Below are positions 1-64,000 of a DNA stretch of 64,000 nucleotides, one piece after another (position 1 is the stretch's first letter; each line of letters starts with the position of its first letter). The DNA lies in contig CANQBK010000002.1 in assembly GCA_947589485.1 (NCBI GenBank), positions 1 through 64,000 of the forward strand. Direction: 5' to 3'. Under the pieces are notes generated by a model, which saw nothing but the letters and a program-made list of their open reading frames with translations, had not been told where the DNA came from and did not search any database. The stretch comes from an uncultured Clostridia bacterium. GTDB lineage: Bacteria > Bacillota > Clostridia > Oscillospirales > Acutalibacteraceae. The position numbers and the translations under genes were made by a program.

Positions 1-90
1 ACAGAGTTTTCGACTAACCCGACAGAGCCTTCGACCAATCCGACAGAGTTTTCGACTAACCCGACAGAGCCTTCGACTAACCCGACAAAC
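1..90 (+). repeat. 21-bp coding tandem repeat, alternating TEFSTNP and TEPSTNP
   Basis: Repeats of acagagttttcgactaacccg / acagagccttcgaccaatccg at the window start. Confidence 0.8.
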
Positions 91-321
91 GCTCCGACGA
101 ACGCTTTGACAACTCAGCCGACAAGCTCAGCCGACGTATCTCTCAACGCAAAAGGCGAGTCTAAAGAGCAAAATTCTGCGGGTGAATCTCAGGGCAAGGG
201 TGACAACGTGTATACCGGCGAAAACAGAGAGCTTGTTACGGTTATTATATGCGCGTTTGTCGTTTCCGCCGCATTTATTGTAGGTATTGGATTGCGGCGC
301 AGAAAAGAAACTGATGATTGA
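1..321 (+). CDS. C-terminal end of a cell-surface protein with T-E-[FP]-S-T-N-P repeats, then a TM segment and basic tail (partial, runs off the left edge)
   Basis: Frame 1 is open from base 1 and joins ORF 106..321; 7-aa repeats, then NVYTGE-x4-hydrophobic-RRRK tail. Confidence 0.75.
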   Translation, partial: TEFSTNPTEPSTNPTEFSTNPTEPSTNPTNAPTNALTTQPTSSADVSLNAKGESKEQNSAGESQGKGDNVYTGENRELVTVIICAFVVSAAFIVGIGLRRRKETDD

Positions 322-449
322 TTTTACACGAACAGCCATTCGCTTTTAACGCGTGTTTTTGCCTGTTTCGCTGTTGCATAGATTTGTCTCGGCAGGTCTT
401 ATCGGCGATAGGGGTTCGAGCGGCGACCGCGCGGAAAGAAGCCGGTAAA

Positions 450-670
450 GAATCAAGGGGCTGTCGCAGTAAGAAAAGCGGCAGCCCAAAAAAATATTCA
501 AAAAAATAACAGCCGGACTATGAAAAATCCGACTGTTGGTGTAAAATAGAAGTATGCACAAACACAACTATTTACAAAAAGATTATACAACAAACGGAAT
601 AGAAAAGCAACTAAAAATTCCGTTTGAAACAGGGCAACCGTGTAGGTTTACAATTGATATGTTACAGTAA
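450..670 (+). mobile_element. Possible remnant of an IS-element end with a 38-codon truncated transposase-like start
   Basis: Imperfect inverted repeats (ggggctgtcgc..gcggcagccc; aacagccgga..tccgactgtt), then an ATG at 554 giving MHKHNYLQKDYTTNGIEKQLKIPFETGQPCRFTIDMLQ*, similar in style to IS1182/IS4-like N-termini. Confidence 0.3.
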
Positions 671-834
671 GCAAAAATAACAGCAAATAGGAAAAAACTG
701 TGGGGCGATATTTATATGGAATAAACTTATAAATTATGTTTTTGACTTTATTTCAAACAGTTTGATAATTTTTCGTAAAAAAATATTGCGCACAACAAAA
801 GCTGAGCGCAATATTATAACAGCAATTTTGCTTA

Positions 835-911
835 TGGCGTCGCTAAGAGGATTCGAACCTCCGACCTACCGCTTAGGAGGCGGTCGCTCTATCCGGCTGA
901 GCTATAGCGAC
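835..911 (-). tRNA. tRNA-Arg (anticodon CCT), CCA encoded
   Basis: Reverse complement GTCGCTATAGCTCAGCCGGATAGAGCGACCGCCTCCTAAGCGGTAGGTCGGAGGTTCGAATCCTCTTAGCGACGCCA folds as a cloverleaf; acceptor GTCGCTA/TAGCGAC; loop CTCCTAA. Confidence 0.95.
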
Positions 912-1142
912 GTATAACATTAATATTCGGACTTATTAATTTAAATAAGATAATTAAGTGTTTTCCGAATAACAAACACTAATATTTTACAATTTTAATT
1001 TTAGCTTGTCAAGAGTTTGAGCAAAAAAATTGACAATTTCTTTGTCGTCGTATTAATCTCATAATAATACTGCGTTGTAATCAGCCATACAGTATGGTAT
1101 AATCGAAAAAAGACATATATTTAACTAAATGAAAAAATTAAT

Positions 1143-1766
1143 TTGGGAGCGGTTGAAGAAGATATTATGGATATGAACGCATTTAAATGGATAAGAGAAC
1201 CGAAGATTTATCATATTGACAGCGAACGTGTTGAAATTGTCACCGAACCGTATACCGACCTTTGGCAAAGAACTTATTACCGATTTAGGAATGATAATGC
1301 GCCGGTTTTACAAATGGAAACCGACAAGAAGTTTTTCAGTTTTGTGGTAAAAACAGATTTTTCCGACAGCCGTCACCGTTTTGACCAGTGCGGTATTGTA
1401 ATGTATTTAGACAGCGAAAATTGGCTGAAGTGTTCCGTTGAGTATGAAAACGGTAAATTTAGTCAATTGGGCAGTGTCGTGACTAATGACGGATATTCCG
1501 ATTGGGCAACGGCTCCTGTTCCTGCCGATGTAAAAACCATGTGGTACCGTTTCAGCCGCAGGGAGGACGATTACCGTATGGAATATTCTGAAGATGGTGT
1601 ACATTTTAATCAAATGCGTATTTGCCATATAAAAAAGGGGGACGGAAAAATAACTTTCGGCATATATGCCTGCTCTCCGGAAAATTCTTCATTCAAGGCT
1701 GTTTTTACCGATATGGAGCTCACCGAATGTCAATGGAGAGCCCATGACGGACAACAGCCCGATTGA
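1143..1766 (+). CDS. DUF1349 family protein (concanavalin-like fold); likely start at the ATG at 1167 or 1173
   Basis: FKWIREPK...FFSFVVKTDFSDSRHRFDQCGIVMYLDSENWLKCSVEYENG is typical of DUF1349. Confidence 0.8.
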   Translation: MGAVEEDIMDMNAFKWIREPKIYHIDSERVEIVTEPYTDLWQRTYYRFRNDNAPVLQMETDKKFFSFVVKTDFSDSRHRFDQCGIVMYLDSENWLKCSVEYENGKFSQLGSVVTNDGYSDWATAPVPADVKTMWYRFSRREDDYRMEYSEDGVHFNQMRICHIKKGDGKITFGIYACSPENSSFKAVFTDMELTECQWRAHDGQQPD

Positions 1767-1803
1767 TGAGAATTACTATTTCTTTTACTGAAGCAAAATA
1801 CTG

Positions 1804-1833
1804 AAAGAGCCGGGAAATCGGCTCTTTTTTTAT
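1804..1833 (+). terminator. Intrinsic terminator after the DUF1349 gene
   Basis: AAAGAGCCGggaaatCGGCTCTTTTTTT. Confidence 0.85.
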
Positions 1834-1947
1834 CCGAAACAATGTGGTGTTTTCACGTACTATATGCACCGAATACCGCTTTTTTGTTTACAGTCAAAAA
1901 GGCAGCCGTTTAATCGGCTGCCCGTGAAATTAAAATTTTTATTTCAT

Positions 1948-2136
1948 AAAAAAATCCGCCCAACCGTCTGCGTCTATAATAACCTGCCTACAGAGATAAG
2001 CAGGTGGGTACTCTCCTTATGATTTCATACTCCCTTCGTCCGTTAAAAAACGGGAGGTCTGAAGTCCGTCACAAGAGCCGAGTTCCCGATTTAAAAGGTG
2101 TAGGGTTATAAAGACGCATACACGAATTGGGCAGAA
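1948..2136 (-). ncRNA. ssrS: 6S RNA candidate (SsrS/BsrA-type)
   Basis: Minus strand reads TCTGCCCAATTCGTGTATGCGTCTTTATAACCCTACACC...CGGGAACTCGGCTCTTG...ACCTCCCG...GGGAGTATGAAATCATAAGGAGAGTACCCACCTGC...GCAGGTTATTATAGACGCAGACGGTTGGGCGGATTTTTTT. The 5' and 3' ends pair (TCTGCCCAA/TTGGGCGGA, TGCGTC/GACGCA), giving a rod with an internal bubble, about 189 nt, ending in a U-run. Confidence 0.72.
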
Positions 2137-2264
2137 AATATAAACAATAAAATTATTTTTTGTATCTTTATTATATAACATATATTTAAAAAAATCAATA
2201 GTAAATTTTATCTTAATGTCAAAAAATAAAGATACACGTATTTTATGTATGTTTAAATAGGGTA

Positions 2265-3059
2265 TCACGATTTTCCAAATTCCGGGTATCTTTTAAGAGT
2301 TTCCTCCATTGTACCGTCAAAAGCGACCTTTCCTTTTTCAAGATAAATACATCTGTCACAGAAGTCCTGAATATCACGGTTGTGTGAAACATATAATACG
2401 GTAATATCCTTTTTTATCATTTCATGTATTTTATCCTTACATTTTTTCTTGAAAGCCGCATCTCCGACACTCAACGCTTCATCAATAACAAGAATATCGG
2501 GATTTGTATTGATATTGATTGCGAAACCGAGCCGCACTTTCATACCGGACGAATATGTTCTGACCGGCTGGTCTATATATTCCCCAAGGTCTGCAAATTC
2601 TATTACCTTTTCTTCTATTTCCTTTATCTCGTCATCTTTCATTCCGAGAACATAACCTTTGAAATATATATTCTCTCTGCCCGTCATATCACCGGAGAAT
2701 CCGGCGGTAAGTTCAAGCAGGGCGGAAACTCTTCCTTTGACATAAACATCACCGTCTGTCGGAAAACAAACGCCCGTTATCATTTTAAGAATAGTAGATT
2801 TACCCGCACCATTCTTTCCTATAAGGGCAACCGATTCTCCTTGGTGTATTTTAAATGTAACACCTGAAAGAGCCTGATGCTTTTTAAATTTTTTTGAATC
2901 GTAAAACAACGCCATAAACTGTTCACGGCTGTTTTTATAAAGCGTATACACTTTCGTTACATCATTAAACATTATTATAGGCTCGCCGTGTTCGTTTTTT
3001 ATTTCGGCTGTATTTTCGCTCATAAAATCAGTTTCCTTTCGGGCAATAAATTCAACCAA
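2265..3059 (-). CDS. ABC transporter ATP-binding protein, polysaccharide/teichoic-acid export type (TagH/Wzt-like)
   Basis: Walker A GKNGAGKST, signature YSSGMKVRLGFA, Walker B ILVIDEALSVGD. Confidence 0.9.
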   Translation of the reverse strand: MVEFIARKETDFMSENTAEIKNEHGEPIIMFNDVTKVYTLYKNSREQFMALFYDSKKFKKHQALSGVTFKIHQGESVALIGKNGAGKSTILKMITGVCFPTDGDVYVKGRVSALLELTAGFSGDMTGRENIYFKGYVLGMKDDEIKEIEEKVIEFADLGEYIDQPVRTYSSGMKVRLGFAININTNPDILVIDEALSVGDAAFKKKCKDKIHEMIKKDITVLYVSHNRDIQDFCDRCIYLEKGKVAFDGTMEETLKRYPEFGKS

Positions 3060-3182
3060 AGGTTGACGTGACGCAAAATTATCGTTTCATATTATTTTAA
3101 CCTTATAATAATTATTTGTCAACAAAATAAGCATAAAACAATATTCCCTAAATGACAATATTTTTGATTATTTTTGGTAAAA

Positions 3183-3734
3183 TTAAAATCTGTAACCGTC
3201 AATGCTTGGTTCTCCGCTCAGCAAAAGAACGGAACAGGCGGCAAGCAGAGGGTAGACCGGTATTTCACGGCTCAGTTTTACACTAAACTCGTGCGGTTCG
3301 ATAATATTTCCGTCAACTGTCTTTACACTTCTTTGAAGACTTATAAGTTTAGTGGGAAAATTTTTTATGCCGGAAACACTTATTGTATCGTGACCGGACA
3401 TCGAACAGCCGACAACCGATGAACCGCTGCCCTTTAATATTGTAAGAGCCTCTGCGTTGGAGGTATCGACTATGGGAATCATTGTTCCCATACTGATACT
3501 TGTGCGTACCCTGCACAGTGCTTTGCCAAAAACCATAATTCCGCTGCCGCACCGTATATCCGTAAGTGTATATGTTGTGACAATCAAAAATTTAGGATTT
3601 TGTTTTGTTTCGTATATTTTCGCTCCGTCGCACACAAACGCTCCGCCGCAGCCCGAACACGCCCTTATTACCGTGCGTGTAAGTACCTTTGAACCACAGT
3701 CACCGCATATAACTATTTTTTTCATTTTGTTCAC
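3183..3734 (-). CDS. Uncharacterised protein with an N-terminal double zinc-ribbon-like CxxC pair
   Basis: CGDCGSK...CSGCGGAFVC; no family recognised for the remainder. Confidence 0.6.
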   Translation of the reverse strand: MNKMKKIVICGDCGSKVLTRTVIRACSGCGGAFVCDGAKIYETKQNPKFLIVTTYTLTDIRCGSGIMVFGKALCRVRTSISMGTMIPIVDTSNAEALTILKGSGSSVVGCSMSGHDTISVSGIKNFPTKLISLQRSVKTVDGNIIEPHEFSVKLSREIPVYPLLAACSVLLLSGEPSIDGYRF

Positions 3735-3778
3735 CTGAAAATATTATTACGAATTTGTAAAAAAATATTCCTAAATGT

Positions 3779-3807
3779 TTGACAAAGTTGTTTTTTTATG
3801 TTATCAT
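3779..3807 (+). promoter_or_regulatory. Sigma-A-type promoter of the rtcB leader/ncRNA unit
   Basis: TTGACA (3779-3784), 17-nt spacer, TATCAT (3802-3807). Confidence 0.7.
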
Positions 3808-3813
3808 TCATTT

Positions 3814-4017
3814 AATTTTTAGAAAAGGACGGTGAATTTTATGACCATACTTTATTATACTTTTACTAACTTAATATACTTAAACGGAATGTGTGAAATT
3901 CACCTAAGCGGTAAACGTTAATGTTTTTGATTCGGATACTTTCCTGTTTGTGTCAGCAATTAAGAACAAAACTTATACGGTGATTTTATGCTTCTGTTTT
4001 AGGACAGAAGTTTTTTT
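3814..4017 (+). ncRNA. Putative about 200-nt terminated leader or small RNA upstream of rtcB
   Basis: Consensus promoter, intrinsic terminator, and a perfect 9-bp stem GGTGAATTT (3831-3839)/AAATTCACC (3896-3904). Confidence 0.45.
3991..4017 (+). terminator. Intrinsic terminator immediately upstream of rtcB
   Basis: CTTCTGTtttaggACAGAAGTTTTTTT. Confidence 0.85.
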
Positions 4018-4058
4018 ATGCCCAAAATTCCTAAATAAATTTTACGAAAGGATAGTTT

Positions 4059-5252
4059 ATGATAATTTTAAAAGGAAAATATAACAGCGCAAAAGTTTTT
4101 ACAGATGTAATAGATGAAAATGCGGTTTCACAAATAATTGAACTGTTGAATCAACCGATTGCGCTTGATTCCAAAATACGCATTATGCCTGACGTTCACT
4201 CCGGAGTCGGCTGTACAATCGGAACTACAATGAAAATAACCGACAAAGCCGTACCAAACCTTGTCGGAGTAGATATAGGCTGTGGTATGGAAACCGTAAA
4301 AATAAAGGAGAAACATATTGAACCGCAAAAATTAGACAAAATCATTCGGGAAAAAATTCCGTCGGGATTTTCAATACGTTCAAAACCGCATAAATATGCT
4401 GAAATGATTGACCTGCTCGGTCTGTACTGTTTTGATAATATCAATGCTGAAAAGGCGGAAAAAAGCATAGGGACATTAGGCGGCGGAAATCATTTTATAG
4501 AAGTCGACAGAGGGAGCGACGGCTCAATTTACATCGTAATACACTCAGGGTCGCGTCACCTCGGCGTTGAGGTGGCGTCATACTACCAAAATGAAGCGTA
4601 CAGACGTTTGAAAAAGAACAGCGGTAAGGATATAGAAAAATTTATAGAAAAACTCAAGTCGGAGGGAAAGCAAAAAAGTATCCAATCGGAACTTAAAAAA
4701 CTTAACCTTTCGGATATTCCGAAAAATCTTGCATATACGGAAGGGGAGCTGTTCCGCCAATATATACACGATATGAAGCTGACGCAGAGTTTTGCCCTGA
4801 TCAACCGACAAGCAATGATGCACGAAATTATAAAGGGTATGAAACTTCACGTTACGGAACATTTCAGTACAATTCATAATTATATAGATACGGAAAGTAT
4901 GATTTTAAGAAAGGGCGCCGTGTCGGCAAATAAAGGCGAAAAATTGATTATACCCATCAATATGAGGGACGGAAGTCTTATATGTATCGGAAAAGGCAGT
5001 GAGGATTGGAACTTCTCTGCGCCGCACGGTGCGGGCAGGCTTATGTCACGCTCCTCCGCAAAAGAAAAATTCACCGTGTGCGAATTTAAAAAGCAAATGT
5101 CGGGAATATACACCACCTCCGTTGACCAAAGCACTCTTGATGAATGTCCTATGGCGTACAAATCAATAGACGACATTATAAATAATATTTCGGAAACGGC
5201 GGAGATTACCGACATTATAAAACCTATATACAATTTTAAGGCGGGAGCATAA
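4059..5252 (+). CDS. rtcB: RtcB family RNA ligase
   Basis: MPDVHSGVGCTIGTT, GVDIGCGM, GTLGGGNHFIEV, HSGSRHLG, SAPHGAGRLMSRS. Confidence 0.95.
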   Translation: MIILKGKYNSAKVFTDVIDENAVSQIIELLNQPIALDSKIRIMPDVHSGVGCTIGTTMKITDKAVPNLVGVDIGCGMETVKIKEKHIEPQKLDKIIREKIPSGFSIRSKPHKYAEMIDLLGLYCFDNINAEKAEKSIGTLGGGNHFIEVDRGSDGSIYIVIHSGSRHLGVEVASYYQNEAYRRLKKNSGKDIEKFIEKLKSEGKQKSIQSELKKLNLSDIPKNLAYTEGELFRQYIHDMKLTQSFALINRQAMMHEIIKGMKLHVTEHFSTIHNYIDTESMILRKGAVSANKGEKLIIPINMRDGSLICIGKGSEDWNFSAPHGAGRLMSRSSAKEKFTVCEFKKQMSGIYTTSVDQSTLDECPMAYKSIDDIINNISETAEITDIIKPIYNFKAGA

Positions 5253-5373
5253 AAATCTTTTCCGACAGTTTAGTATGTATTCTATTAATGTTGACCGAAA
5301 ATTCAATTTGTGTTATCATAAAACAGTAAGGTTTACGGCATTATGCCGAATTATATTTTTCGGAGAAATTTTT

Positions 5374-6177
5374 ATGAATACATTTCAAACAAGAAGAATA
5401 GTTGTAAAGGTCGGTACGTCCACATTGACGTATGAAAACGGACGCGTTAACCTGCGCAGAATGGAAATGCTGTGTAAGGTTTTGAGTGATTTGCACAACA
5501 GCGGAAAGCAGATAATACTTGTAAGCTCGGGAGCAATAGGTGTAGGCGTCGGGAAGCTGAAACTTTCCCGACGACCGACCGAAACCCGTTACAAACAGGC
5601 TTTGGCGGCTGTCGGGCAGTGTGAAATAATGTTCCTGTACGACAAATTTTTCGGTGAATACAACAATTCGGTAGCGCAGGTTCTTATGACGAAAAACATA
5701 ATAACAAATGACCATTCGCGTCAGAATGTTATAAATACATTCCAAACGCTTCTTGAAATGGGAATTATCCCCATAGTAAACGAAAATGACACCGTTGCGA
5801 TTGATGAGCTTGTAGGTGAAAACTTTGGAGATAATGATAATCTTTCCGCAATTGTTGCGGATATTTTGGGAGCCGATTTGCTTATTATACTTACCGATAT
5901 TGACGGTCTGTATGACTGTGACCCCAGGAAAAACGCCAACGCAAAGAAAATCCCTATCGTAACGCATATTGATGACGAAATCAGAAAAATGGCAGGCGGT
6001 TCGGGCTCAAACAGGGGGACGGGGGGAATGACCACAAAAATAACCGCAGCCGCCGTCGCAACTTCCGCAGGAATAAACTGTTGCGTTATGAGCGGTGAAA
6101 ATCCCCAAAATATTTACAGACTTATTGAGGGAGAGCAAATGGGAACTTTGTTTACAGCCGCCGAGGGCAGCGTATGA
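5374..6177 (+). CDS. proB: Glutamate 5-kinase (start refined to the ATG at 5374)
   Basis: RRIVVKVGTSTLT, ILVSSGAIGVG, GGMTTKITAAAVATSAG; RBS cggaga upstream. Confidence 0.95.
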   Translation: MNTFQTRRIVVKVGTSTLTYENGRVNLRRMEMLCKVLSDLHNSGKQIILVSSGAIGVGVGKLKLSRRPTETRYKQALAAVGQCEIMFLYDKFFGEYNNSVAQVLMTKNIITNDHSRQNVINTFQTLLEMGIIPIVNENDTVAIDELVGENFGDNDNLSAIVADILGADLLIILTDIDGLYDCDPRKNANAKKIPIVTHIDDEIRKMAGGSGSNRGTGGMTTKITAAAVATSAGINCCVMSGENPQNIYRLIEGEQMGTLFTAAEGSV

Positions 6178-6305
6178 TCGTATTGAACAAAACGAGAAGA
6201 ATAATATTAACTTATGACGTTATGTGAACCGAATGTATAGACATCGGCAGTGTTCTGTAAACGGTTCGCAGCGGACTTTTAATTTTTGACAGGGAGGATA
6301 TATTT

Positions 6306-7550
6306 ATGACTGTAATTGAGAAAATGGGCGCAAAAGCTAAAAAAGCATCGAAAATGCTTTCGATTGCGGGAGAAAAGAAAAATGACGCTCTTAAGGCAAT
6401 CGCAAAAGCTCTTACGGACAATGCCGAAAAAATTATTGAAGCAAACAAAATTGATCTTGAAAACGGCAGACAAAATAATCTGTCCGAGTCATTGCTTGAC
6501 AGGCTAATGCTTGACGACTCAAGAATAAAAGGAATTGCACAAGGCGTACTTGAGGTTGCCGCTCTTCCGGATCCGGTCGGCACCGTAATTTCGGGCGGCA
6601 AAAGACCAAACGGACTTGAAATAACGAAAGTTCGTGTTCCGATCGGGGTAATAGGAATAATATTTGAGTCCCGTCCGAATGTTACCGCCGACGCCGCAGT
6701 CCTTTGTCTTAAAAGCGGCAATGCGGTAATTCTTAGGGGCGGCAAGGAAGCAATAAACTCAAACAAATGTATAACCGGCATTATGCAAGACGCAATTGAA
6801 TCGGCAGGCTTGGACAGGAATTGTGTCCAGCTTATAGAGGATACATCGAGGCAGTCGTCGGTCGAACTTATGTGCCTTACGGATTATCTTGACGTTCTTA
6901 TTCCCCGTGGAGGAAAAGGTCTTATCCGTGCGGTTGTTGAAAATGCCAAAGTTCCTGTAATTGAAACGGGCGCGGGAAACTGTCATGTATATGTTGACGA
7001 AAGCGCGGACATAGATATGGCGGCAAATATTATCTACAACGCAAAAACATCTCGTCCGTCGGTATGCAATGCAATCGAAACCGTACTCGTACATAAAAAT
7101 ATAGCAGAAAAAGCCCTGCCCGTTATAAAGGCAAGGCTTGACGAAAAGAATGTTCAAATAAGAGGCTGTGACGAAACAAGAAAGATTTTGGGCGACAGCG
7201 TTATCCCCGCTGACGAAAGCGACTGGGAAACCGAATACGGCGATTATATTCTTGCCGTTAAGACAGTAAAGGATATTGATGAAGCAACGGAGCATATAGC
7301 GAAATATTCAACCGGTCACAGTGAGTGTATAATAACAAAAGACTATAAAAATGCAAAAAAATTTACGTCTGTTGTGGACTCGGCTGCCGTTTACGTCAAT
7401 GCCTCAACACGTTTTACAGACGGCGGAATGTTCGGACTTGGCGCAGAAATAGGTATTTCTACCCAAAAGCTGCATACAAGGGGTCCTATGGGCTTGAATG
7501 AGCTGACGTCTGTAAAGTTTATAATTGAGGGTGACGGTCAAGTAAGGTAA
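6306..7550 (+). CDS. proA: Glutamate-5-semialdehyde dehydrogenase
   Basis: PIGVIGIIFESRPNVTADAAVLCLKSGNAVILRGGKEA; follows proB. Confidence 0.97.
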   Translation: MTVIEKMGAKAKKASKMLSIAGEKKNDALKAIAKALTDNAEKIIEANKIDLENGRQNNLSESLLDRLMLDDSRIKGIAQGVLEVAALPDPVGTVISGGKRPNGLEITKVRVPIGVIGIIFESRPNVTADAAVLCLKSGNAVILRGGKEAINSNKCITGIMQDAIESAGLDRNCVQLIEDTSRQSSVELMCLTDYLDVLIPRGGKGLIRAVVENAKVPVIETGAGNCHVYVDESADIDMAANIIYNAKTSRPSVCNAIETVLVHKNIAEKALPVIKARLDEKNVQIRGCDETRKILGDSVIPADESDWETEYGDYILAVKTVKDIDEATEHIAKYSTGHSECIITKDYKNAKKFTSVVDSAAVYVNASTRFTDGGMFGLGAEIGISTQKLHTRGPMGLNELTSVKFIIEGDGQVR

Positions 7551-7557
7551 CGCCGTA

Positions 7558-7908
7558 CTATATAAGAAGATACAAAAGCGCAAGCATTAGGCTGTTGTCG
7601 GATTTTTCGTCCATAAGCAGTAAAATAAGACTCAGTATAAGCGTTTTTTCCTTATCCTTAAACAATGCTTCAAAAATACCGCTTTGTTTGTCTTTTCTTG
7701 GTTCTCCGCGAATCGATTGACGAGAGAAACCGCCGCCGTTATTGTTGTTGTTATTATTGCTGTTATTGCTCATCTGCGGCTCTTGCCGTACTTCTTTGGG
7801 CGGCGGTACTCTTGACGGAGGGACGGGAGCGGGTCTTGCCCTGTTTTGCATTTCTCTTGCACGTCTTACAGCCTCCTGCTGCATTTTGAGCATTTCGCTT
7901 TCTGTCAA
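7558..7908 (-). CDS. Uncharacterised small protein with a poly-Asn linker and hydrophobic C-terminus
   Basis: MTESEMLKMQQEAVRRAREMQ...NNNNNNNGGG...EKTLILSLILLLMDEKSDNSLMLALLYLLI. Confidence 0.75.
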   Translation of the reverse strand: MTESEMLKMQQEAVRRAREMQNRARPAPVPPSRVPPPKEVRQEPQMSNNSNNNNNNNGGGFSRQSIRGEPRKDKQSGIFEALFKDKEKTLILSLILLLMDEKSDNSLMLALLYLLI

Positions 7909-8018
7909 AATATCACCCGCTGTTAATTATAAATTTTTGCGCGTCTTTTTCAAAATGTGCCGTGTGGAAAAGGAAAGAGTTGTCGAATCCTCAATTAAAC
8001 GGAAATTATTGTATACTT

Positions 8019-8381
8019 TTACTTAAACAGTTCTATACCGGAGCTTTTAAGAAGAGGAAGCATACGAATCAATCCCAAAAGTCTTATTGCCCCGTCAATT
8101 TTTTTTGCACGTTCATCGTGCATAAACGGTTTTAATGCACGCAAAAGACGAATACTGTCATCATCGCTCCTTGCCGACTGAAGCAGCGGCGCGAGCTTCA
8201 TAACGGTTCCGATCATTTCGGTATTTAAGGAGTCGCCGATGCTGTTTTCTTTAATAGGATCCGGCTGGGCTCTTTGTTCATTTGTATCCGACTGTCCCAG
8301 CAGCCCCGCAAGACCCTTTATTTGTTCCATTGTTTCGGGATTCCCCAGAAGCTCGCTTATTTTTTGGGACAAATCATCCAT
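8019..8381 (-). CDS. Uncharacterised 120-aa protein
   Basis: MDDLSQKISELLGNPETMEQIKGLAGLLGQ...; in series with flanking small ORFs. Confidence 0.75.
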   Translation of the reverse strand: MDDLSQKISELLGNPETMEQIKGLAGLLGQSDTNEQRAQPDPIKENSIGDSLNTEMIGTVMKLAPLLQSARSDDDSIRLLRALKPFMHDERAKKIDGAIRLLGLIRMLPLLKSSGIELFK

Positions 8382-8384
8382 ATA

Positions 8385-8540
8385 CTACTTTTCTCCCATC
8401 AGCTTTTTTATAATTGCCTGTGCTTGCGGTGATTTCAGGATTTTTTCGGTTTGAGCTTTATCCGAAAGAATCTTTTCCACCTGCTTTTGCTGCTCCGGCG
8501 ACAAATTATTGAACATTTTGTCCACACTGTTTTTATCCAT
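8385..8540 (-). CDS. Uncharacterised 51-aa protein (absent from the ORF track)
   Basis: Minus-strand translation MDKNSVDKMFNNLSPEQQKQVEKILSDKAQTEKILKSPQAQAIIKKLMGEK*; RBS-like ggggtg upstream; abuts the 8019..8381 gene. Confidence 0.75.
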   Translation of the reverse strand: MDKNSVDKMFNNLSPEQQKQVEKILSDKAQTEKILKSPQAQAIIKKLMGEK

Positions 8541-8599
8541 AAGATTCACCCCCTGTAATTATTTATGCCGGCAGATTCAAATATATGTTGGAGGTAAAT

Positions 8600-9094
8600 A
8601 TGAAAATTATTGTTGTTTCTGATTCTCACGGAAACGTTGATGAACTTTCCCGAATTGTATTAATGAACGGTAGTGCCGATATAGTTGTTTTTTGCGGTGA
8701 CGGTTACCGCGATATACAGTCTGTAAGAGGAATGTATCCCGACAAAATGTATGTTGCAGTTAAAGGCAATAATGATTGGTACTGTAACGAACCATATTTG
8801 CAGGAAATAAAAGTGTGCGGAAAGAAAATTATAATTACACACGGTCATACTTACGGAGTCAAGGAAGGTTATTACAGAATAGCAAGTTACGCCCACTCGG
8901 TAAATGCCGATATTGCTCTTTTCGGACATACCCACTCACAATATTTGGATTATGACGGGCGAGTGCTTCTTATGAATCCCGGTTCAATAGGATACAAAGG
9001 TGAACACGGAATTATCGAGATAGAGGACAGCGGCAAAATAACGGCAAAAATTTACCCCGCCAACCAATTCAATCCGCCGATTACCATTCAATAA
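8600..9094 (+). CDS. YfcE/MJ0936-family metallophosphoesterase
   Basis: MKIIVVSDSHGN, GDGYRD, GNNDWYC, ITHGHTYG, FGHTHSQ, NPGSIG; GGAGG RBS before the ATG at 8600. Confidence 0.93.
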   Translation: MKIIVVSDSHGNVDELSRIVLMNGSADIVVFCGDGYRDIQSVRGMYPDKMYVAVKGNNDWYCNEPYLQEIKVCGKKIIITHGHTYGVKEGYYRIASYAHSVNADIALFGHTHSQYLDYDGRVLLMNPGSIGYKGEHGIIEIEDSGKITAKIYPANQFNPPITIQ

Positions 9095-9127
9095 ATAATA
9101 AAATTAAAATTCGCTGTAAACTGTGTC

Positions 9128-9181
9128 ATTATTACACATTATATCATAAGATATACGGGAGATGATATAATGTGTAATAAT
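9128..9181 (+). promoter_or_regulatory. Perfect 20-bp inverted repeat (14-nt loop) covering the start codon of the SOD-like gene, with its RBS in the loop
   Basis: 9128-9147 attattacacattatatcat and 9162-9181 atgatataatgtgtaataat are exact reverse complements; loop aagatatacgggag; T-run follows. Confidence 0.85.
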
Positions 9182-9619
9182 TTTTTTATGCACCCAAATG
9201 CGGTTGCGTGTATAACGGGAGGGGAAGAAGCTCCCGATATTAAGGGCTGTGTACAATTTTTTCAGAGATGCGGAGGAGTTTTGACAGTTGTAAATGTTTC
9301 CGGACTGCCCGAAGAAAACGTATCCGGCTTTTTTGCTTTCCATATTCACGAAGGAAGCGATTGTACGGGTGAAAGATTTGAAAATACAAAGAGCCATTAC
9401 AACCCCGAAAATGTCCCGCATCCGGAACATTCGGGAGATTTGCCGCCTTTGCTTTCCTGTAAAGGAAAGGCATTTATGGCTGTCTTTACTAATCGTTTTT
9501 CGGTAAAGGAAATAATCGGGCGCACGGTCGTAATTCATAGCGGAGCCGATGATTTTGTTACACAGCCGTCAGGCAACGCCAAGGCAAAAATCGCCTGCGG
9601 AGTGATACGTAAAAGTTGA
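9170..9619 (+). CDS. Cu/Zn superoxide dismutase-like protein without a signal peptide
   Basis: AFHIHEGSDCTG, SHYNPENVPHPEHSGDLPPL, VVIHSGADDFVTQPSGNAKAKIACGVI: metal-ligand His/Asp and the disulfide Cys pair are present. Confidence 0.88.
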   Translation: MCNNFFMHPNAVACITGGEEAPDIKGCVQFFQRCGGVLTVVNVSGLPEENVSGFFAFHIHEGSDCTGERFENTKSHYNPENVPHPEHSGDLPPLLSCKGKAFMAVFTNRFSVKEIIGRTVVIHSGADDFVTQPSGNAKAKIACGVIRKS

Positions 9620-9658
9620 CGTAAAATATGAATTAACTGTCGCCTTGAATTTATGTAT

Positions 9659-10459
9659 TTATAAAGGAATACCGTTACGTCCAAAATTTTCGGAAAAATA
9701 AAAGAACGCAAAGTATACAAGAGCCAGTGCCATAAAAATAACACACCATATTATAAATGCCCTTGTGTAAGACCTGATATTAATGTTAACGTTTTTCCCG
9801 AATGAAAAAAATATTGCGGCGGCTATATTAATTATAGGTATAAAAAGAAGAAGCTGGATTAAAAATGCCGAACCGGTCGTTATAGGATTTTGATTTAAAG
9901 ACTTTTCCGTTTTTTCCGTAGATGCAATATCCTCCGAATCGGAAGATACAAGTATTCTTGCGCGTTCCGATGCCTGTCTGTTAAGCTCGTCTATTCTTTT
10001 TTGGTCAAACACCTTTTTAAAAGGAGGCTGACACAACGCTTCTATCTCTGAAGCTGTTTTTTCTCTTCGATAAAGCTCTTCTGCAATTTCGTACATTATA
10101 CCTGACGATTCGGGCAATGTATGCGTATTATCGGGCTTGGGCAATTCGTCGTCACTTCCGACTATCTCCGTGCCGTCCGGTACATTTTCTGCGGTTTCAT
10201 TAATAATCGTTAAAGTGCCGGGGCTTGGTGCCGACGAATCCTCCGTTTTATTTTGTTTGTCGTTTACACTTATTTCTTTGTTTAGAACGTCCGGCTTTTC
10301 TTTTTTGTTTTTATTCACGGTGTGTTTGTTGGTCTTATTCTGCTTTTTTGCTGTCTTTTTTGCTTGTTTGTTTTTCAGAATATCTACCGCCGCCGTTCCG
10401 CAATAGGCGCAAACAGTATGATTTTTGGGAATTTCCCTTTCACAATTTTTACAAAGCAT
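9659..10459 (-). CDS. Zinc-ribbon membrane protein, uncharacterised
   Basis: N-terminal MLCKNCEREIPKNHTVCAYCG, Lys/Asn-rich linker, two C-terminal TM segments. Confidence 0.7.
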   Translation of the reverse strand: MLCKNCEREIPKNHTVCAYCGTAAVDILKNKQAKKTAKKQNKTNKHTVNKNKKEKPDVLNKEISVNDKQNKTEDSSAPSPGTLTIINETAENVPDGTEIVGSDDELPKPDNTHTLPESSGIMYEIAEELYRREKTASEIEALCQPPFKKVFDQKRIDELNRQASERARILVSSDSEDIASTEKTEKSLNQNPITTGSAFLIQLLLFIPIINIAAAIFFSFGKNVNINIRSYTRAFIIWCVIFMALALVYFAFFYFSENFGRNGIPL

Positions 10460-10529
10460 AAAAATATCCTCCTACGGAATTTAATCAGCAGAAGGATAAA
10501 CAAATTATTTAAGAAGAATAAAAATAAAA

Positions 10530-11804
10530 TCAATCAAGGCTGTTAATAACAAGACCGGTTATCAGCTTAGGATAAAAATATGTGGATTTTTGCGGCATTT
10601 TTTCTCCCGAAGCTGCAACGTCACGAATTTCGGCAACTCTTGTGGGATTAAGAATAAACGCACATTGCGCCTTTCCGCTGTCCACGGCGGATACAGCCTC
10701 GTCGATCTGTTTTGTGTATGTCAGATTTATTTGTTTTGCCATATTTTCCGAATCTATCCCGAAAATTTTTTCAAGCACCAGAGTATGAAGCACCGTTACA
10801 TCAAGCTGTTGTACAGACTTGCTTTTGTTCGGCAAAAGTTTCGCGATAATATCGTTGTTTTTAAGGACAAGAAGAGTGTAATCGTTTTCGCCCGAGTAAA
10901 AAACAAACGCTTTTCTGCCGGCATCATACATTTCTTTCAGCTTTTGTTCCGCAATATCCATATTCGGCTGATATATGACGTCAAAATATTCCCTGCACCC
11001 GTCAAGCATTTTTTCTTTGTCAAAATCCGGCAAATCACGCACAAGCCTATGTGTCGGCAAAACAACAAGTCCGGGGTGTTCCATATCGACAAGCATCATC
11101 ATTACATAATCTTCACCGCCGTTGCCTATGTTGTTTTCGCGGCAGTAATTGCGGTAATTAAGGGCTGTTTCATACCTATGGTGACCGTCCGCTATATACA
11201 GCTTTTTGTCCTTGAAATCGGAACAAACAGCGTTTATCTGTTCGGTATCGGAAACAATCCATAATCTGTGTGTGACGCCGTCGCCGTCGGTAAATTCAAT
11301 TTCCGGTTTGTTTGAAGATAGTATGTCGAGCCTGTTTGTTATTTTATGTTCGGGATCCGTATAAAGGGAATAAATTTGGCTGAAATTACAGTTTGTTGCT
11401 TTCATAAGATTAAAACGATCCTGCTTTGCCTTTGACAACGTTTCTTCATGCGGCAAAACAATTCCCTTTGAAAATTCCTCCAGTTTGACGCGGACAATAC
11501 AGCCTTTAATTTTTGCGTGTATACCGTTAACGGAAAACTCTTCCTCATATATATACACCGACTCTTTATTGTCCTTTCTCAAAATGTCATTGTCAATCAT
11601 AGCCTCAAGAGTTTTAGCGGCTGTGCCGTAGGGGTCATCTCCCTTTGGAAGCTCCAAGCGTATTATATTGTTCGGATTTTTTTTGATATATTCCTCACGC
11701 TGTTCGTCGTTGACAATATCATACGGAGGGCAAACAAGCTCATCTGTTTTGCCTGCTTTCTCGGTGTTAAATCTGAGCGCCTTAAAAGGTTTTATTTCTG
11801 CCAT
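10530..11804 (-). CDS. DUF1015 family protein
   Basis: MAEIKPFKALRFN...LVCPPYDIV...YIADGHHRYETAL. Confidence 0.9.
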   Translation of the reverse strand: MAEIKPFKALRFNTEKAGKTDELVCPPYDIVNDEQREEYIKKNPNNIIRLELPKGDDPYGTAAKTLEAMIDNDILRKDNKESVYIYEEEFSVNGIHAKIKGCIVRVKLEEFSKGIVLPHEETLSKAKQDRFNLMKATNCNFSQIYSLYTDPEHKITNRLDILSSNKPEIEFTDGDGVTHRLWIVSDTEQINAVCSDFKDKKLYIADGHHRYETALNYRNYCRENNIGNGGEDYVMMMLVDMEHPGLVVLPTHRLVRDLPDFDKEKMLDGCREYFDVIYQPNMDIAEQKLKEMYDAGRKAFVFYSGENDYTLLVLKNNDIIAKLLPNKSKSVQQLDVTVLHTLVLEKIFGIDSENMAKQINLTYTKQIDEAVSAVDSGKAQCAFILNPTRVAEIRDVAASGEKMPQKSTYFYPKLITGLVINSLD

Positions 11805-12114
11805 TTCAAATACTCCTTACGATAAAATATTAATAATATTATTTTACCGTTAAGAACATTAGCTGTCAATGTTTTAATGCTATTCTTCTGCTGTAAATAA
11901 ACTATATCACGCGAAGAATAAAAATATTAACGAAAAAAGTGTGCAGTATTTTTCCGGTTTTGACACTTTATTTTTTATGTAAGGATAAAATATGAAAAAG
12001 TTACAAAAAAATTTAAGAATATATTGACAAAATATATAAAATGTGATACATTGTTAAAAGATTGATTAGGATTATTTTTTGGTATTTACATTAATTATTA
12101 AGGAGTGAATTATA

Positions 12115-13605
12115 TTGAGAAAAAATATGAGGCTAATAAAAGAGCTGTTATATAAAAATATAATCAAGGTGGTTTCAATATTTTTGGTATTGATACTCGT
12201 GTGTACCTATATAGGCTTAGTAATTGCAAGATATAATTATCGTAAGAATTATTTCGATATGTTTAACAAACCGGAATTTTCAAACGCTTCTTTTGTCGGT
12301 ATACCGAGTTTTGTAAGAGGAGAGTATTATTCACTTGAAGAACAAGCTCGAACAATGCAGAAAATTCCCAGGAATTATTATTTTGATAAAGCTCGGTACA
12401 GATATTTTAAAGATAATGATATATACAGCGATTTAAAAAAACTGTCGGCGGTTGATAATGTATATTATTACTATACTCTGCCACTTGGAGCTCAAGGTTT
12501 TGTTATGAGTAACGATACATATAAACTGTTGTTTCAGCGTCCACTTTCAAGCGGAAAAAACTTTGAGGATACCGAGCAGACAAGCAAGTATCCCAATGCA
12601 GTGGTTTGCGGTCCGCGCTTTGATGACGTTTCTGTGGGAGATGATATACCGATAACTGCGAAATACCTTCCCATAAGTGAAATTTCTTCGGTTTCATATT
12701 ATCAGGCGTCCGAAAATTTGGAAGATCAGTTAGTATCGAAAGAATATAAAGTTCACGTTATAGGAAAGATTTCATATCCGTACAAAACCTTAGATGAAAT
12801 GCCGGGCTATGAGTCGCAGTTGAATTATGGTCCAGATAATACATGTGACGATGCGATAATTATGTTGGACAATGATTTTACACTTAATTATTTTTCTGAT
12901 ATTTCCGTAAAATCTTATCCCGGTGAATCCATTGTTTCATATAAAAAAGGTGCGTCGGCAAAAGATATGGAGGAATTTAGAGCATATTGTGACAAAATGA
13001 CCTCAGGCTTTATTGATAAATTATATAAAAAATTCGATATAAAGAGGCGTGGAGGCTTGCCCAGAATTTATGTAAACGGTAAGGATGTAGTTGCAAGACC
13101 GTATAATAATTCTGTTTCGGAATCGTATGACTATGCCATTAATAATTTGAACAGTGAAACAAAAACAAGATTACTGCCCGTTGCGTTGGTTATTGGTGTC
13201 ATCGGTATTATAGCATCATGTTTTGCGGCGGTGCTTATGGTAAGAAAAAAGCGGAAAGATATTTGTATATATTATTTCTGCGGGTGTACGAAAAGTAAAG
13301 TATATCTGTTGTATTTATCTATAACGGCGGCATCGGTGCTTGCGGTAGGTATATTGTCATCTGTCTTTATGTATGTTTACAATAATATTTCGTTCTTTTT
13401 GAACCCGAATGAAGATGATGTAATATTGAGTTCGATATTTCATGTAAATTTCAATAAGGCTTTTGTTGATTTCCAATCAAACTGTTACATTGCGGTGTGG
13501 CTTTATTTGCTCGTTGTTTTTGTAATATTGTCGGTTTTGATTTACTTTTTGACCGCAAAAAGAAAATATATGTTAATTGATTTTTATAATAAGTTAAAAA
13601 TATAG
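12115..13605 (+). CDS. MacB/FtsX-type ABC permease paralog, family A copy 1
   Basis: N-terminal TM, ectodomain with QTSKYPNAVVCG and EYKVHVIGKIS, three C-terminal TMs with IYYFCGCTKSKVYLLYLS. Confidence 0.8.
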   Translation: MRKNMRLIKELLYKNIIKVVSIFLVLILVCTYIGLVIARYNYRKNYFDMFNKPEFSNASFVGIPSFVRGEYYSLEEQARTMQKIPRNYYFDKARYRYFKDNDIYSDLKKLSAVDNVYYYYTLPLGAQGFVMSNDTYKLLFQRPLSSGKNFEDTEQTSKYPNAVVCGPRFDDVSVGDDIPITAKYLPISEISSVSYYQASENLEDQLVSKEYKVHVIGKISYPYKTLDEMPGYESQLNYGPDNTCDDAIIMLDNDFTLNYFSDISVKSYPGESIVSYKKGASAKDMEEFRAYCDKMTSGFIDKLYKKFDIKRRGGLPRIYVNGKDVVARPYNNSVSESYDYAINNLNSETKTRLLPVALVIGVIGIIASCFAAVLMVRKKRKDICIYYFCGCTKSKVYLLYLSITAASVLAVGILSSVFMYVYNNISFFLNPNEDDVILSSIFHVNFNKAFVDFQSNCYIAVWLYLLVVFVILSVLIYFLTAKRKYMLIDFYNKLKI

Positions 13606-13665
13606 TAAGCTAATGTGAGATTATTTGTATAATAAGAATTTATTGTTTTGTTTTGCGAAAAAATA

Positions 13666-13694
13666 TTGACAAAAAATGTAAAATACAGTATACT
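13666..13694 (+). promoter_or_regulatory. Promoter of secreted protein copy 1
   Basis: TTGACA-N17-TATACT. Confidence 0.8.
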
Positions 13695-13726
13695 TTAAGT
13701 ATAAAATATTTAAGGAGGTTTTCTAT

Positions 13727-14194
13727 ATGAAAAAGTCGGTTTTAGGTAAAGTTTTGGCGTCTGTATTGATTACGGCAACAGTGGGGGTATTTTCCGCTGC
13801 TGCTGTAAATGCTGTTACTTATGATTACGGAACCATTAACGTTAATTACGGTCAAAATTATAGTTATTTAGAAAATAACGATGAGTTAAGATGTTATTTT
13901 GAAACAAAAACAAGTGATCACGGAAATCGCTCAGGTACGCATTACTACACAAATTCTAAAAATGGATTGGTAAGGGGTGCAGCGTATTCTTATATGACTT
14001 ATATTGATTATGAAGGTAAATCACGTACTCCGGACTATAACGGAAAGCGTAGCGGAATTGGTTGGGTAAAATCTGCTTGGGTTGAACCCGAATCTTCCGT
14101 TTGCAAAACTGTTAAAAAAGTTGTTCACTATGGTGAAAAGTATGATGATACATACGGTGATACATACACAATTGATAAATTTACTACAATTTAA
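13727..14194 (+). CDS. Secreted protein of unknown family, copy 1
   Basis: Signal peptide MKKSVLGKVLASVLITATVGVFSAAAVNA; body with HGNRSGTHYYTNSKNGLVRGAAYSY. Confidence 0.8.
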   Translation: MKKSVLGKVLASVLITATVGVFSAAAVNAVTYDYGTINVNYGQNYSYLENNDELRCYFETKTSDHGNRSGTHYYTNSKNGLVRGAAYSYMTYIDYEGKSRTPDYNGKRSGIGWVKSAWVEPESSVCKTVKKVVHYGEKYDDTYGDTYTIDKFTTI

Positions 14195-14311
14195 AAAATG
14201 TGTTCGGATTAATAGAATAATCGTAAATATTATGTGATGTGTTATCTTTTTGTAAGTTGGAATTGTTAAGAAGTGGGGTTTATAATAAATATAAAAAAAC
14301 ATAAAAAATTC

Positions 14312-14340
14312 TTGACAAAAAATGTAAGAAATGATATACT
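14312..14340 (+). promoter_or_regulatory. Promoter of secreted protein copy 2
   Basis: TTGACA-N17-TATACT, same flanks as copy 1. Confidence 0.8.
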
Positions 14341-14373
14341 TTAAGTATAAAATATTTAAGGAGGTTTTTTTAT

Positions 14374-14841
14374 ATGAAAAAATCAGTTTTGGGCAAGGTA
14401 GTAGCATCTGTGTTGATTACGGCAACAGTGGGAGTGTTTTCCGCTGCGGCAGTAAATGCCGGTACTTATTGTTACGGAAAAGTTAATGTTAATTACGACC
14501 AAAATTATGATTATCATTATAATAACAATGAGTTTCAATGTTACTATGAAACAAAAACAACCAGTCACGGACAACGCTCGGGTACACATTACTACACGAA
14601 TTCTAAAGATGGCTTGGTAAGAGGCGCAGCATATTCTTATATAACTTATATTGATAATAAAGGTCAAACACGGACGCCGGACTATAACGGAAAGTGCAGC
14701 GGAACCGGCTGGGTAGAATCCGATTGGGTTGAACTTACTCCTTCCGTTTGCAAAGAGGTTACGAAGGTAGTTCACTATGGTGAAAAATATGAGGATATAT
14801 ACGGTGATACATACACAATTGATAAATTTGTCACATATTAA
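14374..14841 (+). CDS. Secreted protein of unknown family, copy 2
   Basis: Near-identical signal peptide; 155 aa, same length as copy 1; colinear paralog. Confidence 0.8.
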   Translation: MKKSVLGKVVASVLITATVGVFSAAAVNAGTYCYGKVNVNYDQNYDYHYNNNEFQCYYETKTTSHGQRSGTHYYTNSKDGLVRGAAYSYITYIDNKGQTRTPDYNGKCSGTGWVESDWVELTPSVCKEVTKVVHYGEKYEDIYGDTYTIDKFVTY

Positions 14842-14896
14842 TTACACAGTGAAATCATTTTGACGTGTAAATTTAAGTTAATGTGAGGAATAGGTT

Positions 14897-16225
14897 TTGA
14901 TAATAAAAAATATTAAATTGTGTTTTCAGTTTTTCGGAAAAAACAAGTTGAAAGTCCTTGCACTGCTTATAATTGCTGTAAGTAATTGTATAATACTGTG
15001 TTCTTCCATAGGCTATTGTAATTATCGTGAATATTCGTTTAGTATGTACGACAAATCGGAAATAAGAAATGCCGATTATGTCAAAATATACTATCAATTG
15101 AATATGCAGTATCAGCTTAATTATGAAAACGAAAACGGAGGCGTTGATGTCGAAGCGGTAAATAAATCGTATTCTGAAGCGCTGGAAGATGATGTTTATC
15201 ATCAAATAGAACAGCTTCCCGCAGTTGATTCGGTTTACAGCTACAATGTTGAGGAAAACGGTGACAATCGTTATAACGATTCTCATATTTCACTGCTTTT
15301 TTCAAATAAGGATACCGCTCGCTTGTGGAATTACGAGCTTTCGGACGGGTGTTGGTTTTGGGAAACAAAACAGACAAGCAAATATCCTAATGCCGTTGTA
15401 TGCGGTTCAATTTTTCAAAACGTGGAAGTTGGCAGTGATATTGAAATACTATATTTATCAAGACCGTATAAGATTCACGTTATAGGTAAGGTTGCCGCTC
15501 CTTATCAAACGGTTGATATTACGGGTGAGTACAGCTTAGGATTGACAAACGAAAACAGGATTTTCTTTTTGGACGACGAAATGAGCTACAACACATTCGG
15601 CGCAAGAATAAAAAGAAATCCGACGGGAGCCATTGTAAAGTATAAAGATAACTCGACAAAGGAAGATATAGAAGAGTGCAGAAAATTCTATAAAAGTTAT
15701 GTATATGGCAAACTTTCCAAAGACTTGGTCGACATAGACGAATCGGAGCTTGATGAAATAGATTGTTTTACCGAGCCGGAATTTAAGTTTAACAATACGG
15801 AACATCTTATTGAATCAGCGAAAAGAGAGGCATTTTCCAGAAATACATTCTTCACAGTTATTGCCTCATTAATGTTTGTTATACTTACCGCTCTTATGGT
15901 CAAGGTCAAAATGCCGGAGTTCTGTATATATCGTTTTTGCGGCTGTACACGCATAAGGAGTTTTCTCATTTTTCTGTCGGCAATATTGTCGATAACGGTG
16001 CTGGCGGGAATTTTGGGTTCATTATTTATGTTGTTGCACACCTATATGGCTTATAACGGAATGACCGATATGAAAATGTCGGGGTATATTTACGGCGGTA
16101 ACTGTTACTTGACAATGTGGTTGACGTTGATTGCTGATGTACTGCTTGGTTCAATTATTCCTTTTATCGTTTTGTGTAAAAGAAAGATAACATTGATTAC
16201 TCTGTACAAAATAGAAAAGGAATAA
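14897..16225 (+). CDS. MacB/FtsX-type ABC permease paralog, family B copy 1 (TTG start)
   Basis: LSDGCWFWETKQTSKYPNAVVCGSIF, YKIHVIGKVAAPYQTV, IYRFCGCTRIRSFLIFLS. Confidence 0.78.
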   Translation: MIIKNIKLCFQFFGKNKLKVLALLIIAVSNCIILCSSIGYCNYREYSFSMYDKSEIRNADYVKIYYQLNMQYQLNYENENGGVDVEAVNKSYSEALEDDVYHQIEQLPAVDSVYSYNVEENGDNRYNDSHISLLFSNKDTARLWNYELSDGCWFWETKQTSKYPNAVVCGSIFQNVEVGSDIEILYLSRPYKIHVIGKVAAPYQTVDITGEYSLGLTNENRIFFLDDEMSYNTFGARIKRNPTGAIVKYKDNSTKEDIEECRKFYKSYVYGKLSKDLVDIDESELDEIDCFTEPEFKFNNTEHLIESAKREAFSRNTFFTVIASLMFVILTALMVKVKMPEFCIYRFCGCTRIRSFLIFLSAILSITVLAGILGSLFMLLHTYMAYNGMTDMKMSGYIYGGNCYLTMWLTLIADVLLGSIIPFIVLCKRKITLITLYKIEKE

Positions 16226-16249
16226 AAGTATAGAATTTAGGAATCTTTG

Positions 16250-16278
16250 TTGACAGAGCATTTAAAATATGATATACT
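16250..16278 (+). promoter_or_regulatory. Promoter of family B copy 2 permease
   Basis: TTGACA-N17-TATACT. Confidence 0.75.
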
Positions 16279-16407
16279 TTGAATACAAAATAACTATTTT
16301 GAGATTGAGGTTCATATACAAAAGTTTATTTTATATTGTATTTTATATTGAGTATGTTGTATAAATGTTTTTATGTGTAACTTTAAGTTAGATGTTAGGA
16401 GCAGATT

Positions 16408-17715
16408 TTGGTAATAAAAAATATTAAACTGTATTTTCAGTTTTTCGGAAAAAACAAGTTGAAATTTCTTGCGTTTCTTATAATTGCCGTAATCAACTGT
16501 ATAGTACAGTGTCTTTCTGTTGGATACTGCGACTATCTTGAGTATTCTCTGAGTATGTATGACAGACCCGAACTCAAATATACCGACTATGTTGATATAT
16601 ACAATGAGTTGGATAATCAGATTACGTTTCAGTTTCAGGATGATTACGGAGCAATTGATACAGAATCGTTAAAAAAAACTTATTCCGAGTCATTGAAAGA
16701 TGATGTTTATCATCAGATAGAACAGCTTCCCGTTGTTGATAAAGTTTATAGATATGACACTGCGTCATCCCGTTATGACGATTCGGATGTTTCGTTGTTT
16801 TTTTCAAATGAAGATACCGCACGCTTGTGGAATTACGAGCTTTCGGACGGGTGTTGGTTTTGGAAAACAAAACAGACAAGTAAATATCCCAATGCCGTTG
16901 TGTGTGGTTCAATTTTTAAAAATGTTAAAACAAACAGCGATATTGAGATAACATATTTAAAAAAACGGTTCAAAATTCACGTTATAGGTAAGGTTGCCGC
17001 TCCGTATAGAACGGTTGATTATTTTACGAGAAATTACATTTCGGGATTAACAAACGAAAACAGGATTTTCCTTTTAGATAACGAAATGAATTACAACACA
17101 TTCGGTGCGTCAATAAAATTGAACCCGACTGCGGCATTTGTAAAATATAAGGACAGCGCAAGCAGTGACGATATAGATGAGTGCAGGTATTTTTACAGAG
17201 ATTATATATATGACAAGCTCAATATGGAAATGCTGGATCCAAGTGATATATATCCTTGTGATAGCCATTATTATAATATGGATTGTGCGGAAATTGGTAT
17301 AAGAGAGATCAAGACTAATGCCTTTTTATTCAATTTCTTTTTTACCGCTGTTACTGCATTTATTCTTATAATATTGGCTGCACTTATGGTAAAAAGTAAA
17401 ATGCTCGATTTTTGTATATATCGTTTTTGCGGCTGTACACGCATAAGGAGCTTTCTCATTTTCCTTTCGACAATATTGTCAATAACGGTGCTGGCGGGAA
17501 TTATGGGTTCAGCATTTATGTTGGTACATAATTATATGATTTGTGACGGAATGACCGATATGAAAATGTCGCAGTATATTTACGGCGATAACTGTTACTT
17601 AACAATGTGGCTGACACTGTTTATGAATATATTGCTTTGTTCCGTTATACCGTTTATTGTTTTGTGTAGAAGAAAAATTAATTTAATTACTTTATACCGA
17701 ACCGAAAAGCAATAA
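16408..17715 (+). CDS. MacB/FtsX-type ABC permease paralog, family B copy 2 (TTG start)
   Basis: Colinear with 14897..16225; LSDGCWFWKTKQTSKYPNAVVCGSIF. Confidence 0.78.
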   Translation: MVIKNIKLYFQFFGKNKLKFLAFLIIAVINCIVQCLSVGYCDYLEYSLSMYDRPELKYTDYVDIYNELDNQITFQFQDDYGAIDTESLKKTYSESLKDDVYHQIEQLPVVDKVYRYDTASSRYDDSDVSLFFSNEDTARLWNYELSDGCWFWKTKQTSKYPNAVVCGSIFKNVKTNSDIEITYLKKRFKIHVIGKVAAPYRTVDYFTRNYISGLTNENRIFLLDNEMNYNTFGASIKLNPTAAFVKYKDSASSDDIDECRYFYRDYIYDKLNMEMLDPSDIYPCDSHYYNMDCAEIGIREIKTNAFLFNFFFTAVTAFILIILAALMVKSKMLDFCIYRFCGCTRIRSFLIFLSTILSITVLAGIMGSAFMLVHNYMICDGMTDMKMSQYIYGDNCYLTMWLTLFMNILLCSVIPFIVLCRRKINLITLYRTEKQ

Positions 17716-17777
17716 AAATTATAGCTGAAATGATAATTTCTTGTGTTTATTTGCATACTGAATAACGGTAAATATCA

Positions 17778-17821
17778 AAAAAGGCGGCGCCCAAAATTTT
17801 TTATGAGGCGTTGCCTTTTTG
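17778..17821 (+). terminator. Intrinsic terminator between family B copy 2 and family A copy 2
   Basis: AAAAAGGCggCGCC...GGCGttGCCTTTTT. Confidence 0.65.
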
Positions 17822-17851
17822 TAAGTTTGAATTGTTAAGGAGTGATTACTA

Positions 17852-19366
17852 TTGAGAAAAAATATGAGGCTAATAAAAGAGCTGTTATATAAAAATATAA
17901 TCAAAGTGGTTTCAATATTTTTGGTATTGATACTCGTGTGTACCTATATAGGCTTAGTAATTGCAAGATATAATTATCGTAAGAATTATTTCGATATGTT
18001 TAACAAACCGGAATTTTCAAACGCTTCTTTTGTCGGTATAGAGAGTTCTGTAAGCAGTGGATATGATTCACTTAGAGAGCAAGCTCGAACAATGCAGAAA
18101 ATTCCCCAGCATTATGATTTTCAGGAAGCTCAGCTCAAATATTTTAAAGATAATGATATATACAGCGATTTAAAAAAACTGTCAGCGGTTGATAATGTAT
18201 ATTATTACTATGATCTGCCGGCCAATTATGCCCGAAACCTGGAACGTACATCTTTCGTTTTTGCTATGAGTAACGATACATATAAACTGTTGTTTCAGCG
18301 TCCGCTTTCAAGCGGAAAAAACTTTGAAGATACCGAGCAGACAAGCAAGTATCCCAATGCAGTGGTTTGCGGTCCGAGCTATGATGACGTTTCTGTGGGA
18401 GATGATATACCGATAACTGCGGAATACACTCCGGTAAGCAAATTTTCTTCGAGTTCATATTATCAGGTATCCTCAAGTCAGATAATATCGAAAGAATATA
18501 AAGTTCACGTTATAGGAAAGATTTCATATCCGTACAAAACCTTAAGTCAATTGCCGCCCAATGAAACGCAGTTGTATATTTTATTTAATACATGTGACGA
18601 TGCGATAATTATGCTGGACAATGATTTTACACTTAATTATTTTTCTGATATTTCCGTAAAATCTCATCCCGGCCCTTATTCCATTGTTTCATATAAAAAG
18701 AGTGCTTCGGCAAAAGATATGGAGGAATTTAGAGCATATTGTGACAAAATTACCTCGGCTCATATTAGTGAAGTATATAAAAAATTCGATATAAAGATGC
18801 GTGGAGGCTTGCCCAGAATGTATGTAAACGGTAAGGATGTAGTTGCAAGACCGTATAATAATTCTGTTTCGGAATCGTATGACTTTGCCATTAATAATTT
18901 GAACAGTGAAACAAAAACAAGATTACTGCCCGTTGCTTTGGTTATTGGTGTCATCGGTATTATAGCATCATGTTTTGCGGCGGTGCTTATGATAAGAAAA
19001 AAGCGGAAAGATATTTGTATATATTATTTCTGTGGGTGTACGAAAAGTAAAGTATATCTGTTGTATTTATCTATAACGGCGGCATCGGTGCTTGCGGTAG
19101 GTATATTGTCATCTGTCTTTATGTATGTTTACAATAATATTTCGTTCTTTTTTAATTCGGGTGACAATAGTGAGATATTTACGATATTGGGTTCGATATT
19201 ACATGTAGATTTCAATATGTCTTTTATTGATTTCCAATCAAACTGTTATATTGCTGTGTGGCTTTATTTGCTCGTTGTTTTTGTAATATTGTCGGTTCTG
19301 ATTTACTTTTTGACCGCAAAAAGAAAATATATGTTAATTGATTTTTATAATAAGCTGAAAATATAA
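17852..19366 (+). CDS. MacB/FtsX-type ABC permease paralog, family A copy 2
   Basis: First about 60 codons nearly identical at DNA level to 12115..13605; C-terminal TM region also near-identical. Confidence 0.8.
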   Translation: MRKNMRLIKELLYKNIIKVVSIFLVLILVCTYIGLVIARYNYRKNYFDMFNKPEFSNASFVGIESSVSSGYDSLREQARTMQKIPQHYDFQEAQLKYFKDNDIYSDLKKLSAVDNVYYYYDLPANYARNLERTSFVFAMSNDTYKLLFQRPLSSGKNFEDTEQTSKYPNAVVCGPSYDDVSVGDDIPITAEYTPVSKFSSSSYYQVSSSQIISKEYKVHVIGKISYPYKTLSQLPPNETQLYILFNTCDDAIIMLDNDFTLNYFSDISVKSHPGPYSIVSYKKSASAKDMEEFRAYCDKITSAHISEVYKKFDIKMRGGLPRMYVNGKDVVARPYNNSVSESYDFAINNLNSETKTRLLPVALVIGVIGIIASCFAAVLMIRKKRKDICIYYFCGCTKSKVYLLYLSITAASVLAVGILSSVFMYVYNNISFFFNSGDNSEIFTILGSILHVDFNMSFIDFQSNCYIAVWLYLLVVFVILSVLIYFLTAKRKYMLIDFYNKLKI

Positions 19367-19384
19367 TAAATCGGGAGTGACACA

Positions 19385-20260
19385 ATGCGAAATTTTATCC
19401 TTGCAATAAATCGTGTCAAAGAGGATTTTATAAATCATAAGCCATTTATGATATTATATTTAATAGGCTCCGTAGTGTGTATTATTGTATTTATATATTC
19501 ATATACAAATATTCCGTTAATTATACAACAGTATAAAGAAGCCTCATTGATTGACAGAACGTATACTGTTGAATTTTCGGAGAAAACAGAAATTGAAAAA
19601 TCCTCTTTTGATTTTCTTGAAAATTACAATGTGGAAAGTACATATATACAATATTACGGCAATGACGAAAACAGCAAAGAAAACACGGATATTTTTTCCG
19701 ATAACACTAAAAAGAATGATATAATAGGTGTGACGGTAGTTTTAAAATCCACTCTGTCAACATATCAAAACGCCGAATTTATTGAAGAAATTTCAAAAAA
19801 GGTAGGTGGTAAATATCATATAAAATCCATAATCAGCCCCTCACCGTCAGATAATAGCGGACCTGATATAAATTTGATAGTACAAAATTTATTAAATATA
19901 TCCCTAATGTATATTATATGTTTTGGAGTTTGCGCGTGTTTATTTAAGCACATATTTGATTCAAACAGATACGAAAACACTATATATTCAATAGTGGGTT
20001 CGTCGAAAAAACGGGTTTTTTCAATAGCACTTATTGAGGCAGGGATTTTATCTTTAATAAGTATTGCAATTGCTTTTATTATCCATTTTTTGTTGTATGA
20101 TATTCTGTTTTCAAAAATATATTTGTACAGTGTACCATATAACACTTTGGATTACATTGTAATAGCAATTTTTACACTTACCCTTTCAATTGTAACGATA
20201 ATTCCGTTTTTTGTTATGTATTTTAAAAATCCTATAATAAAAACAAAACGTAAATTGTAA
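19385..20260 (+). CDS. Divergent FtsX-like permease subunit (291 aa)
   Basis: Four TM segments, small ectodomain, SIVGSSKKRVFSIALIEAG loop; directly upstream of the ATPase. Confidence 0.7.
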   Translation: MRNFILAINRVKEDFINHKPFMILYLIGSVVCIIVFIYSYTNIPLIIQQYKEASLIDRTYTVEFSEKTEIEKSSFDFLENYNVESTYIQYYGNDENSKENTDIFSDNTKKNDIIGVTVVLKSTLSTYQNAEFIEEISKKVGGKYHIKSIISPSPSDNSGPDINLIVQNLLNISLMYIICFGVCACLFKHIFDSNRYENTIYSIVGSSKKRVFSIALIEAGILSLISIAIAFIIHFLLYDILFSKIYLYSVPYNTLDYIVIAIFTLTLSIVTIIPFFVMYFKNPIIKTKRKL

Positions 20261-20277
20261 AGTAAAGGAGAACGGCT

Positions 20278-20964
20278 ATGATTGAACTGAAAAATTTAAG
20301 TAAGATTTACAAGGTAGGAAAAGGGAAGAATTTTACCGAAACACAAGCCCTTAACAATATAAACCTTACAATCGAGGACGGCGAAAGCGTTGCGATTCAG
20401 GGTAAATCGGGTGCGGGCAAATCTACTCTTTTAAACATTCTCGGTATTCTTGATTCGTATAACAGCGGCAATTATTTTATAGACGGGGAAGAGGTAAAAA
20501 AGCTCTCCGATAAAAAAGCCGCAAAACTGAGAAATGAAAAAATAGGTTTTGTTCTTCAAGATTTTTCTCTTATAGACAGTAAAAGTGTAGCTATGAATGT
20601 AATGCTTCCTCTGTTTTTTTGCGGCTGCAAACATAATGTAATGTACGAAAAAGCCGAAAAAGCACTTGAACTTGTGGACATAAAGGATCAGATAAACAAA
20701 AAAACATATCAGCTTTCGGGCGGTCAGCGTCAGCGTGTTGCCATTGCAAGAGCGATAGTAAATAATCCGTCGATAATTCTTGCCGACGAACCTACGGGCG
20801 CGCTGGACAAAGAAACTTCCAAACAAATAATGGATCTTCTTTTAAAACTGAACGAAACAGAAAAAATTACGCTTATAGTTGTAACGCACGATGACGATGT
20901 TGCGAAATGCTGTAAACGCAGGATTGAAATATCTGACGGAAACATAAAGAAAAGTGATTCCTAA
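20278..20964 (+). CDS. MacB/LolD-type ABC transporter ATP-binding protein
   Basis: GKSGAGKSTLLNILGILD, YQLSGGQRQRVAIARAI, IILADEPTGALD. Confidence 0.95.
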   Translation: MIELKNLSKIYKVGKGKNFTETQALNNINLTIEDGESVAIQGKSGAGKSTLLNILGILDSYNSGNYFIDGEEVKKLSDKKAAKLRNEKIGFVLQDFSLIDSKSVAMNVMLPLFFCGCKHNVMYEKAEKALELVDIKDQINKKTYQLSGGQRQRVAIARAIVNNPSIILADEPTGALDKETSKQIMDLLLKLNETEKITLIVVTHDDDVAKCCKRRIEISDGNIKKSDS

Positions 20965-21008
20965 TTAACAAGCACAAAGCAACGATACAAAACACACATA
21001 TTGATTTA

Positions 21009-21048
21009 CAAAACCGAGGCTGCGGTAAAATGCAGGCTTCGGTTTTTG
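21009..21048 (+). terminator. Intrinsic terminator after the ABC ATPase
   Basis: AAAACCGAggcTGC...GCAggcTTCGGTTTTT. Confidence 0.8.
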
Positions 21049-21124
21049 TAATTATTTTTAAATTTCTGTTTATATTTTTATAATTTATGTTATAATGCTA
21101 TTATTAAATTATGGAGGTTTTTAA

Positions 21125-21679
21125 ATGGACTGGGAGTTTTATATACTGAACTATATTCAGCAAAATTTTAGAAACGACTTTTTGGATATGGCAATGCCTT
21201 TCATATCATTTATAGGAAATGGATATTTATGGTTTTTGGCAGCGATTGTTTGTTTTTTGATAAAAAAAACACGTCCTTTTGGAAGGACGTTGGCAATCAA
21301 TTTGGCATTGTGCGTAATTTCGTGCAGCTTTATTTTGAAACCCATTGTGCAGAGAATACGCCCCTATGATTTAAATTCTACCGTATCTCTTATTGTAGAT
21401 GCCGAAACGGACTATTCGTTTCCATCGGGACATACCTTTTTGGCTTTCAGCACGGCAACGATAATTTTTATGTATAACAAAGCGCTTGGTACTGCTGCGT
21501 ATATTTTCGCCTCAATCATTGCATTTTCTCGGTTATATTTATATGTACATTTTCCCACGGACGTTATTTGTGGGGCTGTTTTTGGTATACTTATAGCTGT
21601 TGCGGCATATCGTATTGATAAAATGACTTTTCCAAGCAAACTTCAAGTACACGAACCAAAGTATAAGCGCTCGCTTTAA
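21125..21679 (+). CDS. PAP2-family membrane phosphatase
   Basis: KPIVQRIRPYD, FPSGHT, YLYVHFPTDVICG. Confidence 0.93.
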   Translation: MDWEFYILNYIQQNFRNDFLDMAMPFISFIGNGYLWFLAAIVCFLIKKTRPFGRTLAINLALCVISCSFILKPIVQRIRPYDLNSTVSLIVDAETDYSFPSGHTFLAFSTATIIFMYNKALGTAAYIFASIIAFSRLYLYVHFPTDVICGAVFGILIAVAAYRIDKMTFPSKLQVHEPKYKRSL

Positions 21680-21689
21680 CAACGGTGCG

Positions 21690-22238
21690 GAGCCCGCACC
21701 GGCGATTCGCGGCGCAGTGCCTGCGCTCTCAATTCGCGGCGCCGAGCCTGCGCGGGCAATTCGCGGCGCAGTGCCTGCGCTCTCAATTCGCGTTGTCGCT
21801 CACTCCGTTCGCTCGTACTGCAAGCGATAAGTACATTCGCGCGGCGTAAGTTAATGTATCCATAGTTAAAAGTTTCGGCGCAGTGCCTGCGCTCTCAATT
21901 CGCGGCGCCGAGCCGGCGCAGGCGATTCGCGTTGTCGCTCACTCCGTTCGCTCGTACTGCAAGCGATAAGTACATTCGCGCGGCGTTAGTTTATGTTCCC
22001 ATAGTTAAAAGTTTCGGTCAAGCCTTTTCAAAGGCTTGCGGATTCCAAAGGCATAGCCTTTGGCGGGTTTTAAGGGCGGAGCCCTTAACTGCGCCGAGCC
22101 TGCGCGGGCAATTTGCGAAGTCGTTCGCTCCGCTCACTCGTATTGCAAGCGATAAGTGCGTTCGCGCGGCGTTAGTTAATGTATCCATAGTTAAAAGTTT
22201 CGGTCAAGCCTTTTCAAAGGCTTGCGGATTCCAAAGGC
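21690..22238 (+). repeat. Dispersed GC-rich mosaic hairpin repeats, cluster 1
   Basis: GGTGCGGagcCCGCACC, GCGCAGtgcCTGCGC, GCGCCGagcCGGCGC, AAGCCTTTtcAAAGGCTT, CCAAAGGCataGCCTTTGG, AAGGGCggaGCCCTT; several copies of cgctcactccgttcgctcgtactgcaagcgataagtacattcgcgcggcg. Confidence 0.9.
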
Positions 22239-22452
22239 TGCCAACATATATGACACGACAAAAGGCTCTTTCCTCAACATCATTTTAGCTGTTATATCTG
22301 AGCAAACAGTGCATTTGTACTTCCAACGAGCACAAATACGCTTTTTCGGGACACCCTAAGATCTGTAAAAAATCCTCTTTTTCGTATTTATGTCTGTTAA
22401 TTCGTTTTATTATATGATATGATAGAATTATCAATCATTGAGGGGCGATAGT

Positions 22453-24969
22453 ATGAGCGCTAAGAATCAATTTGACTGGATAGCATTTTATGAGGAGTTT
22501 GCAGATAAGTTGCTTACATATAAGGACAATCGGCATGAGCTGATTGAAAAGATAAAACGGGTTTATGAGGTTACGGAGATAAAACTGCCAAGATTGGAAC
22601 GCAATAAAAACGGCGAAAATGAGATTGTAGATATAGACCCGTTTACTACGTTTGGTCTTTTTAATAAACACATCACAGATGTAAACAGAATAAGAATAAT
22701 TACAGAAATCAAAGAATTGTTTTCAATTAACTCTGATGTACCTACCAGCTTTGACGGTATTCCGTTGTTGAACAATCAGATGGCTACATTCTATTGGTTT
22801 GGCAGCGATCGTGGTGAACACGATATTAATAATCTTTGGGATGTTTTCGCTTATGCTATAGCACTTTCAAGTTCAGATTCGCCCGAACTGAAAGATAGTT
22901 TTACACATTCATTTAATGTTTCCCTTTCTCAAAAGGGCGTAAAGTGGAATCTGTCAATGGGCTTATATTGGATTCGTCCTAACAGATTTTTGAATTTGGA
23001 TTCACGCAACAGATGGTTTATCATAAACAACGACAGCTTACCTGAGTCTATTGTTGCAAGGGTGAAGAATTTGAAATCTATGCCCGAAGCAGAAGAGTAT
23101 CTCGCTATATGTGACGAGTGCCTTTCCTATATTCATTCCGATAACTCTCCCTATGATTCACTTTCCGCTTTGTCTTTTAGTGCTTGGAATGTTTCCAAAC
23201 AGGACGACGGATATGAGAAGCTGACGGAAAGTTCATCGTCAAATTCCGGTGCTAAATTCCTGCGTTGGTTCAGACCTATTTTGCAGGCGCTCAAAGATTT
23301 AGGGGGTTCTGCGACTCCGAAAGAGGTACGAAATAAAATAATAGAAGACGAAAAGTTGACCGAAGAAGAAACAAGCACTGTTGTTGGTAAAACACAAACA
23401 CCTGAATTCAACAATGACGTTGCTTGGGCAAGCCAGCATCTTGTCAGAGGCGGTTATTTAGACAACAGCACTCGTGGTGTTTGGAAACTCACCGAAAACG
23501 GTTGGACTGTTGATATGACAGACGAATTAGCGTCAGAGATTTTCAAAGCAATCGTTAAAGTAAACCAGCAAGATAAGGAAGATAAAGGCTCAGCTCTCGC
23601 AGACGAAGATGTAAATACAAAGCGTTATTGGATTTACTCGCCCGGTAATAATGCTTCAAAGTGGAGTGAATGTACCGAGAAAGGTGTAATGCTCATCGGT
23701 TGGGGTGAAATCGGTGATTTGACACGTTTTTCTTCTAAAGCAGAAATGAAAGCTGCTATGCAGGATTCCTACGGCGACAATAAGCCTTACCGCAATGCAG
23801 CACATGCTACTTGGCAGTTTGCCTATGATATGAAACCGGGTGACATTGTTTTTGCAAAGCAAGGTATGTATAAAATAATCGGTCGTGGTGTCGTTGAGTC
23901 CGGTTATGTGTTTGATGACAACAGTGAAGATGGGTATAACAACACTCGTAAAGTAAAGTGGACAGACATCGGTGAATGGGAGCATCCCGGTCAGGCAGTT
24001 ATGAAAACGCTGACCGATATTACCCAATATACGGAATATGTTGAAAAGCTAAATGCAATGTTTGATACAGAAGATGATGACGATGATATCGACGTCGACG
24101 AAGCACCGCTGAACACCTATACAAAAGAAAACTTCCTTGCAGACGTTTATATCAGCGAAAAGCAGTATAATACTTTAGAAGGACTGCTCCGAAAGAAACT
24201 GAACGTCATTTTGCAGGGGGCTCCGGGTGTCGGTAAAACCTACGCTGCAAAACGTCTTGCCTATTCAATGATGGGTGTTAAGGATCCCGAACGTGTGCAG
24301 CTTGTTCAATTCCATCAAAGCTATTCCTATGAGGATTTTGTCGAGGGCTTCCGTCCGTCAAGCACAGGAATGAACTTTGAAATTAAGAAGGGTGTATTTT
24401 ACAACTTCTGCAAAAAAGCGTCCGATGATAAAGAAAACGAGTATTTCTTTATCATTGACGAAATCAACCGTGGTAACCTCAGTAAAATTTTCGGCGAGCT
24501 GTTTATGCTGATTGAAGCCGATAAGCGTGGCAATGATATTCAGTTGCTCTACTCTTCGGACAAGTTTTCCGTTCCGAAAAATGTTTACATTATCGGTATG
24601 ATGAACACAGCCGACCGAAGCTTGGCGATGATTGACTATGCGCTCCGCAGGCGTTTTGCGTTTTTTGAAATGAAGCCTGCGTTTGAATCTGAGGGTTTTA
24701 AGGAATATCAATACGGATTAGAAAATGATAAATTCAACAAACTGATTGACTGCGTTATCAGCCTGAATCACAAGATTGCCGACGACGATTCTCTCGGTGA
24801 GGGTTTCTGCATCGGTCACAGCTATTTCTGCGATATTGAGGAGATTAAGGAAAACACGCTGACTGATATTGTGGAGTTTGAAATTATCCCCTTGCTCAAA
24901 GAGTATTGGTTTGACGTGTCTTCCAAAGTAAAAGAATGGTCTGACCGTTTGAGGAGTGCTGTCAAGTGA
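22453..24969 (+). CDS. mcrB: McrB-like AAA+ GTPase subunit with Mrr-N-like and EVE-like domains (start may be 22453 or 22438)
   Basis: LQGAPGVGKTYAAKRLAYSMMG, FIIDEINRGNLSKIFGELFMLIE, MMNTADRSLAMIDYALRRRFAF; upstream wHTH and KRYWIYSPGNNASKWSEC...GDIVFAKQGMYKIIGRGVV. Confidence 0.9.
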   Translation: MSAKNQFDWIAFYEEFADKLLTYKDNRHELIEKIKRVYEVTEIKLPRLERNKNGENEIVDIDPFTTFGLFNKHITDVNRIRIITEIKELFSINSDVPTSFDGIPLLNNQMATFYWFGSDRGEHDINNLWDVFAYAIALSSSDSPELKDSFTHSFNVSLSQKGVKWNLSMGLYWIRPNRFLNLDSRNRWFIINNDSLPESIVARVKNLKSMPEAEEYLAICDECLSYIHSDNSPYDSLSALSFSAWNVSKQDDGYEKLTESSSSNSGAKFLRWFRPILQALKDLGGSATPKEVRNKIIEDEKLTEEETSTVVGKTQTPEFNNDVAWASQHLVRGGYLDNSTRGVWKLTENGWTVDMTDELASEIFKAIVKVNQQDKEDKGSALADEDVNTKRYWIYSPGNNASKWSECTEKGVMLIGWGEIGDLTRFSSKAEMKAAMQDSYGDNKPYRNAAHATWQFAYDMKPGDIVFAKQGMYKIIGRGVVESGYVFDDNSEDGYNNTRKVKWTDIGEWEHPGQAVMKTLTDITQYTEYVEKLNAMFDTEDDDDDIDVDEAPLNTYTKENFLADVYISEKQYNTLEGLLRKKLNVILQGAPGVGKTYAAKRLAYSMMGVKDPERVQLVQFHQSYSYEDFVEGFRPSSTGMNFEIKKGVFYNFCKKASDDKENEYFFIIDEINRGNLSKIFGELFMLIEADKRGNDIQLLYSSDKFSVPKNVYIIGMMNTADRSLAMIDYALRRRFAFFEMKPAFESEGFKEYQYGLENDKFNKLIDCVISLNHKIADDDSLGEGFCIGHSYFCDIEEIKENTLTDIVEFEIIPLLKEYWFDVSSKVKEWSDRLRSAVK

Positions 24970-25997
24970 TTCCGATTCAAAATATTTACTATATGCTCTC
25001 CTACGCATTTCAGGTGCTAAATGAGCAAGGATATAAAAGTGTGGCAACAGAGCATTTTGAGAATGTGGCGGATTTGTGTGCCGCAATCCTGATTAAAGGC
25101 TTGTCAAAGCAACTCAAGCGCGGTCTGATGAAAGACTATATCCCAAAGCGTGAACCGCTGACGGCACTGCGTGGTAAAATGGAAATTTCGGAAACACTGA
25201 AAACAAACGCCATTATCAAGCGGCAGGTTGTCTGCTCCTACGACGAGTTTTCCGAAAATGCCTATATGAACCGTATCATCAAGACGACAATGCAGCGCCT
25301 AATGGTAGCGGATGTTGGCAAGAGCCGCAAAAAGGAAATGAAAAAGCTGTTGGTGTTCTTGGGCAATGTTGAGCCGATGCCGATTTACAGTATCAACTGG
25401 AATTTGCGCTATGACCGTAACAATCAGACATACCGTATGTTGTTGTCGATTTGCTATTTGGTTTTGAAAGGCTTGTTGCAAACGCAGTCGGACGGCACTA
25501 CCAAGTTAATGGACTTCCTCGATGAACAGCGTATGCACCGCTTGTATGAGAAGTTTATTCTGGAGTATTTCCGCAAGGAACACCCGGAACTGACTGTCGG
25601 CGCACCGCAAATCCCGTGGCAGCTCGATGACGATTTCAGCGATATGCTGCCGGCTATGCAGTCGGATATTGTACTCGAAAAAGACGATAACACTCTAATT
25701 ATCGACGCAAAATATTACGCTCACACCACACAACAGCGGTTTAATAAGGCAACAGTCCACTCGGCAAACCTGTATCAAATTTTTACCTACGTCAAGAACA
25801 AGCAGGAAGAACTGAAGGACAGACAAGTAACCGTTTCGGGAATGCTGCTCTACGCCAAGACAGACGAACAAATTGTCCCCGACAACACCTATCAAATGAG
25901 CGGCAACCAAATCAGTGTGAAAACACTTGATTTGAATTGCCGGTTTGACGAGATTCGGGAACAGTTGGATAATATAGTACAAGTAAATGCAAGGTGA
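24966..25997 (+). CDS. mcrC: McrC family 5-methylcytosine restriction nuclease subunit
   Basis: IPIQNIYYMLSYAFQVL, PLTALRGKMEISE, SDIVLEKDDNTLIIDAKYY; overlaps the mcrB stop. Confidence 0.93.
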   Translation: MIPIQNIYYMLSYAFQVLNEQGYKSVATEHFENVADLCAAILIKGLSKQLKRGLMKDYIPKREPLTALRGKMEISETLKTNAIIKRQVVCSYDEFSENAYMNRIIKTTMQRLMVADVGKSRKKEMKKLLVFLGNVEPMPIYSINWNLRYDRNNQTYRMLLSICYLVLKGLLQTQSDGTTKLMDFLDEQRMHRLYEKFILEYFRKEHPELTVGAPQIPWQLDDDFSDMLPAMQSDIVLEKDDNTLIIDAKYYAHTTQQRFNKATVHSANLYQIFTYVKNKQEELKDRQVTVSGMLLYAKTDEQIVPDNTYQMSGNQISVKTLDLNCRFDEIREQLDNIVQVNAR

Positions 25998-26001
25998 AAC
26001 A

Positions 26002-26302
26002 ATGAATAAGCCTAAAATTTTTATTAGTTCAACAATTTATGATTTTCAAGATTTACGTTCTGCTCTAAAATATTGGTTTAAAGAATATGGATATGAAGCT
26101 CAGCTTTCAGAATATAATGATTTTTAAAAAGATTTATCAATTAATTCTTATGATGCTTGTTTGAATGTGATTGAGGATTGCGATTATTATATTTTGTTAA
26201 TTGGAAGTCGAAGAGGAGGTTTGTATTCGGGTGAAGATAAAAGTATTACTCAAAAAGAATATGAAAAGGCAATTAAAAAGCAAAAAAGCATAAAAAATTT
26301 GG
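26002..26302 (+). pseudogene. DUF4062-domain protein, disrupted by an in-frame TAA (26125) and truncated by a repeat cluster
   Basis: MNKPKIFISSTIYDFQDLRSALKYWFKEYGYEAQLSEYNDF*KDLSINSYDACLNVIEDCDYYILLIGSRRGGLYSGEDKSITQKEYEKAIKKQKSIKNL then repeat sequence. Confidence 0.85.
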
Positions 26303-26556
26303 TAGCCTTTGGCGGGTTTTTAAGGGCGGAGCCCTTAACTGCGCCGAGCCGGCGCAGGCGATTCGCGGCGCAGTGCCTGCGCTCTCAATTCGCGTTGTCG
26401 CTCACTCCGTTCGCTCGTACTGCAAGAGATAAGTATGTTCGCGCGGCGTAAGTTAATGTATCCATAGTTAAAAGTTTCGGTCAAGCCTTTTCAAAGGCTT
26501 GCGGATTCCAAAGGCAGAGCCTTTGGCGGGTTTTTAAGGGCGGAGCCCTTAACACT
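26303..26556 (+). repeat. Dispersed GC-rich mosaic hairpin repeats, cluster 2, same orientation as cluster 1
   Basis: Begins at the right half of a CCAAAGGC..GCCTTTGG hairpin and ends with aagggcggagcccttaac. Confidence 0.9.
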
Positions 26557-26561
26557 CACTG

Positions 26562-27422
26562 CTACTTTGAATGTTCTAATTCATTTGCGATTGCGGCAAA
26601 TTGGTTCATTGTAACTTCTTCGGCTCTGACGGTGGGGGAGATTCCCGCAGAGGATAGTATTTCAATGATTTGGGGTTTTGATATTGAAAGTCCCGAACAT
26701 AGCGAATTTGAAAGATTTTTTCTTCGCTGCATAAATGACGCCTTTATAATCTTAAAAAATAGCTTTTCGTTGTCTACGCTGACAATCGGCTGCTTTAATA
26801 CATTAAGTTTTATAACCGCAGAGTCAACCTTTGGGGCGGGTATGAAACTCCCTTTTGAAACCTTGAAGAGTATTTCCGGTTCGGAATAGTAATGAACCGC
26901 TGCACTTATGGCTCCCGATTCTCTTGTTCCGGGTAATGCACATATCCTTTCTGCGGCTTCCTTTTGTACCATAACGGTAATGCTTTGTATCGGCAGCCTT
27001 TCTTCAAGCAGGCGCATTATAACAGGCGATGTTATATAATAGGGAAGATTGGCGCATATCACAACATCGCCATTCGGAAACTCATCATTTATGACTTTCT
27101 TTAAATCTATTTTCATAATGTCGTCATTTATTACCTTTATGTTTTTATACTCTGCGAGGGTTTCGTCTAAAACCGGCAAAAGTCTTTTGTCAAGCTCTAT
27201 TGCAACTACTTTGTGTGAAATTTTTGCAAGTTCCGCTGTGAGGACTCCGGCGCCCGGTCCTACTTCAATTACGCCGACTCGGTCAGATGCACCGCTCATT
27301 TGAGCCATACGAGGACATATATTTGGATTGGTAAGAAAGTTTTGTCCGAGGGATTTTGAAAATGTAAAACCATGCTTTTGAAGTACCCCTTTTATATACG
27401 ATATGTCGGTTAGTCTGTTCAT
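26562..27422 (-). CDS. rsmA: 16S rRNA (adenine1518/1519-N6)-dimethyltransferase
   Basis: FSKSLGQNFLTNPNI, VIEVGPGAGVLT, CANLPYYITSPVIM. Confidence 0.97.
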   Translation of the reverse strand: MNRLTDISYIKGVLQKHGFTFSKSLGQNFLTNPNICPRMAQMSGASDRVGVIEVGPGAGVLTAELAKISHKVVAIELDKRLLPVLDETLAEYKNIKVINDDIMKIDLKKVINDEFPNGDVVICANLPYYITSPVIMRLLEERLPIQSITVMVQKEAAERICALPGTRESGAISAAVHYYSEPEILFKVSKGSFIPAPKVDSAVIKLNVLKQPIVSVDNEKLFFKIIKASFMQRRKNLSNSLCSGLSISKPQIIEILSSAGISPTVRAEEVTMNQFAAIANELEHSK

Positions 27423-27431
27423 AAAATCTCC

Positions 27432-28880
27432 TTAATTTTTTTTCATCCATGTTCTCGGATAAAAAGCAAGAAGCATCGGATAAATTTCAAGCCTTCCGAA
27501 AAGCATTGCCGCAGATAAAATAATCTTTGAAAAATCGGAATACTCCGAAAAACTCGCCATAGGACCTATGGAACCGAATCCGGGACCAACATTGTTAAAA
27601 CAGGTTACGGCGGCAGTTAAATTTGTCTGAAAGTCAAACGGCTCAAATGATAGAATTATAAATATAATCGAAATAATAACAATATAAAGCGCAAAATATG
27701 TGCCTACACCGTGAAGCGTTGAATTGTCAACGGCTTTACCTTCTATTTTTACCGACTCGACCGAGCGTGGGTGCAATAATTTGCGTATATCTTTTATAAT
27801 CATCTTGAACATAAGAAGAACCCTGGACATTTTCAGTCCGCCTGCTGTTGACCCCGCGCACCCGCCTATAAACATAAGAATAAACAATATGCCTTTTGCC
27901 GATTCGGGCCATAAATTAAAATCGGTGCTTGAATAACCCGTCGTTGACATAATTGATGCAACTTGAAATACGGAGTGACGCAATGAATCTCCAAAATTTT
28001 GATATATCGGAAATATATTGTATGCTATAATTCCGCTTGCAACAAGCACGGTACCGAAAAAACACCATAGCTCTGTGTTCTTGAACACCGTAGAAAAATT
28101 CCTAATAAGAAGCAAATAAAATAAATTAAAGTTAATGGCAAAAATCAGCATAAATATTGTTATTACCCATTGCAGGTACGGGCTGTATCCGGACAAGCTA
28201 TCCGCCTTTATGCCGAATCCGCCGGTTCCTGCCGTTCCAAGCGAATGAACAATGCTGTCAAATAACGGCATTCCTCCCATAAGCAGGAAAAATATTTCAA
28301 CAATTGTCAGAGCCAAATATATTATATATAGTATTTTTGCGTTTTCTTTTATTTTAGGAACGATTTTACCGACAACGGGACCCGCCATTTCCGCACGCAA
28401 AATATGAATCGCCCGTCCGGAATCGGTCGGAATAATCGCCATAATCAGCACCAGAACACCCATTCCGCCTATCCAGTGCGTAAAGCTCCTCCAAAAAAGC
28501 ATACTGCGGCTCATACTTTCAATATCGTTTAATATTGTTGAACCCGTTGTTGTAAATCCGCTTACGGTTTCAAAAAACGCATTGACAAAATTCGGTATTT
28601 CTCCGCTGATATAAAAAGGCAGAGCACCGATGAGGGATAATATTATCCACGCAAGAGCAACAATCGCAAAACCCTCTCTGGCATATATTATCTTGTTTTT
28701 CGGTTTAAATAAAATCGTAAGGGTGAATCCCGATATTAACGAAAATATTATTATTGCCGCAAACGCGATTGAACAATAAAATTCACGGTAACAAGCGGAA
28801 ACAATAAGCGGCAAAACCATAAGCACTGCTTCGAGCTTTATGATTTGTCCTATCATATAAATAACCATTCTTCGATTCAT
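27432..28880 (-). CDS. trkH: TrkH/KtrB family potassium uptake membrane protein
   Basis: GFTTTGST, HSLGTAGTGGFGI, GGCAGSTAGGLKMSR, CFNNVGPGFGSIGP. Confidence 0.95.
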   Translation of the reverse strand: MNRRMVIYMIGQIIKLEAVLMVLPLIVSACYREFYCSIAFAAIIIFSLISGFTLTILFKPKNKIIYAREGFAIVALAWIILSLIGALPFYISGEIPNFVNAFFETVSGFTTTGSTILNDIESMSRSMLFWRSFTHWIGGMGVLVLIMAIIPTDSGRAIHILRAEMAGPVVGKIVPKIKENAKILYIIYLALTIVEIFFLLMGGMPLFDSIVHSLGTAGTGGFGIKADSLSGYSPYLQWVITIFMLIFAINFNLFYLLLIRNFSTVFKNTELWCFFGTVLVASGIIAYNIFPIYQNFGDSLRHSVFQVASIMSTTGYSSTDFNLWPESAKGILFILMFIGGCAGSTAGGLKMSRVLLMFKMIIKDIRKLLHPRSVESVKIEGKAVDNSTLHGVGTYFALYIVIISIIFIILSFEPFDFQTNLTAAVTCFNNVGPGFGSIGPMASFSEYSDFSKIILSAAMLFGRLEIYPMLLAFYPRTWMKKN

Positions 28881-28899
28881 TTTATTTTAATCTGTCCTT

Positions 28900-30267
28900 T
28901 TATTTTATAATGTCACGCAAATCATTCAAGCGTTGATTTGCAGCAAGAACTATTACCTTATCTCCAACTTTGATTTCATCGTTACCGCTTGGAATTATAG
29001 GCTTTCTGTCCCTTACAATACCGGCAATCAATATATTTGGTTTAAGCGAGAGATCCTTTAGAGGAATGTCCGTCTGTTTAAAATCCGATTTTACGTTAAA
29101 TTCCAAAACTTCCGCTTTGCCGTCCATAATATTGTAGAGAGTTTCAACATTGCTTCCGCGTGAATTTTCAAGCGCTCTTGCATATTGCAGCAAAATATCG
29201 GAAACTATTTTTTTGGGAGAAATAATACAGTCCAAACCGAGCTTAGATGCCATACCTGCCAGCTCGTCACGATTTACTTTTGTTATGACTGTCGGTACAT
29301 TGTGAGTAGCTGCAAAAATGGAAATAAGAATGTTTTCCTCGTCCATACCTGTAAGAGATACAAATGCGTCAAGTGAATCAAGTCCCTCCTCAAGCAAAAG
29401 CTCCTGTTGGGCTCCGTCACCATGAATTATAACGGCTTTCGGCAATGATTCGGACAGGCTGCTGCAATTGTTTTTATCACGTTCAATAATCTTTACTCTG
29501 TTTCCCGATGCGTCAAGCATTTTTGCAAGATAATATGCCAGTTTGCTGCCGCCCAAAATCATAATGTTTTTTGCCTGCTTTTTGTCTATTCCCGAAGAAC
29601 GCAGAAATTTTTGTATTTCGGACGGCGAAGCGGTAAGTCCGATTTTATCGCCCTCTTCAAGAATGAAATTACCGTCGGGTATATATACGTTTTCTCCGCG
29701 CTGAACAACGCATACAAGGAATTTTGCTTTCATTCGGCTTCTTATATCCGTAAGCCTTTTGCCGCAGAACATAGAATTTTCTTTTAAGATAATTTCAATT
29801 ATTTCAAAGCTCTTTCCCGAAAAGGTTTCTATTTTGACCGCTGAGGGCAGCTTTAAAATATTAAACATTTCCCTTGCGGCAAGCATCTCCGGATTTATTG
29901 ACATCGACAGGTTTAGCTGCTCTTTAAGGAACCCTTGGCTTTTCATATTATATTCGGGTTTGCGTATCCTTGCAATAGTATGTGCGGCGCCCATTTTTCT
30001 TGCAATATAACAGCTAAGCATATTAAGCTCATCGGACGATGTTGCCGAAACAAAAAGCTCGCAGTTTTCCACACCTGCTTCAATAAGTGTTTCACAATCC
30101 GTTCCGCTTCCGTATACGCCCATAACATCAAAAATATTTGATATTTCGTTAATGACATTAATGTTGTTGTCAATTGCAACAACATTATGTTTTTCTTCTA
30201 CAAGGCTCGACACAATAGTTCGACCTATTTTGCCGCAGCCTACAACTATAATATTCATATCATCCAT
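28900..30267 (-). CDS. trkA: Trk system potassium transporter TrkA
   Basis: Two RCK domains: NIIVVGCGKIGRTIVSSL and NIMILGGSKLAYYLAKML. Confidence 0.96.
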   Translation of the reverse strand: MDDMNIIVVGCGKIGRTIVSSLVEEKHNVVAIDNNINVINEISNIFDVMGVYGSGTDCETLIEAGVENCELFVSATSSDELNMLSCYIARKMGAAHTIARIRKPEYNMKSQGFLKEQLNLSMSINPEMLAAREMFNILKLPSAVKIETFSGKSFEIIEIILKENSMFCGKRLTDIRSRMKAKFLVCVVQRGENVYIPDGNFILEEGDKIGLTASPSEIQKFLRSSGIDKKQAKNIMILGGSKLAYYLAKMLDASGNRVKIIERDKNNCSSLSESLPKAVIIHGDGAQQELLLEEGLDSLDAFVSLTGMDEENILISIFAATHNVPTVITKVNRDELAGMASKLGLDCIISPKKIVSDILLQYARALENSRGSNVETLYNIMDGKAEVLEFNVKSDFKQTDIPLKDLSLKPNILIAGIVRDRKPIIPSGNDEIKVGDKVIVLAANQRLNDLRDIIK

Positions 30268-30452
30268 CCATCTAACAACTTGAATTAGTACATATTACAT
30301 ATAAAGATGTACTTATTATTATTTTAACATATTTTTTTTGATTTGTGTCAAAATATATGAAATATTATTATACAAAAAACAATAAATAATTATGGTTTTT
30401 TTTAAATGTATGTGATATAATAGCCTCATAAAAAATTACGGGGGCAAATAAA

Positions 30453-31412
30453 ATGAATATTACTCTGCTCGGCTGCGGTCGCTGGGGTTCGTTTATAGCA
30501 TGGTATCTTGATAAAATAGGTCACAATGTGACGATTTGGGGGTTAAGCGATTCTCCACAATTTAAAGAAATAAAAACAACTCGAAAAAACAATATGCTCA
30601 CTTTCAGAGAATCTATAAAAGTGACAGATAATCTTGAAGATGCGGTGAATACCGCAGAGATCCTTATTATTTCTATAAGCTCTCAGGCATTGCGTTCGTT
30701 CCTTGGCAGCTTGACAAAACATAATATTGAGGGCAAAAAAATAGTGCTTTGTATGAAAGGTATTGAGGTAAACACCGGAAAAAGGCTCACAGAGGTCGTT
30801 TCGGAATTTGTGAGCGAAAAAACCGGAGTGGCAGTTTGGGTCGGACCCGGACACCCTCAGGATTTCAGCAAGGGTATACCTAACTGTATGGTTATCGACT
30901 CCGAAAACAATGCTCTTAAATCGGAGCTTATTAAAGAGTTTTCGAGCGAGCTTATACGCTTTTATGTTGGTAAGGATCTTATCGGCAACGAAATAGGTGC
31001 TGCGGCAAAAAATACAATAGGTATCGCGGCGGGAATGCTTGACGGCTTAAATCTTTCTTCACTTAAAGGCGCACTTATGTCGAGGGGAACAAGAGAAATA
31101 TCACGCCTTATAAAAGCTATGGGCGGCAACGAACTTTCCGCATACGGCTTGTGTCATTTGGGCGATTATGAGGCAACATTGTTTTCTCCGTACAGCCATA
31201 ACCGAAAATTTGGAGAATCGCTCGTAAAAGGGGAAAAATTTGAACTTCTCGCGGAAGGTGTCGATACTACAAAGGCTCTTGTTTATCTCGGCAGAAAATA
31301 TAACGTCGATTTGCCTATATGCGATACCGTCGAAAATGTAATAAGCGAAAGAATAACCGCCAAGGACGGTCTTTCTGAGTTGTTTATTCGCAGCATAAAA
31401 GAAGAATTTTAA
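30453..31412 (+). CDS. gpsA: NAD(P)H-dependent glycerol-3-phosphate dehydrogenase
   Basis: ITLLGCGRWGSFIAWYL, GPGHPQDFSKGIPNCMVI, GAAAKNTIGIAAGMLDGL. Confidence 0.92.
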   Translation: MNITLLGCGRWGSFIAWYLDKIGHNVTIWGLSDSPQFKEIKTTRKNNMLTFRESIKVTDNLEDAVNTAEILIISISSQALRSFLGSLTKHNIEGKKIVLCMKGIEVNTGKRLTEVVSEFVSEKTGVAVWVGPGHPQDFSKGIPNCMVIDSENNALKSELIKEFSSELIRFYVGKDLIGNEIGAAAKNTIGIAAGMLDGLNLSSLKGALMSRGTREISRLIKAMGGNELSAYGLCHLGDYEATLFSPYSHNRKFGESLVKGEKFELLAEGVDTTKALVYLGRKYNVDLPICDTVENVISERITAKDGLSELFIRSIKEEF

Positions 31413-31451
31413 TTAAAAAATCTTTTGCCGATATTTTCGGTGTAAAGAAAC

Positions 31452-31485
31452 GGAGGGTGGAACGTATGTACACTCTCCTTTTTTG
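31452..31485 (+). terminator. Intrinsic terminator after gpsA
   Basis: GGAGGGTG-aacgtatgta-CACTCTCC-TTTTTT. Confidence 0.75.
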
Positions 31486-31585
31486 TCGGAAAAAAACGGA
31501 CAAAAAAATATAGACTTTAATTTTCCGCATAAATTGCCGCTTAAATCGCCGCAGCACAATAATTTAAAAAATTAACGCTGAAAAC

Positions 31586-31614
31586 TTGATAAATGAATAA
31601 TTGTGTGTTATAAT
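31586..31614 (+). promoter_or_regulatory. tig promoter
   Basis: TTGATA-N17-TATAAT. Confidence 0.75.
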
Positions 31615-31655
31615 TCAAATTGATTTTTCAGCTTAAAATTTTGGAGGAAAAAAAA

Positions 31656-32939
31656 ATGACACTAAAATCATCAAACAAAGTGGAAACAAACAGATATGAA
31701 TTGGTTGTTGAAATTGACGGCGATACATTTATGAACGCCGTTAATGCCGTTTATAAAAAGCAAGTAAAAAATATAACCATTCCCGGATTCAGAAAGGGTA
31801 AGGCTCCCCGTTCCATTATAGAAAGGGAATACGGCGAGGGCGTATTTTATGAGGACGCAATGAAAGAATTGTATCCGCAAGCCCTTGAAGATGCAGCCGA
31901 AGAGGCAGGACTTGAACTTGTAAGGGACACAATCGACCTTGATGTGGAAAAAGCGGATAAAAGCGGATTTGTGTTTAAAGCTGTTGTTACCGTTGAACCG
32001 GAGGTTGAAATCGAAAACTACAAGGGCATTTCCGTAAAACCGATGTCGCTTGAAATTACGGATAAAGACATAGACGAAGAAATCCAAAAGGTTTTAAAAA
32101 GAAACAGTCGTATTGTAAGCGTTGAGGACAGACCGGCTGAAAAAGACGATATTGTTGTTATCGACTTTAAAGGATTGCTTGACGGCGAAGCGTTTGACGG
32201 AGGTACAGCGGAAAATTACAGCCTGACATTGGGCAGCGGTGCGTTTATTCCCGGCTTTGAAGATCAGGTTATCGGACATAAAAGCGGTGAAGAATTTACA
32301 ATAGACGTTACTTTCCCGGAAGATTATCAGGTTGAAGAGCTTAAGGGCAAAGCGGTTAAGTTTGAAATTAAGCTGCATGAAGTCAAAACTCACGAGCTTT
32401 CCGAATTTGATGACGAGTTCGTTAAAGATGTAAGTGAATTTGATACGGTTGACGAGTATAAAGCCGACATTAAGAAAAAGCTCGAAGAGTCACGCAAAGA
32501 AGAAGCTGAAAACGATAAGGAACGTCAAATCGTTGAAAAGCTGACTGAGCTTGTTAAGGCTGAAATACCCGAAGCAATGTTTGAAAACAGACTTGACGGC
32601 ATTGTTGACGAGTTTGCAATGAATCTCAGAACACAGGGAATTGATCTTGACACATATATGCAGTACACGGGTCTTACAGACGAAAAGCTCCGTGAAACTT
32701 ATTACGACAGGGCTGTTTCACAGGTCAAAGTCAGACTCGCACTTAAAAAGATTGCCGAAATTGAAGGATTTAAGGCTACGGAAGAAGATATTGAAAATAA
32801 GTACAGCGAGCTTGCCGAAACATACAAGGTTGAAATCGACAGAGTTAAAGCGGCGTTTACATCAAAAAATATCGCCGATGACATTGAACTGTCAAAGGCT
32901 ATGGACTTCGTAAAAGAATCGGCTGTAAACGAAGAATAA
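31656..32939 (+). CDS. tig: Trigger factor (start refined to the ATG at 31656)
   Basis: TIPGFRKGKAPRSIIEREYG; FKBP-like domain; GGAGG RBS. Confidence 0.97.
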   Translation: MTLKSSNKVETNRYELVVEIDGDTFMNAVNAVYKKQVKNITIPGFRKGKAPRSIIEREYGEGVFYEDAMKELYPQALEDAAEEAGLELVRDTIDLDVEKADKSGFVFKAVVTVEPEVEIENYKGISVKPMSLEITDKDIDEEIQKVLKRNSRIVSVEDRPAEKDDIVVIDFKGLLDGEAFDGGTAENYSLTLGSGAFIPGFEDQVIGHKSGEEFTIDVTFPEDYQVEELKGKAVKFEIKLHEVKTHELSEFDDEFVKDVSEFDTVDEYKADIKKKLEESRKEEAENDKERQIVEKLTELVKAEIPEAMFENRLDGIVDEFAMNLRTQGIDLDTYMQYTGLTDEKLRETYYDRAVSQVKVRLALKKIAEIEGFKATEEDIENKYSELAETYKVEIDRVKAAFTSKNIADDIELSKAMDFVKESAVNEE

Positions 32940-33010
32940 TTTACTTAAAAATGATTAAAGCACCAAAATTATGACAATGATTTAATTGATTTAAAACGGA
33001 GGTAATTTTT

Positions 33011-33592
33011 ATGTCATTGGTACCTTATGTTGTTGAACAAACAAACAGAGGAGAACGCTCTTATGATATTTATTCAAGGCTGCTTAACGACAGAATAATT
33101 ATGCTTACCGAAGAAGTAAACAATGTTTCAGCAAGTCTTGTTGTTGCACAGTTGCTTTATCTTGAGGGACAGGACAGCACAAAGGATATAAGCCTGTATA
33201 TTAACAGCCCCGGAGGTTCGGTTACCGACGGTATGGCAATATATGATACCATGCAGTATATCAAGTGCGACGTATCGACTATATGTATGGGTATGGCGGC
33301 AAGTATGGGTGCGTTTCTCCTTGCCGCAGGCAAAAAGGGTAAAAGATATGCCCTGCCTAACAGCGATATTATGATTCACCAGCCGAGCGGCGGCGCTCAG
33401 GGTCAGGCAACGGACATTATGATACATGCCGACCACATTATCCAAACAAAGAAAAAACTTAACACTATATTGTCGGAGAAAACCGGTCAGCCTTATGATA
33501 TTATTGCAAGAGATACCGAGCGTGACAATTTTATGACTGCTCAACAGGCTCTTGAATACGGTCTTATTGATAAGGTAATTACACAGCGATAA
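33011..33592 (+). CDS. clpP: ATP-dependent Clp protease proteolytic subunit
   Basis: [50 protein letters not shown]. Confidence 0.98.
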
Positions 33593-33604
33593 AGGAGTGC
33601 GGAA

Positions 33605-34921
33605 ATGTCAAACAAGGAAGAAAGCAAGAGAAGTATATGTTGTTCTTTCTGCGGAAAATCTCAGGAAACGGTCGGACGTATGATACAGGGACCGGGAGTT
33701 TATATATGCGACGAATGTATTGAGCTTTGCAGTTCTATCCTAAAAAATAACGGTGACATTTCAGAAGAGTTTAACGAAAACCTCTTCCGAGGAATGGGTG
33801 AACTTCCAAAACCGCAGGAGATAAAGGAAAAACTCGATGAATATGTTATCGGTCAAGATGAAGCAAAGATTTCGCTTGCGGTTTCGGTTTATAACCACTA
33901 TAAAAGAATTAACTACCACGATGATGACGATGTTGCGCTTAACAAGAGCAACGTGCTTCTTTTGGGTCCGTCAGGAGTCGGCAAAACTCTTCTTGCACAG
34001 ACTCTTGCCCGTATCCTTGACGTTCCTTTTGCCATAGCCGACGCAACTACCCTTACTGAAGCAGGTTATGTCGGAGAAGATGTTGAAAATATTCTTCTTC
34101 GCCTTATTCAGGCTGCCGATTTTGATATTGCCCGTGCGGAACGCGGAATTATTTATGTTGACGAAATCGACAAAATTGCCCGTAAATCGGAAAACCCCTC
34201 AATTACGCGTGACGTAAGCGGAGAGGGCGTTCAGCAGGCATTATTGAAAATTTTGGAGGGTACAATTTCAAATGTTCCCCCTCAAGGCGGCAGAAAGCAT
34301 CCCCAGCAGGAGTTTATTCAAATTAATACCTCAAACATTTTGTTTATATGCGGCGGAGCCTTTGACGGACTTGAAAAGACCGTCGAAAAACGTATGGGTT
34401 CCTCGGTACTCGGTTTTAATGCGGATATAAAGTCAAAGAGTGAACTTGACACAACAAGCTGGATGTCCGACGTTATTCCGCAGGATCTTGTAAAATTCGG
34501 ACTTATACCGGAGCTTGTAGGCAGACTTCCCGTAATAACCGCGCTTAACGGTCTTGACGAAAACGCTCTTGTGCGTATTTTAAAGGAACCGAAAGATTCT
34601 CTTGTCAAGCAATATACAAAGCTGTTTGCCCTCGACGGTGTTGAAATAGAATTTGAAGATGATTCACTTATCGAAATCGCCAAAAAGGCTATCGAAAGGC
34701 ATACAGGCGCAAGAGGACTGCGTTCCATTATGGAAGAGATCCTTAAAAAACTTATGTATGAGATTCCTTCAGATGAAACGGTCGTAGGAATTAAAATAAC
34801 GCCCGAAACCGTTCGCGGAGAATCCGAACCTCAGCTTGAACGTGCAAAAACCAAGAGGATACGGAAAATTATTACCGATAAATCTTCAAAGAAAAAGTCG
34901 AAAAGAAGTTCCGCATCTTAA
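33605..34921 (+). CDS. clpX: ATP-dependent Clp protease ATP-binding subunit ClpX
   Basis: CSFCGKSQ zinc finger, [31 protein letters not shown]. Confidence 0.98.
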
Positions 34922-34979
34922 TTTTTAATATTAATTAATTTTGCCGTGTGTCGGTAATAAATTAATTCCTAATGTAATA

Positions 34980-35022
34980 AAGGAAAAGCGCAGTCTTTGA
35001 AAGCTGTGCTTTTCTTTTTGTT
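34980..35022 (+). terminator. Intrinsic terminator after clpX
   Basis: AAGGAAAAGCgCAG...CTGtGCTTTTCTTTTT. Confidence 0.75.
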
Positions 35023-35345
35023 ACGGTAAATTTGAATTTCTTATGTTACAGCACAAATCTTCAGCCTTGTTCATTTTCAGACGGCATATCTCGGATTGTC
35101 AAGTATGTTTTCAAAGCCTAAAACGTACTTGTTAATTTTATATAAATTCTCCAAAAACTCTTGATTTTATTAATATCTTCAAGTATAATGTAACAATAAG
35201 TATAATAAGAATCTAAAAATTTCACCCATTGTGTAAGTTTTGTTTGGAAACTGCCTATGCTCACATAAAGTAAATATTTTATATGTTTTTTGCGGCAAAT
35301 TTAATTGACTTGTATACACAATATATTATATAAGGAGGAAACAAA

Positions 35346-35945
35346 GTGAAAAATACGATAATTACTATTGCCCGTGTTTACGGAAGCGGAGGGCGGACAA
35401 TAGGAAAAATGCTTTCAGAAAAATTGCAGATTCCATATTATGACAGGAACCTTATATATATGGCTTCCGATAAAAGCGGAATTGATATACAGCACTTCTC
35501 GGAAAATGACGAAAAGATAATGAAATCATCGGATGTGAGTTTTATACCGCCCGAAAACAGGCGTTATGTTTCAAAAGACAATATATTTGATTATCAATCG
35601 CAAATTATCCGTGATGTGTCGTATAAGTCGGACTGTATAATCGTCGGTCGCTGTGCTAATTTTATTCTCAAAAACAGCGATCATAGACTTCTTCGCATAT
35701 ACATATACGCACCCGATGATGTTTGCATTTCAACGATTATGAAAAAATTTTCCATATCCGAGCGCGATGCGGAAAAAACATTTCGCCAAATAAACAAGCA
35801 TAGGGAAGAGTATTACAAATACCATACGGGCAAGGAATGGAGAGATGTTCGGAATTATGATTTATGTTTCGATACATCTGTTTTTACATATAAACAAGCG
35901 GTTTCGGCAATAAGCAAATATTCCGAAATATTTTCTTCCTTATAG
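35346..35945 (+). CDS. Cytidylate kinase-like family protein
   Basis: ITIARVYGSGGRTIGKMLSEKLQIPYYDRNLI, IIVGRCANFIL. Confidence 0.88.
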   Translation: MKNTIITIARVYGSGGRTIGKMLSEKLQIPYYDRNLIYMASDKSGIDIQHFSENDEKIMKSSDVSFIPPENRRYVSKDNIFDYQSQIIRDVSYKSDCIIVGRCANFILKNSDHRLLRIYIYAPDDVCISTIMKKFSISERDAEKTFRQINKHREEYYKYHTGKEWRDVRNYDLCFDTSVFTYKQAVSAISKYSEIFSSL

Positions 35946-35986
35946 TGCCGAACAGGGTCGGCGTCGTTATGGAATTGTTTATTTAA

Positions 35987-36032
35987 AAATCCGTACAAAC
36001 TCTAATACACGGCAGAGTTTGTACGGATTATT
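35987..36032 (+). terminator. Intrinsic terminator (bidirectional stem)
   Basis: AATCCGTACAAACTCT...AGAGTTTGTACGGATT. Confidence 0.75.
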
Positions 36033-36077
36033 ATTATATTTAAAATATTTTTTAAGAGGTAAACAGCTTGTTATATC

Positions 36078-37268
36078 TTATGTGAAATTTTTTAATCTTC
36101 TTATCCTTATTGCGTTTCGATATATATTGACATATTTTTCACACATATATATATTGCCGGTGTTTGAAATCGTGTGGCGGACAACGTGTTTTATTCGATT
36201 TTTTTGCGACTGGTTTACAGAAGAAAGTTTTTTTAAATATTTTGCAAATTCGTATTCGTTTGTATAAACAAACCCATTAATACCGTTTTGAATCATATTA
36301 TAAACAAATTTTTCATTGTCCTCTTTTATAAGTACCGGAAGCCCACAAGCGATTGCCTCAGAAAATGACATTGACATAAGTCCGTCATCATAAGAACAAA
36401 CATATATATCACATGAAGAATAAATTTCGGGCATAATTGAATGTGCAACGGAGCCGATAAAACGTACCATATTATTTATGTGAAGTCTGCGGCAAAGAGA
36501 TTTAAGATAATCCGTTTCCGTACCGTCACCGACAATAAGAAATTGTATATTGTCATCGGGCGTTATATATTTAGAAATTGTTGTCAGGACAAATTCAAGA
36601 TTTTTTTCTACCGTGAGCTTGCCGGCAAAAACCGCAACCGATGAATCAGAAGCCAAGCCGAGTTTTTTACGCATTTTCTTTACTGACGTTTCGGTCGACT
36701 TTCTGTAATCAAAGAGAGATGTATCGGTATTTGAGGGTATAAGTACCACTCTTCTTTCTCGTCCCGCATTTTTTACGAACATTGACGCTCTGCGGCAAGA
36801 TGATGTAAGAATATCTGCATTGTCTATCATATCCTTAAAATGCTGTTTTTCAATCATTGTTTTTATGTTCCATATAATTTTTGAATTGCTTGAAGCAAAG
36901 CGGTCAATGTAATAATCGTGTATTGTAAATACAACGGGCTTATTGATTTTATCGGCAAGATAGATACCCATATAACCGATTCTTGTGTCTGTTTGAATAT
37001 GGACAATATCGGGTTTGAAGCTCTTTATAAATTCAATTGTTTTGTTGTCGTTTATATTTTTACATTCGTATCCGTATTTATTATTGCATTTTCGTGCAGG
37101 ACAACGAATAATGCCGTTTTTAAATACCGGACGTTTTGTATGAAGCGAAGAGGTCACAATAAGGACTTGATGCTTAAGTTTTTCAAGTCCGTTTTTGAGA
37201 ACCTCAACATAGCTCGAAATACCGCTGATATTTGGTGAAAACACCTCTGTAAATATAACTATACGCAT
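36078..37268 (-). CDS. Glycosyltransferase family 4
   Basis: PNISGISSYVEVLKNGLEKLKHQVLIVT, VFAGKLTVEKNLEFVL, SFSEAIACGLPVL. Confidence 0.92.
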   Translation of the reverse strand: MRIVIFTEVFSPNISGISSYVEVLKNGLEKLKHQVLIVTSSLHTKRPVFKNGIIRCPARKCNNKYGYECKNINDNKTIEFIKSFKPDIVHIQTDTRIGYMGIYLADKINKPVVFTIHDYYIDRFASSNSKIIWNIKTMIEKQHFKDMIDNADILTSSCRRASMFVKNAGRERRVVLIPSNTDTSLFDYRKSTETSVKKMRKKLGLASDSSVAVFAGKLTVEKNLEFVLTTISKYITPDDNIQFLIVGDGTETDYLKSLCRRLHINNMVRFIGSVAHSIMPEIYSSCDIYVCSYDDGLMSMSFSEAIACGLPVLIKEDNEKFVYNMIQNGINGFVYTNEYEFAKYLKKLSSVNQSQKNRIKHVVRHTISNTGNIYMCEKYVNIYRNAIRIRRLKNFT

Positions 37269-37433
37269 ATAATCACCGTAAAAAAGTTAATATAATACAA
37301 TTATAGCATATAAATTGTCAAATCTAAATACTTAATTTAAATTTATATAATAAATAATAAAAAGTCTTTAAAAAACAATAAAAATAATGTATAATATATA
37401 ACATATAAAAAAATACGGAAAGTTGGTGCTTTT

Positions 37434-38396
37434 TTGGAAAAAAAATTTTCGGTAACATTATCAAAAATAATATCTGAGCTTGAACTTGATGTTGCATATA
37501 TGCCAAAGGATCCGAATGAAATATATGTTTACTCAAAGGATATAACCCGTCCGGGGTTGGAGCTTACCGGATTCCTCGACTTTTTTGACAATTCAAGGAT
37601 AATCCTTTTCGGAAATACGGAAAACAGTTATCTTAACAGATTTAGCTCGGAACAAAGATTTCACGTTCTGGATCGCATATTTTCATTGTTGCCTCCGGCA
37701 ATAATAATCGCGCGTAATATTATACCTTACGGAGAACTTATGTCTGCCGCCGAAAAGTATAAAATACCTGTTTTGCGTTCCGCCGAAGCTACGTCAGCAC
37801 TTTCGGCATCTCTTGTAACATTTACCAACACGGAGCTTGCACCGAGAGTAACGCGCCACGGTGTGCTTGTAGAGGTTTACGGCGAGGGTTTGTTTATTGT
37901 CGGTGACAGCGGTGTGGGTAAAAGCGAAACTGCCATTGAACTTATAAAAAGAGGTCATCGGCTTATAGCTGATGACGCCGTTGAAATAAGGCGCGTGTCA
38001 AACAAATCTCTTATAGGCTCTGCTCCCGAAAATATACGTCATTTTATTGAACTGAGGGGCATAGGTATTATAAACGCAAGACGTCTTTTCGGTATGGGAT
38101 CTGTAAAAATGAGCGAAAAAATAGATATGGTAATAAACCTTGAAATTTGGGACAACAAAAAGGTTTATGACCGAATGGGAATGAGCAATGAAATGACTGA
38201 AATTTTGGGTAATCAGGTTCCCATTCTTACAATTCCCGTAAAGCCCGGACGTAATCTTGCCGTTATAATTGAGGTTGCGGCAATTAACAATCGTCAGCGC
38301 AAAATGGGTTACAACGCCGCCCAGGAACTTTTCTCCCTTCTTGGTCTTGATTATCCGGAAGAGGAAAACACCGTTGTAAAAAACATTGAGTTTTAA
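37434..38396 (+). CDS. hprK: HPr kinase/phosphorylase (TTG start)
   Basis: GLFIVGDSGVGKSETAIELIKRGHRLIADDAVEI, ELRGIGIINARRLFG. Confidence 0.97.
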   Translation: MEKKFSVTLSKIISELELDVAYMPKDPNEIYVYSKDITRPGLELTGFLDFFDNSRIILFGNTENSYLNRFSSEQRFHVLDRIFSLLPPAIIIARNIIPYGELMSAAEKYKIPVLRSAEATSALSASLVTFTNTELAPRVTRHGVLVEVYGEGLFIVGDSGVGKSETAIELIKRGHRLIADDAVEIRRVSNKSLIGSAPENIRHFIELRGIGIINARRLFGMGSVKMSEKIDMVINLEIWDNKKVYDRMGMSNEMTEILGNQVPILTIPVKPGRNLAVIIEVAAINNRQRKMGYNAAQELFSLLGLDYPEEENTVVKNIEF

Positions 38397-38470
38397 ACAA
38401 AGAGGTAAATATGTTAATTTTTCAAACAGGTGAGTAATTCTTGCCTGAAATAAAAATAAAGAGGTTTTTT

Positions 38471-39373
38471 ATGATTAATCCGGAATTTATGGATCTTATC
38501 AAATCCGAAGAAACAAAAATATACTTAAATGAGCCGATGAGCCTTCATACCACGTTTCGCATAGGCGGAAATGCCGATTGTTTATGCGAGGTAAAAAGTG
38601 TGGAATCTCTTAGGAACATAATAACGCTTTGCAGGGAATACTGCGTTCCTTACTTTATTTTGGGACTTGGTTCAAACCTTCTTGTTTCCGATAACGGTAT
38701 AAGAGGTGTTGTTATCAAACTTGGCGGTAAATTTAACGAGATTAACTATATTGATAATGAACAGATTTGCTGCGGAGCCGGCGTTACGCTTGCCGGATTG
38801 TGTGTTGCCGCAAGGAATATGTCGCTCGGCGGTCTGGAGTTTGCATGGGGCATACCCGGTTCCGTCGGCGGTGCGGTATATATGAATGCGGGAGCTTATG
38901 ACGGTGAAATAAAAGATGTTGTCATATCTTCAACATATATGAATGAAAAAGGTGAAATTCATAGTTACAACAAATCCGAACACGACTTTTCGTACCGTCA
39001 CAGCGTCTATTCCGATATGAACAACATTATTCTTAACGTGACGTTTCAGCTAAAAAGAAAAAATCAAGATGAAATAACGGACCGTATGCAGGAACTTATG
39101 GACAGAAGAAGAACCAAGCAGCCTACAAACCACCCAAGTGCCGGCAGTGTGTTTAAACGTCCTAAGGGATATTATGCCGCTGCTCTTATTGAAGAATGTA
39201 ATTTGAAAGGGTGTACAGTGGGAGGAGCACAGGTCAGTGAAAAACATTCGGGTTTTATAGTCAATAACGGAGGCGCTACCGCACAAGATGTTAAAACATT
39301 GATCGAACATATTAAAAAAGAAGTTAAAGAGCAAAAGGGAGTTGAACTTTGCTGCGAGATAAAATATATATGA
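38471..39373 (+). CDS. murB: UDP-N-acetylmuramate dehydrogenase (start refined)
   Basis: LHTTFRIGGNADCL, LGLGSNLLVSDNGIRGVVI, GIPGSVGGAVYMNAGAYDGEI, SAGSVFKRP. Confidence 0.97.
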   Translation: MINPEFMDLIKSEETKIYLNEPMSLHTTFRIGGNADCLCEVKSVESLRNIITLCREYCVPYFILGLGSNLLVSDNGIRGVVIKLGGKFNEINYIDNEQICCGAGVTLAGLCVAARNMSLGGLEFAWGIPGSVGGAVYMNAGAYDGEIKDVVISSTYMNEKGEIHSYNKSEHDFSYRHSVYSDMNNIILNVTFQLKRKNQDEITDRMQELMDRRRTKQPTNHPSAGSVFKRPKGYYAAALIEECNLKGCTVGGAQVSEKHSGFIVNNGGATAQDVKTLIEHIKKEVKEQKGVELCCEIKYI

Positions 39374-39411
39374 AAAAATAGGTATTGTCAAAACGAATTA
39401 GGTGGGTGTAT

Positions 39412-40275
39412 ATGGAATTTATAATTATAACGGGTCTTTCGGGTGCGGGTAAATCCGTCGCAATGAGAAATATGGAAGACATAGGTTTTTATTGTGTGGA
39501 TAATATTCCGCCTATGCTTGTTTCAACATTTTATGATCTTTGCGAAAAATCCTCGGACGAACATATGAAAAAAATAGCCGTTGTTACCGATATTCGCGCA
39601 GGCGATATATTTGACAATCTTTTTGATTCGCTTGGCAAGCTGAAAGCCGCGAAAAAAAAATATAAAATTTTATTTCTTGACGCGCGGGATGAGGTCCTTT
39701 TGCATCGCTTTAAGGAAACGCGCCGAAAACATCCCCTTAATGACATAAGCAGCGGTTCAACCGAGGACGCAGTGCGGCTTGAGCGTGAACTCCTTATGCC
39801 TATAAAGGCACGCGCCGACTATGTTATTGACACTTCACTTTTGTCGCAAACCCAACTGAAAGAACGTATAACCTCGCTTTTTTTGGGTAATGCGGCATTG
39901 GGACTTACGGTAAATTGCCTTTCGTTTGGATTTAAATACGGCTTGCCCTCAGAGGCGGATCTTGTTTTTGACGTTCGTTGTTTACCTAATCCTTTTTACA
40001 TTCCGGAACTTAAACATCATACGGGATTGGATTCGTGTGTTTATGATTATGTAATGAAATTTGAGCAATCAAAGGGATTTGCGGAAAGGATGATTTCACT
40101 TATTGATTTCTCAATTCCGCTGTATCTTACCGAGGGAAAAAGTCAGCTTGTAATTGCGGTCGGATGTACCGGAGGCAAACATCGTTCCGTTACGCTTACA
40201 AGAGTTCTTTATGACCATATACTTGAAACAGGTCAAAGAGTAATAGTACATCATAGAGATATAGGTAAAAATTGA
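39412..40275 (+). CDS. rapZ: RNase adapter RapZ/YvcJ (start refined)
   Basis: IITGLSGAGKSVAMRNMEDIGFYCVDNIPP, FKYGLPSEADLVFDVRCLPNPFY, GCTGGKHRSVT. Confidence 0.97.
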   Translation: MEFIIITGLSGAGKSVAMRNMEDIGFYCVDNIPPMLVSTFYDLCEKSSDEHMKKIAVVTDIRAGDIFDNLFDSLGKLKAAKKKYKILFLDARDEVLLHRFKETRRKHPLNDISSGSTEDAVRLERELLMPIKARADYVIDTSLLSQTQLKERITSLFLGNAALGLTVNCLSFGFKYGLPSEADLVFDVRCLPNPFYIPELKHHTGLDSCVYDYVMKFEQSKGFAERMISLIDFSIPLYLTEGKSQLVIAVGCTGGKHRSVTLTRVLYDHILETGQRVIVHHRDIGKN

Positions 40276-40287
40276 CGGTGATAAAGT

Positions 40288-41214
40288 ATGTCATTTTCAA
40301 AACAAACAAAGTCTGAGCTTTGTCTGGCAGATGTAAATAACAGTGAACAAAAAACCGCGCTTATTTACGGTATGATACTTTTTTCAAAGGTTTTCAGCCA
40401 TTCGGCTCTTAATTTTACAACCGAATGTCAACCGGTGGCATCGCTGTATTCGGAACTGCTCTCATCGACAGTGGGAGTAATTGTGGAGCTTAAATCAAAC
40501 ATATCGCGCAAAGGCGTTAAAAACAATATTTTTAACATTTCCGTTCCCGATAAAAATGATTGCAAAAGGATATACGATTTTTTCGGACATACCCCAAAAC
40601 AGCCGAGTCTCCGCATAAACCGTGCAAATATTGATGGTGACGAATGTATTCCTTTGTTTTTGAGGGGAGCTTTTCTTTCGTGCGGAAATGTTACCGATCC
40701 CGAAAAAGACTATCATCTTGAATTTGTTGTACCCCGTATGAATCTTGCGGCAGATCTTGAACGTATTATTTCCGAAATTGAAGAAATAAATGCCGAACCA
40801 AATGTTATTAAACGAAAAGGCAGTTATGTCGTATATATAAAGGGCAGTGACAGTATTGCCGATATGATTACATATATGGGTGCTCCGATGTCATCTTTGG
40901 ATATTGTTCAAAATAAAATTTTTAAATCGGTGCGTAACCGTGTTAACAGGAAAATAAACTCCGAAACCGCAAATATCAATAAAACTGCCGAGGCTTCTGC
41001 AAAGCAGCTTTATGCAATAAATATTATATTAAAAAAACGGGGTTTGGAATTTCTTGACGATGACCTTAAAGAGCTTGCTCAGATACGTATTGAACATCCG
41101 GAATTTAATTTAAGAGAACTGGGAGCGTCGCTTTCAACACCAATAAGCCGATCAGGAGTAAACCACAGACTTCAACGGATTATTGATATTGCAAAGGAGC
41201 TTGACGGCAAATGA
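40288..41214 (+). CDS. whiA: DNA-binding protein WhiA
   Basis: SFSKQTKSELC, FLRGAFLSCGNVTDPEKDYHLEF, LGASLSTPISRSGVNHRLQRI. Confidence 0.97.
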   Translation: MSFSKQTKSELCLADVNNSEQKTALIYGMILFSKVFSHSALNFTTECQPVASLYSELLSSTVGVIVELKSNISRKGVKNNIFNISVPDKNDCKRIYDFFGHTPKQPSLRINRANIDGDECIPLFLRGAFLSCGNVTDPEKDYHLEFVVPRMNLAADLERIISEIEEINAEPNVIKRKGSYVVYIKGSDSIADMITYMGAPMSSLDIVQNKIFKSVRNRVNRKINSETANINKTAEASAKQLYAINIILKKRGLEFLDDDLKELAQIRIEHPEFNLRELGASLSTPISRSGVNHRLQRIIDIAKELDGK

Positions 41215-41780
41215 ACAGCATATTAAAATTTGTATTTGTTTTTCTGAACGATGGTTTGCCGTGGGTTCTTATAGTTGCTCCTGTTTATATTTTTTTCAGG
41301 ATACTTTACATATATGTTACATCAAAAGGAAAACTGTTTATTAAATATAACATTGTACGTGAATCAATATTGTTTATGTTTGTTATATTTACAACAATGC
41401 TTTTTGTACAAACTTGGGCGGTGGATACAAACGGAAAAAGCGATATAAATATTATACCGTTTTATATGGTATATACTCAAATATCGGAAATGAATAATTC
41501 ACAAAGTTCATATTCATTGTTTTTATTGAACATAATCGGCAATATAGCAGTTTTCGTTCCGATTGGCATTTTTTCGGCATATTTGTTTAAAGGCAGTATT
41601 TCCCGTACCATCGGTTTGGGATTTTATATATCCTTTATTATTGAGGTAGGGCAGATTCCACTTAACCGAACAAGTGATGTGGACGATCTTATTCTCAATA
41701 CAACGGGAGCGGCTTTTGGTTTTGCCGTATATAAAACGGGAAATTTTGTTAAAAGAAAACTAAAGTTATCAGATGTATAA
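41211..41780 (+). CDS. VanZ family protein
   Basis: NIIGNIAVFVPIGIF, EVGQIPLNRTSDVDDLILNTTGAAFGF. Confidence 0.9.
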   Translation: MNSILKFVFVFLNDGLPWVLIVAPVYIFFRILYIYVTSKGKLFIKYNIVRESILFMFVIFTTMLFVQTWAVDTNGKSDINIIPFYMVYTQISEMNNSQSSYSLFLLNIIGNIAVFVPIGIFSAYLFKGSISRTIGLGFYISFIIEVGQIPLNRTSDVDDLILNTTGAAFGFAVYKTGNFVKRKLKLSDV

Positions 41781-41796
41781 ACCGGTATATACGGCA

Positions 41797-41836
41797 AAGG
41801 CGAACCATACCTTTTATTTGGTATGATTCGCCTTTT
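41797..41836. terminator. Bidirectional intrinsic terminator between convergent genes
   Basis: AAAGGCGAAcCATACC-ttttattt-GGTATGaTTCGCCTTTTA. Confidence 0.8.
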
Positions 41837-41840
41837 ATGT

Positions 41841-42689
41841 TTATTGTGAAAGTGCAGGAGAATTACAGTTTGCGGTAATATAATGAATAAGGTCATCTTT
41901 TAAAAAGTCAAAGCTTTCATTTCCGCATTTGACCGGTTGCAATTTTGCAAGATTGACCTTATCGCACAATGTATATAAAGCGGAAAGAAAATACAGTTCG
42001 TCCGTACAATCCGGTTTAATTTCAATATATTTTACGGGAAACTCCGGATAATATTTAGTTATAACAATTCCTTTTGTTGAAACAAGAGGTTTATATGAAG
42101 TAAAAATCAAGGAATCCTGATTGGTAGGCAGACGGACTTTGATTTTCGAGGGACATATTAGTATATTGCATGGAGAAAGTCGTTCAAGCGAATTACTTAC
42201 GATAGGTGAAGCACCGATTGTATTCATAAGTCTTTCTGATTCATTTTCGTAAAATCGTGGCATATTACTTACCACAGTAATATTTGATGTATATTTAAGA
42301 AGTTTTTCAACAAATAAAGGATATTCAGCTTCCGGGTCATAGAATGATATTTTAATATCGTTAGAATTATCGCAGCATTTTTTTAAAATATCGCACACAA
42401 AATTTTCCATCATTATGATGTTAAATTCGTTTCTGTCAAATCTTTTAAAGGGGGTAGCTTTTAGAGATATATCATCGCTGCAAAGGATTGTTTTTGATTC
42501 TCCGATTGTATGGTCGTATATTTTATTGAATTTTATACCGCCGCGGTATTGCTTATAGCATATATTCAGTATGGAAATATCGCCGTTTGAAACTATTTTT
42601 TTTGTAATTTTGTAAGGACGGAAAAAAGATTTTACCTTTTGTTTTAAGTCCTTGCTGTATATTTTTTGCACATCTAAAACCACAAGCAT
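41841..42689 (-). CDS. Uncharacterised 282-aa protein
   Basis: Long ORF, good coding character; no family recognised. Confidence 0.7.
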   Translation of the reverse strand: MLVVLDVQKIYSKDLKQKVKSFFRPYKITKKIVSNGDISILNICYKQYRGGIKFNKIYDHTIGESKTILCSDDISLKATPFKRFDRNEFNIIMMENFVCDILKKCCDNSNDIKISFYDPEAEYPLFVEKLLKYTSNITVVSNMPRFYENESERLMNTIGASPIVSNSLERLSPCNILICPSKIKVRLPTNQDSLIFTSYKPLVSTKGIVITKYYPEFPVKYIEIKPDCTDELYFLSALYTLCDKVNLAKLQPVKCGNESFDFLKDDLIHYITANCNSPALSQ

Positions 42690-42765
42690 TAAATCACCGT
42701 TCTTTCCGTTTGATTTTATATATTATATGTTTCGATATTAAAAAAAATTACAAAAATCAAAAGTT

Positions 42766-43126
42766 TCGGCGCGGCGCAGTGCCTGCGCTCTCAATTCGCG
42801 GCGCCGAGCCGGCGCGGGCAATTCGCGTTATCGCTCACTCCGTTCGCTCGTACTGCAAACGATAAGTACGTTCGCGCGGCGTTAGTGATTGTTACCATAG
42901 TTAAAAGTTTCGCTCAAGCCTTTTCAAAGGCTTGCGAATTCCAAAGGCGGAGCCTTTGGCGGGTTTTTAAGGGCGGAGCCCTTAACGCGCAGTGCCTGCG
43001 CCCTCGATTCGCGTTGTCGTTCGCTCCGCTCGCTCGTACTGCAAACGATAAGTACGTTCGCGCGCAATAAGTTTATTTATCCATAATTAAAAGTTTCGCT
43101 CAAGCCTTTGAAAAGGCTTGCTGATT
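42766..43126 (+). repeat. Dispersed GC-rich mosaic hairpin repeats, cluster 3
   Basis: Same modules as clusters 1 and 2, including CCAAAGGCggaGCCTTTGG and AAGGGCggaGCCCTT. Confidence 0.9.
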
Positions 43127-43202
43127 TATTAATATATTTACGAAACCTATTGACAAAGCAAATACTTCGTGATATGATATATAGCATAAAAGGAGGCATA
43201 GT

Positions 43203-43523
43203 ATGGACATTCAATTGAAAAGAGGCCTCTTAGATGTCTGCGTTTTAGCAGCGATCAAAAGCGAAGATTCATACGGGTATAAAATCATAAAAGATATGAA
43301 ACCGTATATTGAACTTTCCGAATCGACCCTATATACCATTCTGAAACGCTTGGAAACAGCTAATATGCTGACCGTTCGCACCGCAGAACATAGCGGCAGA
43401 CTTCGGAAGTATTACCATATTACCGATGAGGGGCTTAAACGAATTGAAGATTTCAAGGTTGAGTGGAAAGAAATCTTATCTATATATAGATTTATAACTA
43501 AGGAAGATGATGGCAATGAGTAA
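43203..43523 (+). CDS. PadR family transcriptional regulator
   Basis: LKRGLLDVCVLAAIKSEDSYGYKIIKDM, LSESTLYTILKRLE. Confidence 0.94.
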   Translation: MDIQLKRGLLDVCVLAAIKSEDSYGYKIIKDMKPYIELSESTLYTILKRLETANMLTVRTAEHSGRLRKYYHITDEGLKRIEDFKVEWKEILSIYRFITKEDDGNE

Positions 43524-44115
43524 ACAAGAATTTCTTACGCAGTTGCGTAAAGGTTTGTCTGGATTGCCGCAGGGTGATATTGAGGAACGTTTAGCGTTTT
43601 ACAGCGAAATGATTGACGACCAAATGGAAGAAGGTCTATCTGAGGAAGAAGCAGTTTCAGCAGTAGGCGCGGTTGATGAAATCGTTAAACAGGCAGTAGC
43701 GGAAACGCCCCTTGCAAAAATCGCAAAGGAAAGAATTAAATCTAAAAGACGGATAAGTGCAGGCGAAATTGTGCTTTTGGTTCTCGGATCTCCGATATGG
43801 CTTTCCTTAGTGATTGCCGCATTCGCTGTAATACTCTCGCTTTATATTTCTCTATGGGCTGTAATTGTTTCCTTGTGGGCAGTTTTTGTATCACTTGCCG
43901 CCGGTTTTATTGGCGGGGTACTGTCATGTATCATTTTTGCCATAGGCGGCAACGTTGCTTCCGGTATTGCCATGCTCGCCGCAGGAATTGTTTGCGCCGG
44001 TCTTTCTATCCTTATGTTCTATGGATGCAAGGTAGTGACAAAGGGTATATTACTACTCACAAAGAAAATGGCAATATGGATTAAGAATTGCTTTATTAAA
44101 AAGGAGAAAGCGTAA
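43507..44115 (+). CDS. DUF1700 family membrane protein
   Basis: MSKQEFLTQLRKGLSGLPQGDIEERLAFYSEMIDDQMEEGLSEEEAV. Confidence 0.92.
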   Translation: MMAMSKQEFLTQLRKGLSGLPQGDIEERLAFYSEMIDDQMEEGLSEEEAVSAVGAVDEIVKQAVAETPLAKIAKERIKSKRRISAGEIVLLVLGSPIWLSLVIAAFAVILSLYISLWAVIVSLWAVFVSLAAGFIGGVLSCIIFAIGGNVASGIAMLAAGIVCAGLSILMFYGCKVVTKGILLLTKKMAIWIKNCFIKKEKA

Positions 44116-45074
44116 TGAGAAAAACAACAAAAGTATGGCTTATTACAGCGGCTTCTCTCGTGTTGATCGGATGCATACTCTTTGTAGTCGTGATGTCAAT
44201 GCTCGAATGGGATTTTACCAAGCTGTCAACGACTAAATACGAAACAAACACTTACGAAGTCAGCGAAGCATTTGACAGTATATCTATCAATACCGACACC
44301 GCAGATATTGTTTTTGCACTTTCTGATGATGGCAAGTGCAAAGTGGAGTGTTATGAAGGTGAAAACACAAATCATTCCGTCGCCGTCAAAAATAATATGC
44401 TTGTTATCGACACAAATCCAAAATCTTGGTACTACTATATCGGACTCAGCTTTGATTCTTCAAAGATAACGGTTTATCTGCCAAGTACGCAATACACTTC
44501 ACTTCAAATTGACGAAAGTACCGGAGATGTAAAAATACCTAATGAGTTTATGTTCAAAAATGCTGATATTTCTTTAAGCACAGGGAACGTTCATTTTTGC
44601 GGCTCTGCTTCCGAGATACTCAAAATAAAAACGAGTACAGGAGCTATTAGTGTAGAGAATATCTCCGTTGGCTCACTTGACCTTAAAGTTACCACAGGTA
44701 CGGTGACGGTTTCGGACGTGAATTGCGAGGGTGATGTTACAGTCGGTGTATCAACGGGCAAAACATATCTGTCCGATACCCGTTGCAAAAACGTTATCTC
44801 AAGCGGAAGCACGGGTGATATTTCCATAGATAATGTTATAGCCGAAGAAAAGTTTTCTATCAAGAGAAGTACGGGTAAGGTGAACTTCATCGGCTCAGAT
44901 GCCTCTGAAATTTTTGTTGAAACCAATACGGGTGATGTTATAGGTAGTTTGCTTACCGATAAGGTGTTTATTATACAAACCGATACGGGTAATGTAAATG
45001 TACCTAAAACTGTGGACGGCGGCAGATGTGAGATTATTACGGATACGGGCAATATTAAAATAAAAATCGACTAA
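44115..45074 (+). CDS. DUF4097 family beta-strand repeat protein
   Basis: Repeated STGDVKI/STGNVHF/STGAISV/TDTGNVNV strands after an N-terminal TM. Confidence 0.92.
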   Translation: MRKTTKVWLITAASLVLIGCILFVVVMSMLEWDFTKLSTTKYETNTYEVSEAFDSISINTDTADIVFALSDDGKCKVECYEGENTNHSVAVKNNMLVIDTNPKSWYYYIGLSFDSSKITVYLPSTQYTSLQIDESTGDVKIPNEFMFKNADISLSTGNVHFCGSASEILKIKTSTGAISVENISVGSLDLKVTTGTVTVSDVNCEGDVTVGVSTGKTYLSDTRCKNVISSGSTGDISIDNVIAEEKFSIKRSTGKVNFIGSDASEIFVETNTGDVIGSLLTDKVFIIQTDTGNVNVPKTVDGGRCEIITDTGNIKIKID

Positions 45075-45084
45075 AGGTTAAATT

Positions 45085-45124
45085 AAACACCCTGCAAGAC
45101 TTCAAAATCTTGCAGGGTGTTTCT
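45085..45124 (+). terminator. Intrinsic terminator after the PadR/DUF1700/DUF4097 operon
   Basis: AAACACCCTGCAAGA-cttcaaaa-TCTTGCAGGGTGTTT. Confidence 0.9.
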
Positions 45125-45191
45125 CTGTCTAAAATGTATGTAATCCTGTAAGGCAGGAAGACTGCCCTGCGGTGTTTTCGTTACACAAAAA

Positions 45192-45224
45192 TTACGGGGA
45201 ACCCACGAAAAAGGTTCCCCGTAA
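45192..45224 (-). terminator. Intrinsic terminator for the minus-strand lipoprotein gene
   Basis: TTACGGGGAACC...GGTTCCCCGTAA with a U-run on the minus strand. Confidence 0.75.
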
Positions 45225-45253
45225 AAATTTAACGAAAAAGAAGCCGTCAGTAA

Positions 45254-45697
45254 TTACCCGTGCATATCGCTTACGGTATCCGATACGGTTCTGTCTGTTT
45301 CGCTTACTGTACCGGATACAATATCCGCCGCATTGCTTACGGTATTTGAAACAACGTCTCCCACATCACTTACAGTGTTAGAAACAACATCGCCAACATC
45401 ACTTACGGTGTCCGAAATCAGATTACCGCCATTATTGTTGTTATTGTTGTCGTTATTGTTATTATTGTTTTTGTTGTTTTTGTTACCGTTTTCGTAAACA
45501 CGGTCATCGGAATCTCCTATAATTCCGTTGCCGTCGGTAACCTCGCCGTTGTTCGGCATACGTGTAATATTTTCATCTGTTTTTGAATTTACCGTTGTAT
45601 CCGAATTTTCGGCGGCATCGTTCGTATTTGTTTTACAGGCAGCCATACATCCGCATATAAGTGTGATAAGACAGGCTGCCGCTATAAATCTTTTCAT
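45254..45697 (-). CDS. Putative lipoprotein with a poly-Asn tract and VSDVGDVVSNT tandem repeats
   Basis: Lipobox-like LITLICGC; NKNNKNNNNNNDNNNNNNGG; SDVGDVVSNTVSDVGDVVSNTVS. Confidence 0.75.
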   Translation of the reverse strand: MKRFIAAACLITLICGCMAACKTNTNDAAENSDTTVNSKTDENITRMPNNGEVTDGNGIIGDSDDRVYENGNKNNKNNNNNNDNNNNNNGGNLISDTVSDVGDVVSNTVSDVGDVVSNTVSNAADIVSGTVSETDRTVSDTVSDMHG

Positions 45698-45822
45698 AAA
45701 TATGCGCTCCTTAAATTTTAGATTATATATCTATTGTTTTCATAATGTTTACTATTATACATAATAAATACGGTAAATTATATAAATAATAAAATCAACA
45801 AATATATAATTTTTATATAATT

Positions 45823-47097
45823 TTATTGTCTTGCTTTGCGGTTCAAAAACTTAGCTTTATATTTTGAGTATACTATCGTTTGATCTTTGTAAAGTCCGTA
45901 ATATCCGGACATAAAATAACTTACGGCAACAGCAATCATAAAGAAATGTATACCTCCGGCGCCAAACAGTTCAAAACTAATCAATAAAGATGTTATGGGA
46001 CAGTTGGTAACACCGCAAAATACGGCAATAAGCCCGACAGCGGCACAAACGGAAGGAGAAAATCCAATCAGACTTCCAAATGTACACCCAAATGTGGCAC
46101 CTATAAAAAATGAAGGTACAATTTCTCCTCCTCTGTATCCCGCCTCAATTGTAATAACGGTAAATATCATTTTTAATATAAAGGCATACGGAACCGCTTT
46201 GCCGTTTATGGCGTTTTCAATTACCGATATACCTGCTCCGTTATAATCGTTAGTGTTTAACAAAATAGATAATACAACAATAACACAGCCTGCCAAAAAA
46301 ATTCTTATGTACGGATTTTTTAAATACTTCCTTAAAAGGTCACCGACAGAATGAAGCATTACAATAAATATAATACTGAGAACAGCGCACAGAGCGGAAA
46401 GAATAATTGTTTCAAGTGCGTTTGTGACAGTTAGAGCCGGAAATTCTATTTTGCTGAAGTCATCGGCTCTTACTCCAAAATTCATCGCAAAGTATGAAGC
46501 AATAAGAGCCGAAAACACACACGGAACAAGTGCGGCATAATACATAACACCGATACTTACAACTTCCATTGAAAATATGGCAGCCGCCATAGGAGTACCG
46601 AAAACAGCCGAAAATGCCGCGCTCATACCGCACAGAACCACGACTCTTTTGTCTGCGTCATCAAACTTGAAAAGTCGCCCAAGCTGATTTCCTATGCTTC
46701 CGCCAAGCTGTAATGCGGCTCCCTCGCGTCCCGCTGAGCCTCCGAACAAATGCGTCAACACAGTGGTAATAAATATCAGAGGCGCCATTTTAAACGGAAT
46801 TTCACTTTGGGCGTGTATGGTCGACAATACAAGGTTTGTACCTTTATCGTTTTTGTAGTTAAAAATGCTATATAAAAAAACAGTGACAATACCTGCAAGC
46901 GGAAGAAAGTACAATATATATTTATTGTCGTTCCTGAAATCTGTTACCGTGTTCATCATAAACGCAAACAGTGTACTGAATGAGCCTACCGTAATTCCGG
47001 TAATAACGGAAACTAATGACCATTTTATGAATTTGGATATATGGAACCACGATTTTTTTGAATATGCCTTTACGGCTTTCAATATCTTTTTTGACAT
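45823..47097 (-). CDS. ClC-type anion channel/antiporter, possibly of the fluoride-exporting CLC-F clade
   Basis: THLFGGSAGREGAALQLGGSIGNQLGRLF, AFSAVFGTPMAAAIFSMEV; no canonical GSGIP. Confidence 0.85.
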   Translation of the reverse strand: MSKKILKAVKAYSKKSWFHISKFIKWSLVSVITGITVGSFSTLFAFMMNTVTDFRNDNKYILYFLPLAGIVTVFLYSIFNYKNDKGTNLVLSTIHAQSEIPFKMAPLIFITTVLTHLFGGSAGREGAALQLGGSIGNQLGRLFKFDDADKRVVVLCGMSAAFSAVFGTPMAAAIFSMEVVSIGVMYYAALVPCVFSALIASYFAMNFGVRADDFSKIEFPALTVTNALETIILSALCAVLSIIFIVMLHSVGDLLRKYLKNPYIRIFLAGCVIVVLSILLNTNDYNGAGISVIENAINGKAVPYAFILKMIFTVITIEAGYRGGEIVPSFFIGATFGCTFGSLIGFSPSVCAAVGLIAVFCGVTNCPITSLLISFELFGAGGIHFFMIAVAVSYFMSGYYGLYKDQTIVYSKYKAKFLNRKARQ

Positions 47098-47113
47098 CTT
47101 TTTATAACCGCCC

Positions 47114-49332
<2,219 letters not shown>

Positions 49333-49437
49333 ATATATGTCAGCCGTTATTAATTGCGTCGCAATATAAGATGATTGTCATTATGCGTATGTTATGATAT
49401 AATATTTGCGATTTGCAAAAACGGCAGGTGTTAAATA

Positions 49438-50088
49438 TTGAATTTAAATAAAAATAATATCAGGTTTTATGCGGTTACGGACAGAAAGTGGACAGGGAAG
49501 ATGACTCTCCTCGAACAGATTGAAGCCGCTCTTGCGGGAGGTGTGACTTGTTTGCAGCTTCGGGAAAAAAATATGGACTTTGACGATTTTCTTGAAGAAG
49601 CAAAAGAGGTAAAAAAAATATGTATTAAATATAACGTACCCTTAATAATAAATGATGAGCCGAGTGTGGCTTTAAAAAGCGGCGCAGACGGTATTCACAT
49701 AGGACAAGATGATATGGAAATTTCCGAAGTAAGAAAAAAAGTCGGTAAAGATTTTATTATAGGTGTTTCAGCACACAATAAATCCGAGGCTGTTCTTGCC
49801 GAACGCGGAGGCGCGGATTATCTTGGCTGCGGAGCGGTTTTCGGAAGTTCCACAAAATCGAATACAAATCCTATTTCTATTGAAACGGTTTCACAAATAT
49901 GTTCGGCTGTATCAATACCGGTAGTCGCAATCGGAGGAATAAACAAAACAAATATTCTGCGACTTTCGGGAACGGGCGTTGACGGTGCAGCAATAATATC
50001 CGCAATATTTTCCGCTGACGATATAAAAAAGGAATGTATTGAGCTGTCCGAGCTTACACTAAAGCTGGTTGAGCAAAAAATTAAATAA
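49438..50088 (+). CDS. thiE: Thiamine-phosphate synthase (TTG start)
   Basis: RFYAVTDRKW, CLQLREKNMDFDDFL, LIINDEPSVALKSGADGIHIGQDDM, GCGAVFGSSTKSNTNPI. Confidence 0.94.
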   Translation: MNLNKNNIRFYAVTDRKWTGKMTLLEQIEAALAGGVTCLQLREKNMDFDDFLEEAKEVKKICIKYNVPLIINDEPSVALKSGADGIHIGQDDMEISEVRKKVGKDFIIGVSAHNKSEAVLAERGGADYLGCGAVFGSSTKSNTNPISIETVSQICSAVSIPVVAIGGINKTNILRLSGTGVDGAAIISAIFSADDIKKECIELSELTLKLVEQKIK

Positions 50089-50093
50089 TACGG

Positions 50094-50333
50094 TTACTTT
50101 TCTCTTTTTATAATGAACGTTGTAGTTCCTTGATTCAGACCGATTATTTTTTGTTCTATTTTTGGGTGTTTATACTTTCTTACCATATTACGCAGCGATG
50201 TGCCGCCCCTGTATCCGTGAATAATTTCAATTTCACGCACATCTTTCGGTAATTTTTTCAAAGTTTCGTTAAGTTTTGCTTTTGCGCTTTCGCTTGTATG
50301 ACCGTGCAGGTCTATTTCTATTGAATAGGGCAT
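50094..50333 (-). CDS. Small Smr (MutS2 C-terminal) domain protein
   Basis: EIDLHGHTSESAKAKLNETLK...IEIIHGYRGGTSLRNMVRKY. Confidence 0.85.
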   Translation of the reverse strand: MPYSIEIDLHGHTSESAKAKLNETLKKLPKDVREIEIIHGYRGGTSLRNMVRKYKHPKIEQKIIGLNQGTTTFIIKREK

Positions 50334-50484
50334 AATTTTTCTCCTACGCTTATGTATTTTTATATATTATAACACATAAATTCTTGAAAATTAATATCAA
50401 CATAAAAACTATTTGTTTACTTTTTTATTTTAATGTGTTAAAATATTATTGAACTAAATTTTAAAAGGAACGGGAGGATTATTT

Positions 50485-50799
50485 ATGAATCCGAAAATAA
50501 AAAATTCAAATACAGATTCTCTTTTTAAAGCGATACTTACTCTTAAAACGGTTGACGAATGTTATGCTTTTTTTGATGATTTATGTACCATTTCGGAAAT
50601 AAAAGCAATAGCACAGAGATATGTTGTGGCAAAAATGCTTGACGAGGGAGAAATTTATAATGAAATAGTGGAAAGGACAGGCGCCAGCACCGCCACCATA
50701 AGCCGTGTGAACCGTGCCTTAAATTACGGTAGCGACGGATATGCCCTTACTTTTTCACGTTTAAAGGAACAGAACGGTAAAGAGGGGGAGGACGCTTGA
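50485..50799 (+). CDS. TrpR-like protein YerC/YecD
   Basis: FFDDLCTISEIKAIAQRYVVAKMLDEGEIYNEIVERTGASTATISRVNRALNYG. Confidence 0.93.
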   Translation: MNPKIKNSNTDSLFKAILTLKTVDECYAFFDDLCTISEIKAIAQRYVVAKMLDEGEIYNEIVERTGASTATISRVNRALNYGSDGYALTFSRLKEQNGKEGEDA

Positions 50800-51545
50800 A
50801 TTCTTATTCTTGTTTTTCAAGGTTTTATGACAGTTTGACATTTAATGTGGAATACGGTAAAAAAGCCGATTACATTTTGGAAATTTTAAAGCGTCACAAT
50901 CACAATGCGGGTCTTACTCTCGACCTTGCCTGCGGTACGGGAACGCTTACTTTGGAACTTTGCAAACGGGGCGTTGACATATTCGGAGCGGATTCGTCAT
51001 CGGATATGCTTACGCTCGCACAGCAAAAGGCGTCCGAAAGCGGTTTTTCGATTTTGTTTTTGCGTCAGAAAATGCAAAATCTAAACCTTTACGGTACAAT
51101 AGATACTTGTATTTGTTCGCTTGACAGTATTAATCATCTTCCGTCGGGAAAAGATGTTTTAAAGTCGTTTGAGCGTATAGCAACCTTTTTGAATCCTGAC
51201 GGTTTGTTTGTGTTTGATGCGAATACAATTTATAAGCATAAATACGTCCTCGGTGATAATTGTTATATATATGATACGGACGACGTCTTTTGTGCATGGC
51301 AGAATACATACCGTGAGGAAGATAACAGGGTTGATATTACTCTCGATTTTTTTGCCCCCGATGAAAATGGGAAAAAATATAACAGATTTACCGAGGAAAT
51401 TTCGGAAACAGCATATTCAAGAAATGAAATGATAAATATGATTGAAAGTTCGGGGCTCAAACCGGAGGCTGTCTATGACGATATGAGCTTTGAGGAACCA
51501 AAGCCCGACTCTCAAAGAGAAATTTATGTAGTGAGGAAAGAATAA
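50796..51545 (+). CDS. Class I SAM-dependent methyltransferase
   Basis: LTLDLACGTGTLTLELCKRGVDIFGADSSSDML. Confidence 0.92.
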   Translation: MNSYSCFSRFYDSLTFNVEYGKKADYILEILKRHNHNAGLTLDLACGTGTLTLELCKRGVDIFGADSSSDMLTLAQQKASESGFSILFLRQKMQNLNLYGTIDTCICSLDSINHLPSGKDVLKSFERIATFLNPDGLFVFDANTIYKHKYVLGDNCYIYDTDDVFCAWQNTYREEDNRVDITLDFFAPDENGKKYNRFTEEISETAYSRNEMINMIESSGLKPEAVYDDMSFEEPKPDSQREIYVVRKE

Positions 51546-51546
51546 T

Positions 51547-52452
51547 ATGAATGAGGATAAAATTATACGCTGTATTACATCAGACGGTTCTGTTATGGCG
51601 TCGGTTGCCGAAACGTCAAATATTGTTTATACGGCTTCAAAGGTTCACCTTACATCTCCGGCGGCAACGGCGGCTTTGGGACGTCTTTTAACAGCGGCTT
51701 CCATAATGGGCGCACAGCTTAAACAAAAGGACGCAAGCATTACCCTCAGGATAAACGGTAACAACAGTAAAACGGGAGCCGTAATAGCTGTTTCCGACAG
51801 CAAGGGCAACGTCCGAGGTTATGTACAAAATCCCGATTGTTTAACTGAATATTACAATAACGGAAAGATAAATGTCGCAAAGGCGGTAGGCAGTACCGGT
51901 ACTCTTAATGTAATGCGTGACTATGGTACAGGTGACCCTTATATAGGAACTGTACAGCTTGTTTCCGGCGAAATAGCCGAGGATATTGCCGGTTATTATG
52001 CGGTAAGTGAACAGATTCCTACGGTCTGCTCACTCGGTGTACTTCTTGACAAACAGGACCATGAGGTTCTTCTTTCCGGCGGACTTCTTATACAGCTTCT
52101 TCCGGGAGCCGACGATTCGGTAATAGACAAAATAGAAAAAAACGCAAATGCACTTGAGCCGATGACGACAATGCTCGCAAAGGGAATGTCTGCCCGTGAA
52201 ATATGCCAAACAGCTTTGAATGGTTTTGAGGTTGAAATTCTCGATGAAATGCCGATACATTATGCCTGCACATGCAGTAGGGAAAGGGTCATCAGAGCTT
52301 TTATAACTCTGCCGGACGACGAAATACGCTCTATGGCGGACGAAAAAGGCTATGCCGAGGCTCTTTGTCATTTCTGCAAAAAACGTTACAGATTTTCAAA
52401 GCTCCAATTGGAACAGATAATCAAACAAAAAAACAGCGGCAGTTCTTTTTAA
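51547..52452 (+). CDS. hslO: Hsp33 family redox-regulated chaperone
   Basis: CTCSRERV...CHFCKKRYRFSKLQLEQI; GRLLTAASIMGAQLK. Confidence 0.96.
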   Translation: MNEDKIIRCITSDGSVMASVAETSNIVYTASKVHLTSPAATAALGRLLTAASIMGAQLKQKDASITLRINGNNSKTGAVIAVSDSKGNVRGYVQNPDCLTEYYNNGKINVAKAVGSTGTLNVMRDYGTGDPYIGTVQLVSGEIAEDIAGYYAVSEQIPTVCSLGVLLDKQDHEVLLSGGLLIQLLPGADDSVIDKIEKNANALEPMTTMLAKGMSAREICQTALNGFEVEILDEMPIHYACTCSRERVIRAFITLPDDEIRSMADEKGYAEALCHFCKKRYRFSKLQLEQIIKQKNSGSSF

Positions 52453-52550
52453 GAAAATTAATTTATTAGAAAAAAACTCTTGATATTAATTGGTTATTGG
52501 AGTAAAATTAAATAGCTATTTTATAGAAAATAACGGATTAAAGGAGAAGT

Positions 52551-53975
52551 GTGATGGTTTTTGCAGATTTGTTTTTTCTGTATTTTTTTCTGCCTGTTTG
52601 TTTGTTGGCTTATTTCATAAGCAAAAAAATTGAAACAAGAAATACAGTCTTAATTGTTTTTTCTCTTATTTTTTATGCTTGGGGTGAGCCTACATACTTC
52701 TTTTTGCTGATTTTTGTCGCCCTTGTAAACTGGTATTTCGGTTTGTGTGTGGGCAGGTGCAAAAACACAGCAAATGCCAAAGCGGCGGTTGCTGTTGCCG
52801 TAGTTATTGACATTCTCCTTCTTGTAATATTTAAATACAGCGGATTTATAGTTCAAAATGTCAATTCCCTTTTCCGTTCGTCAATTCCCGTTCCGGATAT
52901 TTCACTTCCGATAGGTATAAGTTTCTTTACGTTCCAGGCGATTTCATATATTATTGATTGTTATTGGCAAACTGTTGAACCACAGCAGTCATTCAAGAAG
53001 TTCCTTTTGTATATTTCGCTTTTTCCGCAGCTTGTTGCGGGACCTATCGTTCGTTACAGCGTCGTTTCCTCGGAAATAGATAAAAGACGTTCGACCGCAA
53101 GCGACATAAGCGAAGGCTCAATGCGTGTTATTGTGGGACTTGCAAAGAAGGTTATTGTTGCAAATAATCTTTATGCAATTGTAACACAATTTTTCGGCAA
53201 TGATATTTCAAATCTTTCGTTCCTCGGAACGTGGTACACGGTAATAGCATATTCTCTTTATGTTTACTTTGACTTTAGCGGATATTCGGATATAGCGATA
53301 GGTTTGGGAAGGATATTCGGATTCCATTTTAATGAAAACTTTAACTATCCGTTTATATGCAAGAGCATCAGTGAATTTTGGCAAAGATGGCATATTTCTC
53401 TAAGTACGTTTTTCAGGGATTATCTTTTCTATGCGCCTATTTTAGGAAAACCTCGCAAGTATGTTAACTTATTCCTTGTGTGGTTCTGTACGGGTATGTG
53501 GCACGGTGCGGAATGGAACTTTATTTTCTGGGGACTTTATTTCGGACTGTTTATATTTATGGAGACCAAAATCGGCAAAAAGCGTATGAAAAAGTGGCCC
53601 TTGTGGTTTTCACATATTTACAGCAAGCTGGTTATTGTTATAGGATTCGGTATATTCTATTTTTCGGATATTGGTCAGCTCGGCAAATTCTTTATGAATA
53701 TATCAGGAATAAGTATGCTTACAAACGGAAACAGCTTTGCCGACATTGTTACATGGAATTCATTCTTAAACAATATTTTCCTTTTTGCAATCGCAATCAT
53801 AATATCTATGCCTCTGCTCCCGAAACTTAAATACTTTTTCTTCAAGTGGGGAAACAACACGGTCTATACTACGGGAAAAATATTGGGTACGATTGGATGC
53901 GTGTATTTGCTCATTATGTCAAGCATACTGCTTGTTGACGCAACCAATAATCCGTTTTTGTATTTCCGTTTCTGA
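52551..53975 (+). CDS. MBOAT family O-acyltransferase (AlgI/DltB-like)
   Basis: LPIGISFFTFQAISYIIDCYW, FPQLVAGPIVRY, WQRWHISLSTFFRDYLF, GMWHGAEWNFIFWGLYFG. Confidence 0.95.
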   Translation: MMVFADLFFLYFFLPVCLLAYFISKKIETRNTVLIVFSLIFYAWGEPTYFFLLIFVALVNWYFGLCVGRCKNTANAKAAVAVAVVIDILLLVIFKYSGFIVQNVNSLFRSSIPVPDISLPIGISFFTFQAISYIIDCYWQTVEPQQSFKKFLLYISLFPQLVAGPIVRYSVVSSEIDKRRSTASDISEGSMRVIVGLAKKVIVANNLYAIVTQFFGNDISNLSFLGTWYTVIAYSLYVYFDFSGYSDIAIGLGRIFGFHFNENFNYPFICKSISEFWQRWHISLSTFFRDYLFYAPILGKPRKYVNLFLVWFCTGMWHGAEWNFIFWGLYFGLFIFMETKIGKKRMKKWPLWFSHIYSKLVIVIGFGIFYFSDIGQLGKFFMNISGISMLTNGNSFADIVTWNSFLNNIFLFAIAIIISMPLLPKLKYFFFKWGNNTVYTTGKILGTIGCVYLLIMSSILLVDATNNPFLYFRF

Positions 53976-53998
53976 TTTATTGTAAAGGAGAATAAAAA

Positions 53999-55465
53999 AT
54001 GGAAAAAAAGCCTGCACCACATACTCCGCCAAAAAAGAGATTCAATTCATATAAACGCTCGATAATAAGACATTTTTCCTCGGTCATTTCATTGCTTGTT
54101 TTAATTCCGGTTTTTGCGCTTATTTCAGTGTTTCTTCTTGTATTTCCGCACTCTACGATTTCATATATCGAAAAAAGAGAGCTTACAAAGTTTCCGGAAT
54201 TTACATTTGACGGGTATTTTTCCGGCGCATTTACTTCCGGTATCACAAAATATTATGATGATACCGTTCCATACAGAGATGATTTTAAAAATATAGGCAA
54301 CAGCTTCAAGGCGAATTTTGGAATAAAAACCAATGATTCCGTATCTGTAAAGGGAAAATTGACTGCGGCAAAAAATAAGGATAAAAAGCCGACACAGCAG
54401 ACCGAAAGCTCTGCGTCTGACAATGAAAAAACAAAGCCGAATAATGAAAGCTCGAAAAATACCGTTGAAGAAAGCGCACAAAAGGATTATACCAAGGAAA
54501 ATGCCGAATATACGGTAGAAAACGGTATTATTGTAGTTAATCAAGACGGACACTACCGTGCGCTTGAAATGTTTGGCGGAGGTACGGGTAACGCTTATGT
54601 GGACGCCCTTAACAAGTTCAGAAGTCAGATTGACGACAAAGTAAAGGTTTACTCAATGATAGCTCCGCTTGCCAGCGAGTATTATACACCTGCAAACTAT
54701 TCCTATGCTTCTGCGAACCAAAAGGAGTATTTTGATGATATAGCCTCTCGTCTTGACAAAGGCATAACCTCTGTTGATATTGATTCCGTACTCGCAAAAC
54801 ATACCGAAGAGAATATATACCTCCGAACCGACCATCACTGGACGCCGCTCGGAGCATATTATGCGGCGCGTACATTTGCCGATGCGGCAGGCGTCAACTT
54901 TAAGGATATAAACACATTTAAAAAGGAAACCATTGCGGGATTTGTGGGAACAATGTATGCTTTTACCGGAGATATAAACATTAAGAATGACTCCGAAGAC
55001 TTTACATATTATGTTCCGGACAATAATGACAAGTGTACAACATACTATTATGATACTTCATTTAATTACAACAGCAGTGGAAACTTTTTCAATGAAGTAG
55101 GAGATCCTCAGTCTAACGCTTATATGACTTTTATGGGCGGCGATGAACAAATTGTAAAAATTAAAACAAACGTAAAAAATAACAGAAAACTGCTCATAAT
55201 AAAAGACAGTTACGGTAATGCCGAACCTGCTTATTATACAAACTCTTTTGAGGAAATATATGTTGTCGATATGAGATATTTTGATTTGAATCTCGTTGAC
55301 TTTACCGAACAGATGAACATTACAGATGTACTGTTCACAATGGTAACATTCTCCGCTTTTGGCGACAATGCCGAAAACCTTGATAATCTTATTACGCAGG
55401 CAAAAGGAAACGTAATAAAGGATACCGCAGATTCGGAAGAAAACAGCGTTTCTGCTTCGGATTAA
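53999..55465 (+). CDS. DHHW family (AlgX/SGNH-like) surface protein
   Basis: TENIYLRTDHHWTPLGAYYAARTFADAAG; LLIIKDSYGNAEP; N-terminal TM. Confidence 0.92.
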   Translation: MEKKPAPHTPPKKRFNSYKRSIIRHFSSVISLLVLIPVFALISVFLLVFPHSTISYIEKRELTKFPEFTFDGYFSGAFTSGITKYYDDTVPYRDDFKNIGNSFKANFGIKTNDSVSVKGKLTAAKNKDKKPTQQTESSASDNEKTKPNNESSKNTVEESAQKDYTKENAEYTVENGIIVVNQDGHYRALEMFGGGTGNAYVDALNKFRSQIDDKVKVYSMIAPLASEYYTPANYSYASANQKEYFDDIASRLDKGITSVDIDSVLAKHTEENIYLRTDHHWTPLGAYYAARTFADAAGVNFKDINTFKKETIAGFVGTMYAFTGDINIKNDSEDFTYYVPDNNDKCTTYYYDTSFNYNSSGNFFNEVGDPQSNAYMTFMGGDEQIVKIKTNVKNNRKLLIIKDSYGNAEPAYYTNSFEEIYVVDMRYFDLNLVDFTEQMNITDVLFTMVTFSAFGDNAENLDNLITQAKGNVIKDTADSEENSVSASD

Positions 55466-55525
55466 AAAACATCTTGTATTTTTGTTACAATATGAATATT
55501 TGTGTTGAAGGGAGAAATAAAAATG

Positions 55526-57319
55526 AATGAGCTTGAATATCCTTTTGACTCCGAGTACATAATAAAAAAAAGAAAATCAATTAAACGTAAGCTACTGGCT
55601 GACGGCAGTAAAAGGCTGAAAAAGAAAATTGCCGTTTTCGGGGGTTCAACGACAAGCGACATAGTTGTTTATTTGGAGTTATTCCTGCTTAATAACGGTA
55701 TTGAGCCGGAATTTTATGAATCGGAATATGCCCAATACTGGCAAGATGCAATGTTTCCCGGCGATGAACTGATTGAATTTGCTCCGGATATTGTTTTCAT
55801 ACATACTACCAACAGGAATATTTCAAACTTTCCTTTAATGACAGACGACAAAAGCAGAGTAGAAAATCTTTTGGAGTCGGAATACGGCAAGTTTGAACAA
55901 ATGTGGAAAAAAATAAGCGAAACATATCATTGTCCGATTATTCAAAATAATTTTGAAATGCCTTTTTACAGGATTATGGGCAACAAGGATTGCAGTGATT
56001 ACAGGGGACGCACAAATTTTATAACAAACCTTAACAGAAAATTCTATGAGTATGCCGAAAAAACGGAAGGCTTCTACATTAACGACATTAATTTTATATC
56101 CGCTTCTTACGGTCTGAAAGAATGGAGCAATCCTCTGTATTGGAATATGTATAAATACGCTATGTGCGTAGAGGCAATTCCCGAATTTTCTTTTAACCTT
56201 GCCAATATAATAAAATCTGTTTTCGGAAAAAATAAGAAAGCGGTTGCGCTTGACCTCGACAACACTTTGTGGGGTGGAGTAGTTGGCGATGACGGTGTGG
56301 ACGGAATACAGATAGGTCAGGAAACGGGCGTCGCACAGTCATATTATGAATTTCAAAGTTATATAAAATCTCTTAAACAGCTTGGAGTAGTGCTTACGGT
56401 ATGCTCTAAAAACGATTATGAAAACGCCGTTGCCGGACTGAATCACCCCGAAGGCGCATTAAAGCCGGACGATTTCATTATAATTAAAGCAAACTGGGAA
56501 AATAAAGACAGAAATATTATTGAAACGGCTTCTGAACTGAATATTCTTCCGGATTCAATTGTTTTTGTTGACGATAATCCGGCCGAGCGTGCTATCGTGC
56601 AGGCTCAGATAGCGGGGATAAGCGTTCCGGTCATTGACAGCGTTGAAAATTATATTTCAACGATAGACAGAAACGGTTACTTTGAAGTTACGAATTTCAG
56701 CGAAGATGATCTTAAGCGCAATGAAATGTATAAAGCGAATGTTCAGCGTGCGGTTCAACAGGCTGCATTTTCGGACTATAATGAATATCTTTTGAGCCTT
56801 GAAATGACTGCGGTAATTGATGACTTTTTACCTGTTTACTTGCAGAGAATTACACAGCTTTCAAATAAAAGCAATCAGTTTAATGTAACAACAAAACGCT
56901 ATACTCCCACAGAAATGGAGGCTGTATTTAACAGCAGCGAATACATACGTCTTTACGGAAAACTGATTGACAAGTTCGGTGATAACGGTGTTGTGTCGGT
57001 GGTTATAGGTAAAAAAGAAAATAATATTCTTAACATTGATTTGTGGATTATGAGTTGCCGCGTACTTAAGAGAGATATGGAGTTTGCAATGCTTGATCGT
57101 CTTGTTGAGCGCTGCCGTGGGCAGGGGATAGACACAATAAAAGGATATTATTATCCTACCGCAAAGAATAAAATGGTCAAGGAGCTTTACGGAAAGTTTG
57201 GTTTTAACAAAATTTCCGAAGATGAAGAAGGCAATACGATATGGCAGCTTGACATAAAGTCGTATGAAAATAAAAACAATGTTATAAATGTGCAGGATAA
57301 TTCCTCAATTAATCAATAA
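55526..57319 (+). CDS. HAD-IIIC family phosphatase/FkbH-like protein
   Basis: AVALDLDNTLWGGVVGDDG, LTVCSKNDYENA, SIVFVDDNPAERAIV, C-terminal GNAT-like region. Confidence 0.93.
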   Translation, partial: NELEYPFDSEYIIKKRKSIKRKLLADGSKRLKKKIAVFGGSTTSDIVVYLELFLLNNGIEPEFYESEYAQYWQDAMFPGDELIEFAPDIVFIHTTNRNISNFPLMTDDKSRVENLLESEYGKFEQMWKKISETYHCPIIQNNFEMPFYRIMGNKDCSDYRGRTNFITNLNRKFYEYAEKTEGFYINDINFISASYGLKEWSNPLYWNMYKYAMCVEAIPEFSFNLANIIKSVFGKNKKAVALDLDNTLWGGVVGDDGVDGIQIGQETGVAQSYYEFQSYIKSLKQLGVVLTVCSKNDYENAVAGLNHPEGALKPDDFIIIKANWENKDRNIIETASELNILPDSIVFVDDNPAERAIVQAQIAGISVPVIDSVENYISTIDRNGYFEVTNFSEDDLKRNEMYKANVQRAVQQAAFSDYNEYLLSLEMTAVIDDFLPVYLQRITQLSNKSNQFNVTTKRYTPTEMEAVFNSSEYIRLYGKLIDKFGDNGVVSVVIGKKENNILNIDLWIMSCRVLKRDMEFAMLDRLVERCRGQGIDTIKGYYYPTAKNKMVKELYGKFGFNKISEDEEGNTIWQLDIKSYENKNNVINVQDNSSINQ

Positions 57320-57338
57320 ATAAAAAGGAGAAAGTGCT

Positions 57339-57581
57339 ATGGATACAAAGACAATTTTCGTAAGGTTGAACAAGGTTTTTCGCGATGTTTTTGATGATGA
57401 CTCAATTAAAGTAACACCGAAAACAACCGCAGATGACATTGATGATTGGGACAGCTTGGAGCATATAACTCTGATTGCTGCCGTTGAACGTGAATTTAAG
57501 ATGAAATTCAAAATGGGTGAGATTTCATCTATGAAAAATGTCGGAGAAATGGCTCAAATTATCGCACAAAGAGTGAAATAA
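57339..57581 (+). CDS. Acyl carrier protein
   Basis: TTADDIDDWDSLEHITLIAAVEREFKMKF; DSL phosphopantetheine site. Confidence 0.93.
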   Translation: MDTKTIFVRLNKVFRDVFDDDSIKVTPKTTADDIDDWDSLEHITLIAAVEREFKMKFKMGEISSMKNVGEMAQIIAQRVK

Positions 57582-57598
57582 AAATTTTTCCGAATATT

Positions 57599-57652
57599 TA
57601 AAATACCGAACGCAGGGACAAACAGCTTGCTCCTGCGTTCGGTATTTTACGT
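57599..57652. terminator. Bidirectional intrinsic terminator after the ACP gene
   Basis: AAAATACCGAACGCAGG...CCTGCGTTCGGTATTTT. Confidence 0.85.
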
Positions 57653-57685
57653 TATAAAAATGCTTTTTCAAAAATCGAAGTTTTT

Positions 57686-58603
57686 TTATAAATCGTTTTT
57701 ATGTGCCTCAGCCATTTTGGCAACTGTACTTCTTCTCAGCATTTTACCTCCGACAGATACATATTCGTTCGGATTTCCTTGTGACAGTCGCACCAGCTCG
57801 TCATAATCGAGTTTTTCAGGTTCTGATGAATCCCCCGATTTTGCCGTTACATCGTTTTTATAATTTTTATGGCTGTTTATAACGTGCTTTTCAATTGAAT
57901 TGTAGGAATTGAATACGATTATATATACGATTAATGTGGGCAATACAGTAATTGTCAGAACACCTAAAACACATAAAGGAATAATAAGTGATACCGAAAA
58001 TTGAAGTAAAGTATATATGAAAAAGGTGATGATTAAAAGCGATACTAAAGTTTTTATATGATTTGCAAAGCCGGCAGCAATTAAAAATACTGAATTTTTT
58101 ATAATTTGTACAAACTTTAAATCTACCGATACAGCCATAACAAAAAAGCTGAACGACATAAGAAGGAAAAATAATGCTACAATAAGGCTCATTATGAAAC
58201 TGACGGTTACTATCGGGTTCCCAATAAAATCATTGTAAAATGAAAAGGTGATCCAGAATCCAATCGTTATTATATATTCAATTAACGAGCCTGCCAAAAA
58301 ATATTTCCAATTGTTTTTTATTCCGTTTTTAAAATCCCTCAATAATTTAATATCTTGACCGACAGTGATCCTTTTGCAAATATATGTCAATGCGGCTGCA
58401 AAGGGGGAGATAAGTGGTATTGCCAAAGCCAAAATATATATATTTATCTGTTTTGTGAAATATATCAATACAAATGAAATCGTGCCCAAAACAGCCAAAG
58501 GTATGCAAAACAACAGGTTTGCGCATAACAGCTTTAAAAAATTACTTTTGTATTTTGAAAAGAAACCTTTCGAACTATTATTTTGATTATTGCTTTTTGA
58601 CAT
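57686..58603 (-). CDS. Multi-TM membrane protein, YesL/DUF624-like (start likely at MSKSNNQ)
   Basis: KYKSNFLKLLCANLLFCIPLAVLGTISFV...FKNGIKNNWKYFLAG. Confidence 0.7.
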   Translation of the reverse strand: MSKSNNQNNSSKGFFSKYKSNFLKLLCANLLFCIPLAVLGTISFVLIYFTKQINIYILALAIPLISPFAAALTYICKRITVGQDIKLLRDFKNGIKNNWKYFLAGSLIEYIITIGFWITFSFYNDFIGNPIVTVSFIMSLIVALFFLLMSFSFFVMAVSVDLKFVQIIKNSVFLIAAGFANHIKTLVSLLIITFFIYTLLQFSVSLIIPLCVLGVLTITVLPTLIVYIIVFNSYNSIEKHVINSHKNYKNDVTAKSGDSSEPEKLDYDELVRLSQGNPNEYVSVGGKMLRRSTVAKMAEAHKNDL

Positions 58604-58622
58604 TTTATACACTTCCGATAAA

Positions 58623-59264
58623 TTAAAATTTGAAAATCCACGAAAAACAGAAAGAACAGACCATATCAATAACAGATGCTGCGGCACATAATCCAAGGTA
58701 CCAAAGCATTGAAAGCAAATATTTTTTCATTTGTATTTGCGGGTCGTCCCTTATTGCGGCTTTTGTAAAACAAGATGTAATATTGATTGAATTTTTAAAT
58801 GAATCTTGTGCAGCAGCAGCTATTACCAAAGAACACAAAAATGCTCCGGGAAGGATTATAAGAAGATTGTAAATTATTCCCCATATACCGTAAGAATTAT
58901 AAAGGAAACCTACCGCCAGGCCGTAACCGTACCCTTTAAGAAACGGTACGACTGCGGAAAATATTCCGCCCCAAAGCGATAATCCCAGCAGGAATATTAT
59001 AAAAAGAAATATTGCCGAGGAGGCAAAAGATGAAACGAAAGAAGAAAACACTCCCTTTGAACAGCGAATATCGTAGTTTGTATTAAACATAAAATCAAGA
59101 CGCTGCAAAAGTTGACTGTCGGCTTTTTTTCCGTTTAATGCGCCGTAAACGATTCCGCCGAAAAAGATTGATAGGAAAATTATCATTAGAAGATTTCTTT
59201 TTAAATTCGATTTGTTGATTCCGAATTTGTTTTTGAGCGGATTAAGTAAAATTATATTCTTCAT
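58623..59264 (-). CDS. Stage II sporulation protein M-like (SpoIIM/DUF95) membrane protein
   Basis: Six-TM pattern with FLKGYGYGLAVGFLYNSYGIWGIIYNLLIILPGAFL. Confidence 0.8.
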   Translation of the reverse strand: MKNIILLNPLKNKFGINKSNLKRNLLMIIFLSIFFGGIVYGALNGKKADSQLLQRLDFMFNTNYDIRCSKGVFSSFVSSFASSAIFLFIIFLLGLSLWGGIFSAVVPFLKGYGYGLAVGFLYNSYGIWGIIYNLLIILPGAFLCSLVIAAAAQDSFKNSINITSCFTKAAIRDDPQIQMKKYLLSMLWYLGLCAAASVIDMVCSFCFSWIFKF

Positions 59265-59345
59265 AGCATTAACTCCCGAAAAATTTATACGGTTTTCTTA
59301 ATTAATGTCTATGAAATTTAAAAAGCGGATATGAATAAGCCGTTT

Positions 59346-61706
59346 TTAATTTTTATAAAATCTCTCGGCATATCTTACTGTATCCATTGCATCGGAGCCG
59401 TAAAAATCTGCTCCTATCATATCGGCATATTCCTGATTAAGAACGGCGCCGCCTACAATTGTCTTAATGCTTCTGTCCGTTTTATTGAGCAATTCTATGG
59501 TTTCCGCCATAGCAGGGACAGTAGTTGTCATAAGTGCGCTAAGTCCCACCAGTTTACAATTATTTTCAACGGCACAATCCCGTATTTTTTCAGGTGGGAC
59601 ATCACGCCCAAGATCGTATACCGTAAAGCCGTAGCTTTCCATAAGAACTTTTACTATGTTTTTACCTATATCGTGAATATCTCCTTTTACGGTTGCCAAT
59701 ACTATTGCCTTGTTTTTATTGTTCTTTTCGGATTTTATTTTCTTTTTCACTTCTTCAAATGAAGCCGAAGCCGCTTCGGCACTCATCAAAAGCTGCGGGA
59801 GATATGCCTTTTTTTGTTCAAATGCCTCGCCTATTTCGTTTAGAGCGGGTATTATATGGCTATTGATAACATCAAGCGGAGCAGTATTTTCCAAAAGAGC
59901 TTTGGCGCATAAAACGGCGCTGTCTTTCAGTCCCTTTACAATGCTTGTATGTAGAGATTCGTTGTTCCGATTTTGTTTACTCTCCGTTTTTTCCGTATTG
60001 GCTGACGCATAATTGATATAATCAATACAGCCCGTGTCAAGCATATTTAAAGCTCTGTATGAATAATATGTATCCATCATTGCCTTTGAGAACGGGTTCA
60101 TAATGGCGCAGTTAAGCCCGCAGCAAAGCGAATTGGCATAAAATGTACTTGTAACCAGTTCTCTTTGGGGCAAGCCGAAAGAAATATTTGAAATACCCAA
60201 ACAAGTTTTAAGTCCCATTTTTCTTATAAGTCTTATCGACTCCAACGTTATAATTGCGCTTTCGGGGTTTGATGAAACGGTAAGAGCGAGAGGGTCAACA
60301 ATAATATTCTTTTTTTCAATACCGTATTCTGCGGCACGTTTGGCAATCTTTGAAGCAATTGCGGCGCGTTCGGCAGCGTTGTTCGGGATACCTTTTTCGT
60401 CAATGGTAAGGGCAATAAGTCCGCCGCCGTATTTTTTTACAATAGGAAATACGGTATTCATACTTTCTTCTGTTCCGTTGACGGAATTAACCAAGGGTTT
60501 GCCGTTATATATACGCATTGCTTTTTCAAGCGTTTCAGCTTTTGTCGTATCAATTTGGAGGGGAATATCGACAACTGCCTGAATTGCGGAAATACATTTA
60601 ACCATCATTTCCGTTTCGTCAATTTCCGGCAGACCTACATTGACGTCAAGAATATGTACTCCCGCTTCAGATTGTGTTATTGCTTCGTTCAAAACATAAT
60701 TAAGATTTTTTGTTCTCAGAGCTTCCTTTAATTTGGGTTTACCGGTCGGATTTATACGTTCTCCGATAAGAATGGGTTCACGGTCTATAATTACCGAATG
60801 AGTATAGGAGGAAACCATAGTAAAATCTTTTTTGTATGGAGCTTTATACGGAAGGTCTTTTGTTTTTAATACGGTTTTGTGTATAAATTCAGGCGTTGTA
60901 CCACAGCATCCGCCAAGAATAGAAGCCCCGTTTTCCGCAAGACGGAGCATATAGTCGGAAAATTCGTCTGAATCAATATTAAAAACAGTTTTGCCGTCTA
61001 TTACTTCCGGCAGTCCCGCATTTGGATTTACTATAATCGGCGTTGAGGAATATTTTTCAAATTCTTTTATAATTTTAAGCATAGTATCGGGACCGAGTGA
61101 ACAGTTCATACCCAGAGCGTCAACCTTTAGTCCTTCAAGAAGGGAAATCATTGCCGCAGGGTCAGCTCCGGTCATCAGCTTGCCCGAAGCGTCATAAACG
61201 TTTGTTACAAAAACAGGTAAATCGCAATTTTCCTTAGCGGCAAGTACAGCCGCCTTTGTTTCATAGCTGTCATTCATTGTTTCGATTAAAACAAGATCGA
61301 CCCCGTATTCGGCGGCAGCACGGATATTTTTTGAAAAAAGTTCAACTGCATATTCAAATGTCATTTCGCCTAAAGGTTCCAATAACTTTCCTGTCGGTCC
61401 CATATCAAAAGCAATGTATTTTTCTTCTTGATCGTCAACAGCTTTTTTTGCACATTTTATTCCGGCTTCGATAAGTTCCTTATAATTTTCAAATTTGTCA
61501 GCATTTATTCCAAAAGTGTTTGTTTTTATTATGTTGCAGCCGGCGTCAAGATACGCCTTATGTAAACCTATTATTTTTTCGGGGTTGGATATGTTCCATA
61601 ATTCCGGTGTTTGACCGGCAGGTAATCCCATATCCTGAAGGACAGTTCCGGTACCTCCGTCAAAGTACACTCTTTTTTCTCTTATAAGTTCAGTTATCTT
61701 TTTCAT
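59346..61706 (-). CDS. metH: Methionine synthase-type homocysteine/methyltetrahydrofolate/cobalamin-binding protein
   Basis: FDGGTGTVLQDMGLPAG, GGCCGTTPEFI, GERINPTGKPKLKEAL, LATVKGDIHDIGKNIVKVLMESYGFTVYDLGRDVPP. Confidence 0.95.
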   Translation of the reverse strand: MKKITELIREKRVYFDGGTGTVLQDMGLPAGQTPELWNISNPEKIIGLHKAYLDAGCNIIKTNTFGINADKFENYKELIEAGIKCAKKAVDDQEEKYIAFDMGPTGKLLEPLGEMTFEYAVELFSKNIRAAAEYGVDLVLIETMNDSYETKAAVLAAKENCDLPVFVTNVYDASGKLMTGADPAAMISLLEGLKVDALGMNCSLGPDTMLKIIKEFEKYSSTPIIVNPNAGLPEVIDGKTVFNIDSDEFSDYMLRLAENGASILGGCCGTTPEFIHKTVLKTKDLPYKAPYKKDFTMVSSYTHSVIIDREPILIGERINPTGKPKLKEALRTKNLNYVLNEAITQSEAGVHILDVNVGLPEIDETEMMVKCISAIQAVVDIPLQIDTTKAETLEKAMRIYNGKPLVNSVNGTEESMNTVFPIVKKYGGGLIALTIDEKGIPNNAAERAAIASKIAKRAAEYGIEKKNIIVDPLALTVSSNPESAIITLESIRLIRKMGLKTCLGISNISFGLPQRELVTSTFYANSLCCGLNCAIMNPFSKAMMDTYYSYRALNMLDTGCIDYINYASANTEKTESKQNRNNESLHTSIVKGLKDSAVLCAKALLENTAPLDVINSHIIPALNEIGEAFEQKKAYLPQLLMSAEAASASFEEVKKKIKSEKNNKNKAIVLATVKGDIHDIGKNIVKVLMESYGFTVYDLGRDVPPEKIRDCAVENNCKLVGLSALMTTTVPAMAETIELLNKTDRSIKTIVGGAVLNQEYADMIGADFYGSDAMDTVRYAERFYKN

Positions 61707-62304
61707 TTTTTACCCCCATAATTGCCGTAATTGACTTAACAGGTGTCATAAAAAAGTTGCCGTTAAGTGTTATTCCCAATGTTTGTGAGGCATTAAGCCT
61801 GTTTAAAAGCGGTTTTTGTACTTCAATTGATACATCACCGTAGCCTGGACTGAATCTTGGCGCACAGTCGGCTCCGTTTTTTATAATATCGGACGCATAA
61901 TCGCAGAATGATTCTATTGCAGCAGATGCCAAAGCGTTGGTGATGAAATGTTCCGCTTGAGATGTAATGTTAAGTTTGGCAAGAAGTCTGTCAACACCTA
62001 TACCCGCAGTAACTGCCATAATAAACGCCTTGTCGCAGCCTTTTAAATTACGGTACAAATTTTGACTTGATACGGTCATAAAACCGAAATCGGATATATT
62101 TTGTTTTGACAAATCTATGTCTGACTTTATATATGCACATTTGTATGATATAACCTCAAGCAAACGTTCACGGCAAAAATCAACGGCATAACTTTCATAT
62201 TCTCTGCTTGTTCCAAGTCTTGCAGCCAATTCGTTTTTATTTATTTTTATTTGGTCAGGCTTGGCTGAAATAGTCAATATATCCTTGTTATTCATATAAA
62301 CCAC
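61690..62304 (-). CDS. Vitamin B12-dependent methionine synthase activation domain protein
   Basis: SAAIESFCDYA, RFSPGYGDVSIEVQKPLLNRLNASQTLGITLN, SITAIMGV. Confidence 0.9.
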   Translation of the reverse strand: MVYMNNKDILTISAKPDQIKINKNELAARLGTSREYESYAVDFCRERLLEVISYKCAYIKSDIDLSKQNISDFGFMTVSSQNLYRNLKGCDKAFIMAVTAGIGVDRLLAKLNITSQAEHFITNALASAAIESFCDYASDIIKNGADCAPRFSPGYGDVSIEVQKPLLNRLNASQTLGITLNGNFFMTPVKSITAIMGVKNEKDN

Positions 62305-62463
62305 ACTTTTATAACAAAATTATATTTAATTAAAAATCTATAAAATTATAACATAATTTTATGGGAACCGCAATATATGCATAATTAAATAATATAAGTA
62401 GAAATGATTTTGGTTAGGTATAATATTAATTTTCTACTGTCGAAAATTTTCGAGTTAATATAA

Positions 62464-62496
62464 AAAGGAACCCTGAGTGTTTCCACTTAGGGTTCC
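62464..62496 (-). terminator. Intrinsic terminator for the P-loop gene
   Basis: GGAACCCTgAGTG-tttc-CACTtAGGGTTCC with a U-run on the minus strand. Confidence 0.8.
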
Positions 62497-62526
62497 GAAC
62501 ATTACACACCGTAAAACCGCAGCTTA

Positions 62527-62943
62527 TTAAATTTTTACCGATATTGCATCAAGACTTTTCGGAAGTTCAGACTCATCGGCGGATACGAGGAATGTAAATC
62601 TTGTTTCCGTCTTTGCAGCAAGGACATTTGTCTTTTCAATGAAATCTACAAATTGAGTGAAATCCTTACCGCCGATTTTAAGAGTTGAATCAACAATGAC
62701 ATCGGTCAAGTCATAATTTCCTGCACAAAGACCGCTGAGGAATCCAAAAAATGCGTCATAGCCTGTGATAGAATACTGCTCTGTATCTATAAGTCTTGCT
62801 TTATGTGTTATATCATAAGTAAGTCTTGAACCTTTTTCAATTACAACAACGTTTCCGTTTGAACCTTCAACTGCTTCATTAGTAAGGTTTATAAGTTTTT
62901 TGGTTTTGCCCGTACCTTTTTTTCCCACAATAAGTGTTACCAT
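62527..62943 (-). CDS. Small P-loop protein of unknown function
   Basis: MVTLIVGKKGTGKTKKLINLTNEAV (Walker A). Confidence 0.8.
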   Translation of the reverse strand: MVTLIVGKKGTGKTKKLINLTNEAVEGSNGNVVVIEKGSRLTYDITHKARLIDTEQYSITGYDAFFGFLSGLCAGNYDLTDVIVDSTLKIGGKDFTQFVDFIEKTNVLAAKTETRFTFLVSADESELPKSLDAISVKI

Positions 62944-63052
62944 AATTTTTGCCTCCTTAAATAATTAACCGTCAAGCGGGTATTAATCATCTATATAGAA
63001 TTTTATAATAATTCAAGCGTACTGTCAATGTTTTTTGTCATTTAAGATAAAA

Positions 63053-64000
63053 TTATTTCAGTCTTGCCTCAAGTGCCTCTTTTTGACTTTCATATCCCGG
63101 TTTTCCGAGAAGAGCGAACATATTCTTTTTGTAGCTTTCCACGCCGGGCTGATTAAACGGATTAATGCCGAGTGTATATCCGCTTATGGCGCAGGCTTTT
63201 TCAAAGAAATATATCAAATATCCAAGTTCGGATTCATTTGCTTCCGGAACATTAAGAACAACATTTGGAACATTTCCGTCCGTATGGGCGAGAACCGTAC
63301 CTTCAAATGCTTTCTTGTTTACAAAATCAACTGTTTTGCCCGAAAGGAAATTAAGTCCGTCAACATTTTCGGGATCGGTGTCGATTTCTATTTCATATTT
63401 TGGCTTTTCAAACTGAACGACAGTTTCAAACATTATTCTGGAACCTTCCTGTATAAACTGTCCCATTGAATGAAGATCTGTGGAGAATACTACCGAGGCA
63501 GGGAAAAGACCCTTGTTGTTTTTTCCTTCACTTTCGCCGAAAAGCTGTTTCCACCATTCATTCATCATTGTGAACAAAGGCTCATAGCTTACAAGAAGTT
63601 CCACTGACTTACCCTTACGGTAAAGAATATTTCTTATTGCCGCATACTTATAACAGTCATTTTTGTTTAAATCCGTTTCCGAAAGCTCCTCACGCGCTTT
63701 TGCCGCACCCTGCATAAGAGCGTCAATGTCTGCACCTGCAACCGCAATCGGAAGAAGTCCTACCGCAGTAAGAACGGAAAAACGTCCGCCAACATCGTCG
63801 GGAACCACAAATGTTTGATAGCCCTCGCGGTCTGCTAACATTTTAAGTGTTCCTTTTGCCTTGTCCGTTGTGCAGTATATTCTTTCTTTTGCTCCGTCTT
63901 TGCCGTATTTTTTTTCAAGAAGTTCTCTGAATACCCTGAACGCAATTGCGGGTTCGGTAGTTGTTCCCGATTTTGAAATCATATTTATGGATACGTCCTT
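63053..64000 (-). CDS. pgi: Glucose-6-phosphate isomerase (partial, runs off the right edge)
   Basis: [58 protein letters not shown]; the frame is open through 64000. Confidence 0.96.

Follow-up and report, generated by a model that had tools for sequence, protein, structure and literature searches.

The locus at positions 12115-20964 of the window (the whole stretch of 64,000 nucleotides that was analysed, from an uncultured Clostridia bacterium) is probably an amplified set of bacteriocin-like toxins combined with an ABC immunity system, in which large permeases (PL) would act as recognition subunits of a shared engine composed of a small permease (PS) and an ATPase. We give this reading a probability of about 0.6. 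Its basis lies in gene order, signal-peptide-like N-termini, the four-transmembrane (TM) topology, gene co-occurrence, relics of duplication, a divergence of permeases A1 and A2 restricted to the outside and the decay of secreted-protein genes in sister cassettes. From these sequence features we infer toxicity, target, pairing and immunity.

The genes are arranged in the order A1, S1, S2, B1, B2, A2, PS and ATPase, all on the + strand. The eight ORFs of a first-pass annotation were all recovered by an ORF check, at the same coordinates and in the same order and orientation. A promoter-like site (12024-12052, +, TTGACA-17-TACATT), 71% similar to the S2 promoter region over 84 columns, precedes A1 (12115-13605, +; 496 aa, TTG start), a large FtsX/MacB-like permease with 4 TM segments and an ectodomain of about 300 aa. 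The first secreted protein, S1 (13727-14194, +; 155 aa, signal peptide followed by a mature domain of about 126 aa), has a promoter-like site at 13666-13694 (+, TTGACA-17-TATACT), a near-copy of which (14312-14340, +, TTGACA-17-TATACT) stands in front of S2 (14374-14841, +; 155 aa). Two other large FtsX/MacB-like permeases, B1 (14897-16225, +; 442 aa) and B2 (16408-17715, +; 435 aa), follow. Between B2 and A2 (17852-19366, +; 504 aa), the fourth permease of this type, is a terminator- or attenuator-like hairpin with a U tract (17778-17824, +; z-score -3.4). PS (19385-20260, +; 291 aa, 4 TM segments) is a small FtsX-type permease, present in single copy and conserved in cassettes. The MacB/LolD-type ATPase (20278-20964, +; 228 aa) has intact Walker A, Walker B and signature motifs, and a terminator-like hairpin (21020-21035, +) closes the locus where a terminator had been proposed. 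The hairpin upstream of A2, the amplification relics and the second cassette of the same genome, described below, were absent from the first-pass annotation.

Just 3′ of the locus, the window carries a type IV restriction pair (22438-25997) composed of a McrB-like protein (AAA_5 and Mrr_N, 843 aa) and McrC (PF10117, 343 aa). It also has a dispersed repeat, up to about 340 bases long, at 21683-22300, 26363-26553 and 42796-43126. At least 71 matching pieces occur across the genome (40 of 219 candidates scored), a high copy number for 2.4 Mb. An ORF inside this repeat (21932-22288), repeating VKSFGQAFSKACGFQR, is probably spurious.

S1 and S2 had been described as secreted paralogs of an unrecognised family. 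They are 78% identical, and both carry a Sec-type signal peptide, MKKS...ATVGVFSAAAVNA, with an N-terminus ending VNA; similar signal peptides are found in most other S proteins, as judged by sequence. Searches with S1 and S2 against Pfam, NCBIfam and PHROGs returned no family at significant scores, which places them in no well-described family with a characterised neighbourhood. No match was obtained with S in a PDB sequence search. The AlphaFold2 model of S2 was middling (pLDDT 70.6) and all-beta; that of a more central homologue from relative G369 was confident (pLDDT 94), also all-beta, with nine strands and no helix. Fold searches with both models in the PDB, and with S among viral structures, gave only weak all-beta matches, none at E<=0.001, and the lactococcin 972 structures 2LGN and 9HKJ were not among the 50 best PDB matches of the S models. 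The S proteins are small secreted all-beta proteins of a family absent from current Pfam, NCBIfam and PHROGs models.

The permeases of the window each have four predicted TM segments and a large loop between TM1 and TM2, as judged by hydropathy. Identity is 86% between A1 and A2, about 65% between B1 and B2 and about 32% between A and B. The motifs initially noticed in both types, QTSKYPNAVVCG, K-[VI]-HVIGK and a C-terminal FCGCT, are invariant across A1, A2, B1 and B2. PS passes the Pfam FtsX (PF02687) cut-off (30.9 versus 25.5 bits). B1 (26.4 bits) and B2 (25.7 bits) are just above it in the genome-wide search only, their FtsX and MacB_PCD matches both being sub-threshold in the Pfam run that gave the PS score, and the FtsX matches of A1 and A2 stay sub-threshold. 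The ATPase matched LolD (8.7e-70), MacB (2.2e-60) and PF00005 (7.2e-34), so the MacB-type assignment made at first sight agrees with Pfam and NCBIfam models, which indicate a MacB/LolD-type NBD. A plasmid search with B1 found nothing and PADLOC gave generic ATPase matches only.

The core of the locus is a cassette of four genes, S, PL, PS and ATPase. A second copy was found in the same genome, on contig C88 (L014), with S (156 aa), PL (451 aa), PS (291 aa) and ATPase consecutive on one strand, and the cassette is also present in five further species of the genus, some copies being cut by contig ends and those of the window and G369 carrying extra S or PL genes. Among relatives, the named records are metagenome-assembled genomes, namely 'Lapin' bins of uncultured Clostridia and 'RUG' bins of uncultured Ruminococcus. 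In G021, the reading frame of one gene is disturbed close to the start, at a run of A. A neighbourhood survey of S homologs, as the first-pass annotation had proposed, detected 9 S genes in 6 of the 64 genus genomes with the S profile, and full-length PL matches above 330 bits with the PL profile in exactly the same six. All nine S genes were located directly upstream of a PL gene, or of another S followed by a PL, so that S and permeases co-occur perfectly in the genus survey. The other carriers have one PL per ATPase, which makes the four large permeases beside one ATPase as unusual as had been thought. Since, of 200 sampled genomes of the family, only that of the window and a second of its genus gave S, the S family seems restricted to a single genus within this sample. 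Class-wide S profile matches outside the genus (E 7e-4 to 0.01) were marginal, partial and mostly in unrelated long frames, and were discarded.

Relics in the window substantiate the proposed amplification. An S promoter relic between B1 and B2 (16247-16292, +; 78% over 46 nt, E 3e-6) has no S gene behind it, and the leader of an A-type gene is found 3′ of S1 (14225-14275, +; 82% over 51 nt versus 17794-17844, E 4e-10), where an A-type permease probably once stood. A promoter copy deprived of its S gene and a leader deprived of its A gene suggest that S and PL were duplicated as units and partly deleted; S+A and S+B units, some members of which were later lost, would be the simplest reading. 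In the PL tree, which has a long A branch, A1 grouped with A2 and B1 with B2, which points to local duplication for both pairs. A truncated PL located upstream of S on C88 (L014:7776-8003, - strand), in which about 77 N-terminal codons run directly into the C-terminal end, is, as judged by its sequence, a product of the same duplication and deletion process at a second site.

Differences between A1 and A2 are almost all extracellular. Outside the membrane (codons 44-322 plus the loop between TM3 and TM4), 92 nonsynonymous and 22 synonymous substitutions were counted (dN/dS 1.07), versus 2 and 8, respectively, in the TM and cytoplasmic parts (dN/dS 0.07; Fisher p 1.7e-4 for this contrast). Judging from these counts, the membrane and ATPase-coupling core is kept and the outside changes freely. 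Such a pattern would be expected of recognition subunits; relaxed constraint would look identical and may account, instead of selection, for the dN/dS near 1 of the exterior. Ordinary purifying selection acts on both the B1/B2 and the S1/S2 pair.

Sister cassettes, more distant versions found in the genus and class (L025, L082, L083, L015), encode another kind of small secreted protein ahead of two FtsX permeases and an ATPase. The one carried by the genome of the window (L015:4135-8391, G000 contig C35) directly adjoins agrB; it encodes a 169-aa secreted protein, an ATPase and two permeases of the FtsX type, is accompanied by a divergent LytTR-type regulator and a kinase, and is a possible Agr-controlled bacteriocin locus. 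A LytTR/GHKL pair precedes PS-PL-ATPase in L074 and L075. By analogy, these agrB and LytTR/GHKL contexts resemble those of quorum-controlled bacteriocin loci. In two further sister cassettes the PS, PL and ATPase genes are open and the secreted-protein gene 5′ of them is truncated (L071:2947-3060; L077 about 6210-6310), both decays being seen in draft assemblies, in which errors of sequencing or assembly may occur.

Relatives differ in what lies 3′ of gatB. The site is occupied by a complete cassette in G021 and G369 and by solitary PL genes in G354 (two), G020, G355, G009 and G005; that of G360 adjoins rpsL, and the gatB-rpsL interval is empty in G346, G356 and G014. No S, PS or ATPase adjoins the solitary PL-type permeases of the gatB/rpsL site (L079, L085, L086, L087, L111, L045). 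A recent loss of S beside gatB was considered and dropped. The four solitary PL genes included in the tree form their own well-supported clade, separate from the cassette PLs, and on this phylogenetic ground these four are an old solitary type.

In the mechanism that we propose, S1 and S2 would be exported through Sec and, once the signal peptide is removed, fold as small all-beta domains; the mature proteins would inhibit related bacteria, probably at the cell envelope. A1, A2, B1 and B2 would be recognition subunits, each joining the only PS and the only ATPase in an ABC complex of the MacB/LolCDE type (type VII). The PL ectodomain would bind S, or an S-bound target, and let go of it at the membrane surface, which would protect the producer. 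S+PL duplication and some later deletions would widen the set of toxins and of protected specificities, the PS-ATPase engine staying single. One transporter engine appears to be common to four alternative recognition subunits. That the four PLs are interchangeable and each devoted to a different S toxin of the new family, with a repertoire growing by S+PL duplication only, is a tentative extension of this scheme, and we would put the odds against it.

Several observations argue for the toxin and immunity reading at the sequence level, namely the conservation of the S-PL-PS-ATPase cassette with S and strong PL matches in the same 6 of 64 genomes, the relics, the exterior divergence of A1 and A2 and the open transporter genes next to a truncated S gene in L071 and L077. 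The variable genomic site in relatives (complete, solitary PL or empty) also counts in its favour. By analogy, so do the agrB and LytTR/GHKL genes beside the sister cassette of the same genome, typical of quorum-controlled bacteriocins, and the lactococcin 972 loci and mediterrocin, in which a Sec-exported beta protein is accompanied by a membrane protein and an ATPase (PMC4055356, PMC11796350, PMC12345188). Against it, S has no sequence match to bacteriocin families and no close fold match, a strict three-subunit model leaves the solitary PL clade unexplained, and no regulator is found inside 12115-20964.

The first-pass annotation had left the choice between export, immunity and sensing. Export, in which the ABC complex would export S, or aid its release or folding, instead of protecting the producer, is unlikely. 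MacB-type complexes can act on secreted proteins, and S and PL are strictly associated. However, with its own Sec-type signal S would need no dedicated exporter, as argued for streptococcin B and mediterrocin, the transporter genes are kept where S is truncated (L071, L077), and export would make one PL per S redundant. Immunity is favoured over export because of the first two of these points. Little probability also goes to an FtsEX-like role, in which S would be a non-toxic wall-binding or adhesin-like protein whose activity is regulated by the transporter. The PL profile does match a single PDB sequence, FtsX (8idb, E 0.0036), and S is all-beta with no evident catalytic residues, but a patchy distribution (6 of 64 genus species) and a variable genomic site fit a housekeeping role poorly, and Pfam detected no known wall-binding or hydrolase domain in S. 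Sensing, with S as a secreted signal or envelope reporter and the PL ectodomains as receptors signalling through PS-ATPase, is the least probable: type VII ABC complexes (FtsEX, Bce-type systems) can serve as mechanotransmitters and the PL ectodomains have diversified (A1/A2), but the ORF list holds no output gene within 12115-20964, be it a histidine kinase, a response regulator or another, the LytTR/GHKL pairs accompany sister cassettes, which they seem to control, and another gene stands between the C88 cassette and a sensor kinase gene near it (L014:297-2396).

The array carries putative recognition domains that vary naturally, whereas the membrane core stays constant and the ATPase single, so that permease or toxin swaps could test the role of the membrane protein and the ATPase. 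It also adds a secreted-protein family of gut Clostridia undetected by Pfam, NCBIfam and PHROGs models.

The locus would work like the lactococcin 972 loci but is no demonstrated member of them. Lactococcin-972-type proteins are Sec-exported and beta-rich, and the lactococcal one acts on lipid II; for the associated membrane protein and ATPase, immunity or transport is presumed, with no experimental proof in any locus (PMC11796350, PMC4055356). In the lactococcin 972 (lcn972-orf2-orf3, pBL1) and streptococcin B (scbABC) loci, the gene of a Sec-exported, unmodified, beta-rich small protein leads, as S does in the cassette, and those of a membrane protein whose extracellular loops are large and of a MacB-like ATPase follow, again as here (PMC4055356, PMC11796350). 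The pBL1 locus (91-aa precursor, 648-aa DUF1430 membrane protein, 207-aa ATPase) was used as comparison standard. Its Orf2 (648 aa) is fusion-like by hydropathy, with a 4-TM short-loop half and a 4-TM long-loop half, two kinds of half that resemble PS and PL, here encoded separately. Neither the PL nor the PS profile showed meaningful similarity to pBL1 Orf2, common descent beyond FtsX being without sequence support, and no DUF1430 match was found in PL or PS, the positive control Orf2 matching at 5.9e-22.

The likeness to lactococcin 972 initially suggested stood for the module and failed for S by sequence. S1 scored 11.7 bits with TIGR01653 (cut-off 32.1), S did not match PF09683, and profile comparison of S with lactococcin 972 by hhalign gave a probability of 0.1 and no alignment. 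Mature S is about 126 aa, versus 66 in lactococcin 972. The ATPase stayed below the cut-off of TIGR03608 (L_ocin_972_ABC; 229.2 versus 254.85 bits), and the LolD model scored it slightly higher, likewise below its own cut-off. Surveys with TIGR01653 found it in 0 of 194 class genomes and 0 of 299 phylum genomes sampled. At the sequence level, NCBIfam, Pfam and hhalign did not support membership of the lactococcin 972 family. We set the locus apart because S fails both the models and the profile comparison, because the one fused DUF1430 membrane protein of about 650 aa is replaced by two separate permeases, and because the confident model of the G369 homologue has no close PDB match.

Mediterrocin, an active bacteriocin of gut Clostridia with 18% identity to lactococcin 972 (PMC12345188), comes from Mediterraneibacter gnavus and shares with the present locus a Sec signal, a beta-sheet protein, a membrane protein presumed to confer immunity and an ABC ATPase, besides the gut Clostridia host (PMC12345188). 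As described (PMC12345188), it differs in its DUF1430 membrane protein and its annotation as lactococcin 972 family, neither of which applies here, and our locus is in addition amplified.

With the MacB, LolCDE and FtsEX systems (type VII ABC), the locus has in common 4-TM permeases whose TM1 and TM2 flank a large extracytoplasmic domain, an FtsX C-terminal domain and a LolD/MacB-like ATPase. Unlike them, it combines two permease sizes per cassette with a secreted partner gene, and offers four alternative large permeases to one ATPase.
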